From positions 1 to 42,948 of the forward strand of contig JAHJVW010000095.1 in assembly GCA_018828585.1 (NCBI GenBank): a DNA stretch of 42,948 nucleotides. The letters are read 5' to 3'. Shown here piece by piece: positions 1 to 42,948 of the stretch. Under the pieces are notes generated by a model. The model had not been told where the DNA came from. It ran no database searches and worked only from the letters and a program-made list of their open reading frames with translations. The DNA comes from Bacteroidota bacterium (GTDB taxonomy: Bacteria > Bacteroidota > Bacteroidia > Sphingobacteriales > Sphingobacteriaceae). The translations under genes were made by a program, and so were the position numbers. Every line of letters begins with the position of its first letter. Positions within the stretch are counted from its first letter, which is position 1.

Positions 1-199
1 TTCCTATTTTGAACGTAATTTTGGAGTGAAAATCCAATTTTTCTTAAAAATTATCATTAAAATTGATTGAATTTTGAAAAATGAAGAGCAAATATTGTTT
101 TTTTTGAAAAAAATTTAGGATAAATCAATAAAATCATATTACTTTTAGGCATTATTCTAATTAAACAAAATTTTCACAACCTAATAAACAACCTATACA

Positions 200-2374
200 A
201 TGTCAACTATTAGATTTCAAGCTCTTCAATTGGTGTTAGGCAGGACTATACCAGAAGTAAAAGCACCTTCTACTAAAATTTCGGACTACTTCTCTTGCAA
301 TGTTTTTGATAAATCAAAAATGAAAGATTATTTGTCTAAAGAAGCTTTCCAAGCTATCGTAAGTGCTGGTGTTAGTGGAACCCCAATTTCGAGGGATGTT
401 GCCGAACATATTGCGGCTGCAATGAAGTCATGGGCTATGAGCAAAGGCGTTACACATTATACGCATTGGTTTCAACCATTAACTGGTTCAACAGCAGAAA
501 AGCATGATTCATTTTTCGAGCCAGATTCAAATGGTGTTGCTGTTGAGAAATTTTCAGGAGATGCTTTAGTTCAACAAGAGCCAGATGCCTCAAGTTTCCC
601 AAATGGAGGGATAAGAAGCACTTTTGAAGCCAGAGGTTATACTGCTTGGGATCCTTCTTCACCAGCTTTCATATTTGGTAAAACTTTATGTATTCCTACT
701 GTTTTTGTTTCATACACCGGCGAGGCGTTAGATTATAAAGCCCCTTTATTAAAAGCACTCTCTGCTTTAGATAAAGCAGCAGTTGATGTTTGTCATTATT
801 TTGATAAAAGTATCTCTAAAGTAAATTCATCTTTAGGAATAGAGCAGGAATATTTTTTGGTTGATTTGGCCTTATTTAATGCAAGACCAGATATGCTTTT
901 AACAGGAAGAACTTTATTTGGTCATTCGTCAGCTAAAAATCAACAATTAGACGATCATTATTTTGGATCAATTCCAGAGCGTGTAGTTGCATATATGCAA
1001 GATTTTGAAACAGAAGCTTTAAAATTAGGGATTCCATTAAAAACTCGTCATAATGAGGTTGCCCCCTCACAATTTGAGTGTGCTCCTATTTACGAGGAAA
1101 TCAACTTAGCGATTGATCACAATCAATTATTGATGGATCTAATGGATAAAATAGCTAAAAGACATCATTTCAAAGTTCTACTACACGAAAAACCTTACGC
1201 AGGCATCAATGGATCTGGCAAGCATAATAACTGGTCCCTAATTACTGATACAGGTAAAAACTTATTGTCTCCAGGAAAAACTCCTAAAAACAATTTAATG
1301 TTCTTAACCTTCTTTGTGAATACTGTTAAAGCAGTTTATGAACATGCAGATTTACTAAGAGCATCTATCGCATCAGTAAATAACGATCACCGTTTGGGCG
1401 CTAACGAAGCTCCTCCGGCAATTATTTCTATTTTCTTAGGTTCACAATTAAATGATGTTTTAGACGAGATCGAAACTTCAAGAATCAGTAAAAAAACCAA
1501 AGAAGACAGCACCATGTGGCATAGTATTCCTAAAATTCCATCAATTTTATTGGATAATACGGATAGAAATCGAACATCACCTTTTGCTTTTACAGGGAAT
1601 AAATTTGAGCTAAGAGCGGTTGGGTCTTCTTCAAACTCTTCTAATCCTATGACGGTGTTAAACATGATCATGGCAGATCAATTAACTAAGTTTAAAGTTG
1701 AGGTGGATAAATTGATCAAAAAGGGTGAAAAGAAAGACGTTGCCATTTTAACTATTGTTAAAAAATACATCAAAGAATCTAAAAATATTCGTTTCGAAGG
1801 TAATGGATACAGTGATGAGTGGGCCGCAGAAGCAGAAAGCAGAGGTTTATCAAATATTAAAACAACTCCGAAAGCTTTAGACGCCTTATTGAGTGAAAAA
1901 TCACTTAAATTATTCCAAGAAACAGGTGTGTTTAGTGTAAGAGAAGCTCACGCCCGTCACGAAATTTTATTAGAAGAATATTACAAAAAACTTCAAATTG
2001 AAGCCAGAGTAATCGGAGATTTAGTCACTAATGTTGTCATTCCTGTAGCTATTAAATACCAAACTTCTATCATCGATAACGTAAGAGGTTTGAAAGATAT
2101 AGGTATGGGAGAAGATACCTATGCTGTTCAATTGATGTTTATTAAACAAATTTCTGAACACATGAACTTTATCAAGAAAAATGTAGAGGCAATGGTGGAA
2201 GAACGTAAGAAAGCAAACGTGATAGAAGATATTCGCGAAAAGTCAATTGCTTATGACGAGAAAGTTAAATCTTATTTTAACTCTATCCGTTACCATGTTG
2301 ATAAATTAGAGCTGTTGGTTGATGATGATATTTGGCCTTTACCAAAATTTAGAGAATTATTATTTATAAAATAA
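200..2374 (+). CDS. glnN: Glutamine synthetase type III
   Basis: Makes glutamine from glutamate, ammonia and ATP in the cytoplasm, the entry point of ammonia assimilation. The 724-residue length is that of the GSIII (GlnN) class, much longer than GSI or GSII. The catalytic core is visible: metal-binding glutamates in GIEQEYF (about 213-219), HNEVAPSQFE near 284, the ATP/glutamate-binding stretch with NGSGKHNNWS near 336-345, and NDHRLGANEAPP near 395. The GSIII-specific N-terminal part (RGYTAWDPSSPAF, about 145-157) and the helical C-terminal extension are both present. It stands alone, read from ATG at 200, and is followed by a strong terminator. I saw no sigma-54 -24/-12 promoter in the 199 bases upstream. 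GSIII is the common form in Bacteroidota. The assignment is very secure; regulation is not visible. Confidence 0.97.
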   Translation: MSTIRFQALQLVLGRTIPEVKAPSTKISDYFSCNVFDKSKMKDYLSKEAFQAIVSAGVSGTPISRDVAEHIAAAMKSWAMSKGVTHYTHWFQPLTGSTAEKHDSFFEPDSNGVAVEKFSGDALVQQEPDASSFPNGGIRSTFEARGYTAWDPSSPAFIFGKTLCIPTVFVSYTGEALDYKAPLLKALSALDKAAVDVCHYFDKSISKVNSSLGIEQEYFLVDLALFNARPDMLLTGRTLFGHSSAKNQQLDDHYFGSIPERVVAYMQDFETEALKLGIPLKTRHNEVAPSQFECAPIYEEINLAIDHNQLLMDLMDKIAKRHHFKVLLHEKPYAGINGSGKHNNWSLITDTGKNLLSPGKTPKNNLMFLTFFVNTVKAVYEHADLLRASIASVNNDHRLGANEAPPAIISIFLGSQLNDVLDEIETSRISKKTKEDSTMWHSIPKIPSILLDNTDRNRTSPFAFTGNKFELRAVGSSSNSSNPMTVLNMIMADQLTKFKVEVDKLIKKGEKKDVAILTIVKKYIKESKNIRFEGNGYSDEWAAEAESRGLSNIKTTPKALDALLSEKSLKLFQETGVFSVREAHARHEILLEEYYKKLQIEARVIGDLVTNVVIPVAIKYQTSIIDNVRGLKDIGMGEDTYAVQLMFIKQISEHMNFIKKNVEAMVEERKKANVIEDIREKSIAYDEKVKSYFNSIRYHVDKLELLVDDDIWPLPKFRELLFIK

Positions 2375-2403
2375 GCTAAAAGCTTAGGCTTAAAGTAAAA
2401 AGC

Positions 2404-2438
2404 AAAACCGTTTCTGTCGAAAGAAGCGGTTTTTTTTT
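2404..2438 (+). terminator. Rho-independent terminator of glnN
   Basis: An 11-bp stem (AAACCGTTTCT pairing with AGAAGCGGTTT, one G-T pair) at 2405-2415 and 2422-2432 with a 6-base loop, followed by a run of T. It lies 30 bases after the glnN stop codon. Confidence 0.88.
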
Positions 2439-2441
2439 ATT

Positions 2442-2510
2442 TGGGCACTCGAGCGGGCTATTCGCTGCTATCCATAGTGACAAATATTTAGAATAACGCT
2501 GCTCCATAAA
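2442..2510. repeat. Intergenic repeat-like sequence
   Basis: A relatively GC-rich stretch including GAGCGGGCTATTCGCTGC in otherwise AT-rich DNA between glnN and purM. It resembles the interspersed non-coding repeats common between genes in Sphingobacteriaceae. That resemblance is from memory; no second full copy is present in this window. Confidence 0.3.
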
Positions 2511-2567
2511 CTTTGAACTTTCCACTTATAACTTAAAACTTATAACACACTACTTTAACCTTTTTAA

Positions 2568-2575
2568 TATCTTTG
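2568..2575 (+). promoter_or_regulatory. -7 promoter box of purM
   Basis: TATCTTTG is an exact match to the Bacteroidota -7 consensus TAnnTTTG. The box ends only 8 bases before the purM ATG at 2584, so the transcript should have a leader of a few bases at most. Confidence 0.6.
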
Positions 2576-2583
2576 CCTCCATC

Positions 2584-3762
2584 ATGAGTGATAATCGTTA
2601 CAACCAACGCGGCGTATCTGCCGGAAAAGAAGATGTTCATAACGCCATTAAAAATATTGATAAAGGCATTTTTCCACAAGCTTTCTGCAAAATCATTCCC
2701 GATATTTTAGGCAATGATGACGCCTATTGCAATATTATGCATGCTGATGGCGCTGGAACTAAATCGTCTTTAGCCTATATTTATTGGAAAGAAACTGGAG
2801 ATATTTCTGTGTGGAAAGGGATTGCACAAGATGCGATTATCATGAACCTAGATGATTTACTATGCGTTGGTGCAACAGACCATATTTTGTTGTCTTCAAC
2901 GATTGGTAGAAATAAAAATTTAATTTCAGGCGAAGTCATTGCTGAAATTATCAATGGCACCGAAGATATTTTGGCTGAATTACGAGAAATGGGCATCAAT
3001 ATTTACTCAACAGGCGGCGAGACTGCGGATGTCGGTGATTTGGTAAGAACCATCATTGTTGATTCAACTGTAACCTGCCGAATGAAGCGTGAAGACATTA
3101 TCTCTAACCATACCATTCAAACAGGAGATGTAATCGTTGGACTTTCATCATCGGGAAAAGCAAATTACGAAAAAGAATACAACGGCGGCATGGGTTCTAA
3201 CGGATTAACTTCTGCTCGTCATGATGTTTTTAATAAAACCGTAGCTGAAAAATTCCCTGAAAGTTATGATCCAGCAGTTCCATTCGACCTGGTTTTTTCT
3301 GGTCAAAAAACATTAACGGATTTAGTGGAAATTTCTGATGATTTATCCATTACTGCTGGGAAATTGGTACTCTCTCCTACCAGAACCTACGCTCCAGTCA
3401 TCAAAAAAATATTAGACCAATACCGCTCAAAAATTCATGGAATGGTGCATTGCAGCGGTGGTGCGCAAACCAAGGTACTCCATTTTATTGAGAACCTACA
3501 TATCATTAAAGATAATCTATTCCCTATTCCACCGCTTTTCCAGTTAATTCAAGAACAATCTGGAACGGATTGGAAAGAGATGTATAAAGTTTTCAATATG
3601 GGACACCGTATGGAAATTTATATAGATCAAGCTCACGCTGATGAAATTATAGCGATTTCCAAATCTTTTGGGATTGATGCACAAATTGTTGGACGAGTGG
3701 AAAACGCTGAGAAAAAACAAGTGACTATAACTTCTGAAAAAGGCGAGTTTGTTTATTATTGA
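2584..3762 (+). CDS. purM: Phosphoribosylformylglycinamidine cyclo-ligase (AIR synthase)
   Basis: Fifth step of de novo purine synthesis: ATP-dependent closure of the imidazole ring of FGAM to give AIR, in the cytoplasm. The 392-residue protein opens with NRYNQRGVSAGKEDVHNAI, has the PurM substrate motif ADGAGTKSS (about 54-62) and the glycine-rich STGGETADVGD near 142-152, and ends in a PurM C-terminal ATP-binding fold. It is longer and more divergent than enterobacterial PurM (about 345 residues), which is usual for the Bacteroidota form. It is a single-gene unit with a promoter box almost touching the start codon, and that box supports ATG 2584 as the true start. An uncharacterised AIR-synthase-related paralogue is possible but less likely. 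Confidence 0.88.
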   Translation: MSDNRYNQRGVSAGKEDVHNAIKNIDKGIFPQAFCKIIPDILGNDDAYCNIMHADGAGTKSSLAYIYWKETGDISVWKGIAQDAIIMNLDDLLCVGATDHILLSSTIGRNKNLISGEVIAEIINGTEDILAELREMGINIYSTGGETADVGDLVRTIIVDSTVTCRMKREDIISNHTIQTGDVIVGLSSSGKANYEKEYNGGMGSNGLTSARHDVFNKTVAEKFPESYDPAVPFDLVFSGQKTLTDLVEISDDLSITAGKLVLSPTRTYAPVIKKILDQYRSKIHGMVHCSGGAQTKVLHFIENLHIIKDNLFPIPPLFQLIQEQSGTDWKEMYKVFNMGHRMEIYIDQAHADEIIAISKSFGIDAQIVGRVENAEKKQVTITSEKGEFVYY

Positions 3763-3799
3763 TTTGGAATCAAGTTTCTTAAATTAATTCAAGCTTTGT

Positions 3800-3915
3800 T
3801 ATAGCGTTTTTTTAGCGTTAGGGATTGTCCCGATAACTACCGAGACGGCAGCTTTTTTGGCTTTTTCAGACAAAAAACTATAGTGGAAAGCCCGCCCCGA
3901 TAGGGAACGCCTAAA
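3800..3915. repeat. Interspersed repeat with degenerate palindrome
   Basis: Non-coding stretch between purM and the aminotransferase, GC-richer than its flanks. Positions 3828-3845 read as a degenerate copy (15 of 18 bases) of the perfect palindrome TCCCGATAGCTATCGGGA found in rnpB at 26700-26717. A second related piece, CCCCGATAGGG, lies at 3896-3906. Confidence 0.5.
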
Positions 3916-3978
3916 TGATAATCGACTTTATTAGCCAAAGTATTACAATTAAATTTATCTCGTTTTTAAAACAATTTT

Positions 3979-3986
3979 TACTTTTG
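3979..3986 (+). promoter_or_regulatory. -7 promoter box of the aminotransferase
   Basis: TACTTTTG matches TAnnTTTG exactly and ends 4 bases before the ATG at 3991. Transcription would begin at or next to the A of the start codon, so a leaderless mRNA is expected. Confidence 0.6.
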
Positions 3987-3990
3987 TAGC

Positions 3991-5193
3991 ATGCCAAAAA
4001 TTTCACAAAAAGGAATCGCAATGCCAGCTTCCCCTATCAGGAAGTTGACGCCTTATGCAGATAAAGCAAAATTAGCAGGTAAAAAAGTTTACCATTTAAA
4101 TATCGGTCAGCCAGATATTGAAACGCCAGAAATCATGTTAAATGCGATTAAAAACATTGATTTTAAAGTTTGGGCTTATACCGCCTCTGAAGGTACTTTG
4201 AGCTACCGCACTAAATTAGCATCGTACTATAATAAATTAAACTATGGCATCACTCCCGAGGATATTATCGTAACTACTGGCGGTTCTGAGGCCATTACCA
4301 TCGCTATGATGGCTTGCTTAAATCCTGGTGATGAGGTGATTATTCCTGAACCTTTTTATGCCAATTATAATGGTTTTGCCTGCCAAAGTGATATTGTAGT
4401 AAAACCTATTTTATCTTTCATTGAAAATGGTTTTGCTTTACCTCCTATTGCTGAATTTGAAAAGGTAATTACAGATAAAACCAAAGCTATCATCATTTGT
4501 AATCCAAATAATCCAACTGGCTATTTATACAGCGAAGCAGAAATGAACGACTTAAAGGCTTTGGCTTTAAAGTATGATTTATACCTATTCTCAGATGAAG
4601 CTTATCGCGAGTTTTGTTATGATGGAAAAGCATTTATCTCGCCGATGCATTTAGACGGCTTAGAAGAAAATGTAATTATAATGGATACGGTATCCAAAAG
4701 ATACAGTGCATGCGGAGCAAGATTAGGCTGTTTAATCACCAAAAATAAGCCAGTAATTGCGATAGCTCTAAAATTTGCACAAGCCAGGTTAAGCCCTGGT
4801 ATGGTAGAGCAAATTGCAGGAACTGCCGCTGTAGACACGCCAGATGCCTATTTCGAAAAAGTAAACAAAGAATATACGCACAGAAGAGATGTTTTAGTGA
4901 GTGCATTGAATAAAATGGAAGGTGTTTTTTGCCCAAACCCAGGTGGCGCATTTTATGTGGTTGCCAGTTTACCCATTGATAATGCTGATCAGTTTTGCCA
5001 ATGGATATTAGAAGATTTTTCGTTTGAAAACCAAACGGTGATGATGGCTCCAGCAACCGGTTTTTATTCTACTGCTGGTGCGGGTACTAATCAGGTAAGA
5101 ATGGCTTATGTTTTAAATAGTGATGATTTGCAAAAAGCGATGATTTGCTTGGAAGAAGCTTTGAAGGTTTATCCTGGAAAAGTTAAAAGTTGA
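3991..5193 (+). CDS. Pyridoxal-phosphate aminotransferase, aspartate type (class I)
   Basis: Transfers an amino group between an amino acid (probably aspartate) and a 2-oxoacid, using pyridoxal phosphate, in the cytoplasm. The 400-residue chain has the class I fold: GQPDIETPE (about 39-47), TGGSEAI for phosphate binding, CNPNNPTGY with the PLP-pyridine asparagine (about 170-178), SDEAYREF with the aspartate that contacts the PLP ring, and the Schiff-base lysine K236 in the sequence SKRYSACGARLG. It is monocistronic, lies upstream of the tmRNA and has its own promoter. Substrate choice (aspartate, aromatic or other) cannot be read from the sequence, so no gene symbol is given. Confidence 0.9.
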   Translation: MPKISQKGIAMPASPIRKLTPYADKAKLAGKKVYHLNIGQPDIETPEIMLNAIKNIDFKVWAYTASEGTLSYRTKLASYYNKLNYGITPEDIIVTTGGSEAITIAMMACLNPGDEVIIPEPFYANYNGFACQSDIVVKPILSFIENGFALPPIAEFEKVITDKTKAIIICNPNNPTGYLYSEAEMNDLKALALKYDLYLFSDEAYREFCYDGKAFISPMHLDGLEENVIIMDTVSKRYSACGARLGCLITKNKPVIAIALKFAQARLSPGMVEQIAGTAAVDTPDAYFEKVNKEYTHRRDVLVSALNKMEGVFCPNPGGAFYVVASLPIDNADQFCQWILEDFSFENQTVMMAPATGFYSTAGAGTNQVRMAYVLNSDDLQKAMICLEEALKVYPGKVKS

Positions 5194-5268
5194 AGGTAGA
5201 AAGTTTAATGGAACTCTATATGACTTTAAACTTTTCACTTTATACTCTTAACTCTATTTTAAAACTCT

Positions 5269-5276
5269 TAACTTTG
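5269..5276 (+). promoter_or_regulatory. -7 promoter box of tmRNA
   Basis: TAACTTTG fits TAnnTTTG exactly. It ends 16 bases before the predicted mature 5' end, leaving a short leader for RNase P to remove. Confidence 0.55.
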
Positions 5277-5292
5277 AACTCCATTAAAAAAC

Positions 5293-5686
5293 GGGCTCGA
5301 CCGGAATAGACAGGATGGATGATAAGTGGGTAAGCATGCAGCGCAATGAGGATTCAGCGCTTAAATATTGATTCTCAAAACACAAAAGGCGAAAATAACT
5401 ACGCTCTTGCTGCTTAATCTTAACCAAGTTAAGATGGCTTAGTCATACTTTAGAAGTATGAGCGAGATGTTTCCCGGAAGCCAAGTCTGGCGGCAGCCGA
5501 TCAGGAAGCACAGAAATGCTAGAATAAGGAAGAGTAAGTTTCGGGCTCTTCTCGAAAACTCAAGAAACTAAGGAATCATCAGGCTGTTTATGGCCAAATG
5601 CTTCTCGAAAACCAACCATAAAATAAGCATGTAGAAAGCGCAACTGGTCCCATGTTTGGACGAGGGTTCGAATCCCTCCGGGTCCA
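5293..5686 (+). ncRNA. ssrA: Transfer-messenger RNA (tmRNA)
   Basis: Rescues stalled ribosomes by acting first as an alanine tRNA and then as an mRNA for a degradation tag. The ends pair as a tRNA acceptor stem (GGGCTCG at 5293-5299 with CGGGTCC at 5679-5685). The T arm is complete (GAGGG, loop TTCGAAT, CCCTC, about 5662-5678), and the conserved 5' core GACCGGAATAGACAGG is present. The tag reading frame runs 5388-5417 and encodes GENNYALAA then TAA, a tag form I associate with Bacteroidota; the terminal ALAA is the protease signal. CCA is not encoded. No terminator follows directly: the next lies at 5864-5900, so the precursor should carry a long 3' trailer. Confidence 0.96.
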
Positions 5687-5863
5687 CTTAATGACCAAAA
5701 AGCAGGCAGCGGATTGGAACGGAAGAATTACCAAATTTATTTGAGTATTTCTGATTGTAAATACGCCGATTGTATTGCAATCGCTGGTTTTTGGTTCCCT
5801 TTACGGGTGAGGAGGGAAAAGCTTTGCTAATCTTCCGGGTCCACAAGTATTTGTTGAAACAAG
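5687..5863 (+). ncRNA. Possible structured RNA in the tmRNA 3' trailer
   Basis: No promoter or terminator separates this stretch from ssrA, so it is probably co-transcribed and released by 3' processing. Positions 5720-5735 can pair with 5823-5837 (about 14 bp with one bulge and one mismatch). Enclosed are a hairpin CGATTG/CAATCG near 5768-5784 and TTCCCT (5795-5800) pairing with AGGGAA (5813-5818). Near its 3' side, 5834-5844 repeats 11 bases of the tmRNA 3' end exactly (TCCGGGTCCAC). It might be a rod-like RNA of the 6S type, a stable trailer, or a decayed attachment-site duplication. The pairing was found by eye without energy calculation. Confidence 0.35.
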
Positions 5864-5900
5864 AAACGCTATAGATTTACCATCTATAGCGTTTTTTTTT
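5864..5900 (+). terminator. Strong terminator after tmRNA and trailer
   Basis: A perfect 13-bp stem (5864-5876 with 5882-5894, loop TTACC) leads into a T run. It is the first terminator after ssrA and ends the tmRNA transcription unit. Confidence 0.93.
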
Positions 5901-6007
5901 ATTGCTATTGTTGAGCAAAGAAAAAGGGAAACATCTAATTTTATTGATTGAAACTAGGTTCATAGACACCTTATCCATAGGCATAGGTATAGTGAAAGCG
6001 GCAGCAT

Positions 6008-6040
6008 CCTCCGTTCATCCTCTGTTCATCTACTGTTGAA
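6008..6040. repeat. Three tandem 11-bp units
   Basis: CCTCCGTTCAT, CCTCTGTTCAT and CTACTGTTGAA follow one another with an 11-base period. The first two differ at one base and the third is diverged. The array lies just downstream of the stop codon of the minus-strand small protein gene. Confidence 0.5.
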
Positions 6041-6071
6041 AACCCTTGTTGTACTTATGATGAGATTCTGA

Positions 6072-6362
6072 TTAATTTGAAGCAAGGTATTCTGCGATGG
6101 CCTGGTGGTAAACCAGTTTCCCAGATGGCGTACGCTGAAGCATGGCTGCTTTTTTTTCCGGGTCTGCTAAAACTTCTTTTGCAAAGCTCACCGCATTTTT
6201 AAAGCGGGTATTCTGCGCTTTTTGCTTCTCGGTAAGCTTCACTTTAGACATATCCGGAAATTTAGTAACAACGGTACCGCTGGCATAGGTTTTAAACACC
6301 AGCTGCCTGTTTATTGCTCCACTTAAATTTTGGGTGATCACGTTGTTTTTCACTCTAGCCAT
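6072..6362 (-). CDS. Small protein of unknown function (VKNNVITQNLSG family)
   Basis: A basic 96-residue protein with no signal peptide or membrane segment, so probably cytoplasmic. I recognise no named domain. The first half, including INRQLVFKTY and the block FPDMSKVKLT (about 36-45), is clearly related to the short reading frame at 24312-24485 in this window, which has YPDMSKVKPT at the same place. The second half is helical and charged (DPEKKAAMLQRTPSGK) and ends in AIAEYLASN. It is oriented against the tmRNA unit and is alone. Conservation of two copies at unlinked positions supports a real gene. The role is unknown; the basic character is compatible with nucleic-acid binding, but that is only a guess. 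Confidence 0.75.
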   Translation of the reverse strand: MARVKNNVITQNLSGAINRQLVFKTYASGTVVTKFPDMSKVKLTEKQKAQNTRFKNAVSFAKEVLADPEKKAAMLQRTPSGKLVYHQAIAEYLASN

Positions 6363-6499
6363 GGTACGTAATTTTAGCTTATACTAAAATAAAAAATTAG
6401 TTTATTGATTAAAAGCTTTTTGTGAATTATTTTTTACAGGATTAAATTGATTTGTTTGAGCGGATGATGTTTATGAAATGCCCTTCTGTCTGTAGTCTT

Positions 6500-6512
6500 G
6501 GATTACAAATCC
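6500..6512. repeat. Palindromic repeat GGATTACAAATCC
   Basis: This imperfect palindrome occurs here and at 23813-23825, with a variant on the other strand at 10913-10927. It looks like part of an interspersed repeat family. Confidence 0.45.
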
Positions 6513-6525
6513 AAATTATTGGTTA

Positions 6526-6560
6526 TTCGACCTACCCTGCGGAACATTTCGAATAGCATT
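6526..6560. repeat. Left 35-bp repeat flanking the restriction cassette
   Basis: Matches 11027-11061 at 29 of 35 positions in the same orientation. The right copy carries a perfect TTCGACATG/CATGTCGAA hairpin; in this copy the arms are partly degraded. The two copies bracket the DUF2971 gene and the type IIG gene. Confidence 0.6.
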
Positions 6561-6653
6561 GGATTTTCTAATATTCCCGGACGCAGTTCTTGGTTTTCAT
6601 AGCAAGATTTAAGTGATACTGAAAAAGGAATACTTAAACCATGGAGGTAAAGT

Positions 6654-7724
6654 TTAAAATCCTAACTCATTTTTCAAATGCGAAATTTCAACCTTTACTA
6701 AAGGTAAATCACGCTTTTTATTTAAATGATTTAAATGATTTTCCAAATCAACAGATTCTTTTATTGTGTGTTTGTAACCTAAAATAATTTTCTCAATTTT
6801 TATTGATGGTATATTTTTAAAATTTAAATGATTATAATCCTTATAGTTATAATCATTTCTCAAATTCAAATTAATAAAAGATTTATAATTGTTTTTATCA
6901 CTTAAAGAGTAATCACGACTAAAAAGATCGAGAAATTCACTTTCTATTGAATTATTAATTGAATAATATGGAAGTCTAGTGAACAATCTGACTTCTTTTT
7001 CAGCTTCATAATATTTGGATTTATGAAAAGCCAAAACAGGTGTAATAAAATTTTTGAAGTTTAAAAAACTCACTTTATTATCAATTAAAAACTGTTGATG
7101 TTTATTAAAATAATCTTTTATTAAACTATTTTCATTACCATAATGAATTTTTGAAATATGAAAGTTGTACCAATCATACCTGTGTATACCATCCACATTT
7201 AATATTAAAGCTGCCCCTTCTCCGCTTTTTCCATACTCCTTCCACATACTAAAAGTATCAGGTTTTTCAAAATCTTCTATTTCGCACATTGAAAGTGAAA
7301 AAGATTTTCTTTTTCGAGATAAATCTTTAGCATCTTTTGAATTTTCATTAAAGGTTATGTTATCCTTGTGAAGTTTTTGACTAGTTTTTTCATCATCAAT
7401 ATAAATTATTTCTTTAGGATCATTTACTTTAGATAAATCATGAAGTCTTAATTGATTAGATTTTATGATTTCAAAAACGGCTTCAACAGAAGTATAATGA
7501 ATAAAATCAGTTTTATCTTCTAAATAGTATGGACTTTGATATAAGTTTCTATTCTTAAATAAACTTGGTAAACTTCCATTTAAATTATTAATCCCCTTTA
7601 TTCCTTCAACTTTTAAATTAAAATTTGAATTACCTTTTAAAACAAAGTTTGGGAAGTAATTTCTCAATAATGTTCTTTCATAAAAATTCAATATTTTGTC
7701 GAAATCGGAAAAATCTTTACTCAT
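6654..7724 (-). CDS. DUF2971-type protein coupled to the type IIG enzyme
   Basis: A 356-residue soluble protein whose central part fits the DUF2971 pattern: FIHYTSVEAVFEIIKSNQL (about 74-92), LSKVNDPKE with the NDP triplet (101-103), FSLSMCEIED followed by MWKEYGKSGEG (about 160-170), and KYYEAEKEVRLF (about 237-248). About 70 extra residues precede the HYT motif. Its ATG overlaps the stop codon of the type IIG gene (ATGA at 7721-7724), so translation is probably coupled. The DNA is very AT-rich (8 G or C in 60 bases at 6841-6900), unlike the neighbouring housekeeping genes, which suggests transfer. The molecular function of the family is not known to me. Context suggests a role in defence or in controlling the restriction enzyme. 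Confidence 0.78.
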   Translation of the reverse strand: MSKDFSDFDKILNFYERTLLRNYFPNFVLKGNSNFNLKVEGIKGINNLNGSLPSLFKNRNLYQSPYYLEDKTDFIHYTSVEAVFEIIKSNQLRLHDLSKVNDPKEIIYIDDEKTSQKLHKDNITFNENSKDAKDLSRKRKSFSLSMCEIEDFEKPDTFSMWKEYGKSGEGAALILNVDGIHRYDWYNFHISKIHYGNENSLIKDYFNKHQQFLIDNKVSFLNFKNFITPVLAFHKSKYYEAEKEVRLFTRLPYYSINNSIESEFLDLFSRDYSLSDKNNYKSFINLNLRNDYNYKDYNHLNFKNIPSIKIEKIILGYKHTIKESVDLENHLNHLNKKRDLPLVKVEISHLKNELGF

Positions 7725-10700
7725 ATCCCCTCCACTATTTTAATTTCCTCTTCTGTTAATTCATACAACTCATAAACCATTTTATCAATTTGTTTATCAT
7801 CGATGTCAATTTGGTTTTTTATTGAACTTAGTTTGTTTTTTTCTGCTTTGAAATAATCTTCCCATTCGGCTTCTTCCGAAAGTTTTAATTTTGCTTTCTT
7901 TTTTGCCAGCTCTTTAATAAAATCGTCATACGTCAATAAATGCCAGTCTTGTAATTTTCTTGGTAAATCTTCTACCTCAAATTTTCGTTGAATCGTTCTT
8001 TGAAATTTCAACGAATTTTCTTGTTGTTGATTTTTTAACTCTAATATCTCATCACTTAATCCACCTAATTTTAAATCAACCTCCACTAGCTTTTTGGAAA
8101 TGGGAAAGGATTTGAAATGTTGTAATTTTACTTTAGGGAACAAATCATCAAATTCTGAATACTTGAACTTGAAGTAGAACGCCATCAATTTTGAGCCTAA
8201 AATCGACATTATTGATTTAGGATTGAACTTTGAATTATCATAAAATCTTGCGATAAATACTGATTGGTCAATCACAAAAGCCTGTTCTAAATATGCTACA
8301 ATCAATCGTATAGACGGAATTTGTCTTAGAACAATTCTTTTCCCATTAAAAAATTTAGGCTCCCTCGGTTCTGCTAACCATTTACCGTAGCTTATATAAC
8401 TGTCATTATTCCAATTCAAATATCCTGATTGAACATTTCTACCTCTTAGATATGGCAAAAAAGTTTCATCTTCTTTTTTATCAGATTGATAGGGGTCTTT
8501 CTCTATAAACTCTTTTGTATGCCCAATTCGTTTGTGATAAACTCCGACTCCTCTGCCAATGTCTGCTAATGTTTCTAATGCTATCGCATTATGATTTAGT
8601 TTTTTAAATATGTCATAAATATTTTTGGTTATATGAATGTTTATGAGAGTACCTTTTTCTTTTAACCAATCCTTTTGATTAATTTCTCCGATAACCTTGA
8701 ATTGCTCATTAGTACATTTGAAAAGTTTAGTTAAGTCATCTTTTGAGTTCTCAAAAGTGACAATAATTGTATCAACATTAGCATCTAAAAAAGTATTAGA
8801 TGGCATTGAAACAATTTCAACTATATGTGAATTATTCAAAAAGAATTTTCTCACATTCTCTAAAAATAAATTATTTAACCACGAATTCGGAACAATTAAA
8901 GAAGACATCCCTGTTTTAGAAATCAATTCTAAACTTTTTTCGAGAAATAATATGTATAGGTCGATTTGATAAGCCGATGTTTTGTAATTCTGTGTAAAGA
9001 AGTTTTTCATTTCTTTAGTAAACATTTCTTCCTTACTATTCACATAAGGCGGATTCCCAATAACCACATCAAAACCACCTTTATCAAAAACTTCTTTAAA
9101 CTCGTTATTCCAATTAAAAGCTTTATCGCCCGCTACTTCAACATCATCAATTAAAGAATTACCACATTTTAAGTTTTGGTTTAATGAGTTCAACTTTCTG
9201 CCTTTTCGGGCGGTACGTAACCATAAGGAAAGTTTGGCAATTTCTACGGCTTCCTCATTAATATCAACACCATAAAGGTTGTTTTCTAAAATGCTGTTTT
9301 CTACATCAGATAAAACCAAGCTTCCACCTAATAAAGTGGCTTTAATTTCATCTAACTTGGTATGCTCGGCAATTAAAAATTCTAAGGCTTGGTTTAAAAA
9401 CGCTCCCGAGCCACAAGCTGGGTCAACAATCTTTAATGCTAAAAGCCAATTGCGGTATTCGGTTATTTTTTGGTTAAGGGTTTCTCTTTTTGTTTTGTCT
9501 TTTCCTTTTGCTTTGGCATCAATAAACTCAAAATCTTCCTCTTTAATTTCAAGTTTTTCTTTTTGCGCTATACATAAAGCGCCAATCGTATTTTCTACGA
9601 TGTATTTGGTAATGTATTTTGGTGTGTAAAAAACGCCATCCTTTTTACGTTTGCTTACTTTTTCGGTTTTTTCACCTGTTAAGCTGGCTTGTATTTCATC
9701 AATCTCATTTAAAGAATGTTCAAAAATATGCCCAAGTATGTTTACATCAACTTCGCTTTCAAAATCATAATTGCTAAGTTTTAGTGAACCTTTAAATAGT
9801 AAATCATCATCAATGGTTAAACTATCTAAAATATCATCAGGGGCAAATAAACCGCCGTTGTACGCAAATATTTCTCCGTCTTTGCCGTGGTAGCCGGTGT
9901 TTAAATAATCGAAGTTTTTCCGAAACCTGGTATAAAGTGGGATGTAATTATCGTATTTGTCTTTAAGGTCGGTCCAATCTTGTAAAATCTTTCTTGTCCA
10001 GTTTGGGGAAACTAAACCTCTGTCTTCGGCAAAGAACAGAAACAAAAAGCGGTCTAAAAGTTTCTGCGTTTTCTTAAATAAAAACAACCTATCATAATCG
10101 GTGTTTTTATTGCAGATGTCATTAAACAAGTCTATTCTAAATTTCGCATAGTCTGCATAAAGCTGTTTGGTTACCTTTTCTTCTTGATGGTTGGATGCTT
10201 CTTTAATTTGAGCAGGTATATTTTTTAATAAGTAGCTTTCACCTAAACAAACCCATAATAATTTAAAATCATCAAAAGTTAAATTGAACAGATCGAATTC
10301 TTCAAATTCAACTGCATTATCAATATAAAATCTAAGCTTTCTGAAATTAGAAGTAATTACATATTTACACCCCTGTTGATTGTTTTTATAGCCAAATGCC
10401 TGACTTTCTATGCTACTTAAATCAACCGTCTTTGTAGACTTCAATTCTATCACGCTTAATACCTGCAATCCGTTTAAAATTGCTCCGTCTGCTTTTTTGC
10501 TTCCTTTCTCGTTCTTCTGTTCAGTTATTAAATTATGGTCTCCATCAGGATAAAGAGTATATCCCAAAACCTTAACAAATAACTCTCTTAAAAATCCCTC
10601 TTGATATTGTTCTTCTTTGGCATTTATAATATTTTCCTGTTTGGCAGGATTGTGAAATACATTTTGAAAATCTGAATAGGCTTTTTGAAGATCATGAGTA

Positions 10701-10750
10701 TTTAGCTCATTAAAATATTTGTTAAGTACAGATTTTTGAAAGAGAGACAT
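7721..10750 (-). CDS. Type IIG restriction enzyme / DNA methyltransferase (Eco57I-like)
   Basis: A 1009-residue single-chain restriction-modification protein that would both methylate and cut DNA. An N-terminal PD-(D/E)xK-like nuclease region has D88 followed by E102-L-K104 (ADGAILNG, then VIELKSTK). A helical linker follows, then an N6-adenine methyltransferase: GVFYTPKYIT (about 372-381), the AdoMet motif DPACGSG (443-449), YGVDI (493-497) and the catalytic NPPY (566-569). The C-terminal third, from about 720, has YLRGRNVQSGYL and other features of TaqI/Eco57I-type target-recognition domains, ending in a coiled helical tail. No separate specificity or methylase gene is present, so it should act alone. 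The recognition sequence cannot be inferred. The C-terminal half is visibly more AT-rich than the methyltransferase half. Confidence 0.9.
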   Translation of the reverse strand: MSLFQKSVLNKYFNELNTHDLQKAYSDFQNVFHNPAKQENIINAKEEQYQEGFLRELFVKVLGYTLYPDGDHNLITEQKNEKGSKKADGAILNGLQVLSVIELKSTKTVDLSSIESQAFGYKNNQQGCKYVITSNFRKLRFYIDNAVEFEEFDLFNLTFDDFKLLWVCLGESYLLKNIPAQIKEASNHQEEKVTKQLYADYAKFRIDLFNDICNKNTDYDRLFLFKKTQKLLDRFLFLFFAEDRGLVSPNWTRKILQDWTDLKDKYDNYIPLYTRFRKNFDYLNTGYHGKDGEIFAYNGGLFAPDDILDSLTIDDDLLFKGSLKLSNYDFESEVDVNILGHIFEHSLNEIDEIQASLTGEKTEKVSKRKKDGVFYTPKYITKYIVENTIGALCIAQKEKLEIKEEDFEFIDAKAKGKDKTKRETLNQKITEYRNWLLALKIVDPACGSGAFLNQALEFLIAEHTKLDEIKATLLGGSLVLSDVENSILENNLYGVDINEEAVEIAKLSLWLRTARKGRKLNSLNQNLKCGNSLIDDVEVAGDKAFNWNNEFKEVFDKGGFDVVIGNPPYVNSKEEMFTKEMKNFFTQNYKTSAYQIDLYILFLEKSLELISKTGMSSLIVPNSWLNNLFLENVRKFFLNNSHIVEIVSMPSNTFLDANVDTIIVTFENSKDDLTKLFKCTNEQFKVIGEINQKDWLKEKGTLINIHITKNIYDIFKKLNHNAIALETLADIGRGVGVYHKRIGHTKEFIEKDPYQSDKKEDETFLPYLRGRNVQSGYLNWNNDSYISYGKWLAEPREPKFFNGKRIVLRQIPSIRLIVAYLEQAFVIDQSVFIARFYDNSKFNPKSIMSILGSKLMAFYFKFKYSEFDDLFPKVKLQHFKSFPISKKLVEVDLKLGGLSDEILELKNQQQENSLKFQRTIQRKFEVEDLPRKLQDWHLLTYDDFIKELAKKKAKLKLSEEAEWEDYFKAEKNKLSSIKNQIDIDDKQIDKMVYELYELTEEEIKIVEGI

Positions 10751-11204
10751 GTTTTAAAAAAGGATATGCCACAATATCCGAAAAATCATTTTAAAAATTA
10801 ATCTTCTTTAATTTAATTGTTTCCTATTTATTTAAGATGTACTTAATTTTGTTAATGGACTAACAAAGCTGTTCGACCTATTAGCAAAGCGTATGACGTA
10901 CCAGAGATAAAAGAGATTTGTAATCTCCTTAATAGCATATCACTTATTTAATATTTAATAGCTTAAAAGAAATACTTACACGCATGGAGTTTGCTAAATT
11001 GGATTAAAATCCAATTTGCTTTAAAGTTCGACATGCCCTAAGGAACATGTCGAACAGCATTAATTTTAAATGATTTAGAACAATACTACACAACCCATCG
11101 TCATTAAATTTTATGACGCTCCTCATTTTTCTGATGCTGTAAAACATTCAAATTGCGATATAGTTATAGTTTTAACAACAGCCATAACTGACCCCTTTAA
11201 GTAT
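10751..11204. other. 454-bp intergenic region holding several palindromes
   Basis: No gene seen. It separates the minus-strand restriction cassette from the plus-strand CoA-transferase and so should contain two divergent promoters, but I see no exact TAnnTTTG box I would trust. It holds an inverted GAGATTTGTAATCTC at 10913-10927, a perfect palindrome with 10-bp arms at 10996-11017 (AAATTGGATT on the left), and the right-hand 35-bp repeat at 11027-11061. A fragment related to the inverted end of that repeat (GCTGTTCGACC) lies near 10868-10878. Confidence 0.6.
11027..11061. repeat. Right 35-bp repeat with perfect hairpin
   Basis: Carries TTCGACATG (11027-11035) and its exact reverse complement CATGTCGAA (11046-11054) around a 10-base loop. 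It is 29/35 identical to 6526-6560, on the other side of the restriction cassette. Confidence 0.65.
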
Positions 11205-12488
11205 ATGATTGACATAAAATATTCCTCTGCAGCAGAGGCTTTAAAAATTGTAAAATCTGGTGATCGGGTTTTTATCCATGGTGGCGCCGCAACACCTACT
11301 TGTTTGATCGAAGCTTTACAAAATAGACATCAAGAATTATCAAATGTTGAATTGGTGAGTATTACTACCTTGGGTAGTGTGAACTTTGATAAGCCAGAGC
11401 ATCGCAAATCTTTCTTTATGAATTCTTTATTTGTATCGGCAGCAACGCGGTCTGTTGCAAATAGTGAAAGCGGAGACTATGTGCCTGTTTTCCTAAGTCA
11501 AATTCCGCAACTTTTTAATCGTAATATTTTACCTATTGATGTCGCTTTAATACAGGTTTCGCCACCCGATTTTCATGGCTATTGCTCGTTAGGAACCTCA
11601 GTAGATATTACCAAAGGGGCTACAAGTAATGCCAAACATATTATTGCGCAAGTAAATCCACTGATGCCTCGTACGCATGGAGATGGCTTTATTCATGTTA
11701 AACAAATTAACGCGTTGGTGAAACATACATCGACTTTGCCAGAGGTGAATTACGATTTAGCAAGCGACGATATCACTAAAAAAATTGGATATAACGTAGC
11801 TTGTTTAGTAGAAAATGGTGCAACCTTACAATTGGGTATTGGTGCAATTCCAGATCAAGTACTTAAAAACCTGACCACACATCAAAACTTAGGCTTACAT
11901 ACCGAAATGTTTTCGGATGGAATTATGCCACTTATTGAACGTGGCATCATCAATAACAGTCAAAAGAAACTGAATGTAGGCAGGTCGGTAACCGCATTTA
12001 TTACTGGTACCCGTAAATTATATGATTTTGTTGACGATAATCCGGCTGTTAGAGTGATGGACATTAGTTATGTAAATGACACCAGCACCATTAGACAAAA
12101 CCCAAAAGTGGTGGCTATTAATAGCGCCATAGAAATAGACCTCACTGGTCAGGTGTGTGCCGATTCAATTGGTACTTATCAGTTTTCGGGTATCGGAGGG
12201 CAGATGGATTTTATGCGAGGTGCTTCTTTATCCGAAGGGGGAAAACCTATTATCGCTTTGCCATCACAAACTCATAAAGGCATCAGTCGGATTACCCCTT
12301 TTTTGAAGGAGGGCGCAGGCGTAGTGACAACAAGAGGACATGTACATTGGGTGGTGACAGAATATGGTATGGTTGATTTATTTGGTAAAAATTTAGCACA
12401 AAGGGCTTCAGCTTTGATTGCATTAGCGCATCCAAACCACAGAGAACAGTTAGAAAAAGCTTATTTCGAAAGGTTTAAAAAGGGATAG
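11205..12488 (+). CDS. Acetyl-CoA hydrolase / CoA-transferase family protein
   Basis: Moves CoA between acyl-CoA and a carboxylic acid such as acetate, succinate or 4-hydroxybutyrate, or hydrolyses acetyl-CoA, in the cytoplasm. The 427-residue chain shows both halves of the family: an N-terminal CoA-transferase domain with VFIHGGAATPT (about 22-32) and SPPDFHGYCSLG (119-130), and a C-terminal domain with LGIGAIPDQVL (210-220), HTEMFSDG (232-239), GIGGQMDFMRGA and GGKPIIALPSQT. By analogy with 4-hydroxybutyrate CoA-transferase, E234 in HTEMFSDG is the likely catalytic glutamate. The gene stands alone, upstream of the oxidase cluster with about 115 bases between. The actual acyl substrates cannot be told from the sequence. 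Confidence 0.88.
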   Translation: MIDIKYSSAAEALKIVKSGDRVFIHGGAATPTCLIEALQNRHQELSNVELVSITTLGSVNFDKPEHRKSFFMNSLFVSAATRSVANSESGDYVPVFLSQIPQLFNRNILPIDVALIQVSPPDFHGYCSLGTSVDITKGATSNAKHIIAQVNPLMPRTHGDGFIHVKQINALVKHTSTLPEVNYDLASDDITKKIGYNVACLVENGATLQLGIGAIPDQVLKNLTTHQNLGLHTEMFSDGIMPLIERGIINNSQKKLNVGRSVTAFITGTRKLYDFVDDNPAVRVMDISYVNDTSTIRQNPKVVAINSAIEIDLTGQVCADSIGTYQFSGIGGQMDFMRGASLSEGGKPIIALPSQTHKGISRITPFLKEGAGVVTTRGHVHWVVTEYGMVDLFGKNLAQRASALIALAHPNHREQLEKAYFERFKKG

Positions 12489-12537
12489 ATCATCAATATT
12501 TATCATCCCTAATTAAATACCTAAATCAAGATTTAAA

Positions 12538-12551
12538 GTGATATCCATCAT
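12538..12551. promoter_or_regulatory. Crp/Fnr-type operator ahead of the ccoI operon
   Basis: GTGAT-ATCC-ATCAT has the layout of an FNR-family site (TTGAT-N4-ATCAA). The same core recurs at 15528-15541 before ccoNO. Its centre is about 41 bases upstream of the start site predicted from the -7 box at 12574, the classical spacing for activation. Confidence 0.6.
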
Positions 12552-12573
12552 ATTTTAAACATCCCTATCTCCC

Positions 12574-12581
12574 TACCTTAG
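12574..12581 (+). promoter_or_regulatory. -7 promoter box of the DUF2892-ccoI-ccoS operon
   Basis: TACCTTAG differs from TAnnTTTG at one position. The identical octamer occurs at 15577-15584 before ccoNO, so the two oxidase operons share operator core and promoter box. The ATG is 21 bases downstream. Confidence 0.5.
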
Positions 12582-12602
12582 GATTATTAAATTTTAATCA
12601 TC

Positions 12603-12797
12603 ATGAGAACAAATATGGGAATAGCCGATAGGCTCATCAGAACTGTAATTGCCTTGAGTATTTTAGTTCTTTATTTTATGGGAATCATTTCTGGAGTGGT
12701 GGCAATTATTGGCATTGTTCTTTCTGTCATCTTTTTAGTGACCAGCATGATGAGTTTTTGTCCGCTGTATAAGCTATTCAATTTTTCTACAAAATAA
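12603..12797 (+). CDS. DUF2892 (YgaP-type transmembrane) small membrane protein
   Basis: A 64-residue protein with two hydrophobic segments (about 13-28 and 30-50) and the terminal CPLYKLF motif typical of the DUF2892/YgaP_TM family of inner-membrane hairpins. Members occur alone or fused to rhodanese domains; their biochemical role is poorly defined. It is the first gene downstream of the Crp/Fnr-like palindrome and is followed 14 bases later by ccoI, so it is likely co-expressed with the oxidase assembly genes. A second ATG at codon 5 is also possible as the start. Confidence 0.82.
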   Translation: MRTNMGIADRLIRTVIALSILVLYFMGIISGVVAIIGIVLSVIFLVTSMMSFCPLYKLFNFSTK

Positions 12798-12811
12798 AAT
12801 AGTGCTTATTG

Positions 12812-15196
12812 ATGGATATCCTAATAAAATCTATCTGTTATCATTGTGGAGATAGCTGTATTTCTGACCGTATTTCGAAAGACGAAAAAAGCTTTTGTTG
12901 CCACGGCTGTTTAAATGTTTATGAGATCCTCTCATCCAGTAAACTCGGGAACTATTACCTATTAAACCATCATCCTGGGGAAAGTCAAAAAGGAGAAAAA
13001 AATAAATTTGCCTTTTTGAATGAGGAAGAAATAGCCTCTAAAATCATCCATTATCAGGATGCTAATAAAACGATTGTTTCCTTTTATATTCCGGCTATCC
13101 ATTGTAGTTCTTGTATTTGGTTGCTCGAGCATTTAAATACTTTAAGGGATGGCATATTAGAAAACCGGGTAGACTTTTTAAAGAAACAAGTCCACATTCA
13201 GTTTAACCAGCAAAAAATATCGCTTAAAGAAATCGCCGAATTATTAAGCGAAATTGGGTACGAACCTCTCGTCAATTTTCAAGATGTAGTGAATAAGGAC
13301 ATTCAAAAGAAAGACGATTTAATTCCAAAAATTGCTTTGGCAGGTTTTTGTTTTGGTAATGCCATGTTATTGAGTTTTCCTGCCTATTTCGGTTTGTCTT
13401 TACAGGAGCGAGACTTTGGTCGATTTTTTAGTTTATTGAGCTTATTATTTTGTATTCCATCTGTATTTTATTCAGGTTCTGATTATTTTAAACAAGCCTA
13501 CAAATCGTTGAAAAAAGGAGTCTTAAATATCGATTTTCCCTTGGCATTAGGTATTTCTGTTTTATTTCTTCGAACTATTTTTGATTATGCTTTCTATTTA
13601 GGAGATGGTTTTGCCGATAGCTTGACGGGTTTAATCTTCTTTTTATTGATTGGGAAATTTGTACAGCAAAAAACCTATCATCACATCTCTTTTGAAAGAG
13701 ATTATCGATCATTTTTCCCTGTGGCAGTTGATATGATTCAAACAGATGGAATTACTAAACCGGTTGCTTTGGAACAATTAAAAGAAGGTGATCGCATTTT
13801 GGTGAAGAATGAAGAAATTATTCCTGCTGATGCCATTTTATTAAGGGGCAATGCGCTCATAGATTTTAGTTTCGTTACCGGCGAAGCAGAACCTGTGAAT
13901 AAAACTTTAGGAGAAATCATTTATGCCGGCGGACGTCAAAAAGGAAGTGCCTTAGAACTAGAAGTAGTAAAACCTGTATCGCAAAGCTATTTAACCGGTT
14001 TATGGAATAATGAGGCTTTTCAAAAAAATCGTGAGGACAAAATTCAGACTTTTGTAAATAAAGTCAGTCACTATTTCAGTATTGTTTTAATGGTTATTGC
14101 TTTAGTTACCTTTTTATACTGGTTACCACATTGGGAAACCGGTTTAAATGCTTTCACTGCGGTTTTAATTGTTGCTTGTCCTTGCGCCTTAGCACTGAGT
14201 ACGCCTTTTACCATGTCTGCGGCACTAAGTATTTTCGATAAAAATAAATTCTATCTCAAAAGTACAGATGTGGTAGAGCAATTGGCTGCTATTGACACCA
14301 TTGTTTTTGATAAAACAGGAACCGTAACCATTGCCGATGCAAATAAAGTGAGTTTTTCATGCTCTTTAGCTGATGATCAAAAAAGATTGATTTATAGTGC
14401 TTGTGCAAATTCAACACACCCTTTGAGTCGTAAGATTTGTACTTTTTTAGATGTTTATCGGGCTACTGACTTAAAAGGCTATAAAGAAATACCTGGTAAA
14501 GGAATTTTAGCCCAATTTCAAAGTGATTTTATTTGTTTAGGAAGTAAGGATTTTGTTGATAAAAACGTTCTATCTGATGGTTTATATCCAGAGGTACATG
14601 TCAGCATTAACCTAGATTACTTAGGATATTTCACCGTTAAACAAGAGTTTAGAGAGGGCCTAAAACCCTTATTAAGGGATCTTAACGAAAATTATAGCAC
14701 TTATTTAATATCTGGTGACAACCGAAAGGATGAAGTACTACTAAAGGATTATTTTTCATCAACAGATGATTTGTTTTTTAGCCAGTCACCTCAAAACAAA
14801 CTCGATTTCATCAAAAGAAAACAAGAAAAGAACGCTAAAATATTAATGATTGGGGATGGATTAAATGATGCAGGAGCTTTAAAACAAAGTCATGCTGGTA
14901 TTGCCATTACAGATCATATCAATAACTTCACCCCAGGTAGTGATGCGATTTTAGATGGTGAAATGCTTTATTTGCTACCCTCCTTTCTTCGCTTTTCTAA
15001 GGCAGCAGTTAAAATTGTTCATATCTCTTTTGTGATCGCCATTTGCTATAATATTATCGGAATCAGCTTTGCCATACAAGGACTATTATCACCATTAATA
15101 GCTGCCATTTTAATGCCTATTAGCACAGTCACCATTATTTCTTTCACTAGTATAGCTACACATTTAGCCGCTAAAAAACACCAACTGATCTCATGA
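12812..15196 (+). CDS. ccoI: Copper-translocating P-type ATPase for cbb3 oxidase assembly
   Basis: Inner-membrane pump thought to deliver copper for the CuB centre of cbb3 oxidase. With ATG at 12812 it has 794 residues; a TTG one codon upstream is unlikely to be used. The N-terminus has a cysteine-rich metal-binding segment (CYHCGDSC at 9-16, FCCHGC at 28-33), followed by a heavy-metal-associated domain with HCSSC (97-101). Then come membrane helices, the actuator domain TGEAEPVNK, the ion-binding CPC motif in VACPCALALSTP (about 455-460), the phosphorylation site DKTGT (about 500) and GDGLNDAGAL (about 679). The cysteine-rich N-terminal segment is typical of the CcoI/FixI branch rather than CopA. 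It overlaps ccoS by ATGA. Confidence 0.93.
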   Translation: MDILIKSICYHCGDSCISDRISKDEKSFCCHGCLNVYEILSSSKLGNYYLLNHHPGESQKGEKNKFAFLNEEEIASKIIHYQDANKTIVSFYIPAIHCSSCIWLLEHLNTLRDGILENRVDFLKKQVHIQFNQQKISLKEIAELLSEIGYEPLVNFQDVVNKDIQKKDDLIPKIALAGFCFGNAMLLSFPAYFGLSLQERDFGRFFSLLSLLFCIPSVFYSGSDYFKQAYKSLKKGVLNIDFPLALGISVLFLRTIFDYAFYLGDGFADSLTGLIFFLLIGKFVQQKTYHHISFERDYRSFFPVAVDMIQTDGITKPVALEQLKEGDRILVKNEEIIPADAILLRGNALIDFSFVTGEAEPVNKTLGEIIYAGGRQKGSALELEVVKPVSQSYLTGLWNNEAFQKNREDKIQTFVNKVSHYFSIVLMVIALVTFLYWLPHWETGLNAFTAVLIVACPCALALSTPFTMSAALSIFDKNKFYLKSTDVVEQLAAIDTIVFDKTGTVTIADANKVSFSCSLADDQKRLIYSACANSTHPLSRKICTFLDVYRATDLKGYKEIPGKGILAQFQSDFICLGSKDFVDKNVLSDGLYPEVHVSINLDYLGYFTVKQEFREGLKPLLRDLNENYSTYLISGDNRKDEVLLKDYFSSTDDLFFSQSPQNKLDFIKRKQEKNAKILMIGDGLNDAGALKQSHAGIAITDHINNFTPGSDAILDGEMLYLLPSFLRFSKAAVKIVHISFVIAICYNIIGISFAIQGLLSPLIAAILMPISTVTIISFTSIATHLAAKKHQLIS

Positions 15197-15360
15197 GTAT
15201 CATCTATTTTTTGATTTTTTGCAGCCTGTTGTTAGCCATCATATTTTTGATTGCATTTTTCTGGGCACATAAAAATGGCCAGAATGATGATTTATACACT
15301 CCTGCTGTAAGGATATTGTTTGATGATGAGGATGTGAAAGAAGAAGAAAAGAAAAACTAA
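15193..15360 (+). CDS. ccoS: cbb3 oxidase maturation protein CcoS
   Basis: A 55-residue membrane protein needed for cofactor insertion into cbb3 oxidase. It has one hydrophobic helix (about 3-25) followed by FFWAHKNGQNDDLYTPAVRI, which matches the CcoS pattern of a W, then GQ-x-DD, PA-x-RIL and a DD pair. The tail is strongly acidic then basic (DDEDVKEEEKKN). The start codon overlaps the ccoI stop (ATGA at 15193-15196), so the two are translationally coupled, the usual ccoI-ccoS arrangement. Confidence 0.9.
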   Translation: MSIIYFLIFCSLLLAIIFLIAFFWAHKNGQNDDLYTPAVRILFDDEDVKEEEKKN

Positions 15361-15527
15361 TCTTTTCAACTCCTATTTAAAGATTCAAAAACTCTTATTC
15401 TTAATATAAATTTAGGTTAACTTTTCCAACACAACTCGCGATTTTTCATCGGAACTATCGCGTAAAACGCACCACCGTAATCTTTCATCATGGAAACCAT
15501 TTAATCAAATCCAATCTTTTCCATTTA

Positions 15528-15541
15528 GTGATATCCATCAC
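15528..15541. promoter_or_regulatory. Crp/Fnr-type operator ahead of ccoNO
   Basis: GTGAT-ATCC-ATCAC is a palindrome with 5-bp arms and shares 13 of 14 bases with the site at 12538. Possible promoter boxes downstream are TACCTTAG (15577-15584) and TACTTTTA (15586-15593). The second would place the operator centre about 62 bases from the start site, close to a class I activator position. Confidence 0.6.
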
Positions 15542-15576
15542 TTATTTAACCACCCACTGTCATTCTATTGTAAGGC

Positions 15577-15584
15577 TACCTTAG
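15577..15584 (+). promoter_or_regulatory. -7 promoter box candidate of ccoNO
   Basis: TACCTTAG is identical to the box ahead of the ccoI operon. TACTTTTA two bases downstream is an alternative; each has one mismatch to TAnnTTTG. Confidence 0.4.
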
Positions 15585-15617
15585 ATACTTTTACATCAAT
15601 TAAAAGCTATTTGAACT

Positions 15618-17735
15618 ATGCATCCTGAAAAGTTTTATTACGATAACAAGATTGTACGGAATTTCGCCATTGCCACTATCGCTTGGGGTATTATAGGCAT
15701 GTCTATTGGCTTGCTCATTGCAACCCAACTTTATAGTCCAAGTATGAATATGGGCAACCAATATACTTCCTACGGAAGAATTAGGCCGTTACATACCAAT
15801 GCAGTGATTTTCGCTTTTGTAGGGAACGCCATTTTCATGGGCGTTTATTACTCTTTACAACGATTACTAAAAGCCCGAATGTTTAGCGATGCGCTGAGCA
15901 AAATCCACTTTTGGGGCTGGCAATTAATTATTGTTGCTGCTGCAATCACACTTCCACTAGGTTTAAGTACTTCACATGAATATGCCGAGTTGGAATGGCC
16001 CATTGATATTGCCATCACTATCATTTGGGTAGTTTTTGGGGTCAATATGTTTGGGACCATCCTTAAAAGAAGAGAAAAACACTTATATGTTGCCATTTGG
16101 TTCTACATCGCAACGTTTGTAACGGTTGCTGTTTTACACATCGTTAATTCTTTTGAATTACCAGTTTCTATCTTTAAAAGCTATTATGTTTTTGCAGGTG
16201 TTCAAGATGCTTTGGTGCAATGGTGGTATGGTCACAATGCGGTAGCATTCTTTTTAACCACGCCTTATTTAGGAATGATGTATTATTTCTTGCCTAAAAT
16301 GGCTAATCGCCCTATTTATTCTTACCGTTTAAGTATCCTACATTTTTGGGCATTGATATTTATTTACATCTGGGCCGGGCCACACCATTTATTATATACT
16401 TCCTTACCGGGATGGGCACAATCATTAGGTGTTGCTTTTTCCATCATGCTGATTGCCCCAAGCTGGGGTGGTATGATCAACGGTTTATTGACACTACGTG
16501 GCGCTTGGGATAAAGTACGTGATGATGTCACTTTGAAATTTATGGTAGTTGCCTTAACTGCCTACGGAATGGCCACTTTTGAAGGCCCCATGTTAGCCTT
16601 AAAAAGTGTAAATGCGATTGCGCACTATACCGATTGGATTATCGCTCACGTACATGTTGGCGCTTTAGGATGGAACGGATTTTTAACCTTTGGTATTTTA
16701 TATTGGTTAATCCCAAGAATCTATAAAACTACACTTTATTCGAAAAAATTAGCTGGCTTTCATTTCTGGATAGGGACTTTAGGAATACTTTTTTACGCCA
16801 TCCCACTATACTGGGCAGGTTTCACACAAGGTTTAATGTGGAAAGAATTTACTCCAGAAGGTTTATTGAAATACCCCAATTTTTTAGAAACAGTCACCAG
16901 AATTATCCCTATGTACATCATGCGTTCTATTGGTGGCGGAATGTATTTAACTGGGGTAATTGTAATGGCTTATAACCTGGTTAAAACCATGAGAGCTGGA
17001 AAGTTGATCAGCAATGAAGCAGCCGAAGCTTTGCCATTATTGAAAGAAGTACAGGAGCCTAGTGAGTTTTGGCATCGTAAAATTGAGCGCAAACCAATGG
17101 TTCTTTTGGTTTTAAGCTTAATTGTGATCTTAATTGGTGGAATGGTAGAAATGCTACCTACTTTCTTCATCAGTTCTAACGTTCCCACTATTGCGAGTGT
17201 TAAACCTTATACGCCTTTAGAGCTACAAGGTCGAGACATCTACATTAAAGAAGGTTGTGTAGGCTGCCACTCACAAGCTATACGCCCATTCCGTTCAGAA
17301 ACAGAACGTTATGGCGATTATAGTAAAGCTGGAGAATTTGTGTACGACCATCCTTTCTTATGGGGATCAAAAAGAACAGGACCAGATTTACAACGTGAAG
17401 GTGGAAAATATAGCAACGCTTGGCACTATAACCACATGATGGATCCACGAACCATGTCGCCAGGAAGTATCATGCCCGCTTACGATTGGTTGATTGACCA
17501 AAAGTTGGATACCACAACCACCGCAACAAAAATCAGGGCGATGCAAACATTAGGTGTTCCTTATCCTGATGGATATGCAGCCATTGCCAATCAGGATTTG
17601 GACAAACAAGCCAAAGAGATTTCAGCAAATCTGGCAATTGATAAAATAAAAGTGAGTAGCGACAAAGAAATCATTGCCATCATCGCCTACTTACAAAGAT
17701 TAGGAACCGATATTAAAAATAAACCTTTAAAATAA
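15618..17735 (+). CDS. ccoNO: cbb3-type cytochrome c oxidase, fused subunits I and II
   Basis: Core of a high-affinity terminal oxidase that reduces oxygen to water and pumps protons across the inner membrane. The 705-residue chain joins two normally separate proteins. Residues 1 to about 470 are the twelve-helix CcoN subunit with its heme and CuB histidines (RPLHTNAVIFAF, WYGHNAVAFF, GPHHLLYTSLP, DWIIAHVHVGALGWNG). After a linker, about 495-705 is the CcoO part: one membrane anchor and a periplasmic c-type heme site CVGCH (547-551) with SIMPAYDWL, likely supplying the methionine ligand. The fused form is widespread in Bacteroidota. ccoQ follows after 6 bases. A Crp/Fnr-like site lies 77 bases upstream of the ATG, which suggests induction at low oxygen. 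Confidence 0.97.
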   Translation: MHPEKFYYDNKIVRNFAIATIAWGIIGMSIGLLIATQLYSPSMNMGNQYTSYGRIRPLHTNAVIFAFVGNAIFMGVYYSLQRLLKARMFSDALSKIHFWGWQLIIVAAAITLPLGLSTSHEYAELEWPIDIAITIIWVVFGVNMFGTILKRREKHLYVAIWFYIATFVTVAVLHIVNSFELPVSIFKSYYVFAGVQDALVQWWYGHNAVAFFLTTPYLGMMYYFLPKMANRPIYSYRLSILHFWALIFIYIWAGPHHLLYTSLPGWAQSLGVAFSIMLIAPSWGGMINGLLTLRGAWDKVRDDVTLKFMVVALTAYGMATFEGPMLALKSVNAIAHYTDWIIAHVHVGALGWNGFLTFGILYWLIPRIYKTTLYSKKLAGFHFWIGTLGILFYAIPLYWAGFTQGLMWKEFTPEGLLKYPNFLETVTRIIPMYIMRSIGGGMYLTGVIVMAYNLVKTMRAGKLISNEAAEALPLLKEVQEPSEFWHRKIERKPMVLLVLSLIVILIGGMVEMLPTFFISSNVPTIASVKPYTPLELQGRDIYIKEGCVGCHSQAIRPFRSETERYGDYSKAGEFVYDHPFLWGSKRTGPDLQREGGKYSNAWHYNHMMDPRTMSPGSIMPAYDWLIDQKLDTTTTATKIRAMQTLGVPYPDGYAAIANQDLDKQAKEISANLAIDKIKVSSDKEIIAIIAYLQRLGTDIKNKPLK

Positions 17736-17741
17736 AAAGCC

Positions 17742-17918
17742 ATGTTTAAACAGTTTATACATAGCCTGCAAGGCGACGAAGTTTATATGCTACTCTCTCT
17801 TTTTATATTCCTCGCTTTTTTTATCGGAGCAACTATTGCCATGCTCCGAATGAAAAAATCGCACTTAGAATACATGAGCGACATCCCTTTGAATCAAGAA
17901 AATGTTGAATCGAACTAA
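17742..17918 (+). CDS. ccoQ: Small CcoQ-like cbb3 oxidase subunit
   Basis: A 58-residue protein with one hydrophobic helix (about 17-36: YMLLSLFIFLAFFIGATI) and a short polar C-terminal tail. It sits between the fused ccoNO and ccoP, the normal place of the small CcoQ/FixQ subunit, which helps stability of the complex. Sequence conservation of CcoQ is low everywhere, so the call rests on position, size and topology. It is 6 bases after ccoNO and 10 bases before the preferred ccoP start. Confidence 0.78.
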   Translation: MFKQFIHSLQGDEVYMLLSLFIFLAFFIGATIAMLRMKKSHLEYMSDIPLNQENVESN

Positions 17919-17928
17919 CGCTAAAAAC

Positions 17929-18786
17929 ATGAATACTCGTAAACTATTTTTAAGTATGGTAATGATTTTCGGTGTGAGCTCCTTTTCTTATGCCTACACC
18001 ACCACAGAGTTAATGAATGGTATCGCATTAGGTGCAATTCTATTTACACTCGTTGTCATCGGCATTGTTTGTTTGGTGTTGCTAAAAACTTTTAAGATGA
18101 TGGCCGATATGCTTTTACCAAAAGAAGTTATAGCTGTTGCTCCCATCGTTTCATCAGAATTTATATTAGAACCCTCCAAGCCAAAATTAACACTTTGGGA
18201 AAAATTATTATCCTTAAGACCCATGTCCGAAGAAAAGGATCTGATCATGGAGCATGAGTATGACGGAATTGTTGAATTAGATAACCCCACTCCTGCTTGG
18301 TTTATGTGGCTTTTTTATGGTACCATCATTTTCGCCTTTGTTTACTTGTTAAACTACCACGTTTTCAAATTGGGCAAATTGCAAGATGAAGAATATGTGG
18401 TAGAAATGAAGCAAGCTGACGTTGCCAAAAAAGCTTTCTTGGCAAAATCTGCCAACCGTGTAGATGAAAACTCGGTAAAATTAACTACTGATGCTGAGGT
18501 TTTAAAGGCTGGTAGTGCTTTATTTATTCAAAACTGCGTGGCTTGTCATGGTGATCACGCTCAGGGTATTGTTGGTCCAAATTTAACGGATGAATACTGG
18601 CTTCATGGTAGTAAAATAGGTGATCTTTTCAAAACCATTAAATATGGTGTACCAGATAAAGGAATGATTTCTTGGGAAAAACAATTGAGTCCGAAGCAAA
18701 TTTCAGAAGTAGCTAATTACATTAAATCATTAAAAGATACGCATCCAGCAAATCCGAAAGCACCACAAGGAGATAAAGAAACTTAG
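17929..18786 (+). CDS. ccoP: cbb3 oxidase cytochrome c subunit III
   Basis: Passes electrons to the CcoN/CcoO core. From ATG 17929 it has 285 residues; an upstream ATG at 17902 would overlap ccoQ and add a polar stretch, so I prefer 17929. The N-terminus has two hydrophobic segments (about 4-22 and 28-52). The FixP_N motif DGIVELDNPTPAWFMWLFYG then leads into a further membrane helix (about 125-140). A single c-type heme site CVACH lies at 203-207, with KGMISWEKQLSP as the distal part. Classical CcoP has two heme c domains; a single one is common in Bacteroidota. Confidence 0.92.
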   Translation: MNTRKLFLSMVMIFGVSSFSYAYTTTELMNGIALGAILFTLVVIGIVCLVLLKTFKMMADMLLPKEVIAVAPIVSSEFILEPSKPKLTLWEKLLSLRPMSEEKDLIMEHEYDGIVELDNPTPAWFMWLFYGTIIFAFVYLLNYHVFKLGKLQDEEYVVEMKQADVAKKAFLAKSANRVDENSVKLTTDAEVLKAGSALFIQNCVACHGDHAQGIVGPNLTDEYWLHGSKIGDLFKTIKYGVPDKGMISWEKQLSPKQISEVANYIKSLKDTHPANPKAPQGDKET

Positions 18787-18797
18787 TTTTTTTGTGC

Positions 18798-18910
18798 CGT
18801 CACCTCGAGGAACGAGAGGTCTCAGAAATAGGTTTTCACTGATTAAGCAGTATCTGAATATAGAATGTGATACTTATTTGTGAGATGTTTCACTATCGTT
18901 CAACATGACG
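18798..18910. repeat. Inverted-repeat element between ccoP and ccoG
   Basis: The left end CGTCACCTCGAGG...AGGTCTCA and the right end TGAGATG...CATGACG are imperfect inverted copies of each other over about 28 bases, giving a 113-bp element with terminal inverted repeats. The ends resemble the CGTCATxTxGA-type intergenic repeats of Bacteroidota. It could fold into a large hairpin and lower read-through from ccoP to ccoG. Confidence 0.55.
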
Positions 18911-18962
18911 CGTTTTTTAAATAATGTTACTTCATTAGGGCTCTCATTAATGCAAACACAAA

Positions 18963-20339
18963 ATGGAAGAAATCACCTATCATAGTACAGTTGAAGCAAG
19001 TGGGAAGAGAAGATGGTTGTATCCGCTCTTAAGAAAAGGTGCTTTTTATAAATACCGAAGCATCGTAAGTTATGTATTTTTAACTTTTCTGTTTGCAGCA
19101 CCATTTATAAAACTCAATGGACATCAGTTTATGATGTTCAACATCATCGAACGAAAGTTTATCCTTTTCGGGCAAGTATTTTGGCCACAGGATTTCTTTA
19201 TTTTCGTTTTGGCCATGTTGCTGGTGCTCATCAGCATTGTATTGTTTACCATTGCTTTTGGTCGGGTTTTCTGTGGGTGGATTTGCCCTCAAACTATTTT
19301 TTTAGAAATGGTTTTCAGGAAGATTGAAGTTTGGATTGAAGGCGAACCCCTAGCCAGAAAAAAATTAGATGAAGGCGAATGGAATCAAGATAAAATTATT
19401 AAAAAAACAGCGAAGCATTTTCTGTTTTTATTGATCTCCTTTCTCATTTCTAACACCTTTTTAGCCTATATCATTGGCAGTGATAATCTTATCAACATTA
19501 TGATTGAGCCTATTCAATTACACTGGGTAGGCTTTATCTCCATTTGGATATTCACATTTGTTTTCTACTTGGTCTTTAGTCAGTTACGAGAGCTGGTTTG
19601 TATTGTTGCTTGCCCATACGGGAGACTTCAAGGTGTGATGTTAGATAAAAACTCTTTAGTAGTTGCTTATAATTATATACGAGGCGAGCCCAGAGGAAAA
19701 CTAAAAAAAGATGATCCGAGCAGCAAATTAGGCGACTGTGTAGATTGTAATTTATGCGTAGCGGTTTGCCCTACCGGGATTGATATCCGCAAAGGAACAC
19801 AGTTAGAGTGCGTAAACTGTACGTCCTGCATTGATGCTTGCGATCAAGTGATGGATAAAATTCATAAGCCCCGTAAACTCATTGGTTTTTATTCAGAAGA
19901 GATGATTGCCAATCGCCATCAACCAACTTTTACTTTACGGATGAAAGCTTACAGTTTGATCATCGTGGCGATGATTGGAGTGTTGAGTTATTTTTTATGG
20001 AGTCGTAAAGATATGGATATTAACTTATTACGAGCCGGAGGAATGCTTTATCAAGAGCAGCCTGGGGGCTACATCAGTAATTTATATAATGCCGATTTGA
20101 CCAATAAAACGGTTTATCCCATGAACATAGAAATTGTACCTGAGGATAAAAATCAAAAAATTACTTGGATTCAAGCTGCACCAAAAATCGAAAAAGAGAG
20201 TACCGTTAAAGTCACATTTTTTGTGCTCCTACCAGAAAAATCTATTCACCAAAGGAAAACCAATGTGGTACTTTTGGTAAAGCAAAATGGTAAAATTATC
20301 AATAAAGTAAAGACAAATTTTTTAGGACCTGTAAATTAA
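18963..20339 (+). CDS. ccoG: Cytochrome c oxidase accessory protein CcoG (FixG)
   Basis: Polyferredoxin-like membrane protein implicated in copper reduction during cbb3 assembly. The 458 residues contain about five membrane helices, the motifs FCGWICPQT and VACPYGRLQG in the membrane part, and two 4Fe-4S clusters in DCVDCNLCVAVCP and CVNCTSCIDACD (about 260-300). The C-terminal Ig-like FixG domain starts near the last helix (GGMLYQEQPGGYISNLYN). It is first of a three-gene group with ccoH (6-base gap) and the SafE-like gene. The 176 bases upstream contain an inverted repeat and no clear promoter box, so it may be read from the ccoNO promoter. Confidence 0.95.
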   Translation: MEEITYHSTVEASGKRRWLYPLLRKGAFYKYRSIVSYVFLTFLFAAPFIKLNGHQFMMFNIIERKFILFGQVFWPQDFFIFVLAMLLVLISIVLFTIAFGRVFCGWICPQTIFLEMVFRKIEVWIEGEPLARKKLDEGEWNQDKIIKKTAKHFLFLLISFLISNTFLAYIIGSDNLINIMIEPIQLHWVGFISIWIFTFVFYLVFSQLRELVCIVACPYGRLQGVMLDKNSLVVAYNYIRGEPRGKLKKDDPSSKLGDCVDCNLCVAVCPTGIDIRKGTQLECVNCTSCIDACDQVMDKIHKPRKLIGFYSEEMIANRHQPTFTLRMKAYSLIIVAMIGVLSYFLWSRKDMDINLLRAGGMLYQEQPGGYISNLYNADLTNKTVYPMNIEIVPEDKNQKITWIQAAPKIEKESTVKVTFFVLLPEKSIHQRKTNVVLLVKQNGKIINKVKTNFLGPVN

Positions 20340-20345
20340 AATCAC

Positions 20346-20759
20346 ATGAATTGGGGAAGAAGTATCATATTAGTTTTAATCATCTTCATGGGGTTCATCA
20401 CCATACTAGCCATCAAAATGACCTATTCAAAAGATGACGCATTTGACAAAGATTACTATGAAAAGGGGCTAGCTTTTGATCAGGAATATGATTTAAAACA
20501 AAATGTAATTAATGATCAAGCAACTCCCTCTATCACCTTAAATGATAGCACTTTATTGCTGGTTTTTAAAAGTCTAGATCAGGGGAGTATCAAATTTAAA
20601 CGTCCATCCGACAAAACAAAAGATATTTTACTGAACATTGATGATACAACAGTTACTATTCCAAGAACAAAATTTGAAAAAGGCGAATGGCGCTTGGTCA
20701 TCAACTGGAGTGCTAGCAATAAAAACTATCTATTGGAGAAAAGTCTGTATATCCCATGA
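20346..20759 (+). CDS. ccoH: FixH/CcoH family oxidase assembly protein
   Basis: A 137-residue membrane protein required for stable cbb3 oxidase assembly. One N-terminal helix (about 5-25) is followed by the FixH signature region KMTYSKDDAFDKDYYEKGLA (about 24-43) and a beta-rich periplasmic domain. It lies 6 bases after ccoG, and its stop codon overlaps the next gene's start (ATGA at 20756-20759). Confidence 0.88.
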   Translation: MNWGRSIILVLIIFMGFITILAIKMTYSKDDAFDKDYYEKGLAFDQEYDLKQNVINDQATPSITLNDSTLLLVFKSLDQGSIKFKRPSDKTKDILLNIDDTTVTIPRTKFEKGEWRLVINWSASNKNYLLEKSLYIP

Positions 20760-21442
20760 ACCATTTACAACTCGCTTTTACTATTGGTTTGCTCGGGAGC
20801 CTACACTGTGTCGGCATGTGCGGCCCCTTGGCTTTTGCTATCCAAGATAAGAGCAAGACTAAATGGGCCATGATTTTCCAAAAGTTAGCTTACAATTTAG
20901 GCAGAGCTTTGACTTACGCATTTTTAGGCTTACTGATCGGTTTAATTGGCAAGCAGCTTTGGTTAGCTGGTTTACAGCAGAGCATCAGTATTTTAAGTGG
21001 CGTCATCATTATCTTAATCACCCTACCAAGGTTATTACCACTTCTCAACATCCATCTCCCTTATCGCAATCCTTTACAAAATACCATCAACAAATTAATA
21101 GGCAAAGCGATATTACATAAAAGCGGTCATTTTATGATTGGCATATTAAATGGATTTTTGCCCTGTGGCTTTGTTTATTTAGCCTTGGCAACAGCAGTTA
21201 GCACTAGTAGCGTTTTACAATCCAGTTTATTCATGTTTTTCTTCGGTTTAGGCACCATTCCGCTCATGCTGACTGCCATGCTGGGTATCAACTTCGCCAA
21301 ACCCGCTTTCCGAAGACAAATTAATCGGTTTTTACCTTTATTTACTATTTTTTTGGGTTGTTGGTTCATTTTAAGAGGATTGAATTTAGATATCCCTTAT
21401 TTGAGCCCTAAAATCTCAAATAGTGAAGTGATTTGCCATTAA
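20756..21442 (+). CDS. SafE/TauE-like membrane protein at the cco locus
   Basis: A 228-residue polytopic membrane protein with about six helices. It has the repeat-type motifs of the sulfite exporter TauE/SafE family found at cbb3 loci: LLGSLHCVGMCGPLAFAI (about 10-28) and GILNGFLPCGFVYLALATA (about 128-146). The paired cysteine motifs CVGMC and PCG are typical of the oxidase-linked members, which are suspected to handle copper rather than sulfite. It is translationally coupled to ccoH. The substrate is not proven for this family, so no symbol is given. Confidence 0.85.
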   Translation: MNHLQLAFTIGLLGSLHCVGMCGPLAFAIQDKSKTKWAMIFQKLAYNLGRALTYAFLGLLIGLIGKQLWLAGLQQSISILSGVIIILITLPRLLPLLNIHLPYRNPLQNTINKLIGKAILHKSGHFMIGILNGFLPCGFVYLALATAVSTSSVLQSSLFMFFFGLGTIPLMLTAMLGINFAKPAFRRQINRFLPLFTIFLGCWFILRGLNLDIPYLSPKISNSEVICH

Positions 21443-21589
21443 AAAATTTGTGAGGTAATTATAATTTGAATACGCAGTATCCTCTATGAGATATCTGGTC
21501 TTCCATTATTGAAATAGTTGTTAAAAATTTGAAATCTTAGCTCCAACCTATAAATATTCCTCACTGTTATTTTATCCTCAGATATTTGA

Positions 21590-21597
21590 TATATTTG
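21590..21597 (+). promoter_or_regulatory. -7 promoter box of the M13 peptidase
   Basis: TATATTTG fits TAnnTTTG exactly and lies 87 bases before the preferred ATG at 21685. Confidence 0.45.
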
Positions 21598-21684
21598 GAT
21601 TAACGACTCGAACAACGAGTAAGTTATTGACTAATAACCAAGCCAACCAAAACTTATTACAATTTGATAAAAAAATACGCATTC

Positions 21685-23700
21685 ATGAAAAACTTAACTT
21701 TCCTCTTTATTGCATTGCTCTCATTTACTACCTGCAAAATTTCTGCATTTCAAAAATTTACCGACATACAAGGAATAGACTCCACGCTAAAAGCAGGAGA
21801 TAATTTTTTTATGTATGTGGATGGAAAATGGTACAATACGGCTCAGATTCCTTCTACCCAGGCAGGAGTTGGCACTTATATGTTTATGAATTATCCACAA
21901 AGGATACGCTTGCAAAACATATTGGATAGTGTTTCAAAAAATAACAACGCAAAAGGAAGCATCGAGCAAAAAGTAGGTGATTTTTATGCCTCGGGTATGG
22001 ACATGACTACCATCAACAAACGCGGTTATGACCCCATCAAACCATTGCTTGCCAGAGTAGAGAACATCAGAGATATTCCTTCTTTAATGAAATTTGTAGC
22101 TAATGAGGAAAAGGTCAACAATTCTTCCATTTTGTCATTCAACATATCTCCAGATGATAAAAATAGCAGTCTAAATATCGCTCACTCTTCACAGACTGGA
22201 ATTGGGCTACCTGACAGAGATTATTATTTCAAAACAGATGCATCAACTACGACCATTCAAGAAGCTTATAAAAAATATCTTGCTACTTTATTTGAGCTTA
22301 CGGGTAGCAATGCAGCCGATGCTAAAAAGAACGCTATCCTGGTTTATAATATTGATAAACAATTGGCCACTTCACACAGAACTAGAGTTGAACTGCGGGA
22401 TGTGAAAGCGAATTACAATAAAATTGCTGTTCTGGATCTTGTGAAAAGACAACCAAATATCGGATGGTTAAGTTTATTGAATACTTTGGGTGTTAAAGCA
22501 GATTCTATTGATATTGGACAACCTGCCTATTATGATCAGCTCAATAAACTCCTAAAATCTGTTCCGATTAATGATTGGAAAGTTTATTTAAAGGCAAATT
22601 CTATAGGCACCTATGCAGATGTGCTAAGTAAATCTTTTACAGATGCAACCTTTGAATTCACTAAAGTCTTATCTGGCCAAGCCGTACAAAAATCTCGTGG
22701 TGAAATAATGGCAAGTGCTGTTGATGTGACACTTGGTTATGCATTGGGACAATTATATGTGAAGAAATATTTTACTGAAGACGCTAAGAAGCGTATGGAA
22801 GAATTGGTGAATAACCTGCAAAAAGCTTATGCAAATAGAATAGACAACTTAGACTGGATGAGTGACAGCACCAAACAAAAAGCCAAGGAAAAGCTATTTG
22901 CCATCACCAAGAAAATAGGTTACCCAGATAAATGGAGAGACTACAGCGATGTGACCATTGTTCGGAATCAATATTTTGAGAATGTGGTATCGGCTGCTGC
23001 CGCCAACTATCAGTATCAATTGGCAAAATTTGGCAAACCTGTTGATAAGTCAGAATGGTTTACCACTCCTTCAACCGTCACTGCATATAATAATCCTTCG
23101 GCAAATGAAATTGTGTTCCCTGCAGGTATTTTACAAGCGCCTTATTTTGATAATAACGCTGACGATGCCCTTAACTATGGTGGAATTGGAATGGTGATAG
23201 GTCATGAAATAACCCATACTTTTGATGACCAAGGTGCACAATATGATAAAGATGGTAACGTAAAAAACTGGTGGACGAAAGATGATTACGACAAGTTTAA
23301 AGCAAAGACCCAACAGGTGATTGATTTATACAGTTCGTTTACCGTATTGGATAGCCTGCATGTGAAAGGCGCCATGACCGTGGGAGAAAATACGGCAGAC
23401 ATTAGCGGAGTCGCAGTGGCTTACGATGCCTTTAAAATGACCAAAGAAGGACAAGATAAGACTTTGAAAATTGGAGGTTTTACACCCGATCAAAGATTCT
23501 TTTTATCCGTTGCTAAAATATGGAGGGTAAAAATGAAAGACGAGTATCTGCGTTTATGGATAAACAACAACCCACATTCTCCGCCTATGTGGCGAGTAAA
23601 TGGACCGTTAATGAATAGCACTCCTTTCTACAAAGCCTTTAATGTACAGCCCGGAGATAAAATGTATTTACCTGAGGATAAAAGGATACATATTTGGTAG
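21685..23700 (+). CDS. M13 family zinc metallopeptidase (neprilysin/PepO-like), lipoprotein
   Basis: Secreted endopeptidase of the neprilysin family. From ATG 21685 it has 671 residues; the longer reading frame begins with TTG 21 bases upstream and adds nothing recognisable. The N-terminus is a lipoprotein-type signal with the cysteine in LLSFTTCKIS. The zinc site is HEITH (507-511), with the third ligand E568 in GENTADISG. The substrate-binding AYNNPSANEIVFPAG and the C-terminal MNSTPFYKAFNVQPGD region are conserved. Members in Bacteroidota usually act outside the cytoplasm on peptides. The gene is monocistronic, with its own promoter. Confidence 0.93.
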   Translation: MKNLTFLFIALLSFTTCKISAFQKFTDIQGIDSTLKAGDNFFMYVDGKWYNTAQIPSTQAGVGTYMFMNYPQRIRLQNILDSVSKNNNAKGSIEQKVGDFYASGMDMTTINKRGYDPIKPLLARVENIRDIPSLMKFVANEEKVNNSSILSFNISPDDKNSSLNIAHSSQTGIGLPDRDYYFKTDASTTTIQEAYKKYLATLFELTGSNAADAKKNAILVYNIDKQLATSHRTRVELRDVKANYNKIAVLDLVKRQPNIGWLSLLNTLGVKADSIDIGQPAYYDQLNKLLKSVPINDWKVYLKANSIGTYADVLSKSFTDATFEFTKVLSGQAVQKSRGEIMASAVDVTLGYALGQLYVKKYFTEDAKKRMEELVNNLQKAYANRIDNLDWMSDSTKQKAKEKLFAITKKIGYPDKWRDYSDVTIVRNQYFENVVSAAAANYQYQLAKFGKPVDKSEWFTTPSTVTAYNNPSANEIVFPAGILQAPYFDNNADDALNYGGIGMVIGHEITHTFDDQGAQYDKDGNVKNWWTKDDYDKFKAKTQQVIDLYSSFTVLDSLHVKGAMTVGENTADISGVAVAYDAFKMTKEGQDKTLKIGGFTPDQRFFLSVAKIWRVKMKDEYLRLWINNNPHSPPMWRVNGPLMNSTPFYKAFNVQPGDKMYLPEDKRIHIW

Positions 23701-23776
23701 GATTTATTTTATTTAGTTAATCTATTATTTCCGTTGTTCTACAAATTCAAATAGATATGTGGTGCTATGGATAAAG

Positions 23777-23825
23777 GGAATTTGCAATCCTCCACAAACA
23801 AAATCGCGGAGAGGATTACAAATCC
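23777..23825. repeat. Inverted pair of GGATT(A/G)CAAAT-type repeats
   Basis: GGATTACAAATCC at 23813-23825 faces an inverted relative (reverse complement of GGATTGCAAATTCCC) at 23777-23791. The same 13-mer occurs at 6500-6512. This is non-coding interspersed repeat material after the M13 peptidase gene. Confidence 0.5.
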
Positions 23826-23905
23826 ACTGTCATTCTTAATTTGAAATTCGCTTTTGCTGACGTGACAAACAACGTGTGATCGTAGAAAAATAAAATAACT
23901 TGGTA

Positions 23906-24311
23906 ATGAACAACGAAATTTTATTCTCTGAAAGGCAAAGATTCAAACAATGGTGGGTTTGGCTTATTCTGTTAGTGGTTAACGGATTTTTCCTTTTTGG
24001 CTTATTCAAACAAATAATCGGCGGACAACAATTTGGTGATAAACCCTTGAGTAATGTTGAGGTTTTAATTGCTATCGGGCTGACTTTATTGTTAACTCTT
24101 TTGTTTCTTACTTTATGTTTAGATACGATCATAAAAAATGACGGAGTATACGTTCGGTTTTTTCCTTTTCACTAAACATTTAAGCATTACAATTGGGATC
24201 GTTTAAATAAGTTATTTGTTAGACAATATTCCCCTATCGGCGAATACGGAGGTTGGGGATTGCGACTTGGATGATTTGGAAAAGGAACAGATTGATCAAA
24301 TCATCTCCTTT
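23906..24311 (+). pseudogene. Decayed two-helix membrane protein gene
   Basis: ATG 23906 opens an intact first part: a soluble start (NNEILFSERQRFKQWW), two membrane helices (about 17-35 and 50-70) and VYVRFFPFH. A TAA at 24173-24175 then interrupts the frame. The same frame continues with recognisable protein, TFKHYNWDRLNKLFV and GEYGGWGLRLG, up to a TGA at 24272-24274, and then FGKGT. Homologous small membrane proteins I recall continue through such WDEI...GGWGLR...FGKG segments. Each stop can arise by one base change (for example TTA to TAA, TGG to TGA). After FGKG the expected middle is missing, and an out-of-frame EKEQIDQIISF may be the former C-terminus, implying a deletion. The name of the family is unknown to me. 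Confidence 0.75.
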
Positions 24312-24485
24312 ATGGCAAATTCTAACAATCCACTATTGAAAGGTTTTAGAGGTCACATTAATAAAACCATTGTGGTTAAACAATATCCTGGTAACCGCAC
24401 CATTATTACGGCTTATCCTGATATGAGCAAGGTAAAACCCACAGCAGCGCAATTAGCAGCTAAAAGTCATTTTGAAGGAGTCTAG
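24312..24485 (+). CDS. Truncated copy of the small unknown protein family
   Basis: From ATG 24312 it encodes 57 residues starting MANSNNPLLKGFRGHI. The block INKTIVVKQY and then AYPDMSKVKPT align with INRQLVFKTY and KFPDMSKVKLT of the 96-residue protein at 6072-6362. It stops at TAG after HFEGV, where the longer copy goes on for about 40 more residues; I could not find that part in any frame downstream. A longer frame opening with TTG at 24216 only reads through the pseudogene in the wrong frame and is not a real N-terminus. It may be a degenerate gene, as its upstream neighbour is. Confidence 0.5.
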   Translation: MANSNNPLLKGFRGHINKTIVVKQYPGNRTIITAYPDMSKVKPTAAQLAAKSHFEGV

Positions 24486-24573
24486 AAGGAGGGGTGCGCC
24501 AATAGTGAACAAATTTTGAGGGTGATGATGAATAGCGCTTAATGGCGAAGTTATAAATGTGTTTTTTATTCCT

Positions 24574-24581
24574 TAAATTTG
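24574..24581 (+). promoter_or_regulatory. -7 promoter box of the DinB-family gene
   Basis: TAAATTTG fits TAnnTTTG exactly, 37 bases before the ATG at 24619. Confidence 0.5.
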
Positions 24582-24618
24582 AACTAATAGCATAATAGCT
24601 AATGGCTTTTAATATTTT

Positions 24619-25062
24619 ATGAAATCACATTTTCTTCCCCTATTCGAATACGATTATTGGGCCAATCAACAAGTTTGGCGAAGCATCAGTCAAAAGCCCT
24701 TGAACAATCCCAAAATCGAAAACCTATTTTCACATGTACTCAGCGCTCAAAAGATTTGGCTCAACAGGTGTACCAAAATAATCGAAACTATTCCACTGTG
24801 GGATACGCAATCAGATTTAGCCAATTTGATGGAATCAAATCACGAGGCTTGGCTTGCATTTTTAAACCAAACAGAAGATCATGATTTTGAACAAATCATC
24901 CCTTACCAAACCAGCACTGGTGTGGCTTATCAATCTAAAATAAAAGATATTTTAACGCATTTGATTAACCATGGCACTTATCACCGCGGACAAATGGTAC
25001 TGTTACTGAAACCCGAAAGAGAAACTTTACCATTAACAGACTTTATTTTTTGGGTAAGATAG
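24619..25062 (+). CDS. DinB family four-helix-bundle protein
   Basis: A 147-residue cytoplasmic protein of the DinB/YfiT-like putative metalloenzyme family. It starts with the typical LFEYDYWANQQVW helix. The metal-binding histidine triad is visible: H39 in LFSHVLSAQKIW, then H118 and H122 in INHGTYHRGQ. Members include bacillithiol- and mycothiol-dependent transferases and many uncharacterised enzymes; the cofactor thiol and substrate are unknown here. It is monocistronic, with its own promoter box 37 bases upstream. Confidence 0.88.
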   Translation: MKSHFLPLFEYDYWANQQVWRSISQKPLNNPKIENLFSHVLSAQKIWLNRCTKIIETIPLWDTQSDLANLMESNHEAWLAFLNQTEDHDFEQIIPYQTSTGVAYQSKIKDILTHLINHGTYHRGQMVLLLKPERETLPLTDFIFWVR

Positions 25063-25084
25063 CCTCTGAATAAAGGAGGTATAC

Positions 25085-25092
25085 TAGATTTG
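25085..25092 (+). promoter_or_regulatory. -7 promoter box of the lipoprotein-Sco-cytochrome operon
   Basis: TAGATTTG fits TAnnTTTG exactly and lies 33 bases before the ATG at 25126. Confidence 0.5.
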
Positions 25093-25125
25093 TAAATAAA
25101 TTTCTATCCCTTAATATTTTAAATC

Positions 25126-25581
25126 ATGTTTAGATCAATACTCAAAATTTTACCATTTACCTGCTGTTGTCTATTGCTTGTTGGGCTTCAAGCTTGCCAA
25201 AATAAAAACAACCAACCAAAACAGCTTCGAGAGGAAGTCATGAAAACTCACGATGAGTTAATGATGGACATGGATAAAATCATGAATAATAAATCGGCTT
25301 TAAGCCAGATTCAAAATAAATTAGATAGTTTGAAACAGCGAAATATAACCTTAGATACGGCAACCCTAAATTCGGAGATTATTTCAATAAAGTCTAAATT
25401 AGATGTTTCTGATGACGCCATGATGAAATGGATGAACAATTTTAATCCTGATGATACCGGCAAAACCCCCTCAGAAATCGTGACTTATCTAAGTGCTCAA
25501 AAAATAAAAATTGATGCCGTTAAAACATTATTCACTAAATCGCTTTCTAAAAGTGATAGTTTGATTGCTAAATACAAATAA
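25126..25581 (+). CDS. Predicted lipoprotein, helical, unknown function
   Basis: A 151-residue protein with a lipoprotein signal (hydrophobic 8-22, lipobox LQAC with C24). The rest is helical and charged, rich in methionine near the start (ELMMDMDKIMNN), with likely coiled-coil character. Similar proteins are sometimes labelled viral A-type inclusion protein by automatic annotation, which says nothing about function. It is first in an operon with a Sco protein (1-base gap) and a cytochrome c. That makes a periplasmic role in copper or heme handling possible, and the methionines would fit copper contact. This is inference from context only. Confidence 0.75.
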   Translation: MFRSILKILPFTCCCLLLVGLQACQNKNNQPKQLREEVMKTHDELMMDMDKIMNNKSALSQIQNKLDSLKQRNITLDTATLNSEIISIKSKLDVSDDAMMKWMNNFNPDDTGKTPSEIVTYLSAQKIKIDAVKTLFTKSLSKSDSLIAKYK

Positions 25582-25582
25582 G

Positions 25583-26242
25583 ATGAAACGTTATATCCCA
25601 CAATTTTGTGCTGTAGTACTTTTGATGATTGCTTCTTGCTCTTCTGAACCAAAAAAACTTCCAATTCTTGGAAATCGTGAACCTTTTGAGAAGGATTTGA
25701 ATGGCAAGAAAGTAATGGATACCATTTATCAAAAAATCCCCGATTTTAGTTTTATGGATCAGGATAGTGTCATCATCAATAATGATTCTTTAGCCAACAA
25801 AATTTACGTAGCTGACTTTTTCTTTACCTCCTGCCCTTCTATTTGCCCTATCATGAGCAAACACATGTTGCAGATTTATAATAAATATCATGGAAATCCA
25901 AATGTCGCTTTGCTGTCTCATACCATTGATCCAAAACATGACACCATCCCTGTTCTGAAAAAATATGCTGAGAAATTGGGTGTAAAAGATAACCAATGGC
26001 ATTTTTTACTGGGTAACAGAGATACTGTTTATCAGTTAGCTAAAACTGGCTATATGTCGTTTGCTGCTCAGGATTCCACAGTTCCTGGCGGCATTACACA
26101 TTCAGGTTACATGATATTGGTAGATAGCAAAAGACATATTAGAGGAGCTTACGATGGAACAGATGAAGGTCAGGTCAAACAATTGATGAGTGATATGGAT
26201 ATTTTATTAGCCGAAGAAAAAGCTAAAAAAAATGAGAAATAA
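25583..26242 (+). CDS. SCO1/SenC family copper chaperone, lipoprotein
   Basis: Periplasm-facing thioredoxin-fold protein that delivers copper to the CuA site of cytochrome oxidase or works as a thiol reductase. From ATG 25583 it has 219 residues; the upstream TTG frame overlaps the previous gene and is less likely. A lipobox lies in MIASCSS. The copper ligands C84 and C88 are in TSCPSICP, and H173 is in GGITHSGYMILVD. It follows the lipoprotein gene by one base and overlaps the next gene by 11 bases, so the three form one operon. The cbb3 enzyme in this window has no CuA centre, so the client is probably another oxidase elsewhere. Confidence 0.92.
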   Translation: MKRYIPQFCAVVLLMIASCSSEPKKLPILGNREPFEKDLNGKKVMDTIYQKIPDFSFMDQDSVIINNDSLANKIYVADFFFTSCPSICPIMSKHMLQIYNKYHGNPNVALLSHTIDPKHDTIPVLKKYAEKLGVKDNQWHFLLGNRDTVYQLAKTGYMSFAAQDSTVPGGITHSGYMILVDSKRHIRGAYDGTDEGQVKQLMSDMDILLAEEKAKKNEK

Positions 26243-26654
26243 GATTATTCTTCTCGCAATAATCCCTTTGGCAATAATTATATTTATAAGCTCTTGTGGG
26301 GAAGAGAATATCAAATATCAACGTTATTATTCTGATGGCTCTCAGCTTTATAAAATTCATTGTCAGAATTGCCATATGAGTAATGGAGAAGGTTTGGGAC
26401 AATTAATTCCACCACTTACCGATAGTATATTCTTGAGAAAAAACAGAGAGAAATTAGTTTGTTATGTTAATTATGGTTTAAATGATTCTATTAAAATCAA
26501 TGGGATTGATTATCAGGGACAAATGCCCGCTGAAAAGCATTTAGCAGCCATTGATTTAGCAAAAACGCTCACCTTTATCACTAATTCATTTGGAAATAAC
26601 CAAGGGATTTATGATGTTATTGAAGTTCAAAAAAATCTAAATAATTGTAAATAG
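26232..26654 (+). CDS. Small c-type cytochrome, lipoprotein
   Basis: A 140-residue protein with a lipoprotein signal (lipobox cysteine C22 in FISSCGEE) and one c-type heme site CQNCH (44-48). MPAEKHL, near 97-103, probably supplies the distal methionine ligand. It is a single-heme class I-like cytochrome, anchored on the periplasmic side and likely an electron carrier. It overlaps the Sco gene by 11 bases and ends just before the rnpB promoter. Confidence 0.87.
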   Translation: MRNKIILLAIIPLAIIIFISSCGEENIKYQRYYSDGSQLYKIHCQNCHMSNGEGLGQLIPPLTDSIFLRKNREKLVCYVNYGLNDSIKINGIDYQGQMPAEKHLAAIDLAKTLTFITNSFGNNQGIYDVIEVQKNLNNCK

Positions 26655-26664
26655 TTTTAATCAC

Positions 26665-26672
26665 TATCTTTG
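26665..26672 (+). promoter_or_regulatory. -7 promoter box of rnpB
   Basis: TATCTTTG fits TAnnTTTG exactly. A start about 4 bases downstream coincides with the predicted 5' end of RNase P RNA. Confidence 0.65.
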
Positions 26673-26675
26673 CAA

Positions 26676-27066
26676 TGCAAATGGCTCTATCGCTGTTCGT
26701 CCCGATAGCTATCGGGATGGAGAGAGGAAAGTCCGGGCAACATAGAGTATCCTGCTTCTTAACGGGAAGGCGTTTTTTATAGGACGACAGAAAGTGCTAC
26801 AGAAAATAAACTACCTCAAGCAATTGAGGAAAAGGTGAAAACGTGAGGTAAGAGCTCACGACTTTGTATGGTAACATGCATCGTGGTAAACCTCAGGAGT
26901 TGAAAGGTCAAATAAGTTCAGGTTTTGAGGTTACTCGCTTCAATTGATTCGTCAATATCTGGATGGGTAGACTGATAGATCATAATAGCAATATTATGGC
27001 AAGATAAATGATAGAGACATCTTGATTAAACTCAGGATGACAGAACCCGGCTTACAAGTTTGCATT
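26676..27066 (+). ncRNA. rnpB: RNase P RNA (class A)
   Basis: Catalytic RNA that trims the 5' ends of tRNA and tmRNA precursors. The two universally conserved blocks are present: GAGGAAAGTCCGGGC near 26724-26738 and ACAGAACCCGGCTTA at 27040-27054. The ends pair as P1 (TGCAAA near 26676-26681 with TTTGCA near 27059-27064). The P3 arm contains the perfect 18-base palindrome TCCCGATAGCTATCGGGA (26700-26717), the same sequence as a repeat that is found degraded at 3828-3845. The 5' end is set by the promoter box; a terminator follows. Confidence 0.95.
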
Positions 27067-27073
27067 ATAAAGC

Positions 27074-27110
27074 AAAAAAAGTCCTGCGATTAATCACAGG
27101 ACTTTTTTTA
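27074..27110 (+). terminator. Terminator of rnpB
   Basis: AAAAAAAGTCCTG and CAGGACTTTTTTT pair around a short loop (stem core 27081-27086 with 27097-27102) and run into T residues. Confidence 0.9.
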
Positions 27111-27124
27111 TTCGAAAAACTGTC

Positions 27125-27132
27125 TAATTTTG
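27125..27132 (+). promoter_or_regulatory. -7 promoter box of the NtrC-type regulator
   Basis: TAATTTTG fits TAnnTTTG exactly, 27 bases before the ATG at 27160. The gene therefore appears to use the main sigma factor rather than sigma-54. Confidence 0.5.
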
Positions 27133-27159
27133 TATACACCCAAACTTGAATAGAGAACA

Positions 27160-28551
27160 ATGGCTAAAATTTTAATTATTGACGACGAAAGAGCAATCAG
27201 AAGTACCTTAAGAGAGATCCTAGAATACGAGGATTTTAAGGTGGATGACATAGACAATGGTGCTGATGGCTTACAAATGATTAAAAATATTGATTATGAT
27301 TTGGTGCTGTGCGACATTAAAATGAACCGTATGGATGGTATGGAGGTTTTAACGGAAGGTTTAATGCTAAAGCCTGATTTACCTTTTATTATGATATCAG
27401 GTCATGGCACAGTTGAAACTGCTGTTGAGGCTTCCAAAAAAGGAGCTTATGATTTTATATCTAAACCACCAGATTTAAATAAGCTTTTAATTACTGTTAG
27501 AAATGCTCTTGAAAGAGGAAACTTAGTTACAGAAGCTAAAGTTCTAAAGCAAAAAGTAAATAAATCTAAAACTCGTGAAATTTTAGGTAATTCAGCAGCC
27601 ATATTAAAAATAAAAGAAACTATCGATCGTGTGGCACCAACAGATGCCCGTGTTTTAATTACAGGAGCAAATGGTAGTGGTAAAGAACTAGTTGCAAGAT
27701 GGTTACATGAAAAGTCAAATAGATCTTCAGGACCTTTAATTGAGGTGAATTGTGCGGCAATTCCTTCAGAATTAATAGAATCAGAATTATTTGGGCATGA
27801 GAAAGGTTCTTTTACGTCAGCTATCAAGCAACGGATCGGGAAATTTGAGCAAGCCAATGGTGGAACTATTTTTCTAGATGAAATAGGAGACATGAGCCAA
27901 TCGGCACAAGCTAAAGTTTTAAGAGCTTTACAAGAAAATAAAATCACTCGCGTTGGAGGCGAAAAGGAAATAGAAGTTAATGTAAGAGTAATTACGGCAA
28001 CAAATAAAGATTTACTAAAAGAAATTGAGGAAGGTAATTTCCGGATGGATTTGTACCATCGATTAAACGTGATTCATATCCATGTTGCGCCTTTGGTAGA
28101 AAGAAAAGATGATATTACCATGCTGTCCGAGACTTTTTGTGATGAGATTTGTAGTGATTACGGAATTACTATAAAGAAGATTACTTCTGGCGCTCATGAA
28201 GCTTTAAAATCACTCCCGTGGACAGGTAATATCAGAGAATTAAGAAATGTAATAGAACGTTTAATTATTTTAAGTGATAAGACGATTACTGAGGATGATG
28301 TAAAAGCATTTTCAAATCCAAGTGGGAGTATTTATAAACCAATAAATCAATTTGAAAATACTGATAAAGATTTTAACTTCGATGAATTTTCTAAATTCCA
28401 AGATTTTAAAGATCATGCCGAAATGGAATTTATAAAATTTAAATTAGAGAAAAATAATTGGAATGTATCAAAAACTGCTGAAGATATTGACATTCAACGT
28501 AGTCACTTATACAGTAAAATTGAGAAATTCGGTTTAAAAAGAAATGAATAA
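27160..28551 (+). CDS. NtrC-type sigma-54-dependent response regulator
   Basis: Transcription factor activated by phosphorylation. Three parts are visible in 463 residues. The receiver domain (1 to about 118) has D8, D9 and phospho-acceptor D52 in CDIKM. The AAA+ domain (about 140-380) has Walker A GANGSGKE (169-176), Walker B GGTIFLDEIGD (234-244) and arginine finger regions. The Fis-type helix-turn-helix at the C-terminus contains NVSKTAEDIDIQRSHLYSKI. The sigma-54-contacting loop, normally GAFTGA, reads GSFTSA (216-221). No sensor kinase gene is adjacent, so the input signal is unknown. The nitroreductase gene starts immediately after its stop codon. Confidence 0.94.
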   Translation: MAKILIIDDERAIRSTLREILEYEDFKVDDIDNGADGLQMIKNIDYDLVLCDIKMNRMDGMEVLTEGLMLKPDLPFIMISGHGTVETAVEASKKGAYDFISKPPDLNKLLITVRNALERGNLVTEAKVLKQKVNKSKTREILGNSAAILKIKETIDRVAPTDARVLITGANGSGKELVARWLHEKSNRSSGPLIEVNCAAIPSELIESELFGHEKGSFTSAIKQRIGKFEQANGGTIFLDEIGDMSQSAQAKVLRALQENKITRVGGEKEIEVNVRVITATNKDLLKEIEEGNFRMDLYHRLNVIHIHVAPLVERKDDITMLSETFCDEICSDYGITIKKITSGAHEALKSLPWTGNIRELRNVIERLIILSDKTITEDDVKAFSNPSGSIYKPINQFENTDKDFNFDEFSKFQDFKDHAEMEFIKFKLEKNNWNVSKTAEDIDIQRSHLYSKIEKFGLKRNE

Positions 28552-29214
28552 ATGGTAAACGATTTTATAAAATATGAAGCTCCGATTCTAACAGCAGAAG
28601 AAATGCTGGAAAAGAGTCGGAGCTTTTTTTTTAATATGAATCAGAGAAGATCTATTCGAGAATTTTCTGAAAAGCCTGTATCCAAAGAAGTAATAGAAAA
28701 CATTATAAAAACTGCTTCAACGTCTCCATCTGGGGCACATAAACAACCTTGGACTTTTTGTATAATAACTAATCCTACTATAAAAAAACAAATTAGAATT
28801 GCTGCTGAAAAAGAAGAAAAGGAAAGTTATGATCATCGCATGAGTGATGAATGGCTAAGAGATTTAGAAAAATTCGCCACCAATTGGCAAAAGCCATTTA
28901 TCGAGACAGCTCCGTACATTATTGTCATATTCAAAAAGATATACGACGTGGAAGAAGACGGGACTAAACACACCAATTATTACGTTCAAGAATCGGTAGG
29001 TATAGCCGCTGGAATGTTAATTACAGCTATTCATCAGGCAGGATTAGTGACTTTAACACATACACCAAGCCCAATGAATTTTTTAAATAAAATATTAGAC
29101 CGTCCGGCTAATGAAAAGCCTTTTCTTTTACTCCCCGTTGGTTTTCCGGCAGATGATGCTCGGGTTCCTGATATTGAAAGAAAGAAATTAGACAAAATTT
29201 CTGTGTGGTACTAA
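28552..29214 (+). CDS. Nitroreductase family flavoprotein (IYD-like)
   Basis: A 220-residue FMN-dependent oxidoreductase, cytoplasmic. NQRRSIREFSEKPV and TASTSPSGAHKQPW are the N-terminal FMN-binding motifs, LLPVGFPADDARVPD is the conserved C-terminal strand, and SVGIAAGMLITAIHQAGL is the central helix. The SPSGAHKQPW form and the length match the branch that includes iodotyrosine deiodinase and related dehalogenase-like enzymes. The natural substrate cannot be stated. The ATG directly follows the stop codon of the NtrC-type regulator, so the two are probably co-transcribed. Confidence 0.88.
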   Translation: MVNDFIKYEAPILTAEEMLEKSRSFFFNMNQRRSIREFSEKPVSKEVIENIIKTASTSPSGAHKQPWTFCIITNPTIKKQIRIAAEKEEKESYDHRMSDEWLRDLEKFATNWQKPFIETAPYIIVIFKKIYDVEEDGTKHTNYYVQESVGIAAGMLITAIHQAGLVTLTHTPSPMNFLNKILDRPANEKPFLLLPVGFPADDARVPDIERKKLDKISVWY

Positions 29215-29266
29215 TTATTTTAAATATTACACTAAAAATCGATGAAAGAGTTTATCGTTAAAAATC

Positions 29267-29274
29267 TATCTTTG
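29267..29274 (+). promoter_or_regulatory. -7 promoter box of lepA
   Basis: TATCTTTG matches TAnnTTTG exactly and ends 8 bases before the lepA ATG, predicting a leader of only a few bases. Confidence 0.6.
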
Positions 29275-29282
29275 CGGTTCGA

Positions 29283-31067
29283 ATGAAGCACATACGTAAT
29301 TTTTGCATAATTGCACACATTGATCACGGAAAGAGTACTCTTGCTGATCGTTTATTAGAATTCACTTCTACAGTTACCCAACGTGAGTCTCAGGCTCAAT
29401 TGTTAGATAATATGGATTTGGAGCGTGAACGTGGAATCACCATAAAAAGTCATGCCATCCAAATGAATTATATACATGAAGGTCAAGAATATATCTTGAA
29501 CCTGATTGACACACCAGGACACGTGGATTTCTCCTACGAAGTTTCTCGATCAATAGCTGCTTGTGAAGGTGCATTGTTGATTGTCGACGCATCTCAAGGA
29601 ATTCAGGCACAAACTATTTCCAATTTATATTTAGCCCTAGAGCAAGATCTCATTATTATTCCAGTTTTAAATAAAATGGATTTACCTGGTGCAATGCCAG
29701 AGGAAGTGAAAGATCAAATCGTAGATTTAATTGGTGGAGAAAGATCGGACATTATTCCTGCTTCTGGTAAAACCGGATTAGGAATACTAGATATTTTAAC
29801 AGCAGTTATCGACAGAGTTCCTGCCCCTGTTGGAGATCCTGATGCTCCTTTACAAGCTTTAATTTTTGATTCAGTTTTTAACTCTTTTCGTGGCATTATT
29901 GCTTACTTCAAGGTAGTAAACGGACAAATTAAGAAAAACGATAGGGTAAAGTTTGTTGCAACCGGTAAAGAATATATTGCTGATGAGGTTGGAATCTTGA
30001 AATTAAACCCTTCCCCGAAAGATGTTGTAAAAACGGGTGATGTGGGTTATATCATTTCTGGAATTAAAGAAGCCAGAGAGGTTAAAGTTGGGGATACCAT
30101 CATTTTAAGGGACAGACCTGCACCAAGTATTCAAGGATTTGAGGAGGTTAAACCAATGGTTTTCGCGGGGATTTATCCTGTAGATACCGATGAGTTTGAA
30201 GAGCTCCGTGAGGCCATGCATAAATTGCAACTAAACGACGCTTCTTTAGTTTTCGAACCAGAATCATCTGCGGCTTTGGGTTTTGGTTTCCGTTGCGGTT
30301 TCTTAGGAATGCTACACATGGAAATAATTCAGGAGCGTTTAGAACGAGAGTTCGATATGACGGTAATCACTACAGTTCCGAACGTTTCTTACATTGCACA
30401 CACTACGAAAGGTGATCCTTTTGTAATCAATAACCCATCAGAATTACCTGATCCTTCTAAATTAGAGTTTGTTGAAGAACCTTTTATTAAGGCAAATATC
30501 ATTACCAAAGCAGAATTTGTTGGCCCAGTAATGTCTCTTTGTATCCAAAAAAGAGGAATGATTATGAATCAGCATTATTTAACTGCTGACAGAGTGGAAT
30601 TGGTATTTGAAATGCCAATGGGCGAAATTGTATTCGATTTTTACGATCGATTAAAAACAATTTCTAAGGGATATGCATCTTTTGACTATCATCAAATCGG
30701 ATACAAGCAATCTGATTTGGTAAAATTAGACATCATGTTGAATGGAGAACATGTAGATGCACTCTCCTCTTTAATTCACAGAAGTAATTCTTATGATTTT
30801 GGTAAACGGATTTGTGAAAAATTAAGGGAATTAATCCCCCGTCAACAGTTTGATATTGCTATTCAGGCTTCTATTGGCGCTAAAATTATAGCTCGTGAGA
30901 ACGTAAAGGCTTTACGTAAAGATGTTACTGCAAAATGTTATGGTGGGGATATTTCTCGTAAACGTAAATTATTAGAAAAACAGAAAAAAGGTAAAAAACG
31001 CATGCGCCAAGTTGGAAACGTTGAAATTCCACAATCGGCGTTTATGGCTGTTTTGAAATTAGATTAG
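29283..31067 (+). CDS. lepA: Elongation factor 4 (LepA)
   Basis: Ribosome-bound GTPase that back-translocates or assists initiation and fidelity under stress. The 594-residue length is standard. The G motifs are [10 protein letters not shown] (about 12-21), DTPGHVDF and NKMDLP. The LepA-specific C-terminal domain ends [13 protein letters not shown] and contains the conserved [19 protein letters not shown]. It stands as its own transcript start with a promoter box almost adjacent to the ATG; folD follows after 54 bases in the same direction. Confidence 0.98.
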
Positions 31068-31121
31068 TATAGCGAATTGAGATGACGCTATACCCAATAC
31101 TCATTACTCAATACAAAATAC

Positions 31122-32003
31122 ATGAAATTACTCGACGGAAAATTCGTATCAGAAGAACTCAAGAAACAAATAGCCGAAGAAGCAGCAGAAATGTTAGAAA
31201 AAACAGGTAGAAAGCCTCATTTGGTTGCTGTTTTGGTAGGACATGATGGTGGAAGCGAAACTTACGTAGCCAGCAAAATGCGAAATTGCGAAAAGGTAGG
31301 TTTTAAATCTTCGTTAATTAGATATGATGAAACTGTTACCGAAGCTGAGTTATTAAATAAAATTGAAGAGTTGAACCAAGATTCATCTATTGATGGATTT
31401 ATTGTTCAGTTGCCACTCCCAAACCATATCGACCCAGAAAAAGTTACCGAAGCAATAGACTATAGAAAAGATGTAGATGGCTTCCACCCTATCAATTTAG
31501 GTAGAATGCAAAGAAATCTACCTTGCTTTTTACCTGCCACTCCTTTCGGTATTATGTTGATGTTAGAGTTTTACGGAATTGAAACTTCTGGAAAAAACTG
31601 TGTGGTAATTGGTAGAAGTAACATTGTAGGTAGCCCTATGAGTATTTTAATGGCTCGCAACGCAAACCCAGGAAATTGCACTGTTACTTTAACTCACAGC
31701 AAAACTCAAAATTTAAAGGGTTTTACGCTTAAAGCGGATATCATCATCGCAGCAATAGGCAAAAAGAATTTTGTTACTGCAGACATGGTGAAAGACGGAG
31801 CAGTTGTAATAGATGTAGGTATGAACCGTGAAGTTTCCGACAAAACAAAATCTGGATACAAACTTTACGGAGATGTTGATTTTGAAAACGTAGCTCCAAA
31901 ATGTTCTTACATCACACCCGTACCAGGTGGAGTTGGCTTGATGACAATTGTAAGTCTTTTAAGAAATACCTTATCAGCAGCTAAAAAAGAGTTTTACAAT
32001 TAA
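31122..32003 (+). CDS. folD: Bifunctional methylenetetrahydrofolate dehydrogenase/cyclohydrolase
   Basis: Interconverts 5,10-methylene-, methenyl- and 10-formyl-tetrahydrofolate, supplying one-carbon units for purines and initiator tRNA formylation. The 293 residues include the catalytic lysine region [15 protein letters not shown], the substrate motif [10 protein letters not shown], the family PATPFGIM, the NADP-binding [12 protein letters not shown] and the C-terminal [11 protein letters not shown]. It is convergent with the APC permease gene, with 9 bases between the stop codons. Confidence 0.97.
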
Positions 32004-32012
32004 ATCTTACTC

Positions 32013-33434
32013 TTAAATTATTTGGTTTTTAGCCTTCCAATAATAATAAAATGGAAGTCCATTGAAAATTAAAAATAATCCTAAAATAGATTTCTCAGGT
32101 GATTCTTCTATTGATACTGCAATAAGCACAATACAGAAAAGTATAAATATAATTTGCACTATAGGATAACCAAAAGCTTTGTATGGTCTAGTCATATCCT
32201 TGTTTTTATACCTTAAAATAATTACCGCCCCTACCACTAAAGCATAGAAGACAAACCCTACAATCACGACTAAATCAGTTAATAAATCAAAAGAACCAGT
32301 AAAAATTAGAATACATCCCCAAACACACTGATAAATTAATGCATTGGCAGGTGTTTGATTTTTTGGATGAGTTTTAGATGCACCTTTAAAGAATATTTTG
32401 TCTTTCGACATGGCGTAATATATCCTTGATGAAAGCAAAATAGTGGCATTTGTACATCCAAAAGTCGAAATCAATATCATTCCACTAACTACCAAAGCAC
32501 CACCATTTCCAAAAATCTTATCTACCACTACCACTGCTGCAATCAAATTCTTATCTGCTTTTAGGCTGTTGATTAATTCATCAATTGGCATTACATATAA
32601 ATAGGCGAAATTGGCTAATAGATAAATTACGATAATAGCCACTATTCCTAAAGTCATTGCCTTTGGTAAATTCTTCTTAGGATTTTCAATTTCTTCACCA
32701 ATAAAACCTAATGCTATCCAACCTTCATAACCCCAAAATGCACTTCGCATGGCAACCACCAGGATACTAATAAAACCGAAGGTGGTTGTGAAAGATTCTG
32801 GAGGATAGGTTGAAGAAGAAGTTGTCAGATTGCTAAATGTTCCTACTGTACTACTTAAGGATAGCGCAACTACGACAAGAATACAAAGAACAATGGTATA
32901 AGTGAATATCTGACTCACTAAACCACCTTGCTTCGCTCCTCTAATATTTACGATAGTTAAAAGAATCAACAATAAACTGGTAATCACTTTTGCACCAATG
33001 TTATCAAAAGGTTGAATGATCCCAAAAACGGTAAATGTTTCTAAATGAGGAGAGAGGTGGGGAAGATCTATAAATGTCCCTAAGGCTCCAGCAAATACAT
33101 AAGCAACAGATGCAATAGCTGCTGTCTGAATCACCGTGAAACAAGACCATCCATACAGAAATGCGACTGTTTTTCCGTAAGCTTTCTCTAGCCAATAAAA
33201 TGCTCCGCCAGATTCTGGAAACATAGCTCCTAATTCTCCAATGCTCAATACTCCAAAAAGAATGATGATACCTGCCAATACCCATGCTAACATCACTAAA
33301 GAAGGTGATAGTAATTGCTCAGACATTGGTGCCACTTTTTTAAAGACACCAGAACCTATTATGGAACTGACAACTAAAATAATGGCCATTTTCAAACCAA
33401 AAGATTGTCTTAATCCAGTTTTTGCTTCTTCCAT
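32013..33434 (-). CDS. APC superfamily amino acid permease
   Basis: Inner-membrane transporter of 473 residues with about twelve hydrophobic segments. The first helix carries the unwound substrate-binding motif IIGSGVFKK (about 21-29). GELGAMFPESGGAFYWLEKA in helix 2-3 is typical of the L-type/APC branch, and WGYEGWIALGFIGEEIENPK marks the helix 6 region. Substrates are probably amino acids; which one is not evident. It is a single gene on the minus strand between folD and the Rieske gene. I found no clear -7 box upstream. Confidence 0.92.
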   Translation of the reverse strand: MEEAKTGLRQSFGLKMAIILVVSSIIGSGVFKKVAPMSEQLLSPSLVMLAWVLAGIIILFGVLSIGELGAMFPESGGAFYWLEKAYGKTVAFLYGWSCFTVIQTAAIASVAYVFAGALGTFIDLPHLSPHLETFTVFGIIQPFDNIGAKVITSLLLILLTIVNIRGAKQGGLVSQIFTYTIVLCILVVVALSLSSTVGTFSNLTTSSSTYPPESFTTTFGFISILVVAMRSAFWGYEGWIALGFIGEEIENPKKNLPKAMTLGIVAIIVIYLLANFAYLYVMPIDELINSLKADKNLIAAVVVVDKIFGNGGALVVSGMILISTFGCTNATILLSSRIYYAMSKDKIFFKGASKTHPKNQTPANALIYQCVWGCILIFTGSFDLLTDLVVIVGFVFYALVVGAVIILRYKNKDMTRPYKAFGYPIVQIIFILFCIVLIAVSIEESPEKSILGLFLIFNGLPFYYYWKAKNQII

Positions 33435-33514
33435 TCTAGGCTATTGATTGCTTTAGGCAGAAATTAATTAAAATGGTCGGGAATAAAGAAAATATGTACC
33501 TTTTTTTGAGAAAA

Positions 33515-33853
33515 CTATTTTTTGAAAAGACTCTTAAACCAATTTTCTGACAATTGGACATAGGTCCCATCAATTCGAAGTTCCACTTGGTAGATTTCTA
33601 TATAATCTCCTTGTCCGGTAGCTCCTCTCCCATTTTCAAGATTATATTTATGACGATGAAACGGACAAACTATTTGGCAATTTTCAACTACCCAACCTTG
33701 CGAAATATCTGCACCTGCATGCGGACATTTAGCTGCACATGCAAAAATACGATCCTCAGTTTTAACAAAGCATATAAACTTCCCGTTTACTTTTATTTTC
33801 TGAATGGATTGCTCCTTCTCTAAAGTTTCACCTTCAATTTTATACCACTTCAT
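33515..33853 (-). CDS. Rieske [2Fe-2S] ferredoxin-like protein
   Basis: A 112-residue soluble protein with the Rieske cluster ligands C43 and H45 (CPHAGADISQG) and C63 and H66 (CPFHRHKY). There is no signal peptide or membrane anchor, so it is likely a cytoplasmic electron carrier of the NirD/biphenyl-dioxygenase ferredoxin type. No oxygenase or reductase gene is adjacent, so its partner is unknown. It is divergent from queE. Confidence 0.9.
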   Translation of the reverse strand: MKWYKIEGETLEKEQSIQKIKVNGKFICFVKTEDRIFACAAKCPHAGADISQGWVVENCQIVCPFHRHKYNLENGRGATGQGDYIEIYQVELRIDGTYVQLSENWFKSLFKK

Positions 33854-33905
33854 GATAAAATACGCTAATATGACGAGTTAAAAAGATTGATATGCAAAAT
33901 AGGTT

Positions 33906-33913
33906 TATCTTTG
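33906..33913 (+). promoter_or_regulatory. -7 promoter box of queE, fixing the start codon
   Basis: TATCTTTG matches TAnnTTTG exactly. It lies inside the first codons of a longer possible frame beginning at 33892, which argues that translation really starts at ATG 33925. Confidence 0.6.
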
Positions 33914-33924
33914 CAATCTTGAAA

Positions 33925-34548
33925 ATGAAAAATTTTATACCAGAAGACGGCACCTTACTTCCTTTAATGGAAGAATTTTATACCATACAGGGCGAAGGCT
34001 TTAACTCAGGAAAAGCCGCTTACTTCATCAGACTTGGAGGTTGTGATGTAGGTTGTCATTGGTGTGATGTTAAAGAAAGTTGGAACGCGGAATTGCATCC
34101 ACTTACTAAATCAGATGAAATTGTTGCAAACGCATCAAAATTCCCAAGTAAAGCCGTAGTTGTAACAGGTGGTGAGCCTTTAATTTATAATCTAGATTAT
34201 CTTACGAATGAACTAAAAAGAGCAGGAATTGCTACCTTTATAGAAACTTCTGGAGCTTATCCACTCTCAGGTAATTGGGATTGGATTTGTCTTTCTCCTA
34301 AAAAGTTCAAGGCTCCACGACCAGATATTACTCCTTTTGCTCATGAATTAAAGGTAATTGTTTTTAATAAAAGTGATTTTAAATGGGCCGAAGAATATGC
34401 CGAAATGGTTTCTCCAACTTGTAAACTTTACTTGCAACCAGAATGGTCAAAATCTAAAGAAATGACACCATTGATTATTGATTATGTAATGAATAATCCT
34501 AGATGGGAGATATCTTTACAGACTCATAAATTCTTAAATATCCCATAA
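33925..34548 (+). CDS. queE: 7-carboxy-7-deazaguanine synthase
   Basis: Radical SAM enzyme that makes the deazaguanine core of queuosine (tRNA wobble modification). From ATG 33925 it has 207 residues. The radical SAM cluster CDVGCHWC (C40, C44, C47) has the CxxxCxxC spacing; GEGFNSGKAAYFIRLGGC precedes it and VVTGGEPL follows, with the C-terminal LYLQPEW. The upstream ATG at 33892 would place codons on top of the promoter box and adds residues without family similarity. No other queuosine gene is adjacent. It is divergent from the Rieske gene. Confidence 0.95.
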   Translation: MKNFIPEDGTLLPLMEEFYTIQGEGFNSGKAAYFIRLGGCDVGCHWCDVKESWNAELHPLTKSDEIVANASKFPSKAVVVTGGEPLIYNLDYLTNELKRAGIATFIETSGAYPLSGNWDWICLSPKKFKAPRPDITPFAHELKVIVFNKSDFKWAEEYAEMVSPTCKLYLQPEWSKSKEMTPLIIDYVMNNPRWEISLQTHKFLNIP

Positions 34549-34581
34549 AATTAATAGCTTTAGTTTTACTAATCTAAATTA

Positions 34582-36486
34582 ATGAGGTCTATCTTCTGTC
34601 TTTTATTCTTGTTAGTAGTCTTTCAAATTGGTTTTGCGCAATCAAAATACTCCTCAAATAACAGGTCAGCTATTAAAAGTTATGAGAGAGCAAGCTATCT
34701 TTTGGATTTGAATAACTTTAAAGAAGCGATAACCGAGTTAAATATAGCAATTGAGCAAGATGACCAATTTATTGAGGCCTACATGCTCCTTGCAGATGTC
34801 TACAGGGTTACATTTGATTATCCAAAGGCAAAAGAAACCTATAAAAACGCCTATACGCTAAACCCTACTTTTGCTCCTGAAAGATATTATTACTATGCAG
34901 AGTGTGAATTGAAAACGGGAGATTATCAAAGCTCGTTATTGCATTATCGTCTTTTTAAAGAAAAAGGGAAGCCATCAGCAGAAAAAATTGCATTGGCAGA
35001 TAAATACATTAAAGATTGTCTGTTTTCAATTGAGGCTATAAAACATCCAGTTCCATTTAAACCTGAAAATTTGGGCGCTAATATCAACACAAGTGATCAG
35101 GAATATCTTGCTGTACTAACTAGTGATGAGAGTACTCTTATTTTTACACGACAAATCAACAGAAATGAAGATTTTTATAGAAGCTTCAAAGTGAATGGAG
35201 AATGGTCAAAAGCAGAGTATTTAAGTGCTAATATTAATACCCCTTCTTACAATGAAGGAGCTCAATGTATTTCTCCAGATGGTCAATATTTATTCTTTAC
35301 AGGATGTAATCGCCCAGATGGTTTAGGTAGATGCGATATTTATATCTCGAAAAAAGAGGGGAATGGATGGAGCAAGCCAGTTAACCTAGGATTTCCCATC
35401 AATACAAAAGGATGGGAGTCGCAACCTTCTATTTCATCAGATGGTAAAACACTTTATTTTGTGAGTGATAGAAATGGCGGATTTGGTAGTTATGATATTT
35501 GGAAAAGTACAATTGGTGAGGATGGCAAATGGCAAATGCCTGAAAACCTAGGTCCAAATATTAATACCCCTTTTGATGAGCAATCCCCTTTTATTCACCC
35601 TGATAATAAAACGTTATATTTTTCTTCAAATGGATGGGTGGGTTTAGGAAATAAGGATTTATATATTTCGAGATTAGACTCTACTGGTATTTGGTCTAAA
35701 CCCGAGAATTTAGGTTATCCTATAAATACTTATGGTGAAGAAAGTGGCCTAACGATTAATGCAAACGGTACAAAAGCTTTTTTTTCATCAGATAACTATA
35801 ATGGTTTCGGTGGATTTGATATTTATTCTTTTGACCTCCCAAAAAATATTAGACCTAATGCCGTTAATTATGTCAAAGGAGTTGTTTATGATGAAGACAG
35901 CAAGATTAAATTACAAGCTTTAATTGATATTAGAGATTTAAAAACTGGTAAATCTATCCATTTATCCTATTCTGATGAGATTGATGGTTCTTTCTTAGCC
36001 ACTATTCCTAAGGGGAATGAATATAGCTTAAATGCTTCAAGAGAAGGATATTTGTTTTTTTCTGAGAATTTTTCATTAGATAAATATAAACCTGGAAAAC
36101 CTTTCATTCTAGAAGCCCCCTTACAGAAAATTGCTGTTGGTAAAAAAGTGATTCTTAAGAATATATTCTTTGACAGCAATAAGTTTGATTTGAAACAAGA
36201 ATCAATATCAGAACTTCAAAAAATTATTGATTTTTTAGAAGTAAATCCTAAAATTCATATTGAAATTAGTGGATATACTGACGATATTGGTAACGATCAA
36301 TCAAATTTAATTTTATCTCAAAATAGAGCAAAAGCAGTATATCAATATTTAACCAGTCATGATATTGACAAAACCAGGTTGAATTACAGAGGTTATGGTG
36401 AAACTAAACCAGTGTCAGATAATAAAACTGTTGAAGGAAGAGCAAATAATAGAAGAACTGAGTTCTTGATCACTAAAGTTGATTAA
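34582..36486 (+). CDS. TPR / PD40 repeat / OmpA-domain envelope protein
   Basis: A 634-residue exported protein. Residues 1-19 form a signal peptide ending GFAQ. About 25-150 are TPR-like helical repeats (YERASYLLDLNNFKEAITEL and two more). About 165-415 hold several PD40 beta-propeller blades, each with an SPDG/SSDGKTLYFVSDR-like core, linked by repeats of NLG-x-x-INT. About 425-510 look like a carboxypeptidase-regulatory-like beta domain. About 525-634 form an OmpA peptidoglycan-binding domain (ISGYTDDIGNDQSN, LSQNRAKAVYQYL, NNRRTEFLI). The architecture is very common in Bacteroidota envelope proteins, including ones near type IX secretion genes, but no such gene is adjacent here. It converges with kdsA with 2 bases between. 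Confidence 0.93.
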   Translation: MRSIFCLLFLLVVFQIGFAQSKYSSNNRSAIKSYERASYLLDLNNFKEAITELNIAIEQDDQFIEAYMLLADVYRVTFDYPKAKETYKNAYTLNPTFAPERYYYYAECELKTGDYQSSLLHYRLFKEKGKPSAEKIALADKYIKDCLFSIEAIKHPVPFKPENLGANINTSDQEYLAVLTSDESTLIFTRQINRNEDFYRSFKVNGEWSKAEYLSANINTPSYNEGAQCISPDGQYLFFTGCNRPDGLGRCDIYISKKEGNGWSKPVNLGFPINTKGWESQPSISSDGKTLYFVSDRNGGFGSYDIWKSTIGEDGKWQMPENLGPNINTPFDEQSPFIHPDNKTLYFSSNGWVGLGNKDLYISRLDSTGIWSKPENLGYPINTYGEESGLTINANGTKAFFSSDNYNGFGGFDIYSFDLPKNIRPNAVNYVKGVVYDEDSKIKLQALIDIRDLKTGKSIHLSYSDEIDGSFLATIPKGNEYSLNASREGYLFFSENFSLDKYKPGKPFILEAPLQKIAVGKKVILKNIFFDSNKFDLKQESISELQKIIDFLEVNPKIHIEISGYTDDIGNDQSNLILSQNRAKAVYQYLTSHDIDKTRLNYRGYGETKPVSDNKTVEGRANNRRTEFLITKVD

Positions 36487-36488
36487 AC

Positions 36489-37298
36489 TTAGATAATTGC
36501 TTGCCTCACTCTAATCAACTTTTCCATTAAGCCTTCTAATAAATCTATTTGAAGCATATTTGCACCATCAGATTTTGCATTTGCTGGATCAGGATGAGTT
36601 TCAATAAATAATCCATCGGCACCTACGGCAATTGCCGCTTTAGCTATGGTTTCGATTAAAGCAGGCTTTCCTCCCGTTACTCCTGTAGTTTGATTTGGCT
36701 GTTGTAAAGCGTGTGTAACATCCATAATTACAGGGACATTAAAAGCTCTCATTTCTGGAATTCCTCTGAAATCAACTATTAAATCCTGATAACCAAAAGT
36801 ATTTCCTCTATCCGTTAATAAAACATTTTGATTGCCGCTTTCGATAATTTTATCAACTGCGAATTTCATCGAACCAGCAGATAGAAATTGGCCTTTTTTC
36901 ACATTTACTATTTTTCCTGTAATTGCAGCAGCGATCAATAAATCTGTTTGGCGACAAAGAAATGCTGGAATTTGTAAAACATCAACATAAACAGCTGCCA
37001 TTGCTGCTTCGGAACTTTCGTGAATATCAGTCACAGTTGGAATATCGAATTCCTTTCCAATTTTCTCTAAAATCTTTAATGCTTTTTCGTCACCTATCCC
37101 TTGAAATGAATCTAATCTGGAACGATTTGCCTTACGGTAGGATCCTTTAAAAATATATGGAATAGAAAGTTTATCGGTTATTTTTACAATTTTTTCTGCA
37201 ATTCGCATAGCCATTTCTTCGCTTTCAATAGCACAAGGTCCAGCCATCAAGAAGAAATTATTGGAATCGGTATTTTTAAGTTTTGGAATGTTTAGCAT
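36489..37298 (-). CDS. kdsA: 3-deoxy-8-phosphooctulonate synthase (Kdo-8-P synthase)
   Basis: Condenses phosphoenolpyruvate with arabinose 5-phosphate to give Kdo-8-phosphate for the lipopolysaccharide inner core. The 269 residues show AGPCAIESEE (19-28), FKGSYRKANRSR, DRGNTFGYQDLIVDFRGIP, MDVTHALQQPNQ and FIETHPDPANAKSDGANML. The cysteine C22 in GPCAIES, together with histidine, glutamate and aspartate in the later motifs, marks the metal-dependent class (as in Aquifex); enterobacterial KdsA has asparagine there. The next enzyme-supplying gene, kdsD, lies just beyond recQ. Confidence 0.96.
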   Translation of the reverse strand: MLNIPKLKNTDSNNFFLMAGPCAIESEEMAMRIAEKIVKITDKLSIPYIFKGSYRKANRSRLDSFQGIGDEKALKILEKIGKEFDIPTVTDIHESSEAAMAAVYVDVLQIPAFLCRQTDLLIAAAITGKIVNVKKGQFLSAGSMKFAVDKIIESGNQNVLLTDRGNTFGYQDLIVDFRGIPEMRAFNVPVIMDVTHALQQPNQTTGVTGGKPALIETIAKAAIAVGADGLFIETHPDPANAKSDGANMLQIDLLEGLMEKLIRVRQAII

Positions 37299-37405
37299 TT
37301 AATTTTTTGTTTTTGCGTTAACGATGGCAGCGGATACCTGCTTGTGACTAATGCCTTGAGCAGTATGAGCGAACAACGTGTTAAAACGCCCTGAATATTT
37401 ATCTT

Positions 37406-39595
37406 CTAGTTTCCAAGCTCAGACATGAACTTGATCCTCATGAGTTGAATTTCTTCCCGATTATAATCATCTGTACCTAACTCCAATAAAGCTTTATCTA
37501 TAGAATCTACGTCAGCCGTTTTGAAATAATCAAATACCTCATCCTGCCGATCTTCATCTATTACTTCATCAATGAAATAATCAAGATTTAATTTAGTTCC
37601 AGACCCAACAATTGATTCTACTTCTTTTAAAATGTCTTCATAAGAAATGCCTTTCGAAGCTGCAATGTCTTCCAAAGATATATGTCTATCTATATTTTGA
37701 ATGATAGAGACTTTTAATGCTGATTTATTAGCAGTTGTTTTTACAACAAAATCTATCGGACGATCGATATCGTTATCCTCCACATATTTTTTGATTAACT
37801 CAATAAATACCGCACCGAATTTCAGTGCTTTTCCATGACCAACGCCCGAAATGTTCTTTAACTCATCCATAGAAATTGGATAATGCGTACACATTTCTTC
37901 TAAGGAAGGATCCTGAAAAATCACAAATGGCGGAAGGCTTTTTTGCTTTGCAATTTTCTTACGTAAATCTTTCAGCATTTGTAAAAGCTGTGTATCAACA
38001 GCTCCTGTCCCTTGTTGAGCACCTTCTTCGTCATCTACACTTATCGTATCCATTTCTCTATTCATGATGAAACGAAGTGCATAAGGATTTTCAATAAACT
38101 TTTCGCCTGATTTTGACAATCGAAGTAAACCAAAATTATCTACATCTTTTATAATAAAATTATCTAACAAAGCTTGACGCAAAACGGATTTCCAAAGAAA
38201 TATTCCATCATCTTTTCCAGAGGCGAAATACTTAGTTTTTTGATGTTTGTAGGATTGAATTTGTGCAGTTTCTAATCCTAATAATACATTAATGATATAA
38301 TGATCATCAAATTTATCACCAAGATCTTTTATCAAACTCAATACCTTTAATAGCGGTTCCTCAGCATCAAAATATTGTTTTTGTGCTCGGCAATTATCAC
38401 ACATATTATTACAGCCAACTTCATTAAAGTTTTCGCCAAAATAATGTAAAATTTGTTTCCTTCTACAGACTGCTGATTCGGAGTAATCAATAACTTCTTT
38501 TAAAATCTGCGTACCAATCTCACGTTCAGAAACTGGCTTATCTTTCATAAATTTCGCCAGCTTGTCAATATCTTTTTCTGAATAAAACGCAACACAGATA
38601 CCTTCTCCACCATCACGCCCTGCCCTACCAGTTTCTTGGTAATAACCTTCCATACTTTTAGGAATATCATGATGGATTACGTAACGAACATCGGGTTTAT
38701 CAATCCCCATCCCAAAAGCTATGGTTGCTACAATCACATCCACATCTTCCATCAAAAATTTATCTTGGGTGTCGGCTCTTACTTTTGCATCTAAACCAGC
38801 ATGGTAAGGCAAAGATTTTATTCCGTTAATTTCTAAAGCGTTGGAAACTTCCTCTACCTTTTTTCTACTCAAACAATAAACAATACCGGATTTACCCATA
38901 TTATTTTTAACGTACTTGACGATTTCTTTAATTACGTCACGCTTTGGACGTACATCATAAAATAAATTCGGACGGTTAAAAGAAGATTTAAAAAGATTCG
39001 CATTTGTCATTTGCAAGTTCTTCTGGATATCATATTGAACTTTTGGAGTTGCCGTAGCGGTTAAAGCAATAACAGAAATATCTTCCCTGATATTATTAAT
39101 AACTTGTCTAATTTTGCGGTATTCTGGTCTAAAATCATGACCCCATTCTGAGATACAATGCGCTTCATCAACAGCCACAAAAGAAACTCCTATCAATTTT
39201 AAAAAGTCGATATTTTCTTGTTTGGTTAATGATTCTGGCGCTACATATAATAGTTTGGTCTCTCCTGCTATCACATCTTCTTTTACTTTAGCAATTTCTG
39301 CTTTATTCAAAGAAGAATTTAAGAAATGAGCAATACTATCTCTACCGCCAAAAGCTCTTAATTGATCTACTTGATTTTTCATTAAAGCAATTAGTGGAGA
39401 AATCACTAATGCGGTACCCTCACTCATGAGAGCTGGCAATTGGTAACAAATAGATTTACCTCCACCCGTAGGCATGATCACGAACGTATCATTTTTCTCT
39501 AAGATGCTGTTAATGATGGCTTCTTGGTCGCCTTTGAAGTTATCAAAGCCAAAGAAAGTTTGTAAATTATCTATTAAAGATTTTTTAATCTGCAT
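37406..39595 (-). CDS. recQ: ATP-dependent DNA helicase RecQ
   Basis: 3'-to-5' helicase for recombination and fork repair. The 729 residues contain the superfamily 2 motor: MPTGGGKSICYQLPAL (41-56), DEAH at 143-146 followed by CISEWGHDFRPEY (the RecQ aromatic-rich loop), and VIATIAFGMGIDKPDVR. The RQC zinc site has four cysteines in the region of CRRKQILHYF and GCNNMCDNC (about 375-402), followed by the winged-helix part. An HRDC domain starts near 530 (LLQMLKDLRKKIAKQKSLPP). About 110 more C-terminal residues extend past HRDC, making it longer than E. coli RecQ (609), as is usual in Bacteroidota. It is divergent from kdsD. Confidence 0.97.
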   Translation of the reverse strand: MQIKKSLIDNLQTFFGFDNFKGDQEAIINSILEKNDTFVIMPTGGGKSICYQLPALMSEGTALVISPLIALMKNQVDQLRAFGGRDSIAHFLNSSLNKAEIAKVKEDVIAGETKLLYVAPESLTKQENIDFLKLIGVSFVAVDEAHCISEWGHDFRPEYRKIRQVINNIREDISVIALTATATPKVQYDIQKNLQMTNANLFKSSFNRPNLFYDVRPKRDVIKEIVKYVKNNMGKSGIVYCLSRKKVEEVSNALEINGIKSLPYHAGLDAKVRADTQDKFLMEDVDVIVATIAFGMGIDKPDVRYVIHHDIPKSMEGYYQETGRAGRDGGEGICVAFYSEKDIDKLAKFMKDKPVSEREIGTQILKEVIDYSESAVCRRKQILHYFGENFNEVGCNNMCDNCRAQKQYFDAEEPLLKVLSLIKDLGDKFDDHYIINVLLGLETAQIQSYKHQKTKYFASGKDDGIFLWKSVLRQALLDNFIIKDVDNFGLLRLSKSGEKFIENPYALRFIMNREMDTISVDDEEGAQQGTGAVDTQLLQMLKDLRKKIAKQKSLPPFVIFQDPSLEEMCTHYPISMDELKNISGVGHGKALKFGAVFIELIKKYVEDNDIDRPIDFVVKTTANKSALKVSIIQNIDRHISLEDIAASKGISYEDILKEVESIVGSGTKLNLDYFIDEVIDEDRQDEVFDYFKTADVDSIDKALLELGTDDYNREEIQLMRIKFMSELGN

Positions 39596-39645
39596 TTTTA
39601 TTATCGAAAGATCAGCCCATGCTGATTTTAAACATCAAAATAACA

Positions 39646-39653
39646 TATTTTTG
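39646..39653 (+). promoter_or_regulatory. -7 promoter box of kdsD
   Basis: TATTTTTG fits TAnnTTTG exactly, 36 bases before the TTG start codon at 39690. Confidence 0.5.
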
Positions 39654-39689
39654 TGAAATAATAGTATTTTAATTATAAACTTTTACAAT

Positions 39690-40655
39690 TTGAAATCATC
39701 TCAAGAAATTTTGGAATTTGCTCAGCAAACTATTCAGATAGAAACTGATGCAATAAACCAACTTTCAAAACAATTAAATAAAGACTTTAGTGATCTTGTA
39801 CAAAAAATTTTAACCTTAAAAGGGCGAGTTATCGTTACTGGGGTGGGTAAAAGTGCTATCATAGCTCAGAAGTTAGTCGCTACCTTTAATTCAACGGGTA
39901 CACCATCAATTTTTATGCATGCAGCGGATGCTGTTCATGGCGATTTAGGGATCATCCAAAAAGATGATTTGATTATTTGCCTGTCAAAAAGCGGAAATAC
40001 TGCCGAAATTAAAGTTCTTATTCCTCTTTTAAAACAAGGGGGAAATTTATTAGCCTGTATTGTGGGAGATATTAATTCTTATCTAGCTCAACAATCTGAT
40101 TTTATTATCAATTCAACCATTGAGGTAGAGGCTTGTCCTAATAATCTTGCACCTACAACTAGTACAACAGCTCAATTAGTGATGGGTGATGCTCTGGCAG
40201 TTGCTTTAGTAGAATGCAGAGCATTTTCTAAAGAAGACTTCGCCAAATTTCATCCAGGAGGAGCTTTAGGAAAACGACTATATTTAAAAGTTGTAGATTT
40301 ATGTATTTTAAACGAGAAGCCTCAGATTAATAAAGATGCTAACATCAGAGATGCTATTTTAGAAATCACCAAAAAGCGATTGGGTGTAGTTGCCATTACA
40401 GATGAGAATCAATTAAAAGGTGTAATTACAGATGGTGATCTAAGGAGAATGATGGAGAAATATTCATCTTTTGAAAATCTAAAGGCAATAGACATTATGA
40501 ATCATACGCCTAAAACAATCGATTATAATGAAATGGCTGTAAATGCTTTGGGTTTAATGAAACAATTTAATATCACACAATTAATTGTGCTTAAAGACAA
40601 CTTATATTTTGGAGTTGTACATTTGCATGATTTATTGGACGAAGGAATCATCTAA
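39690..40655 (+). CDS. kdsD: Arabinose 5-phosphate isomerase (KpsF/GutQ type)
   Basis: Converts ribulose 5-phosphate to arabinose 5-phosphate, the substrate of KdsA. The 321 residues have an N-terminal SIS domain with RVIVTGVGKSAIIAQKL (about 47-63), HAADAVHGDLG and the LSKSGNTAE phosphate loop. PTTSTTAQLVMGDALAVAL is typical of KpsF. Two CBS repeats follow (about 200-321). The start is TTG at 39690: homologues begin with a matching KSxQEI sequence, no ATG lies nearby in frame, and the promoter box limits any longer form. manC follows after 10 bases, so the two are probably one operon. Confidence 0.95.
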   Translation: MKSSQEILEFAQQTIQIETDAINQLSKQLNKDFSDLVQKILTLKGRVIVTGVGKSAIIAQKLVATFNSTGTPSIFMHAADAVHGDLGIIQKDDLIICLSKSGNTAEIKVLIPLLKQGGNLLACIVGDINSYLAQQSDFIINSTIEVEACPNNLAPTTSTTAQLVMGDALAVALVECRAFSKEDFAKFHPGGALGKRLYLKVVDLCILNEKPQINKDANIRDAILEITKKRLGVVAITDENQLKGVITDGDLRRMMEKYSSFENLKAIDIMNHTPKTIDYNEMAVNALGLMKQFNITQLIVLKDNLYFGVVHLHDLLDEGII

Positions 40656-40665
40656 AATTTATAAT

Positions 40666-41751
40666 ATGAATCAAAACAACTATGTCTTAATAATGGCTGG
40701 TGGTGTAGGAAGCAGATTTTGGCCTGTAAGTAGATCAAGTTATCCTAAACAATTTTTAGACGTATTAGGAACTGGAAAAAGTTTAATTCAAAATACTTTT
40801 GAAAGATTTAAGAAAATAGTACCTGTTGAAAATATATTTATTTTAACCAATGAGAATTATTTCGATTTGGTTAAAGATCAACTACCCGAGCTTACCGACA
40901 ATCAAATAATTGGTGAACCTATCATGAGAAATACAGCACCTTGTATAGCTTATGGTTGTTATAAAATAAAAAAAATCAATCCAAAAGCAAAGGTTGTTGT
41001 TGCACCCTCAGATCATTTAATATTGGATACTGAAAACTTTATCGATATTATTAATCAATCTCTTCAAATTGCCGAAGAGAAAGATTGCTTGATTACTTTA
41101 GGAATCAAACCATCAAGACCTGACACCGGATATGGTTACATCCAGTACGAAAACACTACCATTGCCAAGAATTTATTTAAAGTAAAAACATTTACTGAAA
41201 AACCATCATTAGAAATTGCTCAATCTTTTTTAGCTAGTGGTGATTTCCTATGGAATTCTGGAATTTTTATTTGGTCTGTAGAGGCAATAATTAAAGCTCT
41301 TGATAAATATTTACCAGATATGAGCGAAATTTTTAGAGAAGGACAAATGGCTTATAATTCAGACGCTGAAAAAGATTTTATTCAGATAGCCTTTCAACGT
41401 TGTACAAATATTTCCATCGATTATGGAATTATGGAAAAAGCAGAAAATGTTTATGTGATGCCTGCTGATTTTGGCTGGTCTGATTTAGGTACATGGGCAT
41501 CAGTTTACGACCTTGCCGATAAAGATTATGTAGGTAATGCCGTTATCAATCCAGAAAAAGTGGTCATGTACAATTCATCCAATTGTATGGTGAATGTGCC
41601 AAAAGATAAGTTAGTTATCCTAAATGGTTTACACGATTTTATTGTCGTTGAGGCCAATAATACTTTAATGATTTGCCCTAAAAGTGAAGAACAACATGTT
41701 AAACAAGTTGTAGCAGATGTTAAGCACAAATTCGGCACTGAATATATTTAA
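40666..41751 (+). CDS. manC: Mannose-1-phosphate guanylyltransferase
   Basis: Makes GDP-mannose from GTP and mannose 1-phosphate for surface polysaccharides and glycoproteins. From ATG 40666 it has 361 residues; a longer frame from 40585 only overlaps kdsD out of frame. The signature MAGGVGSRFWPVSRSSYPKQF (residues 10-30) is at the N-terminus, followed by RNTAPCIAYG, VAPSDHLI, FTEKP, FLWNSGIFIW and ADFGWSDLGTWASVYDL. It lacks the C-terminal isomerase domain of the bifunctional type II enzymes. It is downstream of kdsD in the same direction and converges with rlmB. Confidence 0.93.
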   Translation: MNQNNYVLIMAGGVGSRFWPVSRSSYPKQFLDVLGTGKSLIQNTFERFKKIVPVENIFILTNENYFDLVKDQLPELTDNQIIGEPIMRNTAPCIAYGCYKIKKINPKAKVVVAPSDHLILDTENFIDIINQSLQIAEEKDCLITLGIKPSRPDTGYGYIQYENTTIAKNLFKVKTFTEKPSLEIAQSFLASGDFLWNSGIFIWSVEAIIKALDKYLPDMSEIFREGQMAYNSDAEKDFIQIAFQRCTNISIDYGIMEKAENVYVMPADFGWSDLGTWASVYDLADKDYVGNAVINPEKVVMYNSSNCMVNVPKDKLVILNGLHDFIVVEANNTLMICPKSEEQHVKQVVADVKHKFGTEYI

Positions 41752-41827
41752 TCTGAAACGTTTTTAAATTATTTTTCAGCAATTTAACAGGCTTTCCACT
41801 AAATCTTTATCAGCCTAAAACGCTATA

Positions 41828-41859
41828 AAGGATGCCATTGCAATCCTTATTGAATAAGG
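41828..41859. repeat. Overlapping palindromes between manC and rlmB
   Basis: AAGGAT (41828-41833) pairs with ATCCTT (41843-41848), and the perfect palindrome CCTTATTGAATAAGG covers 41845-41859. It lies between convergent stop codons and may serve as a weak bidirectional terminator or be another interspersed repeat. Confidence 0.45.
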
Positions 41860-41866
41860 AAGATAG

Positions 41867-42634
41867 TTAAACACTGATTCTTTGTCTAACTGCTTCATAA
41901 AGTATCACTCCTGCCGAAACAGAAACATTTAAAGAAGCAATTTCTCCTGCCATTGGAATTTTTGTGAGATAATCAGAATTACGAATCAAATCAAAAGTAA
42001 TTCCCTCATCTTCAGCACCCATAATTATTGCGGTTGGTGCAGAATAGTCAGGCTTATAAATTAAATCATCCGTTTTTTCTGTACAGGAAACTATCTGTAA
42101 ACCCGAATCCTTTAAAAATCTCATCACTTGTAAAAGACTATCATGCCTACAAATTGGCACTTTATACAAAGCACCAGCAGAAGTTTTTACTGCATCGGGA
42201 TTTACTTGTGCCGAGCCTTTTTTTGGAACCACTATCGCATGTACACCACAGCATTCAGCGGTTCTTGCAATTGCACCAAAATTACGAACATCAGTGACAC
42301 CATCTAAAATTAAAATAAGTGGTGTTTCTCCTTTTTCAAAAACCATCGGAATTATATCTTCAATTTTTTGATAGGTAATTGGAGAAATAAAAGCAACTAC
42401 TCCTTGATGATTTTTAGCTGTTATTCTATTTAACTTTTCGATAGGTACTTGTTGAGAAGGAATATCAAATTCTCTAAGCAATGTTTTCAATTCAGAAAAT
42501 AGGCCCCCATTTAATCCTCTTTGTAAGAACAAAGACTCTATGTCTTTCCCAGAGCGAATGGCTTCAATTACCGCTCTGATGCCAAATATCATCTGATTTA
42601 CTTCTTTTTCTTGATGCTGAAATTTCCTTTCCAT
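41867..42634 (-). CDS. rlmB: 23S rRNA 2'-O-ribose methyltransferase, TrmH/RlmB family
   Basis: SpoU-family methyltransferase, probably acting on G2251 of 23S rRNA. From the ATG whose first base is 42634 it has 255 residues; a TTG seven codons upstream is less likely. An N-terminal substrate-binding domain starts at MIFGIRAVIEAIRSGK. The trefoil-knot AdoMet domain then shows motif 1 NFGAIARTAECCG, motif 2 IIMGAEDEGI and motif 3 IPMAGEIASLNVSVSAGVIL, which forms the knot. Motif details match RlmB best, but other TrmH-family targets cannot be ruled out. Confidence 0.88.
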   Translation of the reverse strand: MERKFQHQEKEVNQMIFGIRAVIEAIRSGKDIESLFLQRGLNGGLFSELKTLLREFDIPSQQVPIEKLNRITAKNHQGVVAFISPITYQKIEDIIPMVFEKGETPLILILDGVTDVRNFGAIARTAECCGVHAIVVPKKGSAQVNPDAVKTSAGALYKVPICRHDSLLQVMRFLKDSGLQIVSCTEKTDDLIYKPDYSAPTAIIMGAEDEGITFDLIRNSDYLTKIPMAGEIASLNVSVSAGVILYEAVRQRISV

Positions 42635-42895
42635 AATAAGACGCAATTTAGTCAAAAATGCTTTTCTTATTTAAGAAAACGTAATCAATAATCAAGTACC
42701 TAAACTTTATGAACATAAAATCTTTTTATTAACATCTCATTTAAATGCCGTTAAAGCGCAATTTATTTTTTTACACACAAGTTAATAACATCTTATGTGG
42801 AAAATTAGCCAAAAAACCTTTCTAAAATGAATTTGTGTATTTATAACACTATCTAAGCTGTTCAAAACTCTAGTGTATAGAGCTAAAAATTTCTA

Positions 42896-42903
42896 TATTT
42901 TTG
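42896..42903 (+). promoter_or_regulatory. -7 promoter box of the last gene
   Basis: TATTTTTG fits TAnnTTTG exactly and ends 4 bases before ATG 42908, predicting a leaderless transcript as for the aminotransferase at 3991. Confidence 0.5.
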
Positions 42904-42907
42904 TAAT

Positions 42908-42948
42908 ATGACTTTAGAATCTGATTCCAGTAAATCATCCTTACCAAA
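42908..42948 (+). CDS. Start of a gene cut by the window end
   Basis: Thirteen codons are visible (MTLESDSSKSSLP) after an exact TAnnTTTG box 4 bases upstream of the ATG. The promoter and the open frame to the window edge support a real gene. The product cannot be identified from so few residues. Confidence 0.5.
   Translation, partial: MTLESDSSKSSLP

Follow-up and report, generated by a model that had tools for sequence, protein, structure and literature searches.

A type IIG restriction-modification gene and a DUF2971 gene, overlapping in the window (the whole stretch of 42,948 nucleotides analysed here), appear to form a small anti-phage cassette that was gained by horizontal transfer and consists of two separable modules, the restriction enzyme and a co-expressed back-up effector; we put the probability of this reading as a whole, horizontal acquisition included, at about 0.58. 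The type IIG enzyme would methylate host sites and cut unmethylated foreign DNA, while the DUF2971 protein, which corresponds to the PADLOC candidate PDC-S31, would be translated from a message shared with the enzyme, by way of an ATGA overlap, and serve as an independent, ADP-ribosyltransferase-like second-line effector, modifying a target of the cell or of the phage when a phage had passed restriction. The DUF2971 protein is probably a separate anti-virus effector, with a presumptive role in defence and, more specifically, as a back-up. Among three roles that an earlier note on this DNA had proposed for it, that of an added effector fits best, and those of a sensor or a regulator are unsupported here. 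The pairing recurs with other restriction enzymes, and a mix-and-match defence cassette is therefore likelier than a fixed new machine.

Both genes are encoded on the minus strand. The type IIG gene is complete (7721..10750, 1009 aa, ATG start) and shares 4 nt with the DUF2971 gene (6654..7724, 356 aa, ATG start), whose start codon lies on the stop codon of the enzyme gene in an ATGA overlap, GGGATATGAGT; the overlapping pair described earlier is thus confirmed by open reading frame coordinates and junction alike. This overlap suggests that the two are expressed from one common message. GC content is 23.7% in the DUF2971 gene and 31.5% in the type IIG gene, whereas eight further genes from the window have 34–40%. 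The genes around the pair were judged by eye to be housekeeping-like, and the view of the pair as an accessory block in their midst is upheld by a close relative (G138), which has an identical gene order and no such pair at the corresponding site. Predicted promoters and terminators at the locus did not exceed chance level, and an Rfam scan returned tmRNA as its only match.

Since the relative shares the gene order without the pair, the cassette is an insertion, of approximately 4.4 kb. Comparison with this empty site also revealed a flanking repeat. Its left copy, of 61 bases (6499..6559, plus strand; core 6526–6553), is 93% identical to the single copy in the compared stretch of the relative, and the right edge of the insertion (10990..11060, plus strand; core 11027–11054) carries a diverged copy in the same orientation. 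A repeat finder with a seed of 10 did not list the repeat, and the chance value of a pattern search with the repeat core is not independent, because the pattern was derived from the repeat itself. The repeat is not abundant: BLAST against its own genome gave two matches, neither of which is the diverged right copy. We also considered integration at the end of the tmRNA gene and rejected it, because the cassette starts about 0.8 kb beyond it, at a different sequence. Beside the enzyme gene, the only other same-strand neighbour of the DUF2971 gene is a gene of 96 aa, 291 bp away, which has no Pfam match above cut-off and is also present in the empty-site genome.

The product of 7721..10750 matches the Pfam families Eco57I (9.4e-47, residues 490–649) and TaqI_C (2.7e-20, residues 766–884; 8099..8455, minus strand), and scores 915 bits against the PADLOC type IIG model PDLC03609. 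Methylase motif I, DPACGSG (residues 443–449; 9404..9424, minus strand), and motif IV, NPPY (residues 566–569; 9044..9055, minus strand), are both present. D87...E102-L-K104 (residues 87–104; 10439..10492, minus strand), identified by motif only, would suit a nuclease of the PD-(D/E)xK type. Methylase and recognition domains therefore occur within one polypeptide, with the nuclease motif in the same chain, as in stand-alone type IIG enzymes of the PDLC03609 family. In these, too, one chain combines the nuclease motif with an adenine methylase and a recognition domain, and the window enzyme itself is no different; the second gene appended to it is the sole difference.

In keeping with the earlier note, DUF2971 genes lie behind type IIG genes more often than do other genes of the same loci: 3 of 73 DUF2971 genes examined outside the window occupy an operon position behind a type IIG gene, compared with 1 of 494 other genes (p = 0.0075), although these are small numbers. 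The DUF2971 gene follows the enzyme gene with a 2 bp gap in G141 and with a 1-nt overlap in G108, and in G684 a gene of 209 aa stands between the two. The enzymes in these three genomes belong to three further PADLOC families, making four with that of the window. Nor is the association confined to type IIG systems; another DUF2971 gene overlaps a type I hsdR by 4 nt, and a type I S/M pair is also seen as a neighbour. The coupled or uncoupled state changes at least three times on a DUF2971 tree built by a quick method.

The partner of the enzyme is likewise exchanged. Seven homologues of the window enzyme occur in 250 genomes, and a DUF2971 gene stands behind that of the window only; the others are followed by Gabija in two cases, by an unknown gene in one and by nothing co-directional in three. 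In the two Gabija cases (G055 and G283), an enzyme of the same family as the window's has defence genes, GajA/GajB, in the same downstream slot, in one instance after a PDC-S11 gene, but the partner is different and the gaps are longer, about 90 and 62 bp. A fixed partnership, as the earlier note envisaged, is not borne out: only a small minority of DUF2971 genes lie behind a type IIG gene, relatives of the enzyme carry other partners or none, and the DUF2971 gene of G245, which shares 55% identity with its coupled counterpart in G141, stands without a type IIG gene beside it. By the yardstick which that note itself had set, namely how often the two genes are adjacent, the fixed-partner form is disfavoured, since adjacency is rare.

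The same observations bear on how far the two genes depend upon one another. Were they obligately coupled, the enzyme would act as a sensor of DNA that is unmethylated, blocked or cut, its signal would set off the DUF2971 protein, and neither would protect alone. Tight junctions (-4, 2 and -1 nt) across enzymes of different families, and the excess adjacency to type IIG genes, favour such an arrangement, but we regard it as quite unlikely given the uncoupled gene of G245, the lack of DUF2971 behind six of the seven enzyme homologues, and G108, where the type IIG gene is split and yet the DUF2971 frame is whole. A bolder version, which we hold to be a long shot, makes DUF2971 proteins unrecognised but widespread ADP-ribosyltransferase-like phage-defence effectors with type IIG enzymes as their sensor: a blocked nuclease or disturbed methylation would release the transferase upon an essential target and the infected cell would stop, a restriction-plus-suicide pair assembled several times. 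At the opposite extreme, the genes may have come to lie side by side in an insertion-prone, defence-rich region, with nothing but the site in common. The rarity of adjacency in either direction, the filling of the same slot by other modules, the difference in GC content between the two genes, and the proximity of DUF2971 genes to other defence genes, as expected for any island gene, are all consistent with a passenger; we nevertheless think it unlikely, because three loci have gaps of just -4, 2 and -1 nt and DUF2971 genes are in excess behind type IIG genes (p = 0.0075). A cassette of separable but co-expressed modules accommodates both the recurrence and the exchange of partners. That the DUF2971 protein might instead temper the enzyme, as a regulator or inhibitor shielding the host during the establishment of methylation, is suggested by the co-directional overlap and nothing else, and is very improbable: type IIG enzymes have a methylase of their own, relatives of the enzyme occur without DUF2971, most DUF2971 genes have no methylase neighbour and, being the later gene in coupled loci, DUF2971 would be made after the nuclease.

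The window protein matches PF11185 (DUF2971; residues 160–247, 6984..7247, minus strand) at 22.7 bits, barely above the curated cut-off of 22, and at 26.8 bits in a search of the genome, where it is the only match. It matches PDC-S31 at 2.6e-7, and PDC-S31 models also match eight of the nine other DUF2971 proteins in the tight loci scanned, the exception being that of L040, without a match at E 0.01. Conservation was read from an alignment of 74 sequences. H76-Y77-T78 (7491..7499, minus strand) is found across most of the family (H in 54/70; Y in 54/71 and F in 16/71; T in 49/71), and K235...E242-x-E244-x-R246 (6987..7022, minus strand) is near-invariant (70/72, 70/72, 71/72 and 70/72). The window protein has every one of the family residues, H-Y/F-T, N-D-x-x-E, W-x-x-Y, Y, K and E-x-E-x-R.

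We consider it rather likely that the protein has an ADP-ribosyltransferase-like fold of the DarT/Tpt1 kind. It may be catalytic, with the near-invariant E242 and E244 as candidates for the catalytic Glu of an NAD+-dependent transfer. When two predicted models were realigned, Tpt1 and DarT ranked first (Z 6.3 and 5.5; 5.9, 5.5 and 5.2; 5.1–6.3 overall), all values being below 8 and so, according to the alignment tool, possibly reflecting just a common arrangement; the modelled resemblance is weak but consistent. Profile comparison with hhalign, using the 74-row alignment, placed H76-Y77-T78 on the H-x-T strand of DarT with E 0.01 and a probability of 4% (controls 0.099, 0.46 and 0.66); a 10-row alignment gave 0.072 (controls 0.69, 0.61 and 0.87). 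Foldseek was weak or silent, with no match below E 0.001 for the models, and ADP-ribosyltransferases were absent among the 50 matches listed for the better one. Sequence searches of the PDB returned nothing, whether with the single protein (E 1) or with the alignment (E 10). The protein matched none of the transferase families in Pfam or NCBIfam; for DarT (PF14487) it had no match up to E 0.1, and the whole genome had none either.

The PADLOC candidate set that includes PDC-S31 is said to stem from a guilt-by-embedding search, its members being recognised by their embedding in defence systems (PMC12988326); PADLOC gives neither function nor fold for the entry. The literature search, which lay outside bioRxiv and most subscription journals, produced no paper on the type IIG and DUF2971 combination, no report of anti-phage activity for DUF2971 and no match for PDC-S31 or PF11185, DUF2971 being mentioned in one paper, a genome reannotation. 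The earlier remark that no system of this composition had been described thus holds for the combination, but its second component is already a PADLOC candidate. The nearest parallel is DarTG2 inside a type I system, which is reported to protect E. coli (PMC12255303). Both cases join a restriction-modification operon to an added effector gene with a (here possible) ADP-ribosyltransferase fold, but that effector is a toxin-antitoxin pair, whereas a single gene lacking a PF14487 match follows the type IIG gene here; with the enzyme gene and the 96-aa gene as its only same-strand neighbours, the DUF2971 gene has no antitoxin gene beside it and does not constitute a DarTG module. Defence modules that replace one another can evidently occupy the position behind type IIG genes, much as DarTG can be housed in type I systems, and a little-mentioned family acquires a testable hypothesis of fold and residues. 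Should the enzyme prove to control the effector, the pair would offer a simple means of asking how cells detect failed restriction.

The DUF2971 protein matches a phage family of unassigned function, phrog_1762 (3.2e-16), and the best matches in a viral structure library were phage proteins, mostly without described function (best E 1.5e-3); no DUF2971 relatives were found in viral contigs, or in a phage collection searched with the G141 protein. Genome contigs yielded no relatives with the single window protein and eight loci with the DUF2971 alignment. Among plasmids the window protein has no match, and its relatives match one to three records. A gene of 233 aa behind the broken type IIG gene of G054 was examined as a diverged DUF2971 and is not claimed as such, its hhalign probability being below 1% (0.07% for a control protein); the stretch of it that aligned to DUF2971 is the K...E/x-x-R part.

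The type IIG gene (7721-10750, minus strand; 1009 residues) and the DUF2971 gene (6654-7724, minus strand; 356 residues) of the window overlap by four bases. By its domains and motifs the longer product is predicted to be a complete type IIG enzyme, with matches to Eco57I (9.4e-47), TaqI_C (2.7e-20) and the PADLOC type IIG family PDLC03609 (915 bits), while the shorter product matches DUF2971 narrowly (22.7 bits against a cut-off of 22) and the PADLOC candidate PDC-S31 (2.6e-7).

A one-protein search found relatives of the DUF2971 protein in 5 of 301 family-level genomes, and further searches found them in 23 of 395 genomes at the level of the phylum, 27 of 400 at that of the order and 18 of 395 at that of the class; these sets overlap, and all counts include the window's own genome. 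Named genomes contributed eight loci, three being contigs already found. Left out of the count were L119, which was fetched and yielded no DUF2971 frame, L123, which duplicates a locus already fetched, and contig C23 of genome G074, which was not fetched. A DUF2971 gene was scored as coupled where a protein of at least 450 residues with both methylase motifs was encoded upstream, on the same strand, within two genes and with gaps of at most 50 bp. This applied to 3 of 73 distinct DUF2971 genes outside the window and to 1 of 494 other genes of the same loci (Fisher p = 0.0075), the sole exception among the latter being a 209-residue gene of genome G684. The pairing with a type IIG gene described in the earlier note recurs in excess, in a small minority of DUF2971 genes. 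The three coupled genes lie 2 bp behind the enzyme gene (G141), overlap it by 1 nt (G108), or follow it with the 209-residue gene between (G684). PADLOC assigns their partners to the type IIG families PDLC03610 (1097 bits), PDLC03612 (710 bits, for the longer of two frames) and PDLC03628 (895 bits; a PLD/SNF2 helicase gene lies 12 bp before this one), so that coupled enzymes, the window's included, represent four families.

Neighbours of other DUF2971 genes include a gene matching type I R models, overlapped by 4 nt (L144), divergent type I S and M genes (L040), a TIR-domain gene of genome G356 with the DUF2971 gene 3 bp behind (L049, 5443-6969), DndB-like and AAA ATPase genes that the DUF2971 gene precedes (L009) and, on a Segatella plasmid, GajA/GajB on one side and a NACHT gene on the other. 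In Vibrio sp. HDW18 the DUF2971 gene adjoins an integron integrase, like a first cassette (L154, 4986-5990). In Chryseosolibacter a second DUF2971 gene stands behind the first (L036, 6937-8298); its product carries a long N-terminal region, which has the look of a PD-(D/E)xK nuclease and a weak likeness to HSDR_N (E 0.016, below the cut-off). For the loci not named here the systematic search was for methylases alone, and 'solo' denotes the lack of a methylase neighbour.

Partner exchange is apparent from both genes. On a quick tree of DUF2971, a 14-row clade (SH-aLRT 97) holds three of the four coupled genes and the fourth is far off; the coupled label requires 3 changes against a mean of 3.9 when labels were shuffled (32 of 500 shuffles gave as few), a pattern of little clustering in which coupling appears to have been gained or lost repeatedly. 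The coupled G141 protein and its uncoupled G245 relative are 55% identical, and thus the DUF2971 module lives both with and without the enzyme. Conversely, of 250 genomes from the order, 7 hold an enzyme matching PDLC03609 (E 1e-100), and DUF2971 is one of several occupants of the slot behind them. The window's enzyme is followed on the same strand by DUF2971, that of G055 by GajA/GajB (L157, 186-7314) and that of G283 by a PDC-S11 gene with GajA and GajB after it, all co-directional (L160, 4724-12001). In G054 the enzyme gene is interrupted (85% identity to the window's over the first 413 aligned residues) and followed at 7 bp by a 233-residue gene (L162, 7799-8500) whose product matches solely phage families of unknown function; in G135, G182 and G697 nothing co-directional lies behind.

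An alignment of 74 DUF2971 sequences displays conserved H (54/70), Y (54/71; F in 16), T (49/71), N-D-x-x-E (51/68, 67/68 and 58/66), W (72/74), two further Y (65/74 and 73/74), K (70/72) and E-x-E-x-R (70, 71 and 70 of 72), and the window's protein has the commonest residue at each of these positions. AlphaFold2 (nine sequences) gave pLDDT 64.9 and pTM 0.71 for this protein, and 79.8 and 0.82 for that of G141. Structural realignment of Foldseek candidates placed Tpt1, a member of the ADP-ribosyltransferase fold, and DarT at the top for both models. For the first, Tpt1 scored Z 6.3 (rmsd 3.3, 116 aligned) and DarT 5.5 (4.1, 139), the top eleven rows being Tpt1/KptA, DarT or a diphtheria-toxin homologue and the next reaching Z 2.9; for the second, Tpt1 scored 5.9 (3.2, 115), DarTG 5.5 (3.4, 135) and DarT 5.2 (4.4, 146), followed by an NAD-bound bacterial effector (4.6) and an unrelated row (3.5). 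Against a transferase fold, every Z falls below 8 and Foldseek itself returned no match below E 0.001 for either model: DarT took the top four places for the first (E 0.03-0.23), and no such transferase was among the 50 matches listed for the second. In a profile comparison with 11 DarT proteins, the 74-row profile matched on the H-x-T strand with E 0.01 (probability 4%; three unrelated families 0.099, 0.46 and 0.66), and a 10-row profile gave E 0.072 (unrelated families 0.69, 0.61 and 0.87). We put the probability that DUF2971 adopts a DarT/Tpt1-like fold at about 0.7; that it is catalytic is less probable.

DarT is an ADP-ribosyltransferase according to two papers (PMC11543638, PMC12255303), and the nearest published parallel to the cassette is DarTG2, situated between hsdS and hsdR of an E. 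coli type I system within a seven-gene phage-protective island (PMC12255303). The general idea is already known, since DUF2971 is listed as PDC-S31 and the PDC series is said to have been identified through embedding within defence systems (PMC12988326). The combination with a type IIG enzyme and the fold proposal had no match in the literature covered, which lay outside bioRxiv and most subscription journals. We class the cassette as a restriction enzyme to which a putative effector has been appended. In the inferred mechanism, host DNA would carry the enzyme's mark and DNA without it would be cut, and the DUF2971 product, presumably made together with the enzyme, would serve as a back-up effector. 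No antitoxin gene was seen with the window's DUF2971 gene, so in uninfected cells its protein would be expected to stay silent or do no harm.

The DUF2971 gene (23.7% GC) and the type IIG gene (31.5%) are poorer in GC than eight others of the window (34-40%), which suggests a foreign origin, perhaps from two separate sources. The right-hand flanking gene is present in 11 of 18 genomes of the genus, the window's own included (E 1e-100), and 8 of the 10 others were fetched for comparison. The close relative G138 lacks the pair and has the same gene order on both sides, where five shared genes encode proteins 94-99% identical. In the remaining seven genomes the order beside the flanking gene is different, and they are uninformative on the empty site. 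The edges relative to G138, at approximately 6494-6560 and 10990, make the insert about 4.4 kb. A 61-base stretch, single in the compared stretch of G138, flanks the insert on both sides in one orientation, the right copy having diverged; recombination at this repeat is our guess at the route of insertion. Similarity to G138 also stops at the 3' end of the tmRNA gene (5293-5687, plus strand; tag ENNYALAA), where a Bro-N gene comes next in that genome (L175, 10588-11439), which suggests a separate insertion spot at the tmRNA end.
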